From: Geminicoccaceae bacterium
Lineage (GTDB): Bacteria > Pseudomonadota > Alphaproteobacteria > Geminicoccales > Geminicoccaceae
Assembly: GCA_025062095.1 (NCBI GenBank)
Contig: JANXAZ010000001.1
Coordinates: forward strand, 41,112-105,111
Direction of reading: 5' to 3'
Length of the DNA stretch: 64,000 bases
Shown: positions 1 through 64,000 of the stretch, in pieces
Numbering within the stretch: the stretch's first letter is position 1
Layout: the number at the start of each line of letters is the position of its first letter
The notes under the pieces: model-generated
Told to the model about the DNA's origin: nothing
Seen by the model: the letters and a program-made list of their open reading frames with translations, nothing else
Databases searched by the model: none
Translations under genes and position numbers: made by a program

Positions 1-192
1 GCGACGGTCGAAGACGATCCCGGCGTCGCGGAAAGGACGCCCGATCGCCGCGACCGCTCCGTCGCCGACGACGGCGGGGACGATCTCGTGCCGATCGAGA
101 CGGTGCGCCGGATCGGCGCGCAGCTCGCCGCCGATCCCGAAGCCGGCGACGGGCGCGCGCTCCCCGCGGGCGCATCGGCCCCGACCGGTTAA
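1..192 (+). other. possible partial reading frame at left edge, strand unresolved
   Basis: From base 1 a plus-strand frame stays open for 63 codons and stops at TAA 190-192. It would be the C-terminal end of a protein cut by the window edge; it is rich in Asp, Arg and Ala and matches no family I recognise. The codon-aligned antisense frame is also open and has a more protein-like hydrophobic pattern (for example HEIVPAVVGDG), but no ATG or GTG start could be found for it in the codons I read upstream. Both frames have GC-rich third positions, so composition does not decide between them. Confidence 0.25.
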
Positions 193-567
193 GAAATACG
201 GCCGGCGACCGCCGGCGTGCCGTCGCGGGGCGGCCCGCCCTCGCGGAGCTCGGGGGCCCGACGGTGCGGCGGGCGATGGCGGTACGCGACCGCTCCGCTT
301 GCCGATCGTTCGCTCGGCTCCGCGGCGCGACCGAGGCCCGCGGCGGTCGTCGCCGGGTGGCGAAAACCGCCGCGAACGCGCGCCGACACCGATCTTCGCG
401 CCCGCGATCCCCCGGCGCGACCGGCCTCGTCGCGGGCTTCGCCGCCGCGCCGGGCCCGGGCCGTCCCCGGTGCAAACCACGTCGGCGCTCGCGCGCTTTC
501 GCGTCGCCGCACGCTCGGGCAGGCTCGCGGGCGTCCGTTGCCCGAGCCCGGAAAGCCCGCCGGCCCC
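193..567. other. non-coding or unassigned stretch
   Basis: No convincing gene was seen in these 375 bases. The long open frames here are Arg/Pro/Ala-rich products of the extreme GC content and have no recognisable domain. The stretch lies directly before the first EamA gene and presumably holds its promoter, but no clear -35/-10 pair or strong ribosome binding site was found. Confidence 0.4.
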
Positions 568-1467
568 GTGACCGCTCCCGCCTCGCCCGGTTCGGCGAAC
601 GCGCGCGCGATCGCGCTCGTCCTCGCCTCCTCGCTGTTCTTCGCCCTCGGCGACACGATCGTCAAAGCCCTCGCGCGGGACTTCCCGGTGGGCGAGATCG
701 TCCTCTTCCGCTCCCTTTTCTGCCTTCTTCTCCTCGTCGTCCTGCGCCGGCGCGGGGAGCCTCCGGTGCCGCGCGGGCTCGGCCATCCCCTCCTTCTCGC
801 CCGCTCGGCTTTCGAGATCGCGGTCACCGCCTTCTTCTTCGCCGCGCTCGCGCTCATGCCCTTGGGCGATGCGGTCGCGATCCTCTTCGTCTCGCCCGTT
901 CTCCTCACCGCCCTCGCCGGTCCCCTCCTCGGCGAGCGGGTCGACCGCCGCCACTGGTCGGCGGTGCTCGCGGGCTTCGCGGGCGTGCTCCTGATCGTGC
1001 GGCCGGGGGGCGGCGGCTACGGGGTGGAGGCGTTGTTGCCCCTGCTCGCCGCTTCGGCCATCGCCGGCCGCGACCTCCTCGCCCGTCGCCTGCCGGCCCG
1101 TCTCGACAACCGCACCGTCGTGTTCGCCACCACCCTCGCGCTCCTCGCCTTCGGAGCCCTGGTTGCGCCTTGGTCCTGGCGGACGCCGACCCCGGAGTTT
1201 CTCGCGGGCGTCGCCGTCGCCGCGCTCACCGTCACGCTCGCCTTCTGGAGCTACGTCGCCGCCACCCGCACCGCCGAGGTCGCCGTGCTGCAGCCCTTCA
1301 AATACGCTTCCGTGCCGCTCTCTTACGTTCTCGGCCACCTCGTCTTCGGCGAGACGCCGGATCCCGCGGCGGCGATCGGGGTCGCTCTGATCGTCTTTTC
1401 CGGCCTCGCGATCTGGCGGAGCGAGCGCGCCCGCGCGGGCGGTCCGCGCGCGGTGGCCGGCTCGTGA
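568..1467 (+). CDS. EamA/DMT-family transporter (first of a tandem pair)
   Basis: A 299-residue inner-membrane protein of the drug/metabolite transporter superfamily. Alternating hydrophobic segments over the whole length fit ten membrane helices in two five-helix EamA repeats. The first repeat opens with the family-like stretch FFALGDTIVKAL. The GTG at 568 is preferred because the longer frame before it is low-complexity Arg/Pro sequence; no good ribosome binding site is visible. The stop overlaps the next EamA gene in a GTGA junction, so the two are translationally coupled and may act as a pair. DMT members usually export amino acids, nucleotide-type metabolites or drugs; the substrate cannot be read from sequence. 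Confidence 0.85.
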   Translation: MTAPASPGSANARAIALVLASSLFFALGDTIVKALARDFPVGEIVLFRSLFCLLLLVVLRRRGEPPVPRGLGHPLLLARSAFEIAVTAFFFAALALMPLGDAVAILFVSPVLLTALAGPLLGERVDRRHWSAVLAGFAGVLLIVRPGGGGYGVEALLPLLAASAIAGRDLLARRLPARLDNRTVVFATTLALLAFGALVAPWSWRTPTPEFLAGVAVAALTVTLAFWSYVAATRTAEVAVLQPFKYASVPLSYVLGHLVFGETPDPAAAIGVALIVFSGLAIWRSERARAGGPRAVAGS

Positions 1468-2348
1468 GCACGCCGCGGGCCAATTTCGAAGGTGCCGTCG
1501 TCATGGCCGGGGCCATGACCGCCTTCACGCTCAACGACACGATCGTGAAGCTCCTCGCCGAACGGCTGCCGATCGGGGAGATCATGGCCCTGCGTGGCCT
1601 TCTCGTCCTCGCGCTCTTCGCCCTCCTCGCTCGGCCGCGGGCCGCGTGGTGGGCCTGTCTTTCCCCTCCCGTGCTCGCGCGCGCGCTCTCCGAAACGATC
1701 ACGAGCTGGTTCTTCTTGGCCGGGATCGCCGCTCTGCCGCTGGCCGACGCGATGGTCCTGTTCTTCTCCGCCCCCATTCTTCTCACCGTCGCCGCCGCCC
1801 TGGTCCTGGGCGAGCCCGTGGGCTGGCGGCGTTGGACGGCGGTGTTCGTCGGTTTCGCGGGCGTGGCGCTCGCCGCCGCGCCGCAAGGGACGTGGAGCCC
1901 GGCCGTGCTGCTGCCGCTCGCCGCGGCCGCGACGAGTGTGGTGCGCGATCTCGTCACCCGGCGCATCCCGGCGGGCGTGCCCACGGCCGCGGTCTCGATC
2001 GCGACCACCGGCATGGTCGCGGGAAGCGGCTTTCTCACCTCGCCCGCGGGCTGGCCGATGCCGAGCACGGCGGAGCTCGCCGGGCTCGTCGGTTGCGCTT
2101 TCCTCTACGCCCTCGGCATGCAGGGCTTCGTGCGGGCGGTGCGCATGGCCGAGCTCTCCGTGGTGGCGCCCGTCCGCTACGTCTCGGTGCCGGTGTCCAT
2201 GCTCACGGGCTACCTCCTCTGGCACCACGTCCCGAGCGCCGCGATGATCCTGGGCGCCGTGCTCGTCGTCGGTTCCGGTCTGTTCATCTTCTGGCGAGCG
2301 CACCGGCTCGCGCGCGCCGAACGGTCCGGGCTCAGGGCGCCACGATGA
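1464..2348 (+). CDS. EamA/DMT-family transporter (second of a tandem pair)
   Basis: A 294-residue paralogue of the preceding gene. It starts at a GTG inside the GTGA junction with that gene's stop codon. It repeats the same N-terminal signature (AFTLNDTIVKLLAERLPIGE, compare FFALGDTIVKALARDFPVGE upstream), which points to tandem duplication. Hydrophobicity fits ten helices. The 3' end overlaps the convergent protease gene by 17 bases. Tandem coupled DMT proteins sometimes work as heterodimers; that is inference here. The substrate is unknown. Confidence 0.85.
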   Translation: MSTPRANFEGAVVMAGAMTAFTLNDTIVKLLAERLPIGEIMALRGLLVLALFALLARPRAAWWACLSPPVLARALSETITSWFFLAGIAALPLADAMVLFFSAPILLTVAAALVLGEPVGWRRWTAVFVGFAGVALAAAPQGTWSPAVLLPLAAAATSVVRDLVTRRIPAGVPTAAVSIATTGMVAGSGFLTSPAGWPMPSTAELAGLVGCAFLYALGMQGFVRAVRMAELSVVAPVRYVSVPVSMLTGYLLWHHVPSAAMILGAVLVVGSGLFIFWRAHRLARAERSGLRAPR

Positions 2349-4467
2349 GGCTCTCGAGGTCGAAGGTGCCGTCGGCGAAGCGGATCCGCTCGATTCCGAT
2401 CGCCCGATCGACGCCCTCCTCGCCCGCGCGATCGCGGATCTCGAGCCCGTGCCGCGCGAAGACGAGCTCGTAGGCCGAGCGCGGGCCGGAAAGCCACAGC
2501 GTATCGAGGCCCGCCCCGCCCTCGACCCGGTCCGCCCCGGGGCCGGGGCGCAAGACGTCGTCGCCGCCGCGCCCGCGGAGCCGGTCCCGACCGGCGCCTC
2601 CCAGAAGCGTGTTGTCGGCGGCGTTGCCCGAGAGCAGATCGTCGCCCGCGCCGCCGATGGCGATCTCGATCAGGGTCGCGGGCGCGAGCTCCAGCGACCC
2701 GCCCGCGATGCGCGAGCGCGCACCCGGCGCGAGGTCGATCCGCGCCGGGCCGCTCAGGGCCGAGCAATCGAGGATGTCGAGCCCGCTTTCGTCGACGAGC
2801 GGGCGGCCGGTCGCGAAGCGGCGGAAATCGTCGGTGAAGACGTAGCGATCGTCGGCCGTGGGGGCGGGGCCGAAAAGGCGCAAGGTGGCACCGACCACCG
2901 TCCCGTCGTCCCCGGGGGCGAGATCCTCCACGCGCAGGATCCAGGTTCCCGCCGCGTCCTCCCCCCAGTGCCGGGTGCTGCCGAAGCGCCAGATCGGGCC
3001 CAGGACCACGCCCGCCGGTGCGGGCGGGCTCGGTGGCCGATCGAGGAGCACGCTCTGCACGCCCGAAGGCGAGCTCAGGGTGATCCGCAGATCGGCCGGG
3101 AAGGCGTGAGCGAACGCGAGGTCGAGTTCGACCTCTTGGACCCGCTCGAGCCGATCGGGTGCGACGGCGAACGCGATCTCCACCGGCGAGCCGTGCGCGA
3201 GCCGGCCTCCGCCCGCGGGCACGGCGGCGATCGTCTCGAGCCGCAGGCTCGCTTCCGTTTGCGGCGGACGGCCTCCGAGGAGCCAGCTCTCGGCCGTGCG
3301 CACGGCGGCCGCGGCGTCGACGATCCCGGCGCCGAGGTCGTGGTTCGTGGCCAGAGCGCCGCCGTTCCACAGCGCACCGGCACCGCGGGCGTAAGCGGAA
3401 GCCGGGCCGACCCGTCGCGCGGTGAGGGCGAGGATCTCTTTGACGTCGCGGTAGCCGAGGTTCGGCTCGACCTCGAGCAGGAGGGCGACCACCCCGCTCG
3501 CCACCGCCGTCGCGGCCGAAGTTCCCCCGAACCTGCCCGTGTGATCGGGATCGGGGAGATCGCCCGTGACCCCGTCGTTGTAGCCGTCGGCTCCGGGCCG
3601 ATCGGTGGTGACGGCGGCGGCCGGAGCGGCGACGAGGATCGAGGCGCCGGGGTTGGAATAGCGCGCCGGCCGTCCCGAACGTTCGGTCGCGGCGATCGCG
3701 ATCGTCTCGTGCAGATTGGTGAGGTTGGAATAGTTGGCGTCGAGCCCGAGGGCCCGCTCGTTGCCGGCGGCGAAGAGGAAGACCGTCCCGAGCCCGCCGC
3801 GTCCCTCGCGCACCGCGGCGGCGAGAGCGTCGAACATCGGCCGCCAGGACGGATCGTGGATCGAGAACAGGCCGGTGGCGTCGCCCCAGCTGTTGTTGGC
3901 GATATCCGCCTGCGCGGCGCGGGCGAAGGCGCGGGCGTACTCCTCCGGCCGTTCGCCGAGGCCCTGGTTCTCGTTCTCGGTGAAGGGCAGGCGGATCGAG
4001 AGGATGCGGGCCTCGGGGGCGACACCGCGCCCGCCCGCGCCGTTGCCGGCTCGGGCGGCGGCGATCCCGGCCACGGCGGTGCCGTGCGCGTCGGCGTGGG
4101 GACCGTCGAAGCGCGGCCGGCCGTCCTCGGCCCCGCTGCGGACATCGAGATCGCGGCTCCAGTCGTAGGCCTCGGCGAGATCGGGATGGGTCGGATCCAC
4201 CCCGTCGTCGAGGATCGCGATCGTGACGCCGCGGCCCCGGACGTCCCGCGGCAGCCGGTCGAGCCCGACCGCGCGCAGATGCCACTGGGCGGGCGCGAGA
4301 GGGTCGGGAGAGTCCACCGCCGTCCTCGTTTCTCGCTCCGTCGTCGTTTCGGTGCGGACGTCCGGAGGCTGCGCCGTCGCGTCGCATCGCGCGCGCGGCG
4401 GATGTCGCGCCGAGGCCCGAGACGACCTCTGGTCGCGCAGCCCGCGGAGTTCCATATACAACTCCAT
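2332..4467 (-). CDS. secreted S8 subtilisin/kexin-like protease with P domain and RTX repeats
   Basis: A 711-residue serine protease. The catalytic triad is visible: Asp87 in AILDDGVD, His128 in DAHGT and Ser316 in GGTSAATA, with Asn235 (AAGNE) at the oxyanion position. Residues about 405-535 resemble the proprotein-convertase P/Homo-B domain, placing it with kexin-like proteases. Residues about 603-655 hold glycine-aspartate nonapeptide repeats (GGAGDDLLS, GGAGRDRLR, GRGGDDVLR), the calcium-binding RTX type. There is no N-terminal signal peptide, consistent with type I secretion through the C-terminus. No type I exporter genes are present in the window. A second ATG at 4455 has a GGAG motif six bases upstream and is an alternative start. 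The gene overlaps the convergent EamA gene by 17 bases. Confidence 0.9.
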   Translation of the reverse strand: MELYMELRGLRDQRSSRASARHPPRARCDATAQPPDVRTETTTERETRTAVDSPDPLAPAQWHLRAVGLDRLPRDVRGRGVTIAILDDGVDPTHPDLAEAYDWSRDLDVRSGAEDGRPRFDGPHADAHGTAVAGIAAARAGNGAGGRGVAPEARILSIRLPFTENENQGLGERPEEYARAFARAAQADIANNSWGDATGLFSIHDPSWRPMFDALAAAVREGRGGLGTVFLFAAGNERALGLDANYSNLTNLHETIAIAATERSGRPARYSNPGASILVAAPAAAVTTDRPGADGYNDGVTGDLPDPDHTGRFGGTSAATAVASGVVALLLEVEPNLGYRDVKEILALTARRVGPASAYARGAGALWNGGALATNHDLGAGIVDAAAAVRTAESWLLGGRPPQTEASLRLETIAAVPAGGGRLAHGSPVEIAFAVAPDRLERVQEVELDLAFAHAFPADLRITLSSPSGVQSVLLDRPPSPPAPAGVVLGPIWRFGSTRHWGEDAAGTWILRVEDLAPGDDGTVVGATLRLFGPAPTADDRYVFTDDFRRFATGRPLVDESGLDILDCSALSGPARIDLAPGARSRIAGGSLELAPATLIEIAIGGAGDDLLSGNAADNTLLGGAGRDRLRGRGGDDVLRPGPGADRVEGGAGLDTLWLSGPRSAYELVFARHGLEIRDRAGEEGVDRAIGIERIRFADGTFDLESLIVAP

Positions 4468-4542
4468 CCGGCCGCGGGAGACGGTGCTCCGCCGAGCGCG
4501 CCGGACGCAGCGGCCGGAGGCGGGGCTGCGTGTCGCCGCGGC

Positions 4543-4576
4543 GGCGGGTGCTCGCGCGGGAAGCGAGCAGCCCGCC
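4543..4576. repeat. 13-bp inverted repeat (hairpin) between protease and helicase genes
   Basis: GGCGGGTGCTCGC at 4543-4555 pairs with 4563-4576 through 13 base pairs and one bulged G (4570), leaving a seven-base loop. No T-run follows on either strand, so it is not a normal intrinsic terminator. The rest of 4468-4736 is a divergent intergenic region that must carry both promoters; no clear promoter boxes were recognised. Confidence 0.5.
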
Positions 4577-4736
4577 TTCGGCCCGGGAAAGACGCACGGG
4601 CGTCACAGTCCCGGCCGAGCGCGCGCGGCGCCGTTTCGAATCCGTCTTGGCGAAACGCGCCGGTTATGCGAAAGACCAGGATCGGCGCCCGTCGTAGCCG
4701 AACAACCAAAAGATCAAACGCGCGATCTTCCGAGCG

Positions 4737-7700
4737 ATGTTGCCATTCAACCGGAGCGACCTGGAACGGCTTTTCCCTTCCACGATCTGGAAGAAGGCCG
4801 AGGCGTTGGTATCCAACGGGGCGGTGCTCGATGTCGAGGTCGAGCGCGACGGACGCTCGATCACCGGCCGGATCAAGGGGGAGCGGCGCGCTCCCTATCT
4901 CACCCGGGTCAAGATCACGAACGGTCGCGGCGGCCGGCTCAAGATCACCTCGACTTGTACTTGTCTGGTCTATTCGGAATGCGAACACGCCGCGGCGGCG
5001 CTTCTCGGTATCCTCGAGCGCACCGCCGCCCCCGGGCCGGACGAGGTCGTGGGCTCGATCGATCAGGAGCTCGAGGCCTGGATCGCGGCGGTCAACGCCG
5101 CGGCCCGCCAGCCGGTGCTCAACGGCGGCGCCGAGGGGCACGAGACCGTCCTCTACGTCCTGGAGCCTGCGCAGCGCGGCTGGCGCGACCAGGGCATCGC
5201 CCAGCCGATCATGGTCGTCACGATGCGCGCGCGCTTGCTCCCGGGCGGTGCGTACGGCCGCGAACAGCCGATCGCGATCACGCATCTGGTGGCCGACGAG
5301 GCGCCGAGCTTCGTTCAGCTCGAGGACCAGATCATCGGGCGACTCCTGGGCGGGGTTCCGAACCACACGCGGCGGCTGGGAGCCGCCGCCGACGGCGAGA
5401 CGCTGCGGCGCATCCTCGCCACCGGCCGCTGTCACTGGCGCAACGCCCAAGGCCAACCCTTGCGCTCCGGCCCGGTGCGCCGCGGCCGCTTCTTCTGGCG
5501 CTTCGACGCCGAAGGGCAGCAGCGCTGCATCTGCGAGCTCGAGAGCGGCAGCGAAGAGACGATCATCGTCGCCCTCGGTCAACCCTGGTACATCGACGTC
5601 AAGACGCGCGAGGTGGGACCGGTCGAGACGAGCGTGCCGGAACGCGTGGCCACGCTCCTGTTGCGCGCGCCCGCCATTCCGGCGACCGTGGCGAGCGTCG
5701 TGCGGCAGAAGCTGCAGCCCTCGGCCGAGGTCCTGCCCCTTCCCGAGCCGCTCAAGAAGCGCGAGCAGCTCGAGGTCAAGCCCAAGCCCTGCCTGCATCT
5801 GCACTGCCCGCGGGTGGTGGTGAGCCGCGGCCTGGGCTGGGACCGCCGCGAAGAAGAGGTCGATCTGCCGCTCGCGCGCGTCACCTTCGATTACGCCGGC
5901 TGCGAGGTCGGCTGGCAGGACGGACGCACGGAGCTCAACCACGTCGTCGACAATCGGCTGCTCGTGATGCCGCGCGACGCCGTGGCCGAGGTCCAGTTCA
6001 TCGAGCGGTTGAACGCGCTCGGCCTGCAGCCGCTGGGGCCCACCGGTCTCGGACGGTTCGTGCCCGAGGCGTGCCGTCAGGACTTCACCTTCGAGGAGGA
6101 AGACGAGGACGGCGACGTCTCGATGCGGTGGGTGAAGTTCAACCACGAAGACCTGCCGCGGCTGGTGGCCGAAGGTTGGAAGGTCACCTTCGCCGACAAC
6201 TACCCGTACCGCGTCGTCCAGGTCGAAGACGACTGGCGCGTCGAGGTCAACGATACCGGCATCGACTGGTTCGATCTCGACATCGGGATCACCGTCGACG
6301 GCGAGAAGATCTCGCTTCTGCCGGTCCTGCTCGATCTGTTCAAGCGGCTGTCGGACGAGTTCGGGATCGATCAGCTCGCCGAGCTCGGCGACGAGCCTCT
6401 TTACGGCACGCTTCCGGACGGGCGGCTCGTTCCCGTCCCCGCCTCGCGCCTGCGGGCGGTGCTCGACGCCCTGCACGAGCTCTTCGCCGGCGGGCGGATC
6501 AAGCCGGGCGAGCCGGTGCGGCTCGCGCGCGCCGAAGCGACCCGCTTGGTCGCGCTCGAGAACGCGCTGCCGACCGGACGGCTGCGCTGGGTCGGAGGCG
6601 AGCAGCTGCGCGCGCTCGCCAAGCGGCTCCTCGAAGCGGGGGGCATCCCGCTCGTGCCGCAGCCGCCGGCCCTCAAGGCCCAGCTGCGCCCCTACCAGCA
6701 ACAGGGGCTGTCCTGGCTGCAGTTCCTGTCGAGCGTCGGGCTGTCGGGTGTGCTCGCGGACGACATGGGGCTCGGCAAGACGCTGCAGACGCTCGCCCAC
6801 ATCCTGACCGAAAAGCAGTTCGGTCGGCTCGACCGGCCGGCGCTGATCGTCGCGCCCACGAGCCTGATCCCCACCTGGAAGAGCGAGATCCGCAAGTTCG
6901 CGCCGTCCTTGCGGCTGCTCGTGCTCCACGGCAACGAGCGCAAGGAGTTGTTCGATCGCATCGACGAGCACGACGTCGTGCTCACGAGCTACGCGCTTCT
7001 GATCCGCGACCGCGAGGAGCTCGTGAACCGGCAGTTCCGCCTGGTCGTGCTCGACGAGGCGCAGGCGATCAAGAACCCGACGACCAAACTCGCCCGCACC
7101 GCCCTGCAGCTGCAGGCCGAGCAGCGGATCGCGCTCACCGGCACCCCGATCGAGAACCACCTGGGCGAGCTGTGGTCGGTCTTCAACTTCCTGATCCCCG
7201 GGCTTCTGGGCGATCGCGAGACCTTCCGTCGCGTCTTCCGCAACCGCATCGAGAAAGAGGGGGACAGCGAACGGCAGGCCCTGCTCGTCTCGCGGGTGCG
7301 ACCGTTCATGCTGCGGCGCACGAAAGAGCAGGTGGCGGCCGAACTCCCGCCCAAGACCGAGATGCTGCGGGAGATCGAGCTCGCCGACGCGCAGCGCGAC
7401 CTCTACGAGACCGTGCGCCTGGCGATGCACGAGCGGGTGCGGGCGGAGATCAAGGCGCGCGGCCTCGCCCAGTCGAACATCGCGATCCTCGAGGCTCTGC
7501 TCAAGCTGCGGCAGGTCTGCTGCGATCCGAGGCTGCTCAAGAGCTTCAAGACGAGCGAGCCGATCCCCTCGGCCAAGTTCGAGCTGTTGATGGAAATGCT
7601 GCCGAACATGGTCGAAACCGGGCGCAAGATCATCGTCTTCTCGCAGTTCGTCGAGATGCTCGACCTCATCGACGAGGGCCTCACCGAGCAGGGCCTGCCC

Positions 7701-8084
7701 TTCGTCAAGCTCACCGGGCGCACGCGCGACCGCGAGACGCCGGTCAAGCGCTTCCAGTCGGGCGAGGTGCCGATCTTCCTGATCAGCCTCAAGGCCGGGG
7801 GCGTGGGGCTGACGCTCACCGCCGCGGACACGGTGATCCACTACGATCCCTGGTGGAACCCGGCCGTGGAGGCCCAGGCCACCGACCGCGCGCACCGCAT
7901 CGGCCAGGACAAGACCGTGTTCGTCTACAAGCTCATCGCCGCGGGCACGGTCGAGGAGAAGATGGTCGAGCTGCAGAGCCGCAAACGGGCTCTGTACGAG
8001 GGCGTGCTCGGCGGCGGCGGCGCCGGCCTCGCCTTCACCGAAGAGGACATCGAGAACCTCTTCGCGCCCTTGCCCAAGGACTGA
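4737..8084 (+). CDS. SWIM zinc-finger SNF2/Swi2 family DNA-dependent ATPase/helicase
   Basis: A 1115-residue protein. The N-terminus has a SWIM zinc finger (Cys74-x-Cys76 ... Cys82-x-His84 in CTCLVYSECEH). A long central region leads to a SNF2 motor: Walker A DMGLGKT near residue 680, the Walker B variant LDEAQ near 773, LTGTPIENHLGELWSV, and the C-terminal helicase motifs LKAGGVGLTLT and DRAHRIGQ. Bacterial SNF2 proteins of this kind are thought to move along duplex DNA or remove proteins from it, for example RapA-like recycling or repair; the exact role is unknown. It is divergent from the protease gene and ends eight bases before the convergent ynjC-like stop, so it is probably transcribed alone. 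Confidence 0.92.
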   Translation: MLPFNRSDLERLFPSTIWKKAEALVSNGAVLDVEVERDGRSITGRIKGERRAPYLTRVKITNGRGGRLKITSTCTCLVYSECEHAAAALLGILERTAAPGPDEVVGSIDQELEAWIAAVNAAARQPVLNGGAEGHETVLYVLEPAQRGWRDQGIAQPIMVVTMRARLLPGGAYGREQPIAITHLVADEAPSFVQLEDQIIGRLLGGVPNHTRRLGAAADGETLRRILATGRCHWRNAQGQPLRSGPVRRGRFFWRFDAEGQQRCICELESGSEETIIVALGQPWYIDVKTREVGPVETSVPERVATLLLRAPAIPATVASVVRQKLQPSAEVLPLPEPLKKREQLEVKPKPCLHLHCPRVVVSRGLGWDRREEEVDLPLARVTFDYAGCEVGWQDGRTELNHVVDNRLLVMPRDAVAEVQFIERLNALGLQPLGPTGLGRFVPEACRQDFTFEEEDEDGDVSMRWVKFNHEDLPRLVAEGWKVTFADNYPYRVVQVEDDWRVEVNDTGIDWFDLDIGITVDGEKISLLPVLLDLFKRLSDEFGIDQLAELGDEPLYGTLPDGRLVPVPASRLRAVLDALHELFAGGRIKPGEPVRLARAEATRLVALENALPTGRLRWVGGEQLRALAKRLLEAGGIPLVPQPPALKAQLRPYQQQGLSWLQFLSSVGLSGVLADDMGLGKTLQTLAHILTEKQFGRLDRPALIVAPTSLIPTWKSEIRKFAPSLRLLVLHGNERKELFDRIDEHDVVLTSYALLIRDREELVNRQFRLVVLDEAQAIKNPTTKLARTALQLQAEQRIALTGTPIENHLGELWSVFNFLIPGLLGDRETFRRVFRNRIEKEGDSERQALLVSRVRPFMLRRTKEQVAAELPPKTEMLREIELADAQRDLYETVRLAMHERVRAEIKARGLAQSNIAILEALLKLRQVCCDPRLLKSFKTSEPIPSAKFELLMEMLPNMVETGRKIIVFSQFVEMLDLIDEGLTEQGLPFVKLTGRTRDRETPVKRFQSGEVPIFLISLKAGGVGLTLTAADTVIHYDPWWNPAVEAQATDRAHRIGQDKTVFVYKLIAAGTVEEKMVELQSRKRALYEGVLGGGGAGLAFTEEDIENLFAPLPKD

Positions 8085-8092
8085 ACGGCCGC

Positions 8093-9745
8093 TCATCGTC
8101 GACCTCCGCGGCGCGCGCGCTCGGCGGGGACGGGGAGGAAGAGCGCCGCCGAAGCGGCGGCGAGCGGCACGGCGGCGAGCACGAGCGCGGCGACCGCGAC
8201 GCGCCGGCGATCCCCGCCGGCGAACAGAGCCAGGGTCTCGGTCGCGAGCGTGGCCACCCGGCCTCCGGTGGCGGCGAGGGTCGCGAGATATTGCGCGGCG
8301 CTCACCGAAACGCCGACGGCGAGGGCGGCGAGGACGGGCCGCGCGAGCACGGGCAGGACGATGCGCGCGAGGACCGCCCGCGGTCGGGCGCCGAGGGAGC
8401 GGGCGGCGGCGCGCAGCCGCGGATCGAACCCCGCCCAGGGCCCTGCGAGGACCAAGCGGAGATAGGGCAGCACGAACAGGAGGTGGGCCCAGAGCAGGGC
8501 GAGCCACGGCCGCTCGTCGAGCCCGAGGAGGATCCACACGAGCTGCAGGCCGAAGACGAAGCCGATCGGCGGCAGAAGGAGGGGAAGCCACAGAAGCGCC
8601 ACCCAACGGCCGCCCCCGCGCGGTCGCTCGAGGAGCCCGACGACGAGCAGGAGGGCGCCGATCGCGCAGCCCGCGGCGAGCGCAACAGTGGTCAAAAGCG
8701 GCCCGGGCAGCGTCGCACCGGCCCAGCGCCAGCCGGCGAGGTCGAAGCCCGCGGGCCAGGGCGCGGGAAAGCGCCAGCTGCCGGCGAGCGACCAGAGGAG
8801 GAGCACGACTCCGCTTGCGAGCCCGAGCGCGGGCAACAGCACGGCGGCGAACCGGCCGGCGACGTCCGCGACCCGGGCGAGCGCCACGGGCCAGGGGCGT
8901 CCGCGCGAGAGCCGGATGCACGCGGCTTCGAGACCGCGTCCGCAGAGCGCGGCGAGAGCCGCGAGGGCGACGAGGAGCAGCGCCCCGGCGCTGGCCTCGA
9001 GCCGGCGGTCGAGGTCGGGGTCGGTGAACCAGCGCAGGACGAGCACGGAGAAAACGGGCGGTGCGGTGGGCCCGAGGACGAGGGCCATGTCGACCGCGGA
9101 AAGGCCGTAGGCGAGGACGGCGAGAAGCGGCAGGCGCAAGGAGGGCCACAGCGCCGGCAAGGCGATCTCGAGCCAGGCCCGCACGCGGTCGCGGCCGAGA
9201 CAGCGGGCGGCCGCGAGCCGGTGCTCGAGCCCGGCGCGGTCGGCCGCGGCCCAGAGCACGAAGAGGAGGAAGGGCGTTTCCCGCAAGGCGAGGGCGAGGG
9301 TCAAGGAGAACGCCCAGGGATCGTTGACGGTGGGCAGATCGGGCGGCCGCGACAGGCCGAGAGCGGGGGCGAGAAGGCGCACGAGGAGGCCGGACGGGGC
9401 GAAGAGAAAGGCGAAGGCGACGGCATAGGCGGCGTGCGGCAGGGCGAGGAGAAAGGGCAGGAGCGCGCGCAGCCGCGCCTCGCCGGCACGGCCGTGGGTC
9501 GAAGCCGCGATCGCGAGCGAAAGCAGGAGCGCGAGAAGCGTGGAGCCGAGGCCGCTCAGAAGCGCGAGGACGAGCGCCCGCCCGGTGCCGGGAGCGGCGA
9601 AGAGCCGCCGCCAGGGCTCGAGGGAAGGCTCGGTGAAGCCGAGCACCGGCAACAGGCCGAAGGCCGGCAGGAGCGTGCCGCACAGACCGGCGAGGGTGGG
9701 GAGGAGGACGAGGAGCCCGACCGCGAGCGCGGCGAAGCGGCTCAT
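8093..9745 (-). CDS. ABC transporter permease, YnjC-like two-domain fusion
   Basis: A 550-residue membrane protein with two successive binding-protein-dependent permease domains, giving about twelve helices, as in YnjC and ThiP. The second half carries an EAA-like loop around FDPRLRAAARSLGARPRAVL; the first has a matching loop around HRLAAARCLGRDRVRAW. It starts at an ATG inside the ATGA overlap with the binding-protein gene, so the two are co-translated. In Escherichia coli ynjB-ynjC are followed by the ATPase gene ynjD; here the next gene is the convergent helicase and no ATPase gene follows. A housekeeping or distant ATPase would have to supply energy. The substrate is unknown. Confidence 0.88.
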   Translation of the reverse strand: MSRFAALAVGLLVLLPTLAGLCGTLLPAFGLLPVLGFTEPSLEPWRRLFAAPGTGRALVLALLSGLGSTLLALLLSLAIAASTHGRAGEARLRALLPFLLALPHAAYAVAFAFLFAPSGLLVRLLAPALGLSRPPDLPTVNDPWAFSLTLALALRETPFLLFVLWAAADRAGLEHRLAAARCLGRDRVRAWLEIALPALWPSLRLPLLAVLAYGLSAVDMALVLGPTAPPVFSVLVLRWFTDPDLDRRLEASAGALLLVALAALAALCGRGLEAACIRLSRGRPWPVALARVADVAGRFAAVLLPALGLASGVVLLLWSLAGSWRFPAPWPAGFDLAGWRWAGATLPGPLLTTVALAAGCAIGALLLVVGLLERPRGGGRWVALLWLPLLLPPIGFVFGLQLVWILLGLDERPWLALLWAHLLFVLPYLRLVLAGPWAGFDPRLRAAARSLGARPRAVLARIVLPVLARPVLAALAVGVSVSAAQYLATLAATGGRVATLATETLALFAGGDRRRVAVAALVLAAVPLAAASAALFLPVPAERARRGGRR

Positions 9746-10944
9746 CCGCGGCCGTAGCGGGCGAGCCACGCGGCCTCGAGGAGCTCCATCCAGGCCGGGT
9801 GCGGCTCGGGGAGCGCCGGCGCGAGCGCTTCGGGAGGCAAGGTCGCGGGTCCGCGCGGCAGGGCGTCGAAGCGCGCGCGGTCTTCGGGGGAGAGCTTGGC
9901 CAGATCGAGGACCGTGGGATCGCCCCAGATCCGCTCGTCGGCCTTGCGCGCCTGCGCCTCGGGGGAGAGGAGGAAGTCGACGACCACCATCGCCCCCTCC
10001 TTGGCCGAGGCGTTGAAGGGGATGGCCAGGAAATGGGTGTTGGCGATCGTCCCGCCTTCGAAGACGTAGCTGCGCACGGTCGGGGGCAGCCGGCCGGAGA
10101 GGATCAGGTTCGAGGCCTCGGAGGGGTTGAAGGCCATCGAGAAGTCGACCTCGGCGTCGTCGAGGAGCCGGTGCAGCGCCTCCTTGTTCACCGGATAGGT
10201 CGTCCCGGAGCGCCACAGATGCGGGCGGACGGCGTCGCACCACGCCCACACTCCGGCCGTGTCGGCCTCCGCCCGCACCGGGTCGGGCGGGGCGAGGAGG
10301 CGGGCGGGATCGTCGATCGCGGCGTAAAGCAGGTGTTTGAGGAAGGTCGAGCCGATGAAATCGGGCGGGGCGGGATAGGTGAACCGGCCGGGGTTGCGCT
10401 CGATCCACGCGCGCAAGGCGGGAAGCGCGCGCGGCGGCTGCGGCACGCGCGCGGAATCGTAGAGCATCACGAACTGCGCCATGCCCCAGGGCGCCTCGTA
10501 ACCTTCGGTCGGGATGGTGAAATCGATGAGCGTCGTCGGCTTGCCGACCGTATCGACCAGGGCGAAATTGGGAAGCGTCTCGACGAACGGCCCGAACAAC
10601 AGACCGTTCTTCTTCATCGCCGCGAAGTTCTCGCCGTTGATCCAGATCAGATCGACCGTTCCCCCGCTCGTCTTCCCGGCTTGCTTCTCGGCGAGCACGC
10701 GGGCGACGGCCTCGGCCGTGTCCGAGAGCTTGACCGAGACCAGCCGGATCCCGAAGCGCGATCGCACCTCGCGCGCGACCCAGGCGATGTAATCGTTGAT
10801 CTCGGGCGAGCCGCCCCAGTGGTTGAAATAGACGGTCTGGCCCGAAGCGCGCGCGCGGATCTCGGCGAAGGACGCGGCGCGAACGGCGGACGCGCCGAGA
10901 ACGAGCGCGGCCGACAGGAGCAAGCGACGACGGGTCGACGCCAC
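9742..10944 (-). CDS. ABC transporter substrate-binding protein, YnjB family
   Basis: A 400-residue periplasmic binding protein. Its N-terminus (MASTRRRLLLSAALVLGASA) is a signal peptide with an arginine-rich start that could be read by Sec or possibly Tat. The mature part has YnjB-family features: VYFNHWGGSPEINDYIAWVA near the start, DLIWINGENFAAMK, and APWGMAQFVMLYD in the middle. It overlaps the downstream permease gene by four bases. Thiamine, spermidine and iron binding proteins are relatives, but the ligand of the YnjB family is not established. Confidence 0.88.
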   Translation of the reverse strand: MASTRRRLLLSAALVLGASAVRAASFAEIRARASGQTVYFNHWGGSPEINDYIAWVAREVRSRFGIRLVSVKLSDTAEAVARVLAEKQAGKTSGGTVDLIWINGENFAAMKKNGLLFGPFVETLPNFALVDTVGKPTTLIDFTIPTEGYEAPWGMAQFVMLYDSARVPQPPRALPALRAWIERNPGRFTYPAPPDFIGSTFLKHLLYAAIDDPARLLAPPDPVRAEADTAGVWAWCDAVRPHLWRSGTTYPVNKEALHRLLDDAEVDFSMAFNPSEASNLILSGRLPPTVRSYVFEGGTIANTHFLAIPFNASAKEGAMVVVDFLLSPEAQARKADERIWGDPTVLDLAKLSPEDRARFDALPRGPATLPPEALAPALPEPHPAWMELLEAAWLARYGRG

Positions 10945-11059
10945 GGACGGCCTCCGCGAACGGACGGTCCCGCCCGAAGCTAGCGCCGAAGCTCGACGCG
11001 GCGGTCAAGAGGCGGAGCGCGGGCCTCGTGCGTCGGCGAACGGTCCTGCCGCGCGGGGC

Positions 11060-11887
11060 TCAGGCGGCGCGGCGCCGGCTGCGCTCCATCTCGGCGAGAA
11101 GGTGCTGGGCGCGGTGCCACTCCCCCGGCGGCAGATGCGGCACCCGGCGATAGGGCCGCAGGCCCTCCCGCGCCGCCCGTTCGGGGTCGGCGAGGTGCTG
11201 GCAGAAGGGCCAGAGCTCCGGCTTCATCCCCGGAACCGGCAGGACGAGCTCGGGATCGCGCCCGAGCGCGCGCAAGAGCGGCGTGTCGAGGGGATTGCGC
11301 GCCGCGCGCACGGCGTCGCGCAAGGGCACGCGTTCGGGACGCGCACCGGGCGCTCCGTCCTCCCCCGCCGGAGCCGCCTCGGCGGCCGCGAATTCGTTCG
11401 TGCGATTCGTCGCGGGCGATGCCTGTGCGTCGCAGGCGAGCTCGCGGCCGAGGGCGATGGGCGCGCGCAAGGCGCGGTGGCGCTCGAGGGCTTGTTGGGC
11501 GCGGCGCAGGGCGAGCTCCGCCTGGGCGCGGTAGCGCAAGAGAGTCGCGAGGCGCGCCCGGTTCTCCTCTTGGTCGAGATCGGTGCCGCAGGAGCGCGAA
11601 TCGTCGGCGGGCGGGATGTCGGCGAGCGCTTCGGCCTCCAGCCGATCGACGCGCATCGCGCGCCACAGCGCGACGGCGATCGCTTCCACGAGCTCGCGCT
11701 CGACGGCATCGGCGGGCGCATAAGCCTCGCGGGTGGCTCGCGCGAGCGCCTCGAACTCGGCCGGATCCTCGTGCGGCAGGAGCCGGAAATGGCGGGCGCG
11801 CAATCCGTGGCGCAGGGCGTTGAGGGACGCGCGCGCCTTGCCCTCGGGGGTGCGCGGTCCGCGGCGGGCGGGGACGGGAGCGGTCAT
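11060..11887 (-). CDS. unassigned protein with RTPEGKARASLNALRHGLRA-type N-terminus
   Basis: A 275-residue soluble protein. The N-terminal signature (GPRTPEGKARASLNALRHGL) is shared by a widespread family of proteobacterial proteins of unknown function, often present as several copies per genome. The middle is rich in charged helical sequence (about residues 60-130), and the C-terminus ends in a basic tail (MERSRRRAA). The ATG at 11887 puts the signature close to the N-terminus; an in-frame ATG at 11929 is an alternative with a similar GGGAAAAG upstream motif. It stands alone between the YnjBC genes and the methanol-oxidation block. I do not assign a function. Confidence 0.7.
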   Translation of the reverse strand: MTAPVPARRGPRTPEGKARASLNALRHGLRARHFRLLPHEDPAEFEALARATREAYAPADAVERELVEAIAVALWRAMRVDRLEAEALADIPPADDSRSCGTDLDQEENRARLATLLRYRAQAELALRRAQQALERHRALRAPIALGRELACDAQASPATNRTNEFAAAEAAPAGEDGAPGARPERVPLRDAVRAARNPLDTPLLRALGRDPELVLPVPGMKPELWPFCQHLADPERAAREGLRPYRRVPHLPPGEWHRAQHLLAEMERSRRRAA

Positions 11888-12018
11888 CGTCGGTTCCCGA
11901 TGACGAAACGGTCTGCCATCTTTTCCCAAAATCTAGGACTATTGTCAATATCGAGGCAGAACAGATCCGTCGCCGCGGGCGGCCGGGGAGCTTCGGCGCG
12001 ACCGGCTCGGTCGTCGGT

Positions 12019-13146
12019 TCAGCGCTCGAGCTGCAGGCTCGAGAGCCAGAGGAGGATGGCCTCGAGATCCTCGCGCGCGGCGGTGTCCTTCCACGCCGGC
12101 ATCACGAGGCCCGATCGCGTCTGCAGCCGACCTTCGAGGACGGCTCGCCAATAGGTTTCGGGCCAATCCGAGCGATAACGGATGCGCATCCGCCGCAGAT
12201 CGCGCGCCTTGTCCGGGCCCACGGCGTCCGGCCCGTGGCAGTGGGCGCATCCGAGGACGGAATTGAACAGTTCCCGCCCGCGCTCGATCACTTCCGGCGC
12301 CGCGTCGGTCGCGGCCGCGATCGGGACGACGGCGCTCGCTCGCGGCCGGAGATGCCCGTCGCGCGGCCGCGTCGCGGCGGGAAGCCAGTTCCAGGAAATC
12401 GCGTGGTCGTAGCGCAGCCCGTAGGCGCGGGCGATCTCGGCGATCTCGGAACGCATCCGGGCGATCAGCTCGTCGAGCCGATCGCGGAGCTCGCGTTTGT
12501 CGCGCGCCACCCCGACCCCCGCCTGCCAGCGCAAGCGCGGACCGTCGACGCGCACGATGACCAGCCGCGTTCCCGTTTCCTGCTCCACCCGTACCGCTGC
12601 GGGCTCCCAGACGAAGGCGGCATCGGCCTCCCCGCGCAGGAGCGCGCGCACCGCCTCCTCGGGCTGGCGGAAGGTCACGGGTTCGACGCCGGGAAGAGTG
12701 GCGAGCGCGGTCTGGGCCTCGGAGTCGAAAGCGACGGCCACCCGCCCGCCCGCGAGGTCCTCCATGCGCGCGATCCGCGCTCCGGCGGGCAGGACGAGGA
12801 CGTAACCGAGCTCGAGGAGCGGACCCGCGACGAGAAGGCGCGGACCCACGAGCCCTTTCACGAAGGGCAAGCCGAGCATCGCATCGCAGCGATCGGCCAG
12901 GACCGTGAGCCGGATCGCGCGCTTGCCGAGGTCGGTCGGCCACCAGAAGACCCGGAACGGACGGCCGAGGGCACGAGCGAGGCGCTCGCCGACCTCGTAG
13001 AAGACGCCGTGCCGCTCGCCCGAGGCGGAACTCAAGGGCGGGACGTCGGGATCGAGGCAGACGCGGAAGGGTTCCGCCGCTCGCGGCGAAGAAGCGGCGA
13101 GCAGCGCGAGGCAGGCGGCGCAGAGCGAAGCTCGGTATCGATGCAT
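12019..13146 (-). CDS. fused XoxJ-like periplasmic binding protein and c-type cytochrome (XoxG-like)
   Basis: A 375-residue secreted protein. After a signal peptide (about residues 1-24, ending SSPRAA) comes a family 3 solute-binding domain, residues about 25-255. It matches the MxaJ/XoxJ type: it starts with FRVCLDPDVPPLS and includes DRCDAMLGLPFVKG. A short linker leads to a cytochrome c domain: haem site CAHCH at residues 300-304, then GLVMPAW with Met349 as likely axial ligand. In methylotrophs xoxF, xoxG and xoxJ are normally separate genes; XoxG is the electron acceptor and XoxJ binds and probably activates XoxF. Here both sit on one chain. It lies 61 bases downstream of xoxF on the same strand. 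The fusion is direct observation; the electron-acceptor role is inference from family and position. Confidence 0.88.
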   Translation of the reverse strand: MHRYRASLCAACLALLAASSPRAAEPFRVCLDPDVPPLSSASGERHGVFYEVGERLARALGRPFRVFWWPTDLGKRAIRLTVLADRCDAMLGLPFVKGLVGPRLLVAGPLLELGYVLVLPAGARIARMEDLAGGRVAVAFDSEAQTALATLPGVEPVTFRQPEEAVRALLRGEADAAFVWEPAAVRVEQETGTRLVIVRVDGPRLRWQAGVGVARDKRELRDRLDELIARMRSEIAEIARAYGLRYDHAISWNWLPAATRPRDGHLRPRASAVVPIAAATDAAPEVIERGRELFNSVLGCAHCHGPDAVGPDKARDLRRMRIRYRSDWPETYWRAVLEGRLQTRSGLVMPAWKDTAAREDLEAILLWLSSLQLER

Positions 13147-13166
13147 CGAGGGCTCCCGCGCGGATC

Positions 13167-13200
13167 AAAAGGCGGGCGGCCGCGCCGCGCGACCGCCCGC
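13167..13200 (-). terminator. intergenic hairpin with short T-run between xoxF and xoxJ-G
   Basis: On the minus strand an eight-base-pair GC stem (13193-13200 with 13172-13179, 13-base loop) is followed almost at once by TTTT (13170-13167). It is too weak in T-run to be a confident terminator. In this position, inside the xoxF - xoxJ-G transcript, it could act as partial terminator or mRNA-stabilising hairpin, setting a higher level of xoxF than of its partner. Confidence 0.35.
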
Positions 13201-13207
13201 GCCGCGA

Positions 13208-14875
13208 TCAGTCGAGGGTGAAGGCGAAAAGCATGCCGCCCGTGGGCTGCGCTTCGATCATCTGGCGGCCGATCTCGCCGAAATGTTGGGGCATGCCGTC
13301 GGAGCGGCCGACCGCGACGACGACGTATTGCTTGCCGCCGACCTCGTAGGTCGCCGGTGCGGCGTGGATGCCGGAGCCGAGTTGCCTCTGCCAGAGGACC
13401 TCGCCGGTCTCGGCGTCGATGGCGCGGAAGAAGCCCTCGTAGTTCCCGGCGAAGACGAGGCCGCCCCCGGTCGCGAGCACCCCGCCGTTGAAAAACCATT
13501 TCTCGGGGATGCCCCAGACCTTTTTGCGCGCGACCGGGTCCCATGCGATCAACTCGCCGAGATGCCCGCCGGGACCGGGTTTGGTCGTGAACTCCTTTCC
13601 GAGGAAGAAGGAGCCACGCTTGTACTCGACCTCGGCATCCTCCATGTCCATGCAGAGATTGTTCGCGGGAATGTAAACGAGCTTGGTGTCCGGGCTCCGA
13701 GCCATGGGCTGCCAGTTCTTGCCGCCGACCAGGTTCGGGCAGATGTCGACGGCTTTCTTGCCGAGACCGGGACGCTTGGCCGGATCTTCGATCGGCCGCT
13801 GCGCGGCGATGTCCCAGCTCTTGGCCCAGTTCGTGTAGACGAAGGGATCGGCCGAGAGCACCTTGCCGTTGGTGCGGTCGACGACGAAGAAAAAGCCGTT
13901 GCGATCGGCCTCGAGGCCCACGGGATCGGGCCGGCCGTCGCCCGTGACGTCGATGTCGACGAGCACCAGCTCGTTGACGCCGTCGTAATCCCAGGCGTCG
14001 TGCGGCGTGCCCTGGAAGCCCCAGACGATCCGGCCGTCGTCGGGATCGACGGCGATCGTCGCCGACGTCCATTTGTTCGAATACTGTCCGAAATCCGGCG
14101 TGTTGGGACCGCGGACGTGCGCGGCCCAGGGCGCGGGATTGGAGGTGCCGAAATAGGCGAGGTCGCGCTCGGGGTCGTAAGAGCCGATCAACCGAACCGT
14201 ACCGCCGCCGTGCTTCCAGGAGTCCCCCTTCCAGGTCTCGTTGCCGGGCTCGCCGGGCCCGGGCACGGTCCGGGTCTTCCACCGCTCTTTACCGGTCTTC
14301 TTGTCGTAGGCGACGATGTAGCCGCGCGCACCGTACTCGCCGCCGCCGAAGCCCGTGATCACCACGTCCTTGACCACGAGCGGCGGCGAGGTGATCATCG
14401 AGCCTTGCTTGTCATCGACGACCTCGACCGTCCATTTCTCCTCGCCCGTCTCGGCGTCGAAGGCGGAAAGCGCCCCGTCCAGACGGCCGACGTAGATCAT
14501 CCCGTCGCTGTACGCGACGCCGCGATTGACGACGGCGCAGCAGGCGTATTGTTGCACGCCCGCCGGCATCTCGAGCTCGACCTTCCAACGGATCGCACCG
14601 GTCGCCGCATCCAGCGCCACGACGTATCGCGGACCGTTGGCGCTCGTGACGAAAAGCGTATCGCCGATCACGAGCGGCGTGCTCTCTTGGCCGAAGGCGT
14701 TGCCCAGCGAGCGCGCCCAGGCGAAGGAGAGCCTCTTGACGTTGTCGCGATCGATGCGGGCGGGCCGGCTGTAATACCATTTCGCGTAGTTGCCGCCGTA
14801 TATCGGCCACTCTTCGTCCATGGCCGGCGCCGGCGTGGAAACGCCCAGCCAGAGGGCGGCACCGGCGACCAGCAC
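13208..14875 (-). CDS. xoxF: lanthanide-type PQQ-dependent methanol/alcohol dehydrogenase, XoxF family
   Basis: Periplasmic quinoprotein that oxidises methanol or related alcohols to aldehyde. Residues below count from GTG 14875 (555 residues). Eight-bladed propeller features are present: the vicinal Cys112-Cys113 disulfide under PQQ (YACCAV), metal ligand Glu180 (GGGE), Asn246 (TSNPAPW), catalytic Asp296 and an extra acidic residue Asp298 in WDYDGVNE. That second Asp is the published mark of lanthanide-dependent enzymes; calcium MxaF enzymes have Ala there. The GTG start gives a signal peptide without a positive n-region and has no nearby ribosome binding site. An in-frame ACG at 14893-14891, four bases after GGGAGG, would give MHKTRIVLVAGAALWLGVST, a complete signal peptide. 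It follows the ABC-2 genes by about 90 bases on the same strand. Confidence 0.93.
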   Translation of the reverse strand: MLVAGAALWLGVSTPAPAMDEEWPIYGGNYAKWYYSRPARIDRDNVKRLSFAWARSLGNAFGQESTPLVIGDTLFVTSANGPRYVVALDAATGAIRWKVELEMPAGVQQYACCAVVNRGVAYSDGMIYVGRLDGALSAFDAETGEEKWTVEVVDDKQGSMITSPPLVVKDVVITGFGGGEYGARGYIVAYDKKTGKERWKTRTVPGPGEPGNETWKGDSWKHGGGTVRLIGSYDPERDLAYFGTSNPAPWAAHVRGPNTPDFGQYSNKWTSATIAVDPDDGRIVWGFQGTPHDAWDYDGVNELVLVDIDVTGDGRPDPVGLEADRNGFFFVVDRTNGKVLSADPFVYTNWAKSWDIAAQRPIEDPAKRPGLGKKAVDICPNLVGGKNWQPMARSPDTKLVYIPANNLCMDMEDAEVEYKRGSFFLGKEFTTKPGPGGHLGELIAWDPVARKKVWGIPEKWFFNGGVLATGGGLVFAGNYEGFFRAIDAETGEVLWQRQLGSGIHAAPATYEVGGKQYVVVAVGRSDGMPQHFGEIGRQMIEAQPTGGMLFAFTLD

Positions 14876-14985
14876 GATACGTGTTTTGTGCGTGAGGCCT
14901 CCCTTCTTCGAGCACGGCTCGAAGCGAAGTCCGTGTCGCCGCGCGAGCCGAGACGGTCAACCGGCGCGCTGCGATGCGCGGATCG

Positions 14986-15858
14986 TCACTCGGCCTTGCC
15001 GGTACGGGCGGTGAAGCCTCTGACCGGGTCGTAGCCGCGGAAGGCGAGGGCCAGGAAGACGGCGGCCCAGAAGAGCGTCCAGGCGCAATCGCTCGCGGCG
15101 AACTTCTCGTGGAGCGCGAAGCGGATCAGCTCGACCACGTGGGTGAAGGGGTTGAAGGCGCAGATCTCGTACAAGAGCTGCGAGGATTCGCGCACCTGCC
15201 AGAGCGGATAGAGCGCCGAACTCGCGAAGAACATCGGGAAGATCACGAAATTCATCACACCGGCGAAATTCTCGAGCTGGCGCACGACCGAGGAGAGGAG
15301 GAGCCCGAGCGCACCGAGCATGAGCCCGCCCAAGAGAATCGCGGGAAACGCGTAGAGATAGCCCACGAGCGGCGGATCGACCCCGTAGAGGCGGGCGATG
15401 AACAAGAAGACGTAGGCCTGGAGCGTCGCGACGAACACGATGCCCACGAGCTTGGCCGAAAGGAGATACCAGCGCGGCAAGGGGCTGACGAGCAAGACGC
15501 GCATCGAGCCCATCTCCTGATCGTAGACCATGGAGAGGGCGCCCTGCATGCCGGAGAAGAGCAGGATCATGCCCACGAGCCCGGGCGTGATGTAGAGCTC
15601 GTAGAGCACGTAGGTCGTATAGGGCTCCTGAATCGAGACGCCCAAGACGTTGCGGAAGCCGGCGGCGAAGATGAACAGCCACACGAGCGGCCGCACCATC
15701 GCCGAGAAGAAGCGCTCGCGCTGGCCCAGAAAACGCAAGAGCTCGCGCAAGGCCACGACTTCGAGGGCGCGCAGGGCGTGGGCGAGGCGTCCCACGGGGG
15801 GTGGCGCCGACGTCCGGGCGGGGGCGAGATCGGCCAAGAGGCGGCGCTCCGTGCTCAC
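14986..15858 (-). CDS. ABC-2 type transporter permease of the PQQ-alcohol-dehydrogenase cluster (PedC-like)
   Basis: A 290-residue membrane protein with six predicted helices and the ABC-2 signature (MVRPLVWLFIFAAGFRN, VYDQEMGSMRVLLVSPLP, GGLMLGALGLLLSS). It starts at a GTG inside a GTGA overlap with the ATPase gene, so the two form one exporter. ABC-2 systems next to PQQ alcohol dehydrogenases are a recognised association (PedBC-type), but their cargo is not known. It is the last transporter gene before xoxF in the same direction. Export or membrane-related support for the dehydrogenase system is the natural guess; nothing in the sequence shows the substrate. Confidence 0.88.
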   Translation of the reverse strand: MSTERRLLADLAPARTSAPPPVGRLAHALRALEVVALRELLRFLGQRERFFSAMVRPLVWLFIFAAGFRNVLGVSIQEPYTTYVLYELYITPGLVGMILLFSGMQGALSMVYDQEMGSMRVLLVSPLPRWYLLSAKLVGIVFVATLQAYVFLFIARLYGVDPPLVGYLYAFPAILLGGLMLGALGLLLSSVVRQLENFAGVMNFVIFPMFFASSALYPLWQVRESSQLLYEICAFNPFTHVVELIRFALHEKFAASDCAWTLFWAAVFLALAFRGYDPVRGFTARTGKAE

Positions 15859-16607
15859 GAGACCGGCTCCGCGACCGGCGCGTCCTCGGTCAGGCGGCGG
15901 AAGGCGCGGGCGAGATCGCTCTCGCCCGCGCGCGCGAGGACCTCGCGCAGCGAACCCCGGGCCACGACCCGGCCCCGGTGCAGCACGACGAGGCGGTCTT
16001 CGGGCCAGACCTCGTCGACGAGATGGGTCGCCCACAAGGCGGCGATGCCGTGTTCGCGGCACAGGTCGTGGACGTGCTCGACGAGCGCCCGGCGGCTTTC
16101 GATGTCGAGCCCGACGGTGGGCTCGTCGAGGACGAGAAGGCGCGGCTCGTGCAACAGCGCCCGGGCGAGCTCGACGCGGCGGCGCAGGCCGCCGGAGAGC
16201 GCCCGCACCTTGACGTGGCGGCGATCGGCGATGCCCAGCCGCGCGAGCACGGCGTCGATGCGCGCGCGCGCGCGGGCGCGGTCGAGCCCGTAGAGCCCGG
16301 CGGCGTAAGCGAGATTGCGCTCGACCGAGATGTCGAGATCGAGCGTGGGGCGCTGGAAGACCACGCCCATGCAGGCGAGGGCGGAAAGCGGCTCGCGGGC
16401 GAGATCGAAGCCGCAGACGACGATCCGCCCGCGACCCGAGAACAGCCGGGTGACGAGGGCGAGGAGCGTGGTCTTGCCCGCCCCGTTGGGTCCGAGAAGG
16501 GCGGTGAAGCAGCCCTCGGGCGCCTCGAAGGAGACGCGGTCGAGGGCGGGGGCGCCCTTGCCGTAGGCGAAGGAGAGGTTCTCGACGAGAAGGGCCGGGG
16601 CGCTCAT
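15855..16607 (-). CDS. ABC transporter ATP-binding protein of the ABC-2 exporter (PedB-like)
   Basis: A 250-residue ATPase. Walker A GPNGAGKT lies near residue 40, the Q-loop at VVFQRPTLDLD, the signature LSGGLRRRVELARAL near residue 140, and Walker B LLVLDEPTVGLD, followed by a switch histidine in ATHLVDE. This arrangement is typical of ATPases paired with ABC-2 permeases and of the PQQ-associated ABC subfamily. The start ATG overlaps the stop of the upstream NitT/TauT-like ATPase gene (ATGA) and its own stop overlaps the permease start (GTGA). The import and export systems are therefore made from one coupled message. Confidence 0.92.
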   Translation of the reverse strand: MSAPALLVENLSFAYGKGAPALDRVSFEAPEGCFTALLGPNGAGKTTLLALVTRLFSGRGRIVVCGFDLAREPLSALACMGVVFQRPTLDLDISVERNLAYAAGLYGLDRARARARIDAVLARLGIADRRHVKVRALSGGLRRRVELARALLHEPRLLVLDEPTVGLDIESRRALVEHVHDLCREHGIAALWATHLVDEVWPEDRLVVLHRGRVVARGSLREVLARAGESDLARAFRRLTEDAPVAEPVS

Positions 16608-17341
16608 GCGGCCTCGACGGCGAGCGGTTCCGGGCGATCGGGGAGGAGGCGGCGGGCGACCGCCTCGATGCGCGCGAGATCGCGCCGCTCCTCGGGGGAA
16701 AGGGGGACGCGCAGCTCGGCCCGCGGTCGACCCGGGGCGGCGGTGAGGAGCAGGATGCGGTCGGCGAGCATGACCGCCTCGCGCGGCTCGTGGGTGACGA
16801 GCAGGGTGGTCACGGCGTGCCGGGCGAGGAGGTCGAGGAGAAGGAGCCGCAGCCGCCAGGCGGTGGGCTGGTCGAGGGAGACGAAGGGCTCGTCGAGGAG
16901 GAGAAGGCTCGGGCGGACGACGAGCGCGCGGGCGAGCGCCACCCGCCGGGCCATGCCCAAGGAGAGCCGGGAGGCGTAAACCGGGCCGGCATCGGGCAGC
17001 TCGACCTCGGCGAGGGCGGCGTCGATGCGCGCTTTCGCGTCCGCTTCGCCCGCGAGCACGAAGCGCAGGTTGTCTTCGACCGTGCGCCAGGGAAGAAGGC
17101 GCGGCTCTTGGAAGACGAAGGCGAGCCGGCCGGGCGGGCGCTCGATGCGGCCCTCGAACTCGGGATCGAGCCCGGCGACGAGGTTCAGAAGCGTGGTCTT
17201 CCCGCAGCCCGAGGGCCCGAGCACGGCCACCGTCTCGCCCTCGCTCGCGGCGAAGCGGACGTTTTCGAGGACGAGCTTTTCCGGTGCCGCGCCGAGGGCG
17301 GGAAAGCGCTTGCGCACCACGTTCACGCTCAGCGCCGCCAT
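16604..17341 (-). CDS. ABC transporter ATP-binding protein, NitT/TauT/SsuB-like importer
   Basis: A 245-residue ATPase with Walker A GPSGCGKTTLL, the Q-loop FVFQEPRLLPWRTVEDNL, a degenerate signature SLGMARRVALARAL in place of LSGGQ, and Walker B LLLLDEPFVSLD with THEPREAV behind it. The EPRLLPW motif is typical of sulfonate/nitrate/taurine importers. The start at 17341 lies 13 bases inside the permease gene. The Leu-Ser-Leu-Gly-Met signature is a mild deviation seen in this subfamily. It energises the permease and binding protein encoded just upstream. Confidence 0.9.
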   Translation of the reverse strand: MAALSVNVVRKRFPALGAAPEKLVLENVRFAASEGETVAVLGPSGCGKTTLLNLVAGLDPEFEGRIERPPGRLAFVFQEPRLLPWRTVEDNLRFVLAGEADAKARIDAALAEVELPDAGPVYASRLSLGMARRVALARALVVRPSLLLLDEPFVSLDQPTAWRLRLLLLDLLARHAVTTLLVTHEPREAVMLADRILLLTAAPGRPRAELRVPLSPEERRDLARIEAVARRLLPDRPEPLAVEAA

Positions 17342-18135
17342 CGTTCGAGCCTGCGCTGGAGCGGCTGGAAGCCCAGCCATTCGACGAGCTGGACCACGCC
17401 CATGAAGGCGAGGGCGTAGGCGAGCACGGTGGCGACGTCGAAGAGCTGGAAGGCGGAATGGATCTGGAAGCCCACGCCGTTGGGCCGGCCCAGGAGCTCG
17501 ACCACGAGGACGATCTTCCACACCAGAGCCAGGCCCGAGCGGGCGGCGGCGAGAAAATAGGGGGCGAGCTGGGGCAGAACGACGTGCTCGAGGACCGCGA
17601 GCCGCGGCACGGCGAAGACGCGGGCCATCTCGAACAGGCTCTTGTCGAGGGCGCGGGCGCCCTCGCGCACGGTCACGGCGACGTTGGGGATCTTGTTGAT
17701 GGCCACGGCGATCACCGCCGCCGCCTCGACGAGCCCGATCCAGACGTAGCAGAGCACGATCGTGACGAGGGCGGGGAGGTTCAAGAAGAACAACAGCCAC
17801 GGCCGGCCGAGGTCGTCGAGCACCGCCACGCGGCCCATGGCGATGCCGATCGCGGCCCCGACCAGCATGGCGAGGGCGAAGGCCGCGGCCACGCGCAGAA
17901 GCGTCCAGCCGAGGTGGAACAGGAGCTCGCCCGCCACGAGCTCGCGAACGACGGCCTCGAGCACCGAAGCGGGGCCGGGGAACAGCCGCGGTGCGGCGAG
18001 CAGCCACGCCGTGCCCGCCCACAGGCCGAGGAGGAGAAGAACCGAGAGGGGGGCGCGCAGACGGCGCGCTTCGAAGCGCCGCACCCGCTCCGGGCGGGCG
18101 GGTGCGACCGCGGCGGCGAGCTCAGTAGCGGACAA
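17329..18135 (-). CDS. ABC transporter permease, NitT/TauT/SsuC-like importer
   Basis: A 268-residue permease with about six helices and a binding-protein-dependent transport domain. The EAA-type coupling loop is ALDKSLFEMARVFAVPRLAV, and the N-terminal half has the family's FHLGWTLLRVAAAFALAM stretch. It overlaps the binding-protein gene by 14 bases and the ATPase gene by 13, making a tightly coupled three-gene importer. Relatives import sulfonates, nitrate, taurine or pyrimidine precursors. Here the position in a PQQ dehydrogenase operon suggests a role linked to alcohol oxidation. Confidence 0.9.
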   Translation of the reverse strand: MSATELAAAVAPARPERVRRFEARRLRAPLSVLLLLGLWAGTAWLLAAPRLFPGPASVLEAVVRELVAGELLFHLGWTLLRVAAAFALAMLVGAAIGIAMGRVAVLDDLGRPWLLFFLNLPALVTIVLCYVWIGLVEAAAVIAVAINKIPNVAVTVREGARALDKSLFEMARVFAVPRLAVLEHVVLPQLAPYFLAAARSGLALVWKIVLVVELLGRPNGVGFQIHSAFQLFDVATVLAYALAFMGVVQLVEWLGFQPLQRRLERWRR

Positions 18136-19120
18136 GGGGCCAGAAGGTCCCGTCGACGAGGGTCTTGGACTTGCCGACCAGGGCCTCGCCGCCGAGCTCG
18201 GCGAGGATCGCGTAGAGCTTGGCCGCCGCTTGGCGTTCGGCGTCGCCCCAGCGCTCGACGATCCCCTCGCGGTAGCGGTCGCGGAGCATCCGCAGCGTGG
18301 CGTCGTCCTCGGCGCGGGTGAGCGGCCGCAGGCGCTCCCACTCGGCGTCGCTCGTCTTCATGATCGCTTTCGCCGCGCGCGAGGCGCGGGCGAAGGCGGC
18401 GATGCGCTCGGGTGCGGCCTTCGCCCAGCTCTCCTTGAAGATGTAGCCGAGCTGGGGGGTGGAGGCGGGCACGCCCAGGGCCTCCTGGGCCTCGGCCACG
18501 CCGACGACCTTGGGATAGCCCTGGGCCTCGAGCCGGGCGCCGAAGTGCCAATAGACGAGCGCGGCGTCGAGCTCGCCCTGCTTGAGCTTCTCGGAGAGGA
18601 GCGGCGGGGCGCCGTAGACGATCTTCGCCGCCTTGGCGAGATCGAGCCCGTGATCGCGAAGGGCGAGGGCCTGCAGGATGAGCCAGCTCTTGTCGAGGGC
18701 ACCGCCCGCCACTCCGAGCGTCTTGCCGGAAAGATCCGGAAGGGCGCGGATGCCGCGGTCGGGTCGGGCGACGACGAAACCGACGTTGGACGAATACGGA
18801 ATGAACGAGACGAGCACGCCTTCCGCGCGCTGACGGCTGACCCACAGCCAGTCCTCGACGATCACGTCGACCGCATCGCCCAGAAAGGCGACGTTGGCGG
18901 CGTCGTTGGAGGCGAAGGCGGTGACCTCCAGGGTGAACCCCTCTTTCGCGTCGAGCCGGTGGTGTTTGACGACGTCGAGCTCCCAGCTCACCGTGCCGAA
19001 ACGCAAGACCCCGGCGCGGATCGTGCCGAGATCTCCCGCCGCGGCGCTCCAGGCGAACAACAGCAGACACCCGACCAGGACCGTCCCCAGTCCCGGCCGG
19101 CGCGACGACGCTCGAACCAT
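18122..19120 (-). CDS. ABC transporter substrate-binding protein, NitT/TauT-like
   Basis: A 332-residue secreted binding protein with signal peptide (LGTVLVGCLLLFAWSAAAG). The fold signature of the SsuA/TauA/NMT1 class is visible: GTVSWELDVVKHHRLD at the start of domain one, DVIVEDWLWVSRQ, and LSGKTLGVAGGALDKSW at the hinge. The ATG at 19120 is chosen because GGGGGAGGGAGG lies just upstream. It is the first gene of the seven-gene minus-strand arm that ends with xoxF and the xoxJ-G fusion. The ligand is unknown; binding proteins in xox loci have been proposed to handle substrate or metal. Confidence 0.9.
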   Translation of the reverse strand: MVRASSRRPGLGTVLVGCLLLFAWSAAAGDLGTIRAGVLRFGTVSWELDVVKHHRLDAKEGFTLEVTAFASNDAANVAFLGDAVDVIVEDWLWVSRQRAEGVLVSFIPYSSNVGFVVARPDRGIRALPDLSGKTLGVAGGALDKSWLILQALALRDHGLDLAKAAKIVYGAPPLLSEKLKQGELDAALVYWHFGARLEAQGYPKVVGVAEAQEALGVPASTPQLGYIFKESWAKAAPERIAAFARASRAAKAIMKTSDAEWERLRPLTRAEDDATLRMLRDRYREGIVERWGDAERQAAAKLYAILAELGGEALVGKSKTLVDGTFWPLVRY

Positions 19121-19197
19121 GGCGGCCTCCCTCCCCCGCTGTCGCTCAGATGAGACGGGAACCGACGCCTGACAAGGGCGCGGGCGTCCCGAACCGC

Positions 19198-19226
19198 TTG
19201 ACACCCCTCTAAGCGGCGCTTATGGT
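19198..19226 (+). promoter_or_regulatory. sigma-70 promoter with palindrome in the spacer, plus-strand PQQ arm
   Basis: TTGACA (19198-19203) and TATGGT (19221-19226) are separated by exactly 17 bases. The spacer contains the near-perfect palindrome TAAGCGGCGCTTA (19210-19222, arms AAGCG and CGCTT around one G), which touches the -10 box. It is the best promoter in the window and sits 50-78 bases upstream of the cupredoxin-like gene start. The palindrome is placed where a repressor or activator could act; that is inference. Confidence 0.7.
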
Positions 19227-19275
19227 TTCGATAAGAACGAGCGAGCGGTGCTCGGCGCGAAGGGGGAGGGACGGC

Positions 19276-19692
19276 ATGAAACGGCGCGCGATCCTGGTCG
19301 GTCTCTGTGCGTCGATGGTGGCCGGTCAGGCCTCGGCGGCCGGCAATCTCGCGACCAGGCCCACGCGCCTCGAGGTCGCGATCGACAAGAACCTCCAGTT
19401 CTCCAAGAAGGAATTCCAGCTCGAGACCGGCAAGTACTATCGCTTGACCGTCGATTCCAAGGCGGGCGACGAGGTGATGTTCGTCGCGCCGGGTCTGTTC
19501 CGCAACGCCTGGATCTCCCAGATCGTGATCAGGGGCATCGAGGTCCACCCGATGGGCGGGATCGAGGGGATCGAGTTCGACGAAGACGGGGTGGTCGACA
19601 TCTACTTCGTGCCGATCCGACCCGGCGACTTCGAATTCGCCCTCAAAGGCCACGAGGCGCGCGGCGCCCTCGGCAAGTTCGTCGTCCGTTGA
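19276..19692 (+). CDS. secreted cupredoxin-like protein without the copper cysteine
   Basis: A 138-residue exported protein. The signal peptide runs to about residue 21 (VAGQASAA). The rest is mostly beta-strand and ends with a cupredoxin-like motif, IRPGDFEFALKGHEARGALG. It resembles the Cys-(x)n-His-(x)n-Met loop of blue copper proteins, but the Cys position is Ala and no Met follows, so a type 1 copper site is unlikely. The ATG at 19276 is preceded by AGGGGGAGGG; the longer frame from 19222 starts within the -10 box and is rejected. It is the first gene of the plus-strand PQQ arm. A structural or metal-handling role in the periplasm is possible. Confidence 0.75.
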   Translation: MKRRAILVGLCASMVAGQASAAGNLATRPTRLEVAIDKNLQFSKKEFQLETGKYYRLTVDSKAGDEVMFVAPGLFRNAWISQIVIRGIEVHPMGGIEGIEFDEDGVVDIYFVPIRPGDFEFALKGHEARGALGKFVVR

Positions 19693-19716
19693 CGCCTCCG
19701 CAGAAGGACGACGGGG

Positions 19717-20925
19717 ATGGTCCCGCTCCTGCGCAGCTTCGCCCTCTGCCTCTGTTTGGCCCTCTCGTGTTTGGCCCTCTCGGCGGCGGTCGGGCTCGCG
19801 CAGGAGCGGGCCAAGGTCACGCTCGGCTACGTCGGGCTCGAGAACGATCCCCGCCACCGCGAACTCGAAACTTACGCGAACGTGCCCATCCGGCCGGCGA
19901 TCGTGCCTCTGGACGGGGCGGCGGTGGCGATGCGCGACGCCCGCGCCATCGGCCGGGCGATCGGGGTCGAGCTCGTTCTCGAAGCGGTGAGGGCGAAAGA
20001 TCTCGAAGGGGCGCTCGCCGCCGTCGAGCGGCTCGCGGGCGAATTCGGCGCGCGCTTTGTGCTCGTCGATCTGCCGGACGAGATGGTGGCGGAACTCGCC
20101 GCCCGCACCCGCGGCCGCGAGCTCGTCCTCCTCAACGTCTCCGCCCGCGACGACCGCCTGCGGGGCGAGGCCTGCGCGCCGCATCTCTTCCACGTCATCC
20201 CGAGCCGGGCCATGCTCGCCGACGCCCTCGCCCAGCATCTCGCCTTCATGAACTGGCGGGAGGTGCTCCTGCTCGTCGGCCCCGAACCCGAAGACGAGCG
20301 CTGGGGCGAGGCCTTCGCCCGCGCGATCCGCCGCTTCGGCGGCAGGATCGTCGACACCCGCCGCTTCGTCTCGGGCCGCGATCCGCGCCAGCGGGAGCAG
20401 AACAATCCGCGTCTGCTCACCCAGGGCATCCACTACGACGTGGTCGCGATCGCCGACACGGACGGCGAGTTCGGCCGCCTGTTGCCCTATCAGACGGTGC
20501 TGCCGCGACCCGTCGTCGGCACGCACGGTCTCGTGCCCGTGGCCTGGCACTGGGCCTACGAGCGGCAGGGGGCGCCGCAGCTCGAACAGCGCTTCGAGCG
20601 CTCGCTGCCGGTGCCGCGCAAGATGACGGATCCCGAGTTCGCCGCTTGGGCGGCGATCCGCGCCGTGCTCGACGCCATGGCGCGGGCGCGTTCGGCCGAG
20701 TTCGCCAAAGTGCGCGCGGCGCTCCTCGACCAGAACGCGACGATCGATCTCTACAAGGGCGCGCCCGGCACCTTCCGGCCGTGGGACCGGCAGCTGCGCC
20801 AGCCGATCTTGTTGGGCACCAACGACGCGGTGATCGGGCGGGCCCCTTACGAGAAGTTCCTCCACCAGCGCAACACTCTGGATACGCTCGGAGTCGACGA
20901 GCCGGAGAGCCGCTGCCGCGGATGA
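19717..20925 (+). CDS. periplasmic binding protein of the PQQ-dependent alcohol dehydrogenase system
   Basis: A 402-residue protein with signal peptide ([16 protein letters not shown]) followed by a type I periplasmic-binding fold like branched-chain amino acid receptors. It matches the family of ABC-type binding proteins found only with PQQ alcohol dehydrogenases: [14 protein letters not shown] near the start, [19 protein letters not shown] in the centre, and [15 protein letters not shown] with [19 protein letters not shown] near the end. No cognate permease is adjacent; it may serve the ABC-2 system of the opposite arm. It lies 24 bases after the cupredoxin-like gene and about 118 bases before the second dehydrogenase. 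Confidence 0.88.
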
Positions 20926-21043
20926 GGTTCGGGACGAGAGGTCGCAGCCTCGATTGAGCTCTTGCTCAAGTACCGCTCGGCGGCTAACCACCCCCGCGGA
21001 CTTCTTCCGGTCAGAGGAGAGCCGGGGCCGTCGGGGAGGCGCG

Positions 21044-22759
21044 ATGGAGCGCAAGACAGTCCTTCTTCGCTTCGCGGCCGTGCTCGCGGGAGCGTCGATC
21101 GCTTCGCTCGCGTCGTCGGAAACACACGCCCAGACGATCAAAGGGACGCACCTCCCGGCCGATCTGCGCATCGTGACCCAGCGCATGCTCGATCTGGCCG
21201 AAGGCGACGGCAACAATTTCCTCCATCCCAATCACAATTACAAACAGACGCGTTTTTACCCCAACGCCCAGATCAACACCGCCAACGTCCGCCGGCTGCG
21301 TCCGGCCTGGTTGTTCCAGGTCGACGTGCGCGAGTCCCTCGAGACGACGCCGATCGTCGTCGACGGCGTGATGTACGTCACGACCGCCTACAACCACGTC
21401 TACGCGATCGACGCCGCGACCGGCGAACAGATCTGGCACTACAAGCACAGGATCGGGCCCATCACCGCCTATTGCTGCGGACCGAACAACCGCGGCGCGG
21501 CGGTGTACGACGACCTTTTGTACATGGGCACGCTCGACGCCAAGCTCGTGGCGCTCGACGCCAAGACCGGCAAGCTCGTGTGGGAGACCCAGGTCGCCGA
21601 TCCCGAACTCGGCTATTCCGAGACCATGGCGCCGGTGGTCGTGGAGAACAAAGTGCTCATCGGCACGAGCGGCGGCGAATACGGGATCCGCGGCTTCCTC
21701 AAGGCCTTCGACGCGAAGACCGGCAGGCTCTTGTGGACCTTCTACACCACGCCCGAGAACTCGGTCGGGGTGTGGGCGACGAAAGACGCCACCGGCAAGG
21801 ATCTGCGCCGCGACATCGCGAAAGAGAAGGAGATCCTGGCCAAGATCGGCGATCCCTACCGCTGGCTCGGGGGACCGGTGTGGCAGACGCCGGCGGTCGA
21901 TCGCGTCCGACGGAAGGTCTTCTTCGTCGTCGGCAATCCGGCCCCGCCGCTCGACGACTCCCAGCGTCCGGGGGACAATCTCTACACGAACAGCCTCGTG
22001 GCCATCGATCTCGACACCGGTCGCTACCACTGCCACCTGCAGTACGTCCCGCACGACCGCTGGGACATGGACGCGGTCAGCCCGCCCGTGCTCCTCGACG
22101 CGCCGGACGAGACCGGCAAGATCGTCCCCGCGGTCCTGCACGCCGGCAAGACCGGATACGTCTACGTGCATCGGCGCGAGGACTGTTCGCTCATCCGTTA
22201 TTCCGAGCCGATCGTGCCCCAGGAGAACATGTGGGCCCCGCCGACGCCCGAAGGCACGCGCATGGCTCCGGGTGCCAACGGCGGCGTGGGCTGGTCGCCG
22301 GTGGCCGTCCACCCCGGTCTCGGCCTCGTCTACGCCCTCGCCATCCACCAGCCGATGACCTTCCACCTGCAGAGCTCGCCCTATCCCGGGGGCAAGCTGT
22401 GGCTGGGCGGCGCTTTCCGCGTCTCTCCCGCCGACGAGCATTGGGGGGCGCTCGTGGCCGTGGACTACAGGACCGGGGCGATCCGCTGGGAGGTCAAGAC
22501 GCCGCAGCCGCTCCTCGGGGGCGCGCTCGCCACCGCGGGCGGGCTCGTGTTCTTCGGCGAGGGCAACGGTCGCTTCAACGCCGTGGACGCGGCGACGGGC
22601 GCGCGGCTGTGGAGCTTCCAGGCGGGGGCGGGGGTGAACGCGCCGCCCGCGAGCTACACGGTCGACGGCAAGCAGTACATCGCCGTCGCGGCGGGCGGCA
22701 GCGCGCAGCTGGACTTCAAACGCGGCAACGCCATCATCGCCTTCACGCTGGTCGAATGA
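21044..22759 (+). CDS. second PQQ-dependent alcohol dehydrogenase, lanthanide-type
   Basis: A 571-residue periplasmic quinoprotein. The ATG at 21044 is preceded by GGGGAGG and opens a signal peptide (residues 1-30). Active-site features: vicinal Cys144-Cys145 (YCCGPNNRG), Glu212 (SGGEYG), Asn298 (VGNPAPP), catalytic Asp341 and acidic Asp343 in RWDMDAVS. The Asp-x-Asp pair predicts lanthanide use, as in XoxF, ExaF and PedH. The overall sequence is closer to ethanol/2-phenylethanol-type enzymes than to the XoxF at 13208, for example in the [18 protein letters not shown]-terminus and the [11 protein letters not shown] blade. Its electron acceptor is probably the dihaem cytochrome encoded 39 bases downstream. 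Confidence 0.93.
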
Positions 22760-22798
22760 GCGCCTGCGGGCGTCGGAAAAGAACGCGAGCTCGGGGCG

Positions 22799-23437
22799 AT
22801 GACGGTAGCGATGCGGACGTCGAAGGGTTGGTTCGCGGGCCTCGTGGTCGCGGCCGCGCTCGGCTCGGGCGAGGCCGCGCAAGGGCAGGAGATGCGACCG
22901 CGGGCGGCGCAGCCCGCTCCGGAGATCCCGCTCTCCGAGCGGCTCGCCGAACTCGTGCCGACCTGTCTCGCCTGTCACGGCGAGGACGGTGTGCCCAATT
23001 ACGCCGAATCGCCGATCGTGGACGGGCAGAACGAAGGATATCTGTTCGTGCAGCTGCGCGACTACAAGAACGGGGCGCGCAAGCACGAGGCGATGAACGA
23101 AATCGTCAAGGATCTTTCGCGGCAGGATCTGCGCGAGCTCGCCGCTTATTTCGCCGCGCGCCCCTGGCCGCGCGTCGATCAGCCCCCGCCCGAAGACGGG
23201 TCGATCGACGTCGAACGGCTCCTGGCCGAGGGCCAGTGCCGCGAATGTCACGGCGCCGATTTCCTGGGCGACGGCACGATGCCGCGCCTGGCGGGCCAGC
23301 TCACCTCCTACCTCGCGAGCACCATGCGCGCCTTCAAGCTCAAGGAGCGCACGAACAACGCCGCCATGGGCTCGCTCCTCGACACTTTCTCGGACGAAGA
23401 GATCGAGGCCATTGCCCGCTATCTGGGCGCGCTCTGA
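22799..23437 (+). CDS. dihaem c-type cytochrome (c4-like)
   Basis: A 212-residue exported protein with two haem-binding sites: CLACH at residues 56-60 and CRECH at 147-151. Met99 and Met161 (TMPRLAGQ) are candidate axial ligands. The two-domain layout resembles cytochrome c4. A signal peptide covers about residues 1-29. It follows the second PQQ dehydrogenase by 39 bases and is its likely electron acceptor, passing electrons on to a terminal oxidase. An in-frame ATG at 22811 is an alternative start. The last 19 bases overlap the convergent ankyrin gene. Confidence 0.9.
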   Translation: MTVAMRTSKGWFAGLVVAAALGSGEAAQGQEMRPRAAQPAPEIPLSERLAELVPTCLACHGEDGVPNYAESPIVDGQNEGYLFVQLRDYKNGARKHEAMNEIVKDLSRQDLRELAAYFAARPWPRVDQPPPEDGSIDVERLLAEGQCRECHGADFLGDGTMPRLAGQLTSYLASTMRAFKLKERTNNAAMGSLLDTFSDEEIEAIARYLGAL

Positions 23438-24342
23438 GCCTTCCGCCCGTCCGCGGCGGCGGAGAGCTCGGCCAGGCCGAACCCGAAGCGGTCGCGCACG
23501 GCCGGATCGGCCCCCGCGCGCAACAGCAGCGCGACGATCGCGCGATGGCCGCGCTCGGCGGCGATCAGAAGCGCCGTGCGGCCGCGATCGTCCGCGAGGT
23601 CGACCGTGGCGCCGCGCTCGACCAGGAGCTTCACGGTCGCGAGGCCTTCCGCCTCGGGCACGTCGTCGCCGTGCCCGGCCGCCCACATCAGCGCCGTGAG
23701 CCCGTGGCCGAAGCGGGTGTCGACGGGCACCCCGGCATCGAGGAACCGGTGCACGATCGCGCGGTGGCCGCGGGCGGCGGCGTAGACGAGCGGCGATTTG
23801 CCGGTCGCGTCCACGGCCAGGGGGTCGGCGCCGCGGGCGAGCAGGAGCTCGACGAGGGGCGCGTTTCCGTTGAAGGCGGCGGCGGCGAGCGGGGTGACGC
23901 CGCTCCGGCCCGGCTGGTCGGCCGGCACGCCCCGTTCGAGGAGGAACCGCGCGACCGCCGTCCGGTCGAACTCGGCGGCGAGGAAGAGCGGGGTGGCGCC
24001 GTCGAGGCTGCGGACCGTCGGATCGGCTCCCGCTTCCAACAACACGCGCGCGACCTCGACCGCGCCGGCGCGGGCGGCCTTGTGCAGCGCCGTCTCCCCG
24101 CGCCCGTCGCGGGCGCGGGGCGAGGCGCCGCGCGCGAGACGCTCGCGCACGAGCGCGGGGCAACCTTTCTCGGCGGCGCGGAAGAGCTCGTGGTCGAGCC
24201 GGTGTCGCTCCTCCGCCGGATGGATCAGCAACTCGCGGGCGAGCCGGTCGCACACCCGCTCCGCGGCCGCGGCCCCGGGTACCGCGGCGAAGAGGAGCAG
24301 GGCGGCCGTGGCCTTCGCGATCGCGTGGTGCGGCATCCGCAT
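23419..24342 (-). CDS. secreted ankyrin-repeat protein inside the PQQ locus
   Basis: A 307-residue protein. The ATG at 24342 opens a signal peptide (AALLLFAAVPGAAAA); the longer frame from 24420 lacks one. About seven ankyrin repeats follow, with units such as GETALHKAARAGAVEVARVL and RTALLIAAERGHRAIVALLL; the sixth carries a ten-residue insertion. Ankyrin repeats bind other proteins, so a periplasmic scaffold or inhibitor for the neighbouring oxidation proteins is plausible but not shown. It is the only minus-strand gene in the plus-strand arm: it overlaps the cytochrome gene tail-to-tail by 19 bases and is divergent from the propeller gene. Confidence 0.88.
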   Translation of the reverse strand: MRMPHHAIAKATAALLLFAAVPGAAAAERVCDRLARELLIHPAEERHRLDHELFRAAEKGCPALVRERLARGASPRARDGRGETALHKAARAGAVEVARVLLEAGADPTVRSLDGATPLFLAAEFDRTAVARFLLERGVPADQPGRSGVTPLAAAAFNGNAPLVELLLARGADPLAVDATGKSPLVYAAARGHRAIVHRFLDAGVPVDTRFGHGLTALMWAAGHGDDVPEAEGLATVKLLVERGATVDLADDRGRTALLIAAERGHRAIVALLLRAGADPAVRDRFGFGLAELSAAADGRKAQSAPR

Positions 24343-24470
24343 CAGCGCCTTTCGCCGCGCGCATCCCGGCACGGTCGCGTGCCGCGGTTCGCAATCGGAG
24401 AGGCTTTTCTCGTCCCTCATCGTGTCTTATGTCCTCTATTCGATACGGTTATGACCGAGGGGAGGCGTTC

Positions 24471-25451
24471 ATGACACGCGCCGGGCTCGCGGCGGTTTGC
24501 GCGCTTGTTCTTCTCGCCCTTTCCGACGGCCGGGCCGCGGCGGCGGAAGGCTTCGCCATCGTGAGCAACGAGAAGTCGGGCAACTTCTCGGTCTACGATC
24601 TCGAGGGCAATCTCTTGCGAACGGTACCGGCCTGCGGCCGCCCGCGCGGCATGGTGTTCACCAAGGACAAGAAGGAGTTTCTGGTCTGTTGCGCCGAAGA
24701 CAACATGATCGGCGTGTTCGACACCATGACGCAGAAGCTCGTGCGGCGCATCACCAACGTGCTCTATCCCGAGGTCCACTATCTGCATCCCAACGGCCGT
24801 CACCTCTACGTTTCCAACGAGGAGGACAGTCAGGCCACCGTGTTCGACCTCGAGACCGGTCGGATGATCGCCGCCTACGATACCGGGGCCGAGCCCGAGG
24901 GGATCGTCGTCACCGAGGACGGCAAGCTCGCCTTCGTCGCCTCGGAGGCGGCGAACCTCTTGCACGTGATCGATATCGAAAAGCAAGAGGTCGTCAAAGA
25001 CATCCTCATGAACACGCGGCCGCGGCGGCTGGCGCTGACCCCCGACGGCAAGGAGCTCTGGGTTTCGGCGGAGATCGCCGGCATGGTGGACATCGTCGAC
25101 ATCGCCACGCTCGAGCTCGTCCATACGATCGATTTCGAGTATCGCGGCTTGCGCAAAGAGAACATCACGCCCGTCGACGTCTTGATCGACAGCAAGGGGC
25201 AACGAGCCTACGTGGCGCTGGGACGCGCCAATCACGTCGCGGTGGTCGACGTCAAGACGCGCCGGGTGACCGATTACGTCCTCGTCGGACGCCGGCCCTG
25301 GGGCCTCGCGCTCGACAAGAACGAGACGCGGCTTTGGGTCACCAACGGCCTTTCGGACGACGTCACGATCGTCGACACGCGCACGCTCAAGCCCCTGAAG
25401 AGCGTGCCCGCGGGCGAGGTGCCGCACAGCGTCCTGATCTGGGAACCCTGA
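24471..25451 (+). CDS. PQQ-dependent catabolism-associated beta-propeller protein
   Basis: A 326-residue exported protein built of YVTN-type repeats, for example IVSNEKSGNFSVYDLEGNLL, LYVSNEEDSQATVFDLETGR and LWVTNGLSDDVTIVDTRTLK. These repeats form a seven-bladed propeller. It belongs to a family seen almost only beside PQQ alcohol dehydrogenases and their ABC genes. The ATG at 24471 has GGGGAGG seven bases upstream and a signal peptide after it; an earlier in-frame ATG at 24429 lacks both. Its biochemical role is not known. A hairpin with T-run follows the stop. Confidence 0.9.
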   Translation: MTRAGLAAVCALVLLALSDGRAAAAEGFAIVSNEKSGNFSVYDLEGNLLRTVPACGRPRGMVFTKDKKEFLVCCAEDNMIGVFDTMTQKLVRRITNVLYPEVHYLHPNGRHLYVSNEEDSQATVFDLETGRMIAAYDTGAEPEGIVVTEDGKLAFVASEAANLLHVIDIEKQEVVKDILMNTRPRRLALTPDGKELWVSAEIAGMVDIVDIATLELVHTIDFEYRGLRKENITPVDVLIDSKGQRAYVALGRANHVAVVDVKTRRVTDYVLVGRRPWGLALDKNETRLWVTNGLSDDVTIVDTRTLKPLKSVPAGEVPHSVLIWEP

Positions 25452-25496
25452 GCCGCGAGGGCGCCGCGCGCCCGCGCTCAAGCGATTCTCGTGCCG

Positions 25497-25528
25497 GACC
25501 CCGGTGCCCGCGCGTCCGGGGCGTTTTT
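25497..25528 (+). terminator. probable Rho-independent terminator after the propeller gene
   Basis: CCCCGG (25499-25504) pairs with CCGGGG (25516-25521), or CCGGAC with GTCCGG in an alternative register. Two bases later comes TTTTT (25524-25528). It lies 45 bases after the stop and would end the plus-strand PQQ transcript. Confidence 0.55.
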
Positions 25529-25673
25529 GTTGCGATGCAGCAAAGGCGCGGCGGCGGTCGGACCGCGCTTGACGGGGGACATGGCGGCACCTACGAACAA
25601 GTGCGACCGGTTGCCTCACCGGTCGCGGGTGGAAAAGGGGATCCGCACGGGACGCAAGGCTTCCCGAGGCGAT

Positions 25674-25702
25674 AAAAAAGGGCCGGGTCCGAAGACCCGG
25701 CC
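25674..25702 (-). terminator. Rho-independent terminator with UUCG loop
   Basis: On the minus strand GGCCGGGTC-TTCG-GACCCGGCC makes a perfect nine-base-pair stem, followed after one C by TTTTTT. It ends the transcript running from carA/trxB/lysR or the candidate small RNA upstream of it. The remaining 25529-25673 between the two terminators shows nothing else. Confidence 0.88.
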
Positions 25703-25830
25703 GAGTGGATCAGGGAGGCTAACGTCTGGGAGGAAGGGATCCGGAGATCCCAGCCCGCAGGCGTCGCACCTGCGGAGCGCGGCTGCCGCCGCGCTAGCAC
25801 GGACACCCAGAGCCGCCCGTGCTGCACCGC
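25674..25830 (-). ncRNA. candidate structured small RNA ending in an intrinsic terminator
   Basis: Read on the minus strand, four perfect hairpins follow each other before the terminator: 25823-25817 with 25802-25796 (7 bp), 25795-25788 with 25783-25776 (8 bp), 25775-25769 with 25761-25755 (7 bp) and 25751-25746 with 25741-25736 (6 bp). A single-stranded stretch with two anti-Shine-Dalgarno motifs (TCCTCCC and CCTCCC) then leads to a UUCG-capped terminator. No open reading frame fits the region. It could be an independent trans-acting sRNA or a 3' UTR-derived RNA of the lysR transcript; the 5' end is not known. I do not recognise the family. Confidence 0.5.
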
Positions 25831-25916
25831 ATCAATTAGGAGCGCCGCGCCGCTTTCGCTAGTGCATCGGCGCAACAGGCCGTTGCAAAAAACGCAAGGC
25901 TCCGCTCCGAGACCCC

Positions 25917-26819
25917 TCACCAGACCGGCTGCGCCGCCACCTTCTCCAGCAGGAAGTCGCGGAACACCGCCACCCGCTTGGAATTGCGCAGCTCCTCCGG
26001 GTAGACGAAGTAGCCGGTGAAGCTCGGCCCTTCGAGCTCGGGCAGCACGCGCACGAGGTTGCCGGCGTTGGTCGCGAGGTAATCGGGCAGCGAGGCGAGC
26101 CCGAGGCCGCTCTGCACCGCGCGCAGCATGCCGTAGACGTTGTTCACCGTGAGCGCCGCCCGCCGCGGCCGCTCCTCGCCCTCCTCGCGTCCGGCGAAGA
26201 GGATCCAGTTCAAAGGCTGGGCGGCGAGATTGGGATCGTCGGAATAGGCGACGAGGCGGTGGCGATCGAGATCGGCGACCGAGCTCGGCGTCCCGTAGCG
26301 CTCGAGATAGCTCTTGGCGGCGTAGATGTGCGTGTGCACGGTCATCAGCCGGCGCTGGATGAGATCGGCCTGGGTGGGCCTTTGCATCCGCACCGCGACA
26401 TCGGCCTCGCGCATCGAGAGGTCGAGCTCGGCGTCGGTGACGATGAGCGAGATCGAGATCTCGGGATAGCGGTCGAGGAACTCGGCGAGATGCGAGGCGA
26501 GCCAGACCGTGCCCACGCCCACCGTGGTGCACACGCGCAGATGGCCCGCCGGCACCTCGCGGCTCTCGCGGAGCGCGGTCTGCGCCGCGGCCATCTTGCG
26601 CGCGATCTCGCGCGCCGCCTCGAGCAGGATGTCGCCCTGCTCGGTGAGCACGAGGCCGCGCGCGTGGCGATGGAACAGAGGCGCGCCGAGATCCTCCTCG
26701 AGCGCGCTGATCTGGCGGCTGATCGCGGATTGCGAGAGCCCCAGCCGATCGGCGGCGCGGGTGAAGCTGCCGGCCTCGGCGACGACGTGGAAGATCCGCA
26801 CCCGGTCCCAGTCGAGCAT
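25917..26819 (-). CDS. LysR-family transcriptional regulator
   Basis: A 300-residue regulator. The N-terminal winged helix-turn-helix is clear (VRIFHVVAEAGSFTRAADRL, GLSQSAISRQISALEEDL, residues about 6-45). A LysR substrate-binding domain fills residues about 90-295. The conserved alphaproteobacterial position directly behind trxB (39-base gap, same strand) suggests co-transcription with trxB or control of it. The effector is unknown. The PQQ genes next door are separated by two terminators, so regulation of that locus is possible but unsupported. Confidence 0.9.
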   Translation of the reverse strand: MLDWDRVRIFHVVAEAGSFTRAADRLGLSQSAISRQISALEEDLGAPLFHRHARGLVLTEQGDILLEAAREIARKMAAAQTALRESREVPAGHLRVCTTVGVGTVWLASHLAEFLDRYPEISISLIVTDAELDLSMREADVAVRMQRPTQADLIQRRLMTVHTHIYAAKSYLERYGTPSSVADLDRHRLVAYSDDPNLAAQPLNWILFAGREEGEERPRRAALTVNNVYGMLRAVQSGLGLASLPDYLATNAGNLVRVLPELEGPSFTGYFVYPEELRNSKRVAVFRDFLLEKVAAQPVW

Positions 26820-26858
26820 CCCCCTCGGCTTCCCACCAAAACGAACCGAACGCGCGGC

Positions 26859-27809
26859 TCAGGCCGATCCCTGCTCGGCGAGCCAGCGATCGGCCTCGAG
26901 GGCCGCCATGCACCCCGTGCCCGCCGCGGTCACCGCTTGCCGGTACCACTTGTCCTGCACGTCCCCGGCGGCGAAGACGCCCGGCACGCTCGTTCGGGTG
27001 CTTCCAGGCGCGGTGACGATATAGCCCTGTTCGTCCATGTCGAGTTGGTTCTTGAAGAGCGCCGTGGCCGGGTCGTGCCCGATGGCCACGAACAGCCCCT
27101 CGACCGCGAGCTCGCGCACCGCCCCGCTGCGCAGGTCGCGCAACCGCACGCCGGTGACCGCCCGCGGCTCCTCCGTGCCCACGATCTCCTCGACCACGTG
27201 GTTCCACACGGGCTCGATCTTGGGCTCGGCGAACAGCCGCTGCTGGAGGACTTTTTCCGCGCGCAGGCTGTCGCGCCGGTGGACGAGGAAGACCTTCGAG
27301 CACAGCCGGGCCAAAAAAAGGGCCTCTTCGACCGCCGTGTTGCCCCCGCCCACCACCGCCACCGGCTTGTTGCGGAAGAAGAACCCGTCGCAGGTCGCGC
27401 AACCCGACACCCCGAAGCCGCGGAAGCGCGCTTCGCTCGGCAGGCCCAGCCAGCGCGCCTGCGCGCCGGTGGCGATGATCAGCGCATCGCAGAAGACGCG
27501 ATCGCCGCCGTCGAGGACGATGCGGAAGGGCCGCTCGCGCAGCTCCACCGCCACGGCCACGTCCGCCACGAGCTCCGCCCCGCAGCGCCGGGCCTGTTCG
27601 GCCATCCGCTCCATGAGCTCGGGGCCCAGGATCGGCTCGGGGAAGCCCGGGAAGTTCTCGACCTCGGTGGTGATCGCGAGCTGGCCCCCGGGCTGCAGCC
27701 CCTGGATCAAAAGGGGAGCGAGATTGGCGCGGGCGGCGTAGATCGCCGCCGTGTATCCGGCGGGACCCGAGCCCAGGATCGCGAGCCGGACCCGGCGCTC
27801 CCGTCCCAT
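26859..27809 (-). CDS. trxB: thioredoxin-disulfide reductase
   Basis: A 316-residue flavoprotein that reduces thioredoxin with NADPH. FAD site [18 protein letters not shown] is at residues 13-30, the redox-active Cys137-Ala-Thr-Cys140 (SGCATCDG), the NADPH fold [13 protein letters not shown], and the C-terminal FAD motif FAAGDVQD. Length is normal. It sits 19 bases behind greA and 39 before lysR, all on the minus strand. Nothing unusual was seen. Confidence 0.96.
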
Positions 27810-27828
27810 CGCCTCGCGCCGTTCCCGT

Positions 27829-28305
27829 TCAGCCGTACTTGACCTCGAGGATCGTGAAGTAGCGGATCCCGCGCGGCGTGGTCACCTCCACCGACTCTCC
27901 CGCTTCCTTGCCGAGCAGGGCTTGAGCGAGGGGAGAGTTGATCGAGAGCAACCCCAGCGAGATCTCGGCCTCGTCCGGCCCGACGATCTGGTACGACACC
28001 TCTTCTTCCGTTTCTTCGTCGACCAGTCGGACCTTGGCTCCGAACATGATCTTGGAGCCGGAGAGCTTGGAGAGATCGATGACTTCCGCGCGGTTGAGCT
28101 TGTCCTCGAGCTCCATCACCCGGCCTTCGATGAACCCCTGGCGCTCGCGCGCGGCGTGGTATTCCGCGTTCTCCGAGAGGTCCCCGTGCTCGCGCGCCGC
28201 CGCGATCGCCCGGATCACCGCCGGTCGCTCGACGGTCTTGAGCCGCTTGAGCTCCGCGCTCAACCGCGCGTAACCCTCGGGCGTCATCGGTATCCGGTTC
28301 GACAT
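27829..28305 (-). CDS. greA: transcription elongation factor GreA
   Basis: A 158-residue protein of normal GreA length. It rescues backtracked RNA polymerase by stimulating transcript cleavage. The N-terminal coiled coil starts [17 protein letters not shown] and carries the acidic tip ([13 protein letters not shown]). The C-terminal FKBP-like domain includes [13 protein letters not shown] and [14 protein letters not shown]. It lies 15 bases after carB and 19 before trxB, so it is part of the carA-carB-greA-trxB run. Confidence 0.97.
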
Positions 28306-28320
28306 CCCCTGACCCGTGCG

Positions 28321-31632
<3,312 letters not shown>

Positions 31633-31650
31633 GGGCGCGGTCCTCGGGCG

Positions 31651-32811
31651 TCAGCGCGCGCGGCCTTCGACGAGGGCGCGGAAGCGGTGGAACAGATAAT
31701 GGGCGTCTTGGGGTCCGGGCGAGGCCTCGGGATGGTACTGGACGGAGAAGACCGGCCGCCCTTTGAGCCGAATGCCCTGGATCGTGCCGTCGAAGAGCGA
31801 GCGGTGGGTGACCTCGATGGTCTCCGGCAGATCCTCGTCGGCGATCGCGAAGCCGTGGTTCTGGCTCGTGATCTCCACTTTTCCGGTGGTCAGGTCCTTG
31901 ACCGGATGATTCGCCCCGTGATGGCCGAAGCGCATCTTGTAGGTCTTGGCCCCCATGGCGAGCCCGAGCATCTGATGTCCCAGGCAAATGCCCATGATCG
32001 GAACCCCGCTCTCGACGAGCTCGCGGATCACGGGCACGGCGTAAACGCCGGTGGCCGCCGGATCGCCCGGGCCGTTGGAGAGAACGACCCCGGCCGGGCG
32101 CAACGCCAGGATCTCCTCGGCCGAGGTCGTGGCGGGAACGATCGTCACCTCGAAGCCGACTGAGACGAGGGAGCGCAGGATGTTGCGCTTGACCCCGTAA
32201 TCCACGACCACCACCGGCGGCCCGCCCGGTTCGCCCGCGACGTAGCCGCGCCCCCATTGCCAGCGTCCCTCGCGCCAGATCGCGCGCTGGCGGGAGGTCA
32301 CCTCGGGGACGAGGTCCATGCCCACCAGACCCGGCCACGAGGCGGCGCGCGCTTTGAGATCCTCGATGTCCAGGCGACCCGAGGGATCGTAGGCGAGGGC
32401 CGCGTTCTGGGCGCCTTTTTCGCGCAGGATGCGGGTGATCCGCCGGGTGTCGACGCCCGCGATCGCGGCCAGACCGTGGCTTTCGAGCCAGGCGGCGAGA
32501 TGGCGCGTGGCGCGCCAGGAGGAGGGGGCGGTGATCTCGGCCCGGAGAACGAGGCCGCGGGCCACGGGGGTGGTCGATTCGAGGTCTTCTTCGTTGGTGC
32601 CGACGTTGCCGATGTGGGGGAAGGTGAAGGTGACGATCTGACCGGCGTACGACGGGTCGGTGAGGATCTCTTGGTAGCCCGTCATCGCGGTGTTAAAAAC
32701 CAGCTCACCGACGCGTACGCCCGGGGCGCCGAGCCCGAAGCCCAGGAACACGGTGCCGTCCTGGAGCGCGAGCGCGGCGGTGGCCGCGCGTCGAAGCGAA
32801 GCGTGGTCCAC
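31651..32811 (-). CDS. carA: carbamoyl-phosphate synthase small subunit (glutaminase)
   Basis: A 386-residue class I glutamine amidotransferase that feeds ammonia to CarB. The N-terminal domain includes DGTVFLGFGLGAPG and MTGYQEILTDPSYAGQIV; the glutaminase domain has the nucleophile Cys in GICLGHQMLGLA and the His of QYHPEASPGP. The start is GTG at 32811. It is the first gene of the carA-carB-greA-trxB-lysR run and is divergent from yqeY, with a likely promoter about 70 bases upstream. Confidence 0.97.
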   Translation of the reverse strand: MDHASLRRAATAALALQDGTVFLGFGLGAPGVRVGELVFNTAMTGYQEILTDPSYAGQIVTFTFPHIGNVGTNEEDLESTTPVARGLVLRAEITAPSSWRATRHLAAWLESHGLAAIAGVDTRRITRILREKGAQNAALAYDPSGRLDIEDLKARAASWPGLVGMDLVPEVTSRQRAIWREGRWQWGRGYVAGEPGGPPVVVVDYGVKRNILRSLVSVGFEVTIVPATTSAEEILALRPAGVVLSNGPGDPAATGVYAVPVIRELVESGVPIMGICLGHQMLGLAMGAKTYKMRFGHHGANHPVKDLTTGKVEITSQNHGFAIADEDLPETIEVTHRSLFDGTIQGIRLKGRPVFSVQYHPEASPGPQDAHYLFHRFRALVEGRAR

Positions 32812-32878
32812 GGGTGGCGTTCCGCTGTTGGCGGCGCGCGGGACGACCGCCGCGCCCCGCGCCGGTCAAACGGCCTGG

Positions 32879-32906
32879 GTTCTATCAGCCCGGGACCGGC
32901 CGTCAA
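32879..32906 (-). promoter_or_regulatory. likely sigma-70 promoter of carA
   Basis: On the minus strand TTGACG (32906-32901) and TAGAAC (32884-32879) are 16 bases apart, 68 bases upstream of the carA start. The boxes match the consensus at five and four of six positions. No pyrimidine-run attenuator or arginine operator was recognised behind it. Confidence 0.5.
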
Positions 32907-32987
32907 GCGAGCCGGCGCGCAGCGATCGCTTCGGCGCGTGCGCGCGTACGCCCGAGGGGCGCGTCGGGCGCGAGGAGTCCGAACGAA

Positions 32988-33443
32988 GTGTTGCGTCGAA
33001 AGCTGCAGACGGCGCTCAAGGCGGCGAGCGAGCAGGCGGACGAGCGGGCGACGGCGGTCCTGCGGCTCGTGCTCGCCGCGATCCACGAACGCGACCGCAG
33101 GGCGCGGGACGCGGGCGGGGGCGAAGCCGTGGGCGATGCCGAAATCGAAGGCCTGCTGCGGGAAATGGTCGCAGAGCGCGAGGCGGAGATCGCGCGCTGC
33201 GAGAGCCGGGCCTGGCTCGAGCGGGCCGAACAGGAGGCCCGCGAGATCGCGATCCTGCGCTCCTTCTTGCCGGCCCGCCTGGGCGAGGCCGAGATCCGCG
33301 CGGCGGTGGACGAGGCGATCCGGGCGGTGGGCGCGAGCAAGCTCAAAGACGCCGGCAAGGTGATCGGCTGGCTCAAGGAGCGCCACGACGGACGGGTCGA
33401 CTTCGCCCTCGTCCGGCGCATCTTGCGCGAACGGCTGCACTGA
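32988..33443 (+). CDS. yqeY: GatB/YqeY domain protein
   Basis: A 151-residue helical protein of the YqeY family, related to the tail of GatB; the cellular function is not established, though tRNA or amidotransferase links are suspected. The GTG at 32988 is chosen because MLRRKLQTALKAA is the usual family N-terminus and GAGGAG lies about ten bases upstream; the longer frame from 32814 is not protein-like. SFLPARLGEAEIRAAVDEAI and GKVIGWLKERHDGRVDFALV mark the C-terminal half. It precedes dnaG by 15 bases, a conserved alphaproteobacterial order. Confidence 0.92.
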   Translation: MLRRKLQTALKAASEQADERATAVLRLVLAAIHERDRRARDAGGGEAVGDAEIEGLLREMVAEREAEIARCESRAWLERAEQEAREIAILRSFLPARLGEAEIRAAVDEAIRAVGASKLKDAGKVIGWLKERHDGRVDFALVRRILRERLH

Positions 33444-33458
33444 GGCGACCGGGGTCGG

Positions 33459-35327
33459 GTGCGCGAGGTGAGCACGGCCGCCGCCGCGTCGCTCGAAGAG
33501 TTCCGCGCGCGCTTGCCGCTGGTCGAGATCGTCGGCCGCTGGGTGAAGCTCGCGCGACGCGGCCGCGAGTGGGTGGGCCTGTGTCCGTTCCACAAGGAAA
33601 AGACCCCCTCCTTCACCGTCGTCCCCGACAAAGGTTTCTACCATTGCTTCGGGTGCGGGGCGCACGGCGACGCGATCGCCTTCGTCATGGCGATCGAACG
33701 GCTCGACTTCCGCGAGGCGCTCGAGCGCTTGGAACAGCTCACCGGGATCGCCGCGCCCAGGAGCGGGGCGGGCCGGACGAACCGGCTCGATCGCGCGCTG
33801 CTCGATGCGAACGCCGCCGCCGCCTTGTGGTTCCAGGCCCGGCTCGGGGAGCCCGGGGCCGCCCGGGCGCGCGCCTATCTCGAAGGGCGCGGGCTCGACG
33901 CCGCGACGATCCGGGCCTTCGGCCTGGGCTGGGCGCCCGCCGATCGCACGGCCCTGGGCGCGGCGCTGCGCGCGCAGGGCTTCGCGGAGGAGATCCTCGT
34001 GCGGGCCGGGCTCTTGCGCGTGCCCGAAGGCGGCGGGCCGCCTTACGCGTTCTTCCGCGAGCGGGTGATCTTTCCCATCGCCGATGCGCGCGGGCGCATC
34101 CTCGGCTTCGGCGGCCGCACCCTCGAGGAGGGCCAGCCCAAGTACCTCAACACGCCCGACACCGAGCTCTTCCACAAGGGGCGGCTGCTCTACGGGCTCG
34201 ATCGCGCGGCGGTGGGCGCGCGCACGCGGGGCGTCCTCGTGGTGGTCGAGGGCTACATGGACGTGATCGCGCTCGCGCGCGCCGACCTCCCGGCGGTGGC
34301 CCCGCTCGGCACGGCGATGGGCGAAGAGCAGCTCGAGGCCTGCTGGCGGCTGGTCGAGCGGCCGATCGTCTGCCTCGACGGGGACGCCGCGGGTCTGCGC
34401 GCGGCCGAGCGGCTCGCCGAGCGCGCCGCACCGCTCCTGCGCCCCGACCGCGCGCTCGCCTTCGTCCTCCTGCCCGAAGGCGAGGACCCCGACAGCCTGG
34501 TGCGCGGCCGGGGGCCGCGGGCGTTCGCGGATCTCCTCGCCCGGGCCGAGCCGTTGGCCGATTTCCTGTGGCGGATCTGGCGCGCCGGCCCCTTCGCGCG
34601 CCTCGATTCTCCCGAGGTGCGCGCGCGCTTGCGGCACAAGCTGCGGGCGTTCGTGAAAAGCGTCGCCGATCCCGACGTGCGCGCGAGCCTGGCCGAGGAG
34701 TTCGGCCGCCGGCTCGACGCCGAGCTCGCCCGGCTGCGCGCGCCGAGGACGCGCCGAGAAGGGGCGGGGGCGCCGGGCGAGCGCCGGGTGGCGGCGAGCC
34801 AGCTCGCCGCGGCCCTCGCGGAGCGCGAGCGCTGGCGCGAGGCTCCGCTGCTCGCCCCGATCCTCGAGGATCCCGCGATCCTCGGCGAGCGCGGCAGCTT
34901 CGCCACGGTCGACGAAGAACTCGCCGAATTCGTGTTCGAAGAGCCGGGGCTCGAGCGTATCCGTCAAGAGATCCTCCATCTCTGGTCGCGCGGCGATCGT
35001 CTTGACGCCGAAGCGCTCGCGAACCATCTGGCAGCCTGCGGCTTGGCCGAGCCTTTGGCGCGGGTGCGTTCGGCGGGCGGGACCCGGGAGAGAACCGAAG
35101 CGGGCGAACACGCCCTTTCGCCGCTCGAGCGGTGGCGGGCGGCGGCGGGGCGCCTGCGTCGGCGTTTGTTGCGCGAGCGCGAACTCGAAGGGTTGCGCGC
35201 TGCCGTCGCGCCCGCCTCGCGCGAACCCGAACGACCATTGGACGGCCTCGATCGCCTGTTGAACGCGCAAGACGCGCAAGACGAGGATGGTTTCGATCGC
35301 TTCGCGCCGGAGCGAGGGCAGGGGTGA
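33459..35327 (+). CDS. dnaG: DNA primase
   Basis: A 622-residue primase making RNA primers at the replication fork. The N-terminal CHC2 zinc finger is visible (CPFHKEKTPSF and YHCFGCGAHGD, residues about 41-70). The TOPRIM catalytic core follows (VVVEGYMDVIAL near residue 265, and CLDGDAAGLRAAERL). The C-terminal part, about residues 430-620, is the helicase-binding region and is divergent. Starts are GTG at 33459 or GTG at 33468; the first is given. It is central in yqeY-dnaG-rpoD, the macromolecular synthesis operon. Confidence 0.97.
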   Translation: MREVSTAAAASLEEFRARLPLVEIVGRWVKLARRGREWVGLCPFHKEKTPSFTVVPDKGFYHCFGCGAHGDAIAFVMAIERLDFREALERLEQLTGIAAPRSGAGRTNRLDRALLDANAAAALWFQARLGEPGAARARAYLEGRGLDAATIRAFGLGWAPADRTALGAALRAQGFAEEILVRAGLLRVPEGGGPPYAFFRERVIFPIADARGRILGFGGRTLEEGQPKYLNTPDTELFHKGRLLYGLDRAAVGARTRGVLVVVEGYMDVIALARADLPAVAPLGTAMGEEQLEACWRLVERPIVCLDGDAAGLRAAERLAERAAPLLRPDRALAFVLLPEGEDPDSLVRGRGPRAFADLLARAEPLADFLWRIWRAGPFARLDSPEVRARLRHKLRAFVKSVADPDVRASLAEEFGRRLDAELARLRAPRTRREGAGAPGERRVAASQLAAALAERERWREAPLLAPILEDPAILGERGSFATVDEELAEFVFEEPGLERIRQEILHLWSRGDRLDAEALANHLAACGLAEPLARVRSAGGTRERTEAGEHALSPLERWRAAAGRLRRRLLRERELEGLRAAVAPASREPERPLDGLDRLLNAQDAQDEDGFDRFAPERGQG

Positions 35328-35423
35328 GCCTCGATGCGCAACGCGGACCCGCCGTCGCGCCGCGCGATCCCGTTCCGACCGCGAACCGCACAGCGAACCG
35401 TCGCGTCCGAGGAGACCGCTCGT

Positions 35424-37433
<2,010 letters not shown>

Positions 37434-37455
37434 AGCGCCGGAGCGGAGCGTCCGC

Positions 37456-37531
37456 GGGCCCGTAGCTCAGTGGTCAGAGCTGGCCGCTCATAACGGTCTG
37501 GTCGCAGGTTCGAATCCTGCCGGGCCCACCA
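37456..37531 (+). tRNA. tRNA-Ile2 (CAU anticodon, lysidine type)
   Basis: A 76-base cloverleaf with encoded CCA. The acceptor stem GGGCCCG pairs fully with CGGGCCC (37521-37527), the anticodon loop is CTCATAA with CAT at 37489-37491, and the T-loop is TTCGAAT. A CAU anticodon could mean Met or Ile2. The variable/anticodon region (CGGTCTGGTCGCAGG) resembles Ile2 tRNAs, and this gene follows rpoD in many alphaproteobacteria, so tRNA-Ile with a lysidine-modified wobble base is preferred. Confidence 0.92.
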
Positions 37532-38226
37532 CCGGCGCGCGCGTCGCGGGCGAGAAGGGCGGCGGCGATGCGGGGGAGGTCGAGCCGCTCCTCGAGCCGC
37601 GCGTAGACCCCGCACAACAAGAAGGCGACCTGGTTCTCGACCACCTCGCGGTCGCCGCGCGCGTTCGTCTTGAGCGGCAGCGCCTCGAAAATCGCGCGCC
37701 CGCTCGCACGGCCGAAGGCGCGCACGGGCCGCGGCGGGGCGTCCAGGTTCCGCTCCAGCCGGGCGAGGATCGCCGCCTCGATCGCCGCGAGGTCGAGCGG
37801 CACCTCCGGCGGTCCGTGCCAGCGCAAGGCGCGAGCGACCACCGGGCGGAGCCGATCGGGGCCGGCGGCGGCCTCGAATCCGGCACGCCGCAAGAGGATC
37901 TGCAGGATTTCCGCGAGATCGCCGAGCACCACGGGAAAGCTCGTCCAGCGCGAACGGCGCATCGCCGCGGCGAATTCGTCGGCGGCGAAGAGCTTGTCCC
38001 AGCTGCATCCGGCGCGCGCGCGGCAATATTCGATCGTCGACTTCTGGGCGACGAAGGCCGCCTCGCCGGCGAGGAGCTCGGCCAGTCCCTCGAGGTCGCC
38101 GCAGCGACGGTCGTCGGAACGGAACGAGCGCGCGCGTCGCCAAATGTTCTGCATTCGTTCGAGAAGTGCGGCAGCGTGTCCCAGCACGGCGGCGATCTCG
38201 CTTCGTGGCTGCGTTCTTGCGCCCAT
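37474..38226 (-). CDS. unassigned protein whose 3' end runs antisense into tRNA-Ile
   Basis: A 250-residue soluble protein of unknown function. Residues about 20-230 look genuinely coding, with helical segments such as GDLEGLAELLAGEAAFVAQK, SRWTSFPVVLGDLAEILQIL and EVVENQVAFLLCGVYARLEE. The last 18 or so residues (GRIRTCDQTVMSGQL) are the reverse translation of the tRNA gene on the other strand, because no stop codon comes earlier. The ATG at 38226 is chosen because the longer frame from 38490 is low-complexity. It is convergent with rpoD/tRNA and divergent from the symporter genes. Confidence 0.65.
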   Translation of the reverse strand: MGARTQPRSEIAAVLGHAAALLERMQNIWRRARSFRSDDRRCGDLEGLAELLAGEAAFVAQKSTIEYCRARAGCSWDKLFAADEFAAAMRRSRWTSFPVVLGDLAEILQILLRRAGFEAAAGPDRLRPVVARALRWHGPPEVPLDLAAIEAAILARLERNLDAPPRPVRAFGRASGRAIFEALPLKTNARGDREVVENQVAFLLCGVYARLEERLDLPRIAAALLARDARAGGGPGRIRTCDQTVMSGQL

Positions 38227-38379
38227 CTTACGACGGATTAGGGTTGCGGACCACCGAGACGCGGGTCGCGTCGGCGTCCGTGGCGCGCGGCAACGATCGA
38301 TCCGGGTCCGGGACGGGAGGGGCCAGAGGCGGCCGCGCGTCGGACGGGGACGTCCGGCGGCCGAATCGGGAGGTGCAGG

Positions 38380-38640
38380 ATGCAGGCAACGCCGAACATG
38401 GAGGAGTACTGGCGACGAACGCGCAACCTGATGCTCACGACGCTCGCGATCTGGGCCTTCTTCGCGTTCGTCATTCATTTCTTCGTCCATTTCCTGAACC
38501 AGTTCGTCATCGCCGGATTTCCTTTGGGATTCTACATGGCGGCTCAGGGTTCGATCGCCGTCTTCGTCGTTCTGATCTTCTGGTTCGCCTGGAAACAGAA
38601 CAAGATCGACGAAGAGTTCGGCGTCGCCGAGGAAGAGTGA
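38380..38640 (+). CDS. DUF4212 sodium/solute symporter small subunit
   Basis: An 86-residue membrane protein with two helices (MLTTLAIWAFFAFVIHFFV and GSIAVFVVLIFWFAWKQNK) and a charged C-terminus. DUF4212 proteins are the small partners of a sodium/solute symporter subfamily and are nearly always encoded directly before it, as here (13-base gap). GGGAGG precedes the ATG. It probably assembles with, or stabilises, the large subunit. Confidence 0.92.
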   Translation: MQATPNMEEYWRRTRNLMLTTLAIWAFFAFVIHFFVHFLNQFVIAGFPLGFYMAAQGSIAVFVVLIFWFAWKQNKIDEEFGVAEEE

Positions 38641-38653
38641 AGGGGAGGCGGCC

Positions 38654-40558
38654 GTGGCGCAACAAACCGGTCAAGACGTCTTCGTCGCCAATCTCGGCAA
38701 GATCTACGGCTATTACACCGGCGTCTTCTTGGCTTTCGTCGTCTTCCTCGCGATCCTCGAGCAGCTGGGCGTGCCCGGTTACATCCTCGGTTACGCCTTC
38801 GTGTTGCTCACGATCGCGGTCTACGCCGGGATCGGCATTCTCTCCCGTACGGCGCAGGTCTCCGAATACTACGTCGCCGGGCGGCGCGTGCCCGCCTTCT
38901 ACAACGGCATGGCGACCGCCGCCGACTGGATGAGCGCCGCCTCCTTCATCGGCATGGCCGGCTCGCTCTACGCCCAGGGCTATGACGGCCTCGCCTTCAT
39001 CCTCGGCTGGACCGGCGGCTACGTGCTCGTGGCGGTGCTCGTCGCACCGTACCTGCGCAAGTTCGGCGCGTACACGGTGCCCGACTTCCTGGCCGCGCGC
39101 TACGGCGGCAACCTGGCGCGGTTCATCGGCGTGATCATCCTCGTGAGCTGCTCGTTCATCTATCTCATGGCGCAGCTCACCGGCACCGGCCTCGTCGCGG
39201 CGCGCCTGCTCGGCATTCCGTTCGAGTACGGTGTCTTCGTCGGGCTCGTCGGCATCCTCGTCTGCTCGATGCTCGGCGGCATGCGGGCGGTCACCTGGAC
39301 CCAGGTCGCTCAGTACATCGTGTTGATCATCGCCTATCTCATCCCGGTCGTGATCCTCTCGACCCAGAAGACGGGCGTGCCGCTGCCGCAGCTCGTCTAC
39401 GGTCAGATCCTGCAAGAGATCACGACGCTCGAGCGGACGGCGGCGTATATCGCGCCCTTCGTCGGCGAGGCCAAAGGGCACACGACGCCCTTCTGGTTCC
39501 GCGATCCGCTGAACTTCTTCGGTCTCATCTTCTGCCTCATGGTCGGCACCGCGTCGCTGCCGCACGTGATCATGCGGTTCTTCACCACCCCGAGCGTGCG
39601 CGAGGCGCGGCAGTCGGTCGGTTGGTCGCTGCTGTTCATCTTCATCCTCTACTTCACGGCGCCGGCTTACGCGGTGTTCGCGAAGTACGAGGTGTTCACC
39701 AACGTGCTCGGCAAGGACATTTCGACCCTGCAGGCGGTGGCGGCTCTGCCGTCGTGGATCTTCACCTACGGCAAGATCGGGCTGCTCAAGATCTGCGGCG
39801 CGAACGCCGCCAGCCCGGAGGCGGTGTTCGCCGCCTGCCAGGCGGTCAAGGACGCCGCGGGCAATCTCGCTCCGGTCAAGACGCTCACTTTCAACCACTT
39901 CTCGATCCTGCCCGACACGGTGGTCCTCGCCACCCCGGAGATCGCGGGCCTGCCGTATGTGATCGCCGGCCTCGTGGCGGCGGGCGGTCTCGCCGCGGCC
40001 CTGTCGACCGCCGACGGCCTCCTGCTCGCCATCGCCAACGCCTTGAGTCACGACATCTACTACAAGATGCTCGACCCCAAGGCGCCGACCGCGCGCCGGC
40101 TCATCGTCGCCCGGGTGTTGTTGATCTTCGTCGCCCTGCTCGCCGCCTATACGGCGATCACCCTGCCCCAGGGGATCCTGATCTTCGTCTCCTGGGCCTT
40201 CTCGGTGGCCGCCTCGGGCTTCTTCCCCGCGCTCGTCTTGGGCGTGTTCTGGAAGCGCTGCACCACCGCCGGGGCGATCGCCGGAATGATCGCGGGCTTC
40301 GTGGTCTGCGTGGTCTACATGTTCGGCACCGAATATTACGGGATGGCGCGCTGGTTCCAGGGCACCTGGCTCAGCCGTCAGGGACTGTCGAACATCGCTT
40401 CGGGTGTGATCGGCATCCCGGTCGCCTTCCTCGTGACCATCGTCGTGAGCCTGATGACCAAGGCACCGTCCAAGGAGCTGCAGGACTTCATCGACCAGAT
40501 CCGCGTTCCCAAGGGCGGCCCGGTGATGGGCGAGGAGAAACCCGCGATCGGGCACTGA
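38654..40558 (+). CDS. sodium:solute symporter (SSS family, VC_2705/ActP-like)
   Basis: A 634-residue inner-membrane protein with about thirteen to fourteen helices. SSS features include YYVAGRRVPAFYNGMATAAD, GYDGLAFILGWTGGYVLVA and the sodium-site region GLAAALSTADGLLLAIANA. The partner DUF4212 gene upstream and the sequence type suggest transport of acetate or another short carboxylate, as known for ActP relatives; the substrate is inference. The start is GTG at 38654, thirteen bases after the small subunit. A stable UUCG hairpin lies 30 bases after the stop. Confidence 0.93.
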   Translation: MAQQTGQDVFVANLGKIYGYYTGVFLAFVVFLAILEQLGVPGYILGYAFVLLTIAVYAGIGILSRTAQVSEYYVAGRRVPAFYNGMATAADWMSAASFIGMAGSLYAQGYDGLAFILGWTGGYVLVAVLVAPYLRKFGAYTVPDFLAARYGGNLARFIGVIILVSCSFIYLMAQLTGTGLVAARLLGIPFEYGVFVGLVGILVCSMLGGMRAVTWTQVAQYIVLIIAYLIPVVILSTQKTGVPLPQLVYGQILQEITTLERTAAYIAPFVGEAKGHTTPFWFRDPLNFFGLIFCLMVGTASLPHVIMRFFTTPSVREARQSVGWSLLFIFILYFTAPAYAVFAKYEVFTNVLGKDISTLQAVAALPSWIFTYGKIGLLKICGANAASPEAVFAACQAVKDAAGNLAPVKTLTFNHFSILPDTVVLATPEIAGLPYVIAGLVAAGGLAAALSTADGLLLAIANALSHDIYYKMLDPKAPTARRLIVARVLLIFVALLAAYTAITLPQGILIFVSWAFSVAASGFFPALVLGVFWKRCTTAGAIAGMIAGFVVCVVYMFGTEYYGMARWFQGTWLSRQGLSNIASGVIGIPVAFLVTIVVSLMTKAPSKELQDFIDQIRVPKGGPVMGEEKPAIGH

Positions 40559-40587
40559 GCGGAGCCGGCCGGCGCGCGTCGGATCCG

Positions 40588-40611
40588 GGGCGGGGCCTTC
40601 GGGCCCCGCCC
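40588..40611 (+). terminator. UUCG-capped GC hairpin after the symporter gene
   Basis: GGGCGGGGCC-TTCG-GGCCCCGCCC is a perfect ten-base-pair stem. The following bases (GCGTTCC) hold no T-run, so it may slow 3' exonuclease decay of the symporter message rather than terminate fully. Confidence 0.4.
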
Positions 40612-40634
40612 GCGTTCCGCGGGGAGGCGGAAAG

Positions 40635-40967
40635 GTGGACCGGGTCCTCGAAGCCCTCGCCTATTATTTCTTCGCGGCGCCGATCTACGGCATCGGCAAT
40701 TTTCTTCTCGCCGCGCTCATGTGGACGATGCTCGGGCGGTTCGTGCTCGGGCTGTTCGTGCCCCAGGATTGGGACTTCTACATCTGGCGGGCGTTCCGCC
40801 GCCTGACCGATCCGATCCTCGATCTCGTCCGGATCGTCACCCCCTCCTTCATGGTCGAGGCGCTGTTGCCGCTCGTCGCCGTGTGGTGGCTGATCGTCGC
40901 GCGCATCGGCTGGTGGATCCTCTGTCGCGCCCTCGGTCTCGCCCCGACCGTCGATTCCCCCTTCTGA
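40635..40967 (+). CDS. small unassigned membrane protein
   Basis: A 110-residue protein starting at GTG 40635 with GGGGAGGCGG upstream. It has two or three hydrophobic segments (IYGIGNFLLAALMWTMLGRF and VEALLPLVAVWWLIVARIGW) around a central charged stretch. It resembles small YggT-like membrane proteins in length only. It follows the symporter and precedes another small membrane protein by 17 bases, so a common transcript is likely. No function is proposed. Confidence 0.75.
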   Translation: MDRVLEALAYYFFAAPIYGIGNFLLAALMWTMLGRFVLGLFVPQDWDFYIWRAFRRLTDPILDLVRIVTPSFMVEALLPLVAVWWLIVARIGWWILCRALGLAPTVDSPF

Positions 40968-40983
40968 GCCGGGATCCGGCGCG

Positions 40984-41370
40984 GTGGAACGGGACGGCTC
41001 CGATCCGATCGAGCGCGCCGCCGAGATCTCGGTCCTGCGCGGGGTCGGCTTCGGCAGCCTGGCGATCGGCTGCGCCTGTCTGGGGCTCGCCCCCTATCCC
41101 GTGGTCGCGCTCTATCTCGCCGCCGCCTCGGCGCTGCTCATGGCCGCGATCCTCGCGCTCAAGGGCCGCCTCGCGCCTCGTCGGCCCTACACGCGCACGG
41201 AAGCCTGGCTCCTGCTCGACCCCCGGCCGCGCCTGGCTCCCGCGGTGGCGCAACGGCTCGTGGGCCGAGCCCTCGCGCGCACCTTCCACCGCTACGCCCG
41301 GCTCGCCCTGCGCGCATCGATCGGGCTCTGGCTCGCGGGCCTGATCGCGCGCCTCTTCGGCCTCGGCTGA
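40984..41370 (+). CDS. small unassigned membrane protein
   Basis: A 128-residue protein starting at GTG 40984. Two hydrophobic segments lie at about residues 20-60 (GFGSLAIGCACLGLAPYPVV and onward), followed by an amphipathic stretch and a last helix near the C-terminus (IGLWLAGLIARLFGLG). It is coupled in position to the previous small membrane gene (16-base gap). I do not recognise the family. Confidence 0.75.
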   Translation: MERDGSDPIERAAEISVLRGVGFGSLAIGCACLGLAPYPVVALYLAAASALLMAAILALKGRLAPRRPYTRTEAWLLLDPRPRLAPAVAQRLVGRALARTFHRYARLALRASIGLWLAGLIARLFGLG

Positions 41371-41375
41371 GCCGG

Positions 41376-41407
41376 AAAAAAAAGAGCGCGGCCGTTTCCG
41401 GCCGCGC
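41376..41407 (-). terminator. Rho-independent terminator of the OmpA-lipoprotein gene
   Basis: On the minus strand GCGCGGCCG-GAAA-CGGCCGCGC forms a nine-base-pair stem with a GNRA loop. It is followed by TC and eight T residues (41383-41376). It lies 29 bases beyond the stop of the OmpA-domain gene. Confidence 0.9.
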
Positions 41408-41435
41408 CCTCGGTCGCGAAACCTGCCCGCGCGGG

Positions 41436-42326
41436 TCAGCGCTGACGGACCTCGACCCGCCGGTTGCGCGGCTCGCGGGTGTTGTCCGGGGTGGGCACCG
41501 CGAGGCGGGTCTCGCCGTAGCCGCGCACGGTCATGCGGTCGCGCGAGACGCCCTTGCGCTCGAGGTACTCGGCGACGGCGCGCGCGCGACGTTCCGAGAG
41601 CCGCTGGTTGTAGGCGGCGGGGCCGGCGGTATCGGTGTGACCCGCGACCTCGACCCGGAGGTTGGTGTTCTTCACCAAGAGGTCGGCGACGCGATCGAGC
41701 GTCGGGAAGAAAGCCGGCTTGATCACCGCCTTGTCGAAGTCGAAGAGCACGTCTGCGGCGATCGTGATCGTCTCCGGGGCCGCCGCCGCGGCCGGCTCGA
41801 TGAGCGCGAGCGCCTCGAAGAACTGGTTCTTGCAGTAGGCGATGTCGCGCGGCTGGAAGTTCTCCTCCTGCTGCTCCATCCAGCAATTGAAGCGCGCCAC
41901 CGCCTTGCCCGCCGCGTCGGGATTGCGCGTCGCCCCGCCGGCATTGAGCGCCGCCACGAGGCGATTGCGCGCGCTCGTGAGCTCTTCGACCTTGTCGGCG
42001 GGGAGCTTGCGCGAGGCGATCGGGGCCGGCTCGGGCGCGGCGCCGCCGGCGGCGGCCATGGCGTTCTCGGCGTGGTAGACCGCGCTCCGGTAGTGCTCCA
42101 TGACGTTGAACTCGTACTCCGCGTGCTCCATGGAGTACTTGTAATAGGCGGCCCGATAGGGATCGGCTCCGGGGCTCGTCGCACGAGCGCGCTTCATCGT
42201 CTGGGCCGCCGGTCCGGCCTCCAACAGCCGCCCGAAGATGTCGGTGTGACCGGGCGGACGATCTCCGCAGCCCGCGAGAAGCGCCAGGCCGCTCACCGCG
42301 GCGGCTACGCGAAGATGCCTGAGCAT
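41436..42326 (-). CDS. OmpA-domain outer-membrane lipoprotein
   Basis: A 296-residue lipoprotein. The ATG at 42326 opens a lipoprotein signal (VAAAVSGLALLAGCGD, lipobox LAGC), with GGGAGCAAGG upstream. A helical middle region carries Cys pairs (NCWMEQQ, AYCKNQF). The C-terminal OmpA/Pal-like peptidoglycan-binding domain includes DVLFDFDKAVIKPAF, VEVAGHTDTAGPAAYNQRLS and RRARAVAEYL. It anchors the outer membrane to peptidoglycan. Longer frames from 42494 lack the lipobox context. Terminated by the strong hairpin at 41376. Confidence 0.92.
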   Translation of the reverse strand: MLRHLRVAAAVSGLALLAGCGDRPPGHTDIFGRLLEAGPAAQTMKRARATSPGADPYRAAYYKYSMEHAEYEFNVMEHYRSAVYHAENAMAAAGGAAPEPAPIASRKLPADKVEELTSARNRLVAALNAGGATRNPDAAGKAVARFNCWMEQQEENFQPRDIAYCKNQFFEALALIEPAAAAAPETITIAADVLFDFDKAVIKPAFFPTLDRVADLLVKNTNLRVEVAGHTDTAGPAAYNQRLSERRARAVAEYLERKGVSRDRMTVRGYGETRLAVPTPDNTREPRNRRVEVRQR

Positions 42327-42556
42327 GCGACCTTGCTCCCTCTGCTCTGCTCCCGTGGCTTCCGGTGATACCGGCATCGGTCGCGCCTGGGAACGCTCGC
42401 CTCGCGCGAGGAGACGCCGGACGACGGCAATCGGGCCGCGCTGTTGTGCGTTTCCTACACCCCGCGCGGGGCGGCGCGTGCGACGTCCCGGCACCTCCGA
42501 AGCGGCGCGCGCGGATGCTAACCGACGACGCAGCCGAGTCGGCAGCGGAGAGGGAC

Positions 42557-42754
42557 ATGCAGGAGAGCGAAGGTCTCGGGACCCTGGGTTGGGTGCTGCT
42601 CGCCGTCCTCCTTCTCGAGGTGGTGGTCGCCCTCGCCTTCGGGTTCAGCAAGCTCGTCTATCTGGCGCTTCCGCTCACCGTCGTGGTGTTCGTGGCCATG
42701 GTCGCCCTGTGCACCGGGACCACGGGCAAGCCGAAACCCTCTCAAGGCTCCTGA
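42557..42754 (+). CDS. small two-helix membrane protein
   Basis: A 65-residue protein starting at ATG 42557, which has GGAGAGGG just upstream; an in-frame ATG at 42515 has no such site. Two hydrophobic helices ([20 protein letters not shown] and [20 protein letters not shown]) are joined by a short loop, and the tail is polar. It overlaps the 3' end of thyX by 13 bases tail-to-tail and is divergent from the OmpA gene. The function is unknown. Confidence 0.6.
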
Positions 42755-43788
42755 GACCGCGGCGGCGCGCGTTCGGCGGTGGCGAGCTCGGGGAGAGCGG
42801 CGCGCAGCTCCTCCCATTCGCGGCGGCTCAGCCCGAGAGCCTCGGGATCGACCGCCTCCCCGCGCAGCGCCCGGCGCACCGCCTCGCGCGCCGGCCCGGA
42901 GAGCGTGAACGCCTTGCGCCGATAGTCCTCGAAGGCCTCGTAGGCGAGCGGCACCCAGCGCCGCACGACGTCGAGGATCACCTGCGCATAGGCGCGAATC
43001 TCGGCCTGGGCGTGCGGATCCGCCCGGAGCTCGAGGAAATGCAGGAGATTGTGGAGATCGATCTTCCAGTACCACTGGGTGTAGGTGGACAGGGGCAGGA
43101 CCAGGCGCGCGAGCTCGCGCGCGATCCCGTATCCCTCCACGCCTTCGCCGCCTTCTCCCAACAGCCGCTCGTAGAGCGTGAAGTCGGTCTCGGCCGCGCG
43201 CTTCATGCGCCGGATCACCTCGGCTGCGACCTCCGCGGCGAGGGTTCCCTCCCGGCCCTGTTTGTTCGTCGTCGATTGCGCGGCGGTGGCCTGCACTTCC
43301 GGTTCGGGCAGGTCGAACAGCCGCGCCTGTTCGGGGCCGGGGCCCTTGCGCTCGATGCGGAACAGCTGCAGGAATTCGCGATCGGGTAGGTAGAACTCGC
43401 GGTCGAGAATCGAATAGCGTGCCGAATACTCGTTGACGTTGGCGGTGCGGTGACGGATCCACTGCCGCGCGACGAAGATCGGCAGCTTGATGTGGAACTT
43501 GATCTCGCACATCTCGAACGGGCTCGTGTGGCGGTGGCGCATGAGATAGCGAATGAGCGCCCGATCCGAGCTCGGCTTCTTCGTGCCCTTGCCGTAGGAG
43601 ACGCGCGCGGCTTGCACGATCGCGGCGTCGTCGCCCATGTAGTCGATCACCCGCACGAAGCCGTGGTCGAGCACCGGCAGCGGCAGACCCAGGATCTCCT
43701 CGAGCGCGGGCACGGTCGCCCGTCGGGTGGGCTGCTGGTGCGCGCGCAACGCCTCGATCTCGGCGAGTTTCTCGGGCTCGAGCCGCAT
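42742..43788 (-). CDS. thyX: flavin-dependent thymidylate synthase
   Basis: A 348-residue ThyX enzyme making dTMP from dUMP with methylene-tetrahydrofolate and FAD. The ThyX motif RHR-x7-S is present in [35 protein letters not shown] precedes it, and [20 protein letters not shown] marks the C-terminal part. The ATG at 43788 is used; the frame continues upstream to 44019 through the tmRNA gene and is not real there. The C-terminal tail of about 60 residues is longer than in many ThyX proteins. It is divergent from the ssrA gene. Confidence 0.95.
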
Positions 43789-43861
43789 CGTCGGTCGCCA
43801 CTTCCGCTTCTTGGGCCGCGGGGCTTTGTGGGCCCGCGGGCGCCGGCTGTCGAGGGGACGG

Positions 43862-43889
43862 TTGCGGCTCGGTGACGGTCGCCTATATT
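43862..43889 (+). promoter_or_regulatory. promoter of the tmRNA gene
   Basis: TTGCGG (43862-43867) and TATATT (43884-43889) are 16 bases apart. Transcription would begin near 43896, just before the acceptor piece of ssrA. Confidence 0.6.
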
Positions 43890-43896
43890 GAGAGCG

Positions 43897-44172
43897 CCGG
43901 CTGCGGCCGGAGATGGCGATGAACCCTACCCGGAATAGGCGTCGCGGACCCGGGGGCAGAGCCCGGCGCCTCCACCAATCCGAGCCGGGCCCCCGCGAGC
44001 GCGCGGGGCCCGGCCGCACGGGGGCGACTCAGGATCGACGCGCGCAATAAAGGGGTAGGTTTCGCCCGGCATGGTACCGCCGTTATCGGGCCGAACCCAC
44101 AAGTGCCAACGACAATCGTCTGGCGCTCGCTGCCTGATTTCGATTAGGTAAGCGCGGCCCGGGGGGCGCCGG
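43897..44172 (+). ncRNA. ssrA: transfer-messenger RNA, circularly permuted two-piece form
   Basis: The acceptor piece comes first and ends in CGCCTCCACCA at 43977, with T-arm CCGGG/CCCGG and a non-canonical loop. A GC-rich intervening hairpin (about 43984-44013) follows and is normally removed. The coding piece starts at 44020 with GGGGGCGACTCAGGATCGACG; its first seven bases pair with CGCCTCC of the acceptor piece. The resume frame at 44105-44137 reads ANDNRLALAA and then TGA. The permuted order is known from alphaproteobacteria. The ten-codon tag is short and lacks the usual Glu/Phe-rich middle. The 3' end of the coding piece is approximate. Confidence 0.9.
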
Positions 44173-44238
44173 GCAACAGAAGCCCCCCACCTCCCTCTCC
44201 TCCGGGAGGGAGCGAGGCCAGAAGCGGTCGCGAAAAGG

Positions 44239-44724
44239 ATGGCGCGCAGCGCGATCGATTACGGACGACTGGTCGAGCAGGCTCTGCGCACGGTGGTGCG
44301 CGACGTGCTCCGTCGGCTGGCCACCGAAGGCCTGCCGCCGCCGCACCATTTCTACATCACTTTCCGCACCTCCGATCCCGGCGTGGAGATGCCGGAGTAT
44401 CTGCGCGAGCGCTATCCCAACGAGATGACCGTGGTCCTGCAGTATCAGTACTGGGACCTCGAGGTCGACGACCACGGGCTCTCGGTCACCCTGAGCTTCA
44501 ACGACGTGCCGCACCGGCTGCGCATCCCCTTCCACGCCATCAAGGTCTTCGCCGATCCGGGCGCCGAGTTCGGCTTGCAGTTCACCCTCGAGCCCGAGAT
44601 CGTCCCCCTCGCGTCCTCCGAGCGCAAGCCGCAGACGCCGGCCAAGAAGGACGAAGAAGAGCCCCGCGGCCCGCCCAAGGGCGGAGCCGAGATCGTCGCC
44701 CTCGACCGCTTCCGCAAGAAATAA
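44239..44724 (+). CDS. sspB: SspB-type ClpXP adaptor (alphaproteobacterial)
   Basis: A 161-residue protein of the alphaproteobacterial SspB family. SspB binds ssrA-tagged proteins and delivers them to ClpXP. The N-terminal tag-binding domain spans about residues 1-125 (HHFYITFRTSDPGVEMPEYL, VVLQYQYWDLEVDDHGLSV, RLRIPFHAIKVFADP). A flexible Lys/Pro/Glu-rich linker follows, and a C-terminal ClpX-binding tail ends in AEIVALDRFRKK. The gene lies directly downstream of the tmRNA gene, pairing tag and tag receptor. Confidence 0.93.
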   Translation: MARSAIDYGRLVEQALRTVVRDVLRRLATEGLPPPHHFYITFRTSDPGVEMPEYLRERYPNEMTVVLQYQYWDLEVDDHGLSVTLSFNDVPHRLRIPFHAIKVFADPGAEFGLQFTLEPEIVPLASSERKPQTPAKKDEEEPRGPPKGGAEIVALDRFRKK

Positions 44725-44841
44725 CCGCGCGCGACCGCTCTCCGCGCCCGCCGACGTCGCTTTCGCCGCCGTCCGCGCGCCGCGTCGACAGCGCCGGCCG
44801 GCTGCGCTAGGCGCAGGCCCGGAACGAGCGGAGGACGACCG

Positions 44842-46245
44842 ATGAGCGGTGCGGGCCAGGTGCGCGTCGAAACCGACAGCTTCGGACCGATCGAGGTCCC
44901 GGCCGAGCGCTACTGGGGAGCCCAGACCCAGCGCTCGTTGCAGAACTTCCGCATCGGGGGCGAGCGCATGCCGATCCCCCTCGTCCGCGCGCTGGGGATC
45001 GTCAAGCTCGCCTGCGCGCGGGTGAACCTGCGCATCGGGGCGCTCGAGCCCCGGATCGCGGAAGCGATCGTCAAAGCCGCGCAGGAAGTGGCGGAGGGCA
45101 AGCTCGACGAGGAGTTCCCGCTCGTCGTCTGGCAGACCGGCTCGGGCACCCAGACGAACATGAACGCGAACGAGGTGATCGCCGGTCGCGCCAACGAGCT
45201 GTTGGGCGCGCAGCGGGGCGGCAAGAGCCCGGTCCATCCCAACGACCACGTCAACCGCGGCCAATCCTCCAACGACACCTTCCCCACCGCCATGCACGTG
45301 GCGGCGGCGCGCGAGATCCACGACCGGCTCCTGCCCGCCCTCAACCACCTCCACGCCGCGCTCGCCGGCAAGGCCAAAGCCTTCGCCGATGTGATCAAGA
45401 TCGGGCGGACCCATCTGCAGGACGCCACCCCGCTCACCCTCGGCCAGGAATTCTCCGGCTGGGCGCATCAGGTGGCGACGGGGATCGAGCGGATCCGCGC
45501 CGCGCTGCCCCGGATCTACGAGCTCGCCCAGGGCGGAACGGCGGTCGGCACCGGTCTCAACACGAAAAAGGGCTTCGCCGAGGCGGTCGCGGCCGAGATC
45601 GCCCAGATCACCGGTCTTCCTTTCGTGACCGCGCCGAACAAGTTCGAGGCTCTCGCCACCCACGACGCGATGGTCGAGCTCTCCGGAGCTCTCAACACGG
45701 TGGCGGTGAGCCTCACCAAGATCGCCAACGACGTCCGCCTTCTCGGCTCGGGCCCGCGCTGCGGGCTCGGCGAGCTCAGGCTGCCCGAGAACGAGCCCGG
45801 CTCCTCGATCATGCCCGGCAAGGTCAACCCCACGCAGGCCGAGGCGCTCACCATGGTCTGCGCGCAAGTGATGGGCAACCACGTGGCGGTCACGATCGGC
45901 GGCCTGCAGGGCCATCTCGAGCTCAACGTCTTCAAGCCGGTGATCGCCTACAACGTGCTGCAGTCGATCCGCCTGCTCTCGGATGCGGCGCGCAGCTTCG
46001 CCGATCACTGCGTGGCCGGGATCGAGGCCAACCGCGAGCACATCCGCAAGCTCGTCGAGCAGAGCCTCATGCTCGTGACGGCTCTGGCGCCCAAGATCGG
46101 CTACGACGCCGCGGCCAAGGTGGCCCGGAAAGCGCACGCCGAGGGCAAGACCCTCAAGGAAGCGGCACTCGAGCTCGAGCTCGTGACGAGCGAGGAGTTC
46201 GAGACCATCGTGCGGCCCGAGACCATGATCGGGCCTTCGGAGTGA
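44842..46245 (+). CDS. fumC: class II fumarate hydratase
   Basis: A 467-residue cytosolic enzyme converting fumarate to malate in the TCA cycle. It has the superfamily signature [13 protein letters not shown] and the fumarase residues [33 protein letters not shown] and [20 protein letters not shown]. Length is typical. GGAGG lies upstream of the ATG. The 3' end overlaps the convergent AsmA-like gene by 92 bases. Confidence 0.98.
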
Positions 46246-49225
46246 GGCCGGGGGCGCGGCTCGCGCGGCGCGGGAGCGACCCGCGCTCGTAGCGGCGCAG
46301 GGCGTGCGGCGGCCCGAGGAGGCGCAGCGCGGGCCCGTCCGCCTCGCTCGGGCGAATCTCGAGGTCAAGGATCCAAGCGGCGAGATCGAAGAGCGCGCGC
46401 ACCCGCGCTCGGCCTCCGCGCGCGCTCGCGAGGGCCAGCTCGGGCGCGCGCAGGACCCCGCGCGCGAGCGCGAAGGGGCCCGCGAGCACGAGCCCTTCCG
46501 GCTCGGCGAGGACCGAAGCCAGGCCCGCAGCGGACGGCGCGCGCCAGACGAGCCTGCCCCCTCCTTCGAGATTGCCGGCGATCTCGGCGAGCGAGCCGCC
46601 CGCGCCGCGGGCCTCGAGCTCGAGATCGAGGATGCCGGGGACGTCCTCGCCCGCGCGCAGGCCCGAGGCGAGAAGGGCGAGCTCGGCGCTCGCGAGGACC
46701 AGACGCCCCTCGAGCCGCGCCGCACCGGGTGCGAGCTCGACCCACAGCCGACCGCCCAGCCGCCCGCGCGCCAGGGGCAGATCGATCTCGTCGAGCGCCA
46801 CCGTGTCGCCCGCGGAGGCGAGGCGCAGCCCCCCCGAGCCCAGCGGCGTGCCGTCGGGGTGCGCGAGACCCAAGACGAGCGCGAGATCGAGATCGAGCGG
46901 GGGCAGGAGCGGAACGCCGAAGCGCTGCCTGGGCCAGGCACCGGGCCAGCTCGACAGGGGACCGCGCGGCAGGCCCAGGATCGGCTCGGCGAGCCGGTAG
47001 AGATCTCCGAGGGTCGCGGCGTCGAGCCCTTCGAGGGCGATCCGTCCGCGCAGGAGCGGCTCCGCCGACGTCGCGACGAACTCGAGCTCGGCCCGGCCGG
47101 CGAGGCGGCCGAGGGCGAGCCGGCCCTCGATCGTCCAGGTCCCGTCCTCGCGCCGGCGGCTTCCGGCTTCGAGCGTCGACCGCCCGGCGAAACCGGGAGC
47201 CGGGGGCTCCCCGGGAGCGAGGCGGGCGAGAAGCGCGCGCGTTTCCTCGACGGCGGCGGCCAGGTGCACCGTCCGCGGGACCAGCCGCTCGGGGTCGAGA
47301 TCGGCCCCGAGCCGCAGGCGACCGTCGGGGCCGGCGAGCTCGACCGAGAGCTCCGGCCCGCGTTCGCCGCGACGCAGGCGCGCGCGCCCCGAAACCGGCC
47401 CGTCGAGGAAGAAGACGGCGGCCGGATCGGCGCCGAGCGCGCGCACGAAGGGGGCGGGGTCGGGGATCGCGAGCTCGAGCCCGAGATCGACCTCGGCGCC
47501 CGGCCCGATGGTGCCGGAGAGCCGTCCCGCCGACCCTCCGAGATCGGCCCAGGAGGCTTCTGCGAGCATCACTCGCCCCTGCGCGAGCTCGCCTTCGAGG
47601 CGCAGCTTCTCCGCCCGCAGAGCCTTCCAGCTCAGCCGCTCGACGGCGAGGTCGAAGGCCAGTTCGCGCTCGGAGGGCGGGCCCGCGACGAGCCAATGGC
47701 GCAGCGAGGAGGCCGCGGGGTCGCCGAGCCAGGGATCGAGGGACAGCCGATCGATCGCGGCGCGCAGCTCGAGCCGCGGGGTCGGCCCGGTGACGAAGGC
47801 GAGGCGGCCGCGGGCGCGCGTTCCGGCCGCACGCAGCTCGGCCTCGTTCAAGGCCACCGCCTCGGGCGTGGCGAAGAGCGCGCCTTCGAGCGCGAGTCCG
47901 CCCTCGCTCGCGGGCACCGCGAGATCCTCGAGGCCGAGCCAGCGCAAAAAGGCACGCGGCTGACCGAGCCGCAGTGCGATGCGACCGCGCCAGCCGGGAC
48001 CCGCGAGCTCGGTGTCGTAGCGCGCCTCGAGCTCGAGATCGCCGGCACCCGGCAGCCCGGCCGCGAGCCGTTCGAGGACGATCGTGCCGTCGCCCGGGAG
48101 GCGGGCGGCCAGGTGCAGAGGCCGGATCTCTTCGCCCGCGCGGGCGAGCGCACCCAGGCGCAGCGCGAGCGAGCCCGCGAGATCGCGCGGCGGCTCGCGC
48201 CAGAGCCCCTCGGCGAGGAGAGGGAGGAGCGGGCCCTCGGGCAACACGAGGCGCGATCCCTCGAGCTCGAGCTCGAGGCGGTGCGGAGGGCCCCATTCGA
48301 AGCCGAGCCGGCCTTCGAGCTCGCCCGCGGCCGTGGCGAGCCTGAGACCCTCGAGGGCGAGCCGGGGCCCTCGGGCCTGCAGCCGCCCTCGCGCCGCGAA
48401 CGCTCCGATCGCCGGCGGCCGGGCCGCGTCTTCGAACCCGAACGTCCGGGCGAGGACGTCGAGCGTCGCCGTGTCGCCCGCGAGTTCGAGCTCGCCCGCG
48501 AGACGCGGCTCGCCGCCCGCGACCGCCACCGAGCCGCGCCAGCCGAGGCGAACCGCGCCCGCTCCGGACCCGAAGGTCAGACGGAGAGCGGTTCCCGACG
48601 TTCCGGCGCCGGGGCGCGACTCGAGCGCGAAGGCGAGCGGCAGATCGCGCAGCCGCGCCTCCCCGCTCGCGGCGAAGAGCGTCCGTTCGGCCTCGCGCAC
48701 CGCCTCGAGCGTGACGCCCACGAGCTCGAGCGGACGGGGCAGGAGCGGATCGGCGATCGTCAGGCGCCCCTCGAAGATGGAGAGGGATTCGATCGCCAGC
48801 GTCTCGCCCAGAGCGCGATCGGCGACGAGAAGATCGGCGAGCTCGGGAAAGCGGGGAAGGCGCAGTCGAGGGCGCACGAGGCGCAGCTCGCGCACCGCCG
48901 GAGGAAAGCCGAGCAGGCTCGCGGGCGAAAGGAGGATCTCGACGCGTTCGGCGGCGGCGAGGGCGGGCGCGCCCGAGCGGCTCTCGCCGACCTCGAGCTG
49001 GCCGAGCGAGAGCCGGGGCTCGGGAAAGAGCGAAAGCCGGCTCGCGCCCAGGACCCGCACCGGATGGCCGGTCGTCGTCTCGAACCGGCCGAGAAGGCGA
49101 CGCGCGAGCGCTTCTTCGTCGACGAGCCGCGGTACCAGCAGCACGATCGCGACCGCCGCCGCCAGGACGGCGAGCCCGCCGAGAAGGAAAAGACGCGCGC
49201 GGGTGAGACCTCTGGACCCGTACAA
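46154..49225 (-). CDS. large AsmA-family protein
   Basis: A 1023-residue envelope protein. One N-terminal membrane anchor ([20 protein letters not shown]) is followed by the AsmA domain ([32 protein letters not shown]). A long beta-rich, Leu/Gly/Arg-rich region follows, ending near residue 990 in the AsmA_2 type domain. AsmA and TamB-like proteins form periplasmic bridges for lipid transport to the outer membrane; that role is known for relatives, not shown here. The last 30 residues are read antisense to fumC because no earlier stop exists. It lies seven bases behind xerC on the same strand. Confidence 0.82.
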
Positions 49226-49232
49226 CTGCCGA

Positions 49233-50237
49233 TCAGTCCTTCGGACGGGCTCTTAAGGGAGGGGGGACGGCGGGGCAATCCCGCGCATGGGTCGCGCTTT
49301 CGCGCGCGCGGGGGTGGAAGGTGCGGTGCAGCGCGAGCAGCCGGCCGGCGTCCACGGCGGTATAGCGCTGAGTCGTCGAGAGGCTGCGGTGTCCGAGGAG
49401 TTCCTGGATCGCGCGCAGATCGGCGCCGGCGCTCAAAAGATGGGTGGCGAAGCTGTGGCGGAGCGCGTGCGGAGTGGCGGTTTCGGGCAGGCCGAGAGCG
49501 ACCCGCAGGCGGCGCAGAAGGCCCTGGACGAGAGCGGGCTGCAACGCTCCGCCGCGCACGCCGCGGAAGAGCGGGCCTTCGGGCGGCAGGGGCCAGGGGC
49601 AGGCCGCGACGTAAGCGGCGAGCGCCTCCGCCACCTCGGGCAGGACGGGGACGACGCGCTCGCGGCCGGCCTTGCCGCGGATGCGCAGCGCGCGCAGCGC
49701 CGCCGGGTCGGGGCCCAGCGCGCCGCGCGCGAGCGCGAGCGCTTCGCCGATTCGCAGGCCGGCGCCCCAGAGAAGCGCGAGCACCGCGCGGTCGCGCAGG
49801 CCCACCCAGGGTTCCCGCTCCGGGCGCGCGGCGGCCTCGAGCAGGGCTTCGGCTTCCTCGGGCGCGAGGGCGCGCGGCAGGTGCCGGCGCAAGCCGCCCA
49901 CCCGGATCGCGCGCACCGCCGCCCCCGACAGGACCCGTTGATGTTCGAGGAAGCGGAAGAAGCCGCGTACCGCGGCCATGGCGCGCACGGTCGAGCTGCG
50001 CGCGTAGCCGCGGCGCTGGCGCTCGGCGAGCCAGGCGCGCAGATCGCGCGGCGCGAGGCGCGACAGCGCCGCCCGGTCGGCGGGGCCGCCCCAGTGGCGG
50101 GAGAGGAAGGCGAAGAAGGCTTCGAGGTCGCACCCGTACGCGCGCACCGTGCGGGGCGAGAAGCGACGTTCGGTCGACAGCCGCTCCAGCCAGGCTCGGG
50201 CGAGCGCGGCGAGTTCCGCATCGAGCGTGGCGAACAT
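49233..50237 (-). CDS. xerC: tyrosine recombinase XerC
   Basis: A 334-residue site-specific recombinase resolving chromosome dimers. The N-terminal SAM-like core-binding domain covers residues about 15-100 (TVRAYGCDLEAFFAFLSRHW). The catalytic domain holds Arg in LRIGEALALARG, the HALRHSFATHLL box, the LGHRSLSTTQRYT box and the tyrosine nucleophile in it. The C-terminus is somewhat long and polar. It is divergent from priA with a 96-base gap, a pairing common in alphaproteobacteria. Confidence 0.94.
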   Translation of the reverse strand: MFATLDAELAALARAWLERLSTERRFSPRTVRAYGCDLEAFFAFLSRHWGGPADRAALSRLAPRDLRAWLAERQRRGYARSSTVRAMAAVRGFFRFLEHQRVLSGAAVRAIRVGGLRRHLPRALAPEEAEALLEAAARPEREPWVGLRDRAVLALLWGAGLRIGEALALARGALGPDPAALRALRIRGKAGRERVVPVLPEVAEALAAYVAACPWPLPPEGPLFRGVRGGALQPALVQGLLRRLRVALGLPETATPHALRHSFATHLLSAGADLRAIQELLGHRSLSTTQRYTAVDAGRLLALHRTFHPRARESATHARDCPAVPPPLRARPKD

Positions 50238-50333
50238 CGTTCCACCTTCGCGCCGACCCCGGCAGGATGGTAAGCGGGCGGGCGCCGTCAACCGGGGCGC
50301 TCGGCCGGAGCCCCGGGATCGCCTCGGAGTGCC

Positions 50334-52514
50334 ATGCCCGCCACGCTCGTCCCGGTGCTCCTGCCTTTGCCCTTCGATCATCCCCTGGATTATCGGGCGG
50401 AGGCCCCGCTCGCCCCGGGCACGCTCGTGCGCGTGGGCCTGGGACCGCGCGAGCTCGTCGGTGCGGTGTGGGACGGAGCGGCCGCGGGCGGGCTCGCGCA
50501 CGAGCGCATCCGACCCGTGCTCGCGGTGCTCGACGTCCCGCCGCTTCCCGCGCCGCTGCGCCGGCTCGTGGAAGCCGCCGCCTCCGAGACGCTCGAGCCC
50601 TCGGGCTCGTTCTTGCGGGCGGTCCTGAGCACGCCGGCGGCGCTCGAGCCGGTTCCCCCGGTCCTCGGCTACCGCCGTGCGGCGGATGGCCGGCCGCCGC
50701 GCACGGCGCTCGAGCGGCGGGTGCTCGCGGCCCTCGACGGAGCGGATGCGCTCTGCGCGCGCACGCTCGCGAAAGCCGCCCGGACGAGCGGCCCGGCGCT
50801 CGCGCGGCTGGCCGAAAGCGGGCTCCTCGAGGCGGTCGCGCTCGCTCCCGAGCCCGAGCCGGAACCGGATCCCGCGCGCCCCGGCCCCGCGCTCGACCCG
50901 GCGCAAGCGGAAGCGGCGGCGCGGCTGTGCGCGCGCGTCGCGGCCGGGGACGGCGTCGTCCTGCTCGAAGGGGTGCCCGGCTCGGGCAAGACCGAGGTCT
51001 ATTTCGAGGCGATCGCGGCGGCGCTGCGGCGCGGGAAGCGGGTGCTCGTGCTGTTGCCCGAGATCGCGCTCACCGCCCAGTGGCTCGCGCGCTTCGAGCA
51101 GCGGTTCGGGGCGCGACCGCAGCTGTGGCATTCGGGGTTGAGCGCGGCGCACCGGCGCGAGGGCTGGCGAAGGATCGCGCAGGGGCGGGCGCGGGTGGTG
51201 GTCGGCGCGCGCTCGGCGATCTTCCTGCCCCTTTCCGAGCTCGGCCTGATCGTCGTCGACGAGGAGCACGATCCGAGCTTCAAGCAGGAGGAGGGCACGA
51301 TCTACCACGCGCGCGACCTCGCGCTCCTGCGCGGGCGGCTCGAGGGCTGTCCGGTCGTGCTCGTGAGCGCCACGCCCTCGCTCGAGACGGCGGTCGCCGC
51401 CGGAGCGGTACCCGAGGGCCCGCCGGCGCGACCGGGCTGGTCGCATCTCCTCCTCGCCGCGCGCCACGGCACCGCGCCCCCGCCTTCGGTCGAGCTCGTC
51501 GATCTCCGACGCAGCCCGCCGCCGCGCGGGGCCTTCCTCGCGCCCCCGGTGCGCGCGGCACTGGCCGAAGCGCTCGCGCGCGGGGAGCAGGCGCTTCTGT
51601 TCCTCAACCGGCGCGGCTTCGCCCCGCTCACGCTGTGCCGCGCCTGCGGCCATCGCCTGCGCTGCCCCAACTGCACCGCCTGGCTCACCGCGCACCGCCT
51701 GCGCCGGCGGCTGCTGTGCCACCACTGCGGCTTCTCGATGGCCGAGCCCGAGCACTGCCCCTCTTGCGGAGGTGTCGACAGTCTCGTGGCCTCCGGCCCG
51801 GGGGTCGAGCGCATCGCCCAGGAAGCGCAGAGCCTCTTCCCGCAGGCGCGCGTCCGCATCGTCACGAGCGACACGGTGGCGACGGCGGCCGCCGCCGAGG
51901 AGCTCGTGCGCGCGGTGCTCGCGGGCGAGGTCGACCTCCTCGTCGGCACCCAGATGCTGGCCAAGGGGCATCATTTCCCGGCGCTCACCCTGGTCGTGGC
52001 GGTGGACGCCGATCTCGGCCTTTCGGGGGGCGATCCGCGCGCCGCCGAGCGCGGCTTCCAGCTCCTGTTCCAGGTCGCGGGGCGGGCCGGGCGCGCCGAT
52101 CGGCCGGGAAGGGTGCTCGTTCAGACCCACGACCCCGCCCATCCGGTGATGCAGGCGGTGGCGCGCGCCGACCGCGAGCGTTTTCTGCGCGCCGAGCTCG
52201 CGGAGCGGCGCGCGGGCGGGCTGCCGCCCTTCGGCCGGCTCGCCGCGCTCGTGGCGAGCGGGCCGCAGGCCGAGGCGGTGCGCGAGTTCGCCCGCGCCCT
52301 CGCGCGCGCCGCGCCGACCGCGGAAGGGGTGGAGATCCTCGGCCCCGCCCCGGCTCCGCTCGCGCTCCTGCGCGGGCGCTGGCGCGAGCGGCTGCTCGTG
52401 CGGGCGAAAGAAGGGGTGGATCTGCCGCGCTTCCTGCGCGGCTGGCTCGCCGGCCGGCGCCTGCCGCCCAAGATCCGGCTCGTCGTCGACGTCGATCCGG
52501 TGAGTTTTCTCTGA
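50334..52514 (+). CDS. priA: primosomal replication-restart helicase PriA
   Basis: A 726-residue superfamily 2 helicase that reloads the replisome at stalled forks. The N-terminal fork-binding domain begins VPVLLPLPFDHPLDYRAEAP. Walker A GVPGSGKTEVYFEAI is near residue 215, Walker B is VVDEEHD, and motif III is LVSATPSLET. The zinc-binding cysteine cluster is intact (CRACGHRLRCPNC, CHHCGFSM, CPSCGG), and QMLAKGHHFPALTLVV and QVAGRAGRADRPG close the motor. Nothing unusual was seen. Confidence 0.97.
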   Translation: MPATLVPVLLPLPFDHPLDYRAEAPLAPGTLVRVGLGPRELVGAVWDGAAAGGLAHERIRPVLAVLDVPPLPAPLRRLVEAAASETLEPSGSFLRAVLSTPAALEPVPPVLGYRRAADGRPPRTALERRVLAALDGADALCARTLAKAARTSGPALARLAESGLLEAVALAPEPEPEPDPARPGPALDPAQAEAAARLCARVAAGDGVVLLEGVPGSGKTEVYFEAIAAALRRGKRVLVLLPEIALTAQWLARFEQRFGARPQLWHSGLSAAHRREGWRRIAQGRARVVVGARSAIFLPLSELGLIVVDEEHDPSFKQEEGTIYHARDLALLRGRLEGCPVVLVSATPSLETAVAAGAVPEGPPARPGWSHLLLAARHGTAPPPSVELVDLRRSPPPRGAFLAPPVRAALAEALARGEQALLFLNRRGFAPLTLCRACGHRLRCPNCTAWLTAHRLRRRLLCHHCGFSMAEPEHCPSCGGVDSLVASGPGVERIAQEAQSLFPQARVRIVTSDTVATAAAAEELVRAVLAGEVDLLVGTQMLAKGHHFPALTLVVAVDADLGLSGGDPRAAERGFQLLFQVAGRAGRADRPGRVLVQTHDPAHPVMQAVARADRERFLRAELAERRAGGLPPFGRLAALVASGPQAEAVREFARALARAAPTAEGVEILGPAPAPLALLRGRWRERLLVRAKEGVDLPRFLRGWLAGRRLPPKIRLVVDVDPVSFL

Positions 52515-52533
52515 AGGGGCGCGCGCACGGCCC

Positions 52534-52564
52534 TTTACAATCGGCTCGCGATCGGGCCTATATG
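52534..52564 (+). promoter_or_regulatory. likely promoter of the leuA leader region
   Basis: TTTACA (52534-52539) and TATATG (52559-52564) are 19 bases apart (18 if CTATAT is used). Transcription would start near 52571, leaving a leader of about 220-255 bases before leuA. The spacing is longer than ideal. Confidence 0.4.
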
Positions 52565-52675
52565 GGGGAGTGCTCGCGCGCGGCGGGCCACGGGGGCCCG
52601 TTCGCCCGGCCAGAGAAGCGATCGTTGCGCGAAGCGATGGGCGCGAGGGGTTCGGTGGAGAGCGTCGGAGGACGG

Positions 52676-52744
52676 GTGGAGACGGACCGTCGGCGCCTTT
52701 TCGCGCGCGCTTTCGTCCTCGGACTGCGACTTAGCCGCCCCTGA
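52676..52744 (+). CDS. possible leucine leader peptide upstream of leuA
   Basis: A 22-codon frame starting at GTG 52676, preceded by GGAGGA, reads to TGA at 52742-52744. It contains four Leu codons, three of them in the short stretch LGLRLSRP near its end. The stop codon lies inside the first arm of a long hairpin that covers a ribosome binding site of leuA. Leader peptides of this kind control leucine and tryptophan operons in many proteobacteria. No experimental or comparative support is available here. Confidence 0.35.
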   Translation: METDRRRLFARAFVLGLRLSRP

Positions 52745-52783
52745 GCGCCGGGCCGGCTCCCCGGCCCCGGTCGTTCAGGGGTG
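52736..52783 (+). promoter_or_regulatory. hairpin that can sequester a leuA ribosome binding site
   Basis: CCCCTGA (52738-52744, including the leader stop codon) pairs perfectly with TCAGGGG (52775-52781), extended by one G-U and one C-G pair. An inner stem GGGCCGG/CCGGCCC (52750-52756 with 52761-52767, loop CTCC) stacks inside. The right arm contains AGGGG, nine bases before the ATG at 52791. There is no T-run, so translational masking is likelier than termination. Confidence 0.45.
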
Positions 52784-52826
52784 ATCTCGCATGTCGCACC
52801 GTTCTCGTCCGTCCGAGGAGCAAACG

Positions 52827-55519
<2,693 letters not shown>

Positions 55520-55538
55520 GCCCCGGAGGCCGCCCGGG

Positions 55539-56450
55539 ATGCACCCCGGCCCGCGCTCGGCCGCTACGCCGTGGCAGAAGCTCAGGCTCTTCGCCCGCAC
55601 CCACGCGAAGGGCCTGCTCGCCTCCGTCGCTCTCCTGCTCCTTCTCGTCGGCAAGCTCGACGTCAAGCTCTTCGCCGTCGCGAGCGAGCGCGCGGCCGAT
55701 CTCGTCGCCGCCGTCGCGGCCTGGCCCGCCGCTCCGCTGGGGGCCCTGCGCCGCGGGGCGGAGACCTTGGGTTCGCTGTTCGCCCTCGTCGAAGAGAACC
55801 GGCGCCTGCGCGAGGAGAACCGCCGGCTCGTGCACTGGCAGAACGAGGCCGTGCGCTTGGCGGTGCAGAACGCGGCGCTGCGCGAGGCGCTCCGCATCCC
55901 CGAGGTGCCGGGGGCGCGCCGGCACACGGTGGCGCGCGTGGTCGCCGATCCGGGCAGCCCCTTCGTGCAGACCCGGCTCATCGACGCCGGCCGCGACCGC
56001 GGCATCGAGAAGGGCATGCCGGTGGTCGACTCCTACGGGCTCGTGGGCCGCGTGGTCGAAGTCGGCGAGCGCAGCGCCCGGGTCCTGCTCCTCACCGATT
56101 TCAACTCCAAGATCCCGGTGGTCGTCGCCGATTCGCGCGACCAGGCCATCCTCGAGGGCCGCAACGGCCCTCTCGCGGAGCTGCGGTTCTTGCCCATGGA
56201 TCCGAGCGTGAAGGTCGGCGATCGGGTCCTCACCTCCGGTCGCGGCGGGCTCCTGCCCCCGGGGCTTCCGGTGGGCGAGATCGTCCAGATCGACGAACGG
56301 CGCGTGCTCGTGCGTCCCCACGTCGATTGGGACCGGCTCGATTGGGTGAGCGTGCTCGCGACCGAGCCGGTGCCCGCACCGAGCGGACAGATCCCCACCG
56401 TGGAGGCGGTCCCCGCCCCGATGCGGGCCGCGGGTCTGCCCGCGCGATGA
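55539..56450 (+). CDS. mreC: rod-shape determining protein MreC
   Basis: A 303-residue protein linking MreB to periplasmic wall enzymes. One membrane anchor (GLLASVALLLLLVGKLDVKL) is followed by a coiled coil (LVEENRRLREENRRLVHWQN). Two beta-barrel subdomains follow, with VARVVADPGSPFVQTRLIDA and GVVDSYGLVGRV-like turns (read as MPVVDSYGLVGRVVEVG). The C-terminal tail is proline-rich. The stop overlaps the mreD start by ATGA. Confidence 0.96.
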   Translation: MHPGPRSAATPWQKLRLFARTHAKGLLASVALLLLLVGKLDVKLFAVASERAADLVAAVAAWPAAPLGALRRGAETLGSLFALVEENRRLREENRRLVHWQNEAVRLAVQNAALREALRIPEVPGARRHTVARVVADPGSPFVQTRLIDAGRDRGIEKGMPVVDSYGLVGRVVEVGERSARVLLLTDFNSKIPVVVADSRDQAILEGRNGPLAELRFLPMDPSVKVGDRVLTSGRGGLLPPGLPVGEIVQIDERRVLVRPHVDWDRLDWVSVLATEPVPAPSGQIPTVEAVPAPMRAAGLPAR

Positions 56451-56977
56451 GCGAAACGCCGCTCTCGGGCCTCGCGCTCGCCCTCAAGCGCTCGCTCGCC
56501 TTCGCGACCGCGCTCTTCGCCGTGGCCTGCGATCTTTTGCCGCTGCCGGGGCCGGCTCCCGACGCCGTGGCGCCGCTTTTCGCCCTGGCCGTGGTCTATC
56601 ACTGGACGATCCGACGCCCCGACCTGTTCACCCCGAGCTCCGCCTTCCTGCTCGGCATCCTGCGCGATCTCGCGGGCGGTCTGCCCGCGGGTTTGCACGC
56701 GCTGACCTTCCTTCTCCCCTCCCTTCTCCTCGGCCGGGCGCCGCGCGCGCTCCTGCGCCATTCGGCCACTATGGCCTGGCTGAGCTTTCTACCCGTGGTC
56801 GCCGTCGCCGCCGCCGTTCGCTGGGGCCTGGGTTCGCTCGTCTGGATGCGACCCCTGCCGGTTTCCGTGTTCGTCGCCGAGGCGTTGTGGACGGCGGTGA
56901 TCTATCCGCTCGTGGCCTCGGCGCTGGTTCCGGTCGAGCGCGTGCTGCCGGGAGCGGAGCGTGTACCAGGAAGCTGA
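56447..56977 (+). CDS. mreD: rod-shape determining protein MreD
   Basis: A 176-residue membrane protein with about five helices (AFATALFAVACDLLPLPG, FALAVVYHWTIRRPDLFTPS, GILRDLAGGLPAGLHALTFL). The last two signatures are typical MreD. It starts inside the mreC stop codon and overlaps mrdA by 17 bases. Its role is to support elongasome assembly; the exact mechanism is unsettled in the family. Confidence 0.93.
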   Translation: MSETPLSGLALALKRSLAFATALFAVACDLLPLPGPAPDAVAPLFALAVVYHWTIRRPDLFTPSSAFLLGILRDLAGGLPAGLHALTFLLPSLLLGRAPRALLRHSATMAWLSFLPVVAVAAAVRWGLGSLVWMRPLPVSVFVAEALWTAVIYPLVASALVPVERVLPGAERVPGS

Positions 56978-58838
56978 CCGGACGCGCTGCTTCAGGCGCC
57001 GCCTCTTGCTTCTGGGCGGGGCGCAGCTCGCGCTCTTCGGTGGTCTCGCCTGGCGCCTGTGGCAGCTGCAGGTCCGCGACCACGCGAACTATCAGTTGCT
57101 GGCCGAAGAGAACCGCATCAACCAGCGCTTGACCGTGCCGCCGCGCGGGGTGCTCGTCGACCGCCGCGGCCGGCCCTTGGCCGTCAACGTCCCCACCTAC
57201 CGGGTGCGGATCGTCAAGGAGCAGGCCAAGGATCCGCGCCGAGTCCTGGAGGCGCTGTCGGAGATCATCGCCCTCGATCGGCGCCGCATCGAGGAAGTGT
57301 TGGAGCTCTTGCGCCACTACCGGCCCTTCGTTCCGGTCACCGTGCGCGAAGATCTCTCCTGGGAGGAGGTCGCGCGGATCGCCGTGCGCTCTCCCGAGCT
57401 CCCCGGGATTCTCCTGGATTCCGGCCTCTTGCGCCGCTATCCGCACGGCGCCGTGACGGCGCACGTGGTGGGCTACGTGGGGCCGGTGAGCGAAGCGGAG
57501 CTCGCCCGCGACGACGACCCGCTTCTGCGGTTGCCCGATTTCCGCATCGGCAAGAGCGGCGTGGAGCGCACTTACGACCGCGAGCTGCGCGGCCGTGCCG
57601 GTCTATCGCGCATCGAGGTCAACGCGGTCGGCCGCGAGATCCGCGAGGTCGACCGCCGCGAGGGCGAGGAGGGCGCCGATCTCCAGCTCAGCATCGACCT
57701 CGACCTCCAGCGCTATTGCATGGACCGGCTCGCCGAGCAGGAGGCCGCCGCGGCCGTGGTGCTCGAGGTGAGCACGGGAGCGGTGCTCGCCATGGCCTCG
57801 GTGCCCACCTACGATCCCGGCGCGTTCGCCGGCGGGCTCTCGGTCGCGCTCTGGCGCCAGCTCGCCGGCGATCCCCGCCATCCGCTCGTCAACAAGTGCA
57901 TCCGCGGCCAGTACCCGCCGGGTTCGACCTTCAAGATGATCACCGCTCTGGCCGCGCTCGAGGCGGGTGTCGCCACGCCCGCCACCGAGGTCTTCTGTCC
58001 CGGGCACATGAGCCTCGGCAACGCCCGCTTCCACTGCTGGCGCTCTTCCGGGCACGGCCGGCTCGGCCTCGTCCAGGCCCTCGCCCAGTCCTGCGACGTC
58101 TATTTCTACGAGCTCGCCCGGCGCGTGGGCATCGACGCCATCGCCGCCACCGCCCGCAAGTTCGGCTTCGGCGAGCGGCTGGGCATCGATCTGCCGGGCG
58201 AGATGCCCGGGTTGATGCCGGACACCAAGTGGAAGCGGGAGCGGCTCAAGCAACCCTGGCAGAAGGGCGAGACGCTCGTGTGCGGCATCGGCCAGGGCTT
58301 CGTGTCCGCCACGCCGCTGCAGCTCGCGGTCATGACCGCGCGGCTGTGCAACGGCGGGCGCGCCGTCCACCCCTGGATCGTCCGCGGGCGTCTCGCCCAC
58401 GTCAAAGAGGGGCGCGGGATCGCCCCGCCGTCTTTGGGCCTGCGCCGCGAGCACCTCGAATGGGTGCTCAAGGGCATGTTCGAGGTGGTCAACGGCCCGC
58501 GCGGGACCGCCAAGGCCTCGGCCCTGCCGCTTCCCGGCGTCTTCATGGCCGGCAAGACGGGGACCTCGCAGGTCCGCCGGATCAGCCGCGCCGAGCGGGC
58601 GATCGGCGCCCACAAGCGCAAGGATCGCCCGCGCGAGGAGCGCGACCACGCGCTCTTCGTCTGCTTCGCGCCCCACGATCGGCCGCGCTTCGCCGTCGCC
58701 GTGGTGGTCGAGCACGGCGAAAGCGGCGCCAAGGCCGCGGCCCCCATCGCGCGCGACATCATGCTCGAAGCCCTGCGCCTCGACGCCGCCCCCGAAACCC
58801 CGGCGCGCGGCCAACTCGCCTGGGCGAAAGAGCCGTGA
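56961..58838 (+). CDS. mrdA: penicillin-binding protein 2 (elongasome transpeptidase)
   Basis: A 625-residue class B PBP cross-linking lateral peptidoglycan. It has a short cytoplasmic start, one membrane anchor (LLLGGAQLALFGGLAWRL), a pedestal domain with VPPRGVLVDRRGRPLAVNVP, and a transpeptidase domain. Catalytic Ser is in the SxxK box PPGSTFKMI, the second motif is SCD (AQSCDVYFYELA), and the third is KTGTSQV. The GTG at 56961 lies inside mreD. It overlaps the rodA start in a TGATG junction. Confidence 0.97.
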   Translation: MYQEADRTRCFRRRLLLLGGAQLALFGGLAWRLWQLQVRDHANYQLLAEENRINQRLTVPPRGVLVDRRGRPLAVNVPTYRVRIVKEQAKDPRRVLEALSEIIALDRRRIEEVLELLRHYRPFVPVTVREDLSWEEVARIAVRSPELPGILLDSGLLRRYPHGAVTAHVVGYVGPVSEAELARDDDPLLRLPDFRIGKSGVERTYDRELRGRAGLSRIEVNAVGREIREVDRREGEEGADLQLSIDLDLQRYCMDRLAEQEAAAAVVLEVSTGAVLAMASVPTYDPGAFAGGLSVALWRQLAGDPRHPLVNKCIRGQYPPGSTFKMITALAALEAGVATPATEVFCPGHMSLGNARFHCWRSSGHGRLGLVQALAQSCDVYFYELARRVGIDAIAATARKFGFGERLGIDLPGEMPGLMPDTKWKRERLKQPWQKGETLVCGIGQGFVSATPLQLAVMTARLCNGGRAVHPWIVRGRLAHVKEGRGIAPPSLGLRREHLEWVLKGMFEVVNGPRGTAKASALPLPGVFMAGKTGTSQVRRISRAERAIGAHKRKDRPREERDHALFVCFAPHDRPRFAVAVVVEHGESGAKAAAPIARDIMLEALRLDAAPETPARGQLAWAKEP

Positions 58839-59977
58839 TGCGCGGTCGGCTCGACCCCGTGGCCCCGACGGTGGCAGAGAAGCTCGCTCTTTTGCACTGG
58901 CCGTTCGTGGCGCTCGTCGTGCTCCTGGGTCTCGTGGGCTACGCGCTTCTCTACTCCGCGGCCGGGGGCTCGCACGCTCCTTGGGCTTTCCGCCACGGCA
59001 TCCGCTTCGCGCTCATGTTCGTTTTGATGATCGCGATCGCGCTCGTCGATCTGCGCCGTATTTTCAAGATCGCCTATCCCGCCTATTTCATCGTTCTTTT
59101 TCTGTTGGTCGTGGTCGAGATCTTCGGCGAGATCAACAAGGGGGCGCAGCGCTGGATCGATCTCGGCTTCGTCCAGCTGCAGCCTTCCGAGCTCATGAAA
59201 CTCGCGCTCGTGCTCGCGCTCGCGCGCTACTTCCACGCCGCCTATCTCGACGACGTGCGCCGACCTCTGTTCTTGTTGCCGCCGGTGGCGATGATCCTCG
59301 TCCCGGTCGCGCTCGTCTTGAAGCAACCCGATCTCGGCACGGCGGTGATGATCGCGGTGCTGGGGGCGACGATGCTCTTCCTCGGCGGGGCGGCGCTGTG
59401 GAAGTTCGCGCTCGCCGGGGCGCTCGGGGCCGCCGCCCTGCCGATCCTCTGGTCGCAGCTGCACGATTATCAGCGCCAACGCGTGCTCACCTTCCTCGAC
59501 CCCGAACGCGACCCCTTGGGCTCGGGCTATCACATCATCCAATCGAAGATCGCGATCGGCGCCGGCGGGCTGTGGGGGCGGGGCTATCTGCGCGGCACCC
59601 AGGCCCAGCTCTCCTTCTTGCCGGAGAAGCAGACGGATTTCGCCTTCACCATGCTGGCCGAAGAGACGGGCTTTCTGGGGGCGGTGGCGGTGCTCGCGCT
59701 CGTGGCGGCGATCCTGACCGTCGGCTGCGCGATCGCTCTGCGCGCGGAGAGCCATTTCGCGCGCCTCCTCGCCGCCGGGGTCACCGTCAACTTCGCGCTC
59801 TACGCCCTCGTCAACGTCGCCATGGTGACCGGTCTCATCCCGGTCGTGGGCGTTCCCTTGCCCCTCGTCTCCTACGGGGGGACGGCGATGCTCACGGTGA
59901 TGCTCGGCTTCGGGCTGCTCTTGAACGCCCAGGTCAACCGCGACACCGCGATCCCGCGCTTCCCGGCCGAGCTCTAA
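58838..59977 (+). CDS. rodA: peptidoglycan glycosyltransferase RodA
   Basis: A 379-residue SEDS-family polymerase with about ten helices. It polymerises glycan strands with PBP2. SEDS signatures: NKGAQRWIDLGFVQLQPSEL, KQPDLGTAVMI, LSFLPEKQTDFAFTMLAEE and VVGVPLPLVSYGGTAM. The start overlaps the mrdA stop by one base. The 3' end overlaps the convergent larB gene by four bases. Confidence 0.97.
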   Translation: MRGRLDPVAPTVAEKLALLHWPFVALVVLLGLVGYALLYSAAGGSHAPWAFRHGIRFALMFVLMIAIALVDLRRIFKIAYPAYFIVLFLLVVVEIFGEINKGAQRWIDLGFVQLQPSELMKLALVLALARYFHAAYLDDVRRPLFLLPPVAMILVPVALVLKQPDLGTAVMIAVLGATMLFLGGAALWKFALAGALGAAALPILWSQLHDYQRQRVLTFLDPERDPLGSGYHIIQSKIAIGAGGLWGRGYLRGTQAQLSFLPEKQTDFAFTMLAEETGFLGAVAVLALVAAILTVGCAIALRAESHFARLLAAGVTVNFALYALVNVAMVTGLIPVVGVPLPLVSYGGTAMLTVMLGFGLLLNAQVNRDTAIPRFPAEL

Positions 59978-60630
59978 CGCCCGCGCGCGAGGGCGCGCAG
60001 CGCCACGCAGGCGGCACCGAAGCCGTTGTCGATGTTGACCACCGCCACCCCGGGCGCGCAGCTCGAAAGAGCGCTCGCCAAGGCCGCCCGGCCGCCCTCG
60101 GCCACGCCGTAGCCGTGGGAGACGGGCACGGCCACGACGAGCCCGGGCACGAGCCCGCCGAGCACGCTGAACAGCGCTCCTTCCATGCCGGCGCAGGCGA
60201 TCACCACCGGAAAGGCGGCGAGCCGCTCGCGCCGCTCGAGCAACCGCCACAGGCCGGCGACGCCGACGTCGTAGTGGCGTTCCGCCGCCTCGCCGTGGAA
60301 GGCGAGGGTGCGTACCGCTTCCTCGGCCACGCGCTGATCGCCGGTGCCGGCCGCCACCACCGCGACGCGCGCGGGCGCGGCCGGCGGGTCGGCGACGCCC
60401 AGAAAGGCGGTGCGGGAGATCGGATCGTAATCGAGGAGCCGACGCAACGCCTCGGGCAGGGCGGCGTGCAGCTCGGGCGGAAGGCGCGTGAGAAGGGCCC
60501 GCTCGCCCGTGGCGACGAGCCGTTCGAGGACGAGGACGAGCTGCTCGGGCGTCTTGCTCGCGCACAGGATCGCCTCCGGCAGGCCGATGCGCCGCGCCCG
60601 CTCGGCGTCGTGGACGAAGAGCGCGCTCAC
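59974..60630 (-). CDS. larB: LarB, nickel-pincer cofactor biosynthesis (pyridinium carboxylase)
   Basis: A 218-residue protein with an AIR-carboxylase-like (PurE-like) fold. LarB carboxylates and hydrolyses nicotinic acid adenine dinucleotide to start the nickel-pincer nucleotide. Typical motifs are VAVVAAGTGDQRVAEEAVRT, CAGMEGALFSVLGGLVPGLV and PVSHGYGVAEGGRAALASAL. It starts at a GTG inside the larE stop (GTGA). It is the last gene of the larA-larC-larE-larB operon. Confidence 0.94.
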   Translation of the reverse strand: MSALFVHDAERARRIGLPEAILCASKTPEQLVLVLERLVATGERALLTRLPPELHAALPEALRRLLDYDPISRTAFLGVADPPAAPARVAVVAAGTGDQRVAEEAVRTLAFHGEAAERHYDVGVAGLWRLLERRERLAAFPVVIACAGMEGALFSVLGGLVPGLVVAVPVSHGYGVAEGGRAALASALSSCAPGVAVVNIDNGFGAACVALRALARGR

Positions 60631-61445
60631 GGGTCCGCCCGCACCACCGCCCCGCCGCGCCGGTAAGGACCGAGCCCGACGGGAAGCGCGAGCCCGGCAC
60701 GCGCGAGCTCCGCGCGCACCGCGCGCACGAGGTCCGCGCGCGCGGCCGCGGCGAGCGCCGCGAGACGCTCGGCGGGGAGCTCGATCTCGATCCGCCCGGC
60801 ACGGATGCGGCAGCGCTGGTCGCCGGGCCCGAAGCGGTCCTCGAGCAGCCGCTCGATGCGCGCGACGAGGGCGAGGCGTTCGGGGGTGACCGCGATCCCG
60901 GTCTCGAGCCGGCTCGCGAGGCAGGGCGAAGCCGGGAGCTCGGCCAGGTCCGCAAGCCCGAGGCGGCGGGCGAGATCGCGCACCGCCGCTTTGTCGAAGC
61001 CGGCTTCGAGATAAGGGTGCCGCACCCCCCATTCGCGCGCGGCGCGCAGGCCCGGACGGAAATCGCCGAGATCGTCGCGATTCGTGCCGGAGGCGATCGG
61101 CCCCTCCCAAATCCCACGGATCGCGGCGTAGAGGTTGCTCTTGCAGAAATAGCAGCGGTCGAGGGGGTTGGCGCGGTAGCGCGGATCGGCGAGCTCGCCC
61201 GCGTCGATCAGGCGCAAGGCGAAACCCTCGCTGCGCGCGAGCGCCCGCAGCCGTTCGGTCGCCGCCTCCGGTACCGCGGGCGAGACGGCGTGCACGAGGA
61301 GCGCCCGCGCGCCCAGGAGACGATGGGCGAAGACGCCGAGCGTGGTGCTGTCCACCCCGCCGCTCGTCGCCACCGCGAGACGCGGGAACTCCGAAAGCAC
61401 GTCCCGCAGCCGGGCGAGGCGCTCCGCTTCGAGACCGGCGCTCAC
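60627..61445 (-). CDS. larE: LarE, sulfur insertase for the nickel-pincer cofactor
   Basis: A 272-residue PP-loop ATP pyrophosphatase (VATSGGVDSTTLGVFAHRLL). It adenylates the pincer precursor and inserts sulfur. Three cysteines are seen: Cys98 and Cys101 in DRCYFCKSN and Cys175 in PASPCLASR. Single-Cys LarE enzymes sacrifice that residue; three-Cys types are known to hold a [4Fe-4S] cluster and act catalytically, so the latter is likely. It starts at GTG 61445 overlapping the larC stop, and its own stop overlaps larB. Confidence 0.94.
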   Translation of the reverse strand: MSAGLEAERLARLRDVLSEFPRLAVATSGGVDSTTLGVFAHRLLGARALLVHAVSPAVPEAATERLRALARSEGFALRLIDAGELADPRYRANPLDRCYFCKSNLYAAIRGIWEGPIASGTNRDDLGDFRPGLRAAREWGVRHPYLEAGFDKAAVRDLARRLGLADLAELPASPCLASRLETGIAVTPERLALVARIERLLEDRFGPGDQRCRIRAGRIEIELPAERLAALAAAARADLVRAVRAELARAGLALPVGLGPYRRGGAVVRADP

Positions 61446-62656
61446 GGTTCCTCCTCGCCCGTGCCGAGCGCGCGCGCCTCGGCCGCGCGGCGCAACCGCG
61501 CGCGCCCCGCGGCGTCCGCTCCGCTTTCGGCGAGATCCGAGAGCTCGGCCTTGGCGCTCATCGTACCGTCCGGCCGCCGTGCGCGCTTGACCCGTACCCG
61601 CCGGCCCGCCACCTCCACCGCGACCGTCTCCCGCGGGAGGACCCGCCGCTCGCCCAAAGCCACGCGCACCCCGAGCGTGGTCGTCTCGCGCAAGCAGGCC
61701 GCGACCACCGCCTCGACCGCTTCGACGGCGCACACCACCTGCACCGCGCTCGCGAGCCTTCCCTTCTTGCCCGCGACCGGCCATTGGCAGACGTCGCGGA
61801 CCCCGTCGTGGGCGCGCAGGCGCTCGAGGCCGCAGGCGAGGTCTTCCGCCGTCTGGTCGTCGACCTCGAAGCGCAACACGGCGAGCGGCTCGCTCGTGGT
61901 CGCGGTCGCCGCGGGCTCGGCGAACAGGCGCGCGCGCAACAGATTGGGTTTGCCCGCGAGCTCGCGGGCTCCGAGCCCGTGACCGGAGCCGGAAAGGCGC
62001 ATCGGGCGCGGCGGTGGAGCCGGCTTCGCGCCGAGCTCGGCCAGGATCGCGGCCCCGGTGGGGGTCACCCGCTCGCCCTCGATCCCGTCCTCGCAGAAGG
62101 CGAAGCCCTCGAGCAACCGCAGCGTCGCCGGGGCCGGCACCGGCAGCCAACCGTGCGCCGTCCGCACGAAGCCCGAGCCCGCGGGCAGCGGGCCCACCGA
62201 CCAGCCGGCGCGCGGGAGCGCCTCGATCAGCGTCGCGGCGGCGAGGACGTCGACGAAGGAATCCCAATCCGCGAGCTCGTGGAAGTGGACAGCGTCGAGG
62301 GACGTCCCGTGCACCGCCGCTTCGGCCTCCGCCAGTCTCCGATAGATCGCCGCCGCCCGGCGGCGGACGGCAGGATCGAGCGGTGCGGCTTCGAGCCGCG
62401 CGAGGACCGCGGAGAAGGAACCGGCGGGCGGGGCGGCCGCCTCTACCGCGACCGCGAAGCGCTGGCCGACGATGCCGCCGCGGCGATCCTCGAAGAAGCG
62501 CGCGCGCACGCCTTCGGGCAGGCCCGCGCGGGCGAGCGCGTCTTCGACCGAAGCGCGCAGCTCGGGCCGGGCGTGGCACAGAGCGGCCACGAACATGTCG
62601 CCCGCGATGCCGCCCACGGGATCGAGATGGACGTGGGCGACGGGCTCACTCGGCAC
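61442..62656 (-). CDS. larC: LarC, nickel insertion protein of the pincer cofactor
   Basis: A 404-residue CTP-dependent cyclometallase that puts nickel into the pincer nucleotide. Family features are HVHLDPVGGIAGDMFVAALC at the start, LDAVHFHELADWDSFVDVLA, and a C-terminal domain with LRFEVDDQTAEDLACGLERL. Several His-rich spots in the middle fit nickel handling. It is one uninterrupted frame, unlike Lactobacillus plantarum where larC is split by a frameshift. GTG start at 62656, 11 bases inside larA. Confidence 0.94.
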   Translation of the reverse strand: MPSEPVAHVHLDPVGGIAGDMFVAALCHARPELRASVEDALARAGLPEGVRARFFEDRRGGIVGQRFAVAVEAAAPPAGSFSAVLARLEAAPLDPAVRRRAAAIYRRLAEAEAAVHGTSLDAVHFHELADWDSFVDVLAAATLIEALPRAGWSVGPLPAGSGFVRTAHGWLPVPAPATLRLLEGFAFCEDGIEGERVTPTGAAILAELGAKPAPPPRPMRLSGSGHGLGARELAGKPNLLRARLFAEPAATATTSEPLAVLRFEVDDQTAEDLACGLERLRAHDGVRDVCQWPVAGKKGRLASAVQVVCAVEAVEAVVAACLRETTTLGVRVALGERRVLPRETVAVEVAGRRVRVKRARRPDGTMSAKAELSDLAESGADAAGRARLRRAAEARALGTGEEEP

Positions 62657-63938
62657 GGCACACCGGAACGACGTACGGCCCTTCGGGGATCAGAGCGATC
62701 GCGGGGTCGCCTTGCCGCTCGAGGCTCTCGGCGATCGCGGCGTCGAGATCCTCGACGATCTCGACGCCGGTGAGCCGGCGCTCCTCGGCCGAAAGGCCGG
62801 TGGTGAAGAGCCGCACGCGCGCCATGCGCATGGGCTCGAGCTGTTTTTGCGTCTGCCACTCGTCGATCTCGGCGCGCGGCTTGTTCGCGATGCTCGCCCA
62901 GAAGCCGTCGATCCCGAGCTCGACGAGCCGGCGCTGGGCTTGCGCGAAGTGTTTCGAACCCAGGCCTTCCGAACAGGCCGAGACGACCACGAGTTCGCCC
63001 CCCGGCTCCAAGATGCGCAAGGGCGCGACCATCCCCTTGACCGTCTGGTAATAGGTCTTGTCGAGGGGATGACCCGCGGCGGACGTGACGATGGTGCGGA
63101 ACCGGCGCGGCACCTCGACGATCGCGTAACGCTCGCAAAAGCGCACCGCCTCGAGGTGGCTCTGCACGATCTCGCCGAAATTGACGAAGGCCAGACGGCG
63201 ATGATCGTCGATCACCGTGTTGAGAGCGAGCGCACCACCCAACATCGCGACGATCGCGAGCTGTTCTTCGTGCAGAGGATTGCCCTCGAGGATGCAGTTG
63301 GCCGCGCGCGGATGGCTCATGAACGCAGCGTTGTGGAAGGTCGTGATCGTCTCGGCGTGGGCGATACCGGGAGCGATCACCTTCCGCCCGCCCGACCAGC
63401 CGGCCATGAAGTGCGGCTCGACGAGGCCCGTGGCGATCCGGACCTCGGCCTCGACGAAGCGGCGGTCGAGCCGGACCACCGTGCCTCGCGTCGGCGTGCG
63501 GCCGAGGGTGACGTGGTCCTCGTCGCGCGTGGCGACGTGGTTCTCGACCCGGACGTTGGCGAGCACCCAAGGATCGCCCACGACCTCGGCCAGCTCTTCG
63601 CCCTCGTTGGGGCGGTGCAGGCCGGTGGCGACGAGCACGGTGATGCCCTCGCGCGGGACGCCCGCGGCCGACAGCCGCTCGATCAACGGGCGCAGGAAGA
63701 GCCGGTTGGGGACCGGACGCGTGACGTCGCAGACGAGAATGCAGGCCGAGCGCTTGCCGCGGGCGAACTCCTCGAGCGGCGGGGCGTGCACCGGTCGCGC
63801 GAGCGCCGCTTCCACCGCCGCCCCCGGATCGGGCAGGACGGGCATCGGCCGCTTGCGGATCACCGTCGGCCGCGCCCCGGGCGGGAGACGGACCGCGATC
63901 GTCCCGCGCCCGAAGAGGAGCTCGATCGGCTCGCGCAT
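62646..63938 (-). CDS. larA: LarA-family nickel-pincer enzyme (lactate racemase homologue)
   Basis: A 430-residue enzyme of the LarA superfamily. Residues matching the lactate racemase active site are present: His108 (GLHRP), His176 (EPHFMAGW), cofactor lysine Lys186 (SGGRKVIAPG) and His202 (FHNAAF). Many LarA homologues racemise or epimerise other 2-hydroxyacids, so lactate is only one option. The ATG at 63938 has GGAGGGAGG upstream; a GTG at 63944 is an alternative. It heads the four-gene lar operon, whose promoter must lie in 63939-64000 or beyond. Confidence 0.92.
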   Translation of the reverse strand: MREPIELLFGRGTIAVRLPPGARPTVIRKRPMPVLPDPGAAVEAALARPVHAPPLEEFARGKRSACILVCDVTRPVPNRLFLRPLIERLSAAGVPREGITVLVATGLHRPNEGEELAEVVGDPWVLANVRVENHVATRDEDHVTLGRTPTRGTVVRLDRRFVEAEVRIATGLVEPHFMAGWSGGRKVIAPGIAHAETITTFHNAAFMSHPRAANCILEGNPLHEEQLAIVAMLGGALALNTVIDDHRRLAFVNFGEIVQSHLEAVRFCERYAIVEVPRRFRTIVTSAAGHPLDKTYYQTVKGMVAPLRILEPGGELVVVSACSEGLGSKHFAQAQRRLVELGIDGFWASIANKPRAEIDEWQTQKQLEPMRMARVRLFTTGLSAEERRLTGVEIVEDLDAAIAESLERQGDPAIALIPEGPYVVPVCRAE

Positions 63939-64000
63939 TCCCACCTCCCTCCGCGGGCCATCGTAGCGCGCGCCCGCGCCGCGACCAGCCCCGCCTCCGG

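Follow-up and report, generated by a model that had tools for sequence, protein, structure and literature searches.

Fusion of a J-type binding domain to a cytochrome c, paired with one clade of PQQ-dependent alcohol dehydrogenases in Geminicoccaceae and other Pseudomonadota

It is debated by what mechanism XoxJ and MxaJ act, and when and where they do so relative to the cytochrome partner. The two proteins were proposed to open the apo-enzyme for PQQ and the metal (PMC12997753). The closest described case in which a J-type domain and a cytochrome share one chain is the cytochrome cGJ of Methylacidiphilum, a XoxG:XoxJ fusion (Versantvoort et al., 2019, described in PMC8498564, PMC6688271, and PMC8170126). 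Cytochrome cGJ takes electrons from XoxF (PMC8498564) and is named in the order of G followed by a truncated J, for which a docking role was proposed (PMC6688271), and the fusion is termed exceptional (PMC8170126).

A protein with the same two kinds of domain in the order J-G was identified in a stretch of 64,000 nucleotides from the genome of a hot-spring member of the Geminicoccaceae; this stretch is called the window in the following. A literature search returned no mention of Geminicoccaceae with xoxF or methanol dehydrogenase, and no paper on a MxaJ fusion was found in it.

The fusion gene and its two halves

The gene encodes the following features:

12019 to 13146, minus strand: J-G fusion protein of 375 amino acids, with the ATG at 13146 and the stop codon ending at 12019; signal, J domain, linker, and cytochrome c
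13069 to 13146, minus strand: probable Sec signal peptide, residues 1-26, predicted from the sequence and a predicted helix at 3-17
12397 to 13068, minus strand: J-type (MxaJ/XoxJ-like) periplasmic binding domain, about residues 27-250, from TIGR03871, pLDDT, and Foldseek
12304 to 12378, minus strand: variable and probably flexible linker, about residues 257-281, with a pLDDT below 50 at 257-280
12019 to 12288, minus strand: single-haem cytochrome c domain, residues 287-375, from PF13442 (2.7e-8) and CAHCH at 300-304

The open reading frame contains no internal stop codon and has exactly the coordinates of the earlier note, which did not mention that it is on the minus strand. The J-type binding domain is at the N-terminus and the cytochrome at the C-terminus, with about 25 linker residues in between. 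The single chain of 375 residues with a J-type domain and a CAHCH cytochrome, as described in the earlier note, was confirmed by the frame and by the domain search, and J and G are indeed usually encoded by two genes. The N-terminus consists of an n-region with arginine, a hydrophobic core, and A-A preceding EPFRV, and the fusion protein is predicted to be exported or secreted.

In the family-model scan, residues 27-243 match TIGR03871 (ABC_peri_MoxJ_2, E 5e-22) at model positions 2-228 of 232, and the J half also matches TIGR03870 (MoxJ, E 2e-9). MoxJ_2 is the top NCBIfam model for this half, far ahead of other binding-protein models. The score of the window protein is 79 bits and thus lies below the curated cut-off of 212; fused J domains as a whole reach 76-112 bits, and the genome's own XoxJ reaches 300. 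The name XoxJ, given to the N-terminal half in the earlier note, therefore stands as the best family and for a full-length domain, but is only distantly supported by the score. Judged by these matches, the fused J is a clear but distant, full-length relative of XoxJ, which could have lost a chaperone role or could bind a small ligand.

Residues C30 and C87 are invariant in the fused J domains, and the pattern RVCxDP...C is also present in canonical J proteins. A structure model was built with AlphaFold2 on an alignment of eight rows and without haem, and in it the J half takes a confident binding-protein fold with a pLDDT above 80 over most of the domain. Foldseek matched this half to XoxJ (6onp, E about 3e-12, TMt 0.76), a fold match which is not specific to XoxJ, and to MxaJ (5sv6), amid many amino-acid-binding proteins with similar scores.

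In the J tree, 12 of the 13 fused J domains fall into one clade (support 96/90) and the one from G717 falls outside. The fused J domains and J proteins from Bacteroidota form a group (83/87) that excludes the canonical J proteins. The data neither reject (AU p 0.39) nor demonstrate that all fused domains form one clade, and with it a single origin of all 13 fusions. In the sister genus of the window's genus, a third and divergent J-type protein is encoded near another PQQ dehydrogenase (G017:C26:40571-41179 and G016:C530:1048-1701).

The cytochrome half matches Cytochrome_CBB3/Cytochrom_C (PF13442) with residues 287-371 at an E of about 3e-8, above the cut-off of Pfam. Each aligned fusion has one CXXCH, and the motifs CXXCH, DLR, RY, GR, and MPxW are conserved without exception across the alignment; M349 in MPxW is the probable sixth haem ligand. 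This half is poorly modeled, with a pLDDT mostly below 50, which is to be expected because the model was built without haem and from few sequences. The models of cL/MoxG (TIGR03872) and of the 4-Cys type (TIGR03874) gave zero matches in any fusion scanned, and the nearest models are PedF c550, ccoP, and cytochrome c6, with the PedF-type c550 being the closest. Membership in XoxG/cL was rejected on this basis, and the label XoxG-like of the earlier note is not supported in the strict sense.

The same fusion was sought in other genomes, and with those it is present as an unbroken chain in 13 genomes, which belong to four families in two classes of the Pseudomonadota. The named relatives of the window's genome are metagenome-assembled genomes of Geminicoccaceae, and one genome with the fusion is complete (KatS3mg117, AP024683.1, Geminicoccaceae). 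Within the window's genus all six genomes searched carry it with an identity of 68-75%, and in the sister genus two of three genomes do so with an identity of 55%. Profile searches additionally revealed full-length fusions in G100, G460, and G578 from a third alphaproteobacterial genus in a further family, in G506 from yet another alphaproteobacterial family, and in one genome from another class (G717). In a plasmid collection the full-length fusion was not found, and two matches to J only were obtained. The linkers of the 13 fusions differ in length and sequence, with the frame being open throughout. Since this applies to 13 genomes including a complete one, which is far more than chance would produce, a missed stop codon or a frameshift near the junction, for which the earlier note had allowed, is excluded. 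The fusion is real and old.

The adjacent dehydrogenase and its pairing with the fusion

Upstream of the fusion gene, the following features are located:

13172 to 13200, minus strand: terminator-like hairpin of 13 bp, GC-rich and followed by TTTT, in the gap between dehydrogenase and fusion
13208 to 14875, minus strand: PQQ-dependent alcohol dehydrogenase of 555 amino acids, from TIGR03075 (614 bits), tree, motifs, and co-occurrence
14986 to 16062, minus strand: PedC-like ABC permease (TIGR03861), from a family match, context only
15855 to 16607, minus strand: ABC ATPase associated with PQQ alcohol dehydrogenases (TIGR03864), from a family match, context only
16604 to 19204, minus strand: NMT1/taurine-type ABC transporter consisting of an ATPase, a permease (17329-18135), and a binding protein (18122-19204), from family matches, context only

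The fusion gene lies directly downstream of a PQQ alcohol dehydrogenase gene on the same strand in 12 of 12 loci whose contig includes the upstream gene; in the remaining one of the 13 loci, L030, the contig starts shortly before the fusion gene. A profile of the dehydrogenase clade was run on 398 Pseudomonadota genomes and yielded six scores of 990-1101 bits, with the next best at 554. The six high scorers are the same six genomes that contain the fusion, and none of the 398 carries one without the other. Because of this exact match, the dehydrogenase clade and the fusion are regarded as a unit. In distant loci, only the dehydrogenase and J-G are conserved together. The PedC-like, PQQ_ABC_ATP, and NMT1 transporter genes recur beside the pair only within the window's own genus (Geminicoccaceae genus g1). 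In one draft locus (L028, SKYG96, 997-2709) an intact fusion is preceded by a dehydrogenase gene that is split into two frames, due to either an error or decay.

The dehydrogenase shares 38-43% identity with the XoxF, MxaF, PedH, and type II qhADH references (about 39% with the XoxF of AM1), and its top PDB match is XoxF (4MAE). All 15 clade members checked contain WDYDGVN, the lanthanide DxD motif, and an adjacent cysteine pair. The second aspartate is absent from MxaF (WDYAGVN) and from type II qhADH. Going by the DxD motif as the sole basis, the enzyme is probably lanthanide-dependent, with an alcohol as its presumed substrate. In an IQ-TREE phylogeny, in which not every XoxF clade is represented by a reference sequence, the fusion-linked dehydrogenases and their homologs from Bacteroidota form a clade (100/99) that is sister to the clade of XoxF and MxaF (100/100). 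The neighboring gene, called XoxF in the earlier note, thus codes for a real PQQ dehydrogenase with the lanthanide aspartate, but belongs beside XoxF and MxaF rather than among them.

A true XoxF5 was found elsewhere in the same genome, on contig C132 (L098, G000), with 999.6 bits and an identity of 73% to the XoxF of AM1. Its locus encodes XoxJ (300 bits) and XoxG as two separate proteins; the latter is of the 4-Cys type and reaches 142.6 bits with TIGR03874, slightly below the cut-off of 161.75. The tree and this XoxF5 led to the rejection of a true XoxF as the partner of the fusion. The occurrence of the three-gene XoxF5-XoxJ-XoxG system and the two-gene dehydrogenase and J-G system in one cell is a built-in control. 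Regarding the supply of the cofactor, pqqC was detected in six of the eight fusion genomes checked, including the window's genome. G017 and G717 contain the fusion and its dehydrogenase and gave no match to pqqC, so that PQQ may have to be taken from outside or made differently, or the enzyme may not use PQQ there, which counts against the proposed function.

The window's hairpin between the two genes does not by itself exceed shuffled sequences (z -0.46) because the DNA is so GC-rich. Hairpins of differing sequence are located at the same position in eight loci, the window's included, and strong ones were found in G100 (z -7.3), G460 (z -4.2), and G506 (z -4.7). No hairpin was found in g11, G578, and G717, where dehydrogenase and fusion are 8-17 nt apart. 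The recurrent position suggests an attenuation of the transcript between the enzyme and its partner, and it is plausible that a partial terminator results in more dehydrogenase than J-G. The fixed ratio of 1:1 proposed in the earlier note consequently holds for J to G, because both halves are fused in one chain, but probably not for dehydrogenase to J-G, given the terminator-like hairpin in eight loci.

A second PQQ alcohol dehydrogenase is encoded further along the window on the plus strand (20954-22759). It scores just above the cut-off of TIGR03075, resembles the acido-empty-quinoprotein model, has WDMDAV instead of WDxDGxN, and sits on a long branch in the tree. It is preceded by a PQQ_ABC_bind protein (19717-20925) and followed by a diheme PdsA-like cytochrome (22799-23437). 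An ankyrin-repeat protein (23419-24420, minus strand) adjoins the PQQ cluster, as it also does in KatS3mg117 (L100).

Proposed function and alternatives

J-G is likely to be a secreted and dedicated partner of the upstream lanthanide-type PQQ alcohol dehydrogenase, sister to XoxF and MxaF, which it would serve both as a maturation factor and as an electron acceptor. By analogy with XoxJ and MxaJ, the J half would bind the apo-dehydrogenase and help to load PQQ and the metal. The cytochrome half would accept two electrons, one at a time, from reduced PQQ and hand them on toward a terminal oxidase, while the linker would hold the haem near the enzyme bound by J. Dehydrogenase and J-G would in this way form a two-gene cassette apart from the XoxF5-XoxJ-XoxG system of the same genome.

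The J half might instead be a docking module only, which holds the cytochrome on the dehydrogenase and leaves the maturation to the XoxJ of the XoxF5 locus. This is rather unlikely, though it would agree with the divergence of the fused J (79 bits), with the finding that seven of nine fusion genomes checked encode a further MoxJ-type protein whose score exceeds the cut-off, and with the docking role proposed for XoxG:J (PMC6688271). However, no MoxJ-type protein other than the fused J was detected in the genomes G578 and G717, and the domain is full-length with two conserved cysteines, not truncated.

It is improbable that the J half merely binds a substrate, e.g., as an amino acid or alcohol sensor or as the feeder of the neighboring ABC importer, with the cytochrome as a passenger and without a role in maturation. 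Its generic SBP_bac_3 fold, the many amino-acid-binding proteins that score alike in Foldseek, and the NMT1-type importer and PedC-type transporter upstream in the window speak for this reading, and the lead of MoxJ_2 over other binding-protein models speaks against it. Moreover, the importer genes include one for a binding protein, and in distant genomes the fusion is always accompanied by the dehydrogenase but not by the importer. A role in ligand import tied to the neighboring ABC genes was rejected, as these neighbors are not conserved with the pair.

It is very improbable that the fusion combines XoxJ and XoxG proper, as the partners of a XoxF that acts as a lanthanide methanol dehydrogenase: the DxD motif, the cysteine pair, the PDB match to 4MAE, and the content of J and G would fit, but the dehydrogenase lies outside of XoxF and MxaF in the tree at only 38-43% identity to XoxFs, and the XoxF5 of the genome has its own separate J and G. 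An assembly error that joined two genes has a negligible probability and is refuted as an artefact by the same open frame in 13 independent genomes, one of them complete, even though the relatives are mostly draft metagenome assemblies.

For the reading of J-G as maturation factor and electron acceptor, the fusion has a practical side, as a natural full-length J fused to a cytochrome makes loading and electron removal testable together or apart in a single protein, and in some genomes the fused J is the only J. Furthermore, the dehydrogenase clade beside XoxF and MxaF carries the lanthanide motif and no characterized member of it was found, which makes it a lead for new lanthanide enzymes from hot-spring and other bacteria; the fusion also bears on the question of how J and G come to be joined repeatedly. 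The full picture, namely a two-gene lanthanide-type system with a distinct dehydrogenase clade, a tethered J-G that is independent of cGJ and reverse to it, and an excess of dehydrogenase set by the hairpin, could equally well prove right or wrong as a whole.

Comparison with known systems

As in XoxF-XoxJ-XoxG and MxaFJGI, a dehydrogenase, a MoxJ-type protein, and a c-type cytochrome are encoded together, and DxD is present as in XoxF. Unlike there, where J and G are separate, they are fused here, and the enzyme clade, the J score, and the cytochrome family differ. In Mesorhizobium relatives of the XoxF/MxaF clade, the genes for the dehydrogenase, J, and cytochrome follow one another, and the last two overlap by four bases. 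The fusion probably arose from adjacent J and G genes of an F-J-G operon, in which the loss of a stop codon would give J-G.

The PedH/ExaF systems (ethanol dehydrogenase) with PedF (c550) and PedG have the lanthanide DxD motif in common with the present one. PedF ranks high among the family matches of the cytochrome half, and the PedC-like and PQQ_ABC_ATP genes adjoin the dehydrogenase in the window. However, PedH/ExaF forms a separate clade in the tree (about 41% identity), and PedF and PedG are separate proteins.

Three Bacteroidota loci (L034, L036, and L037) encode dehydrogenases of the same clade (46-50% identity) with a homologous J directly downstream and a homologous cytochrome domain within the locus. 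Unlike in the fusion, J and the cytochrome are encoded separately, at a distance of several kb, and the cytochrome is diheme with two haem motifs. A scan of 296 Bacteroidota genomes with the dehydrogenase profile (E 1e-170) matched only the starting genome, so the clade is rare in Bacteroidota.

From cGJ of Methylacidiphilum, the J-G fusion is already known as an idea. Both proteins unite a c-type cytochrome with a J-type domain in a single chain, and both are encoded next to a lanthanide-type PQQ dehydrogenase. They differ in the order of the domains, which is J-then-G here and, following the notation of the papers, G-then-J there; in the J, which is full-length here and truncated in Methylacidiphilum; in the partner, which belongs to a non-XoxF clade here and is a true XoxF there; and in the operon, which contains a separate xoxJ in Methylacidiphilum, whereas no separate J is found at the locus described here. 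Because of the different domain order and the different dehydrogenase clade, the two fusions are probably independent in origin. New in the present case are the reverse order with a full-length J, the different dehydrogenase clade with a strict one-to-one pairing, and the occurrence in two classes of Pseudomonadota.
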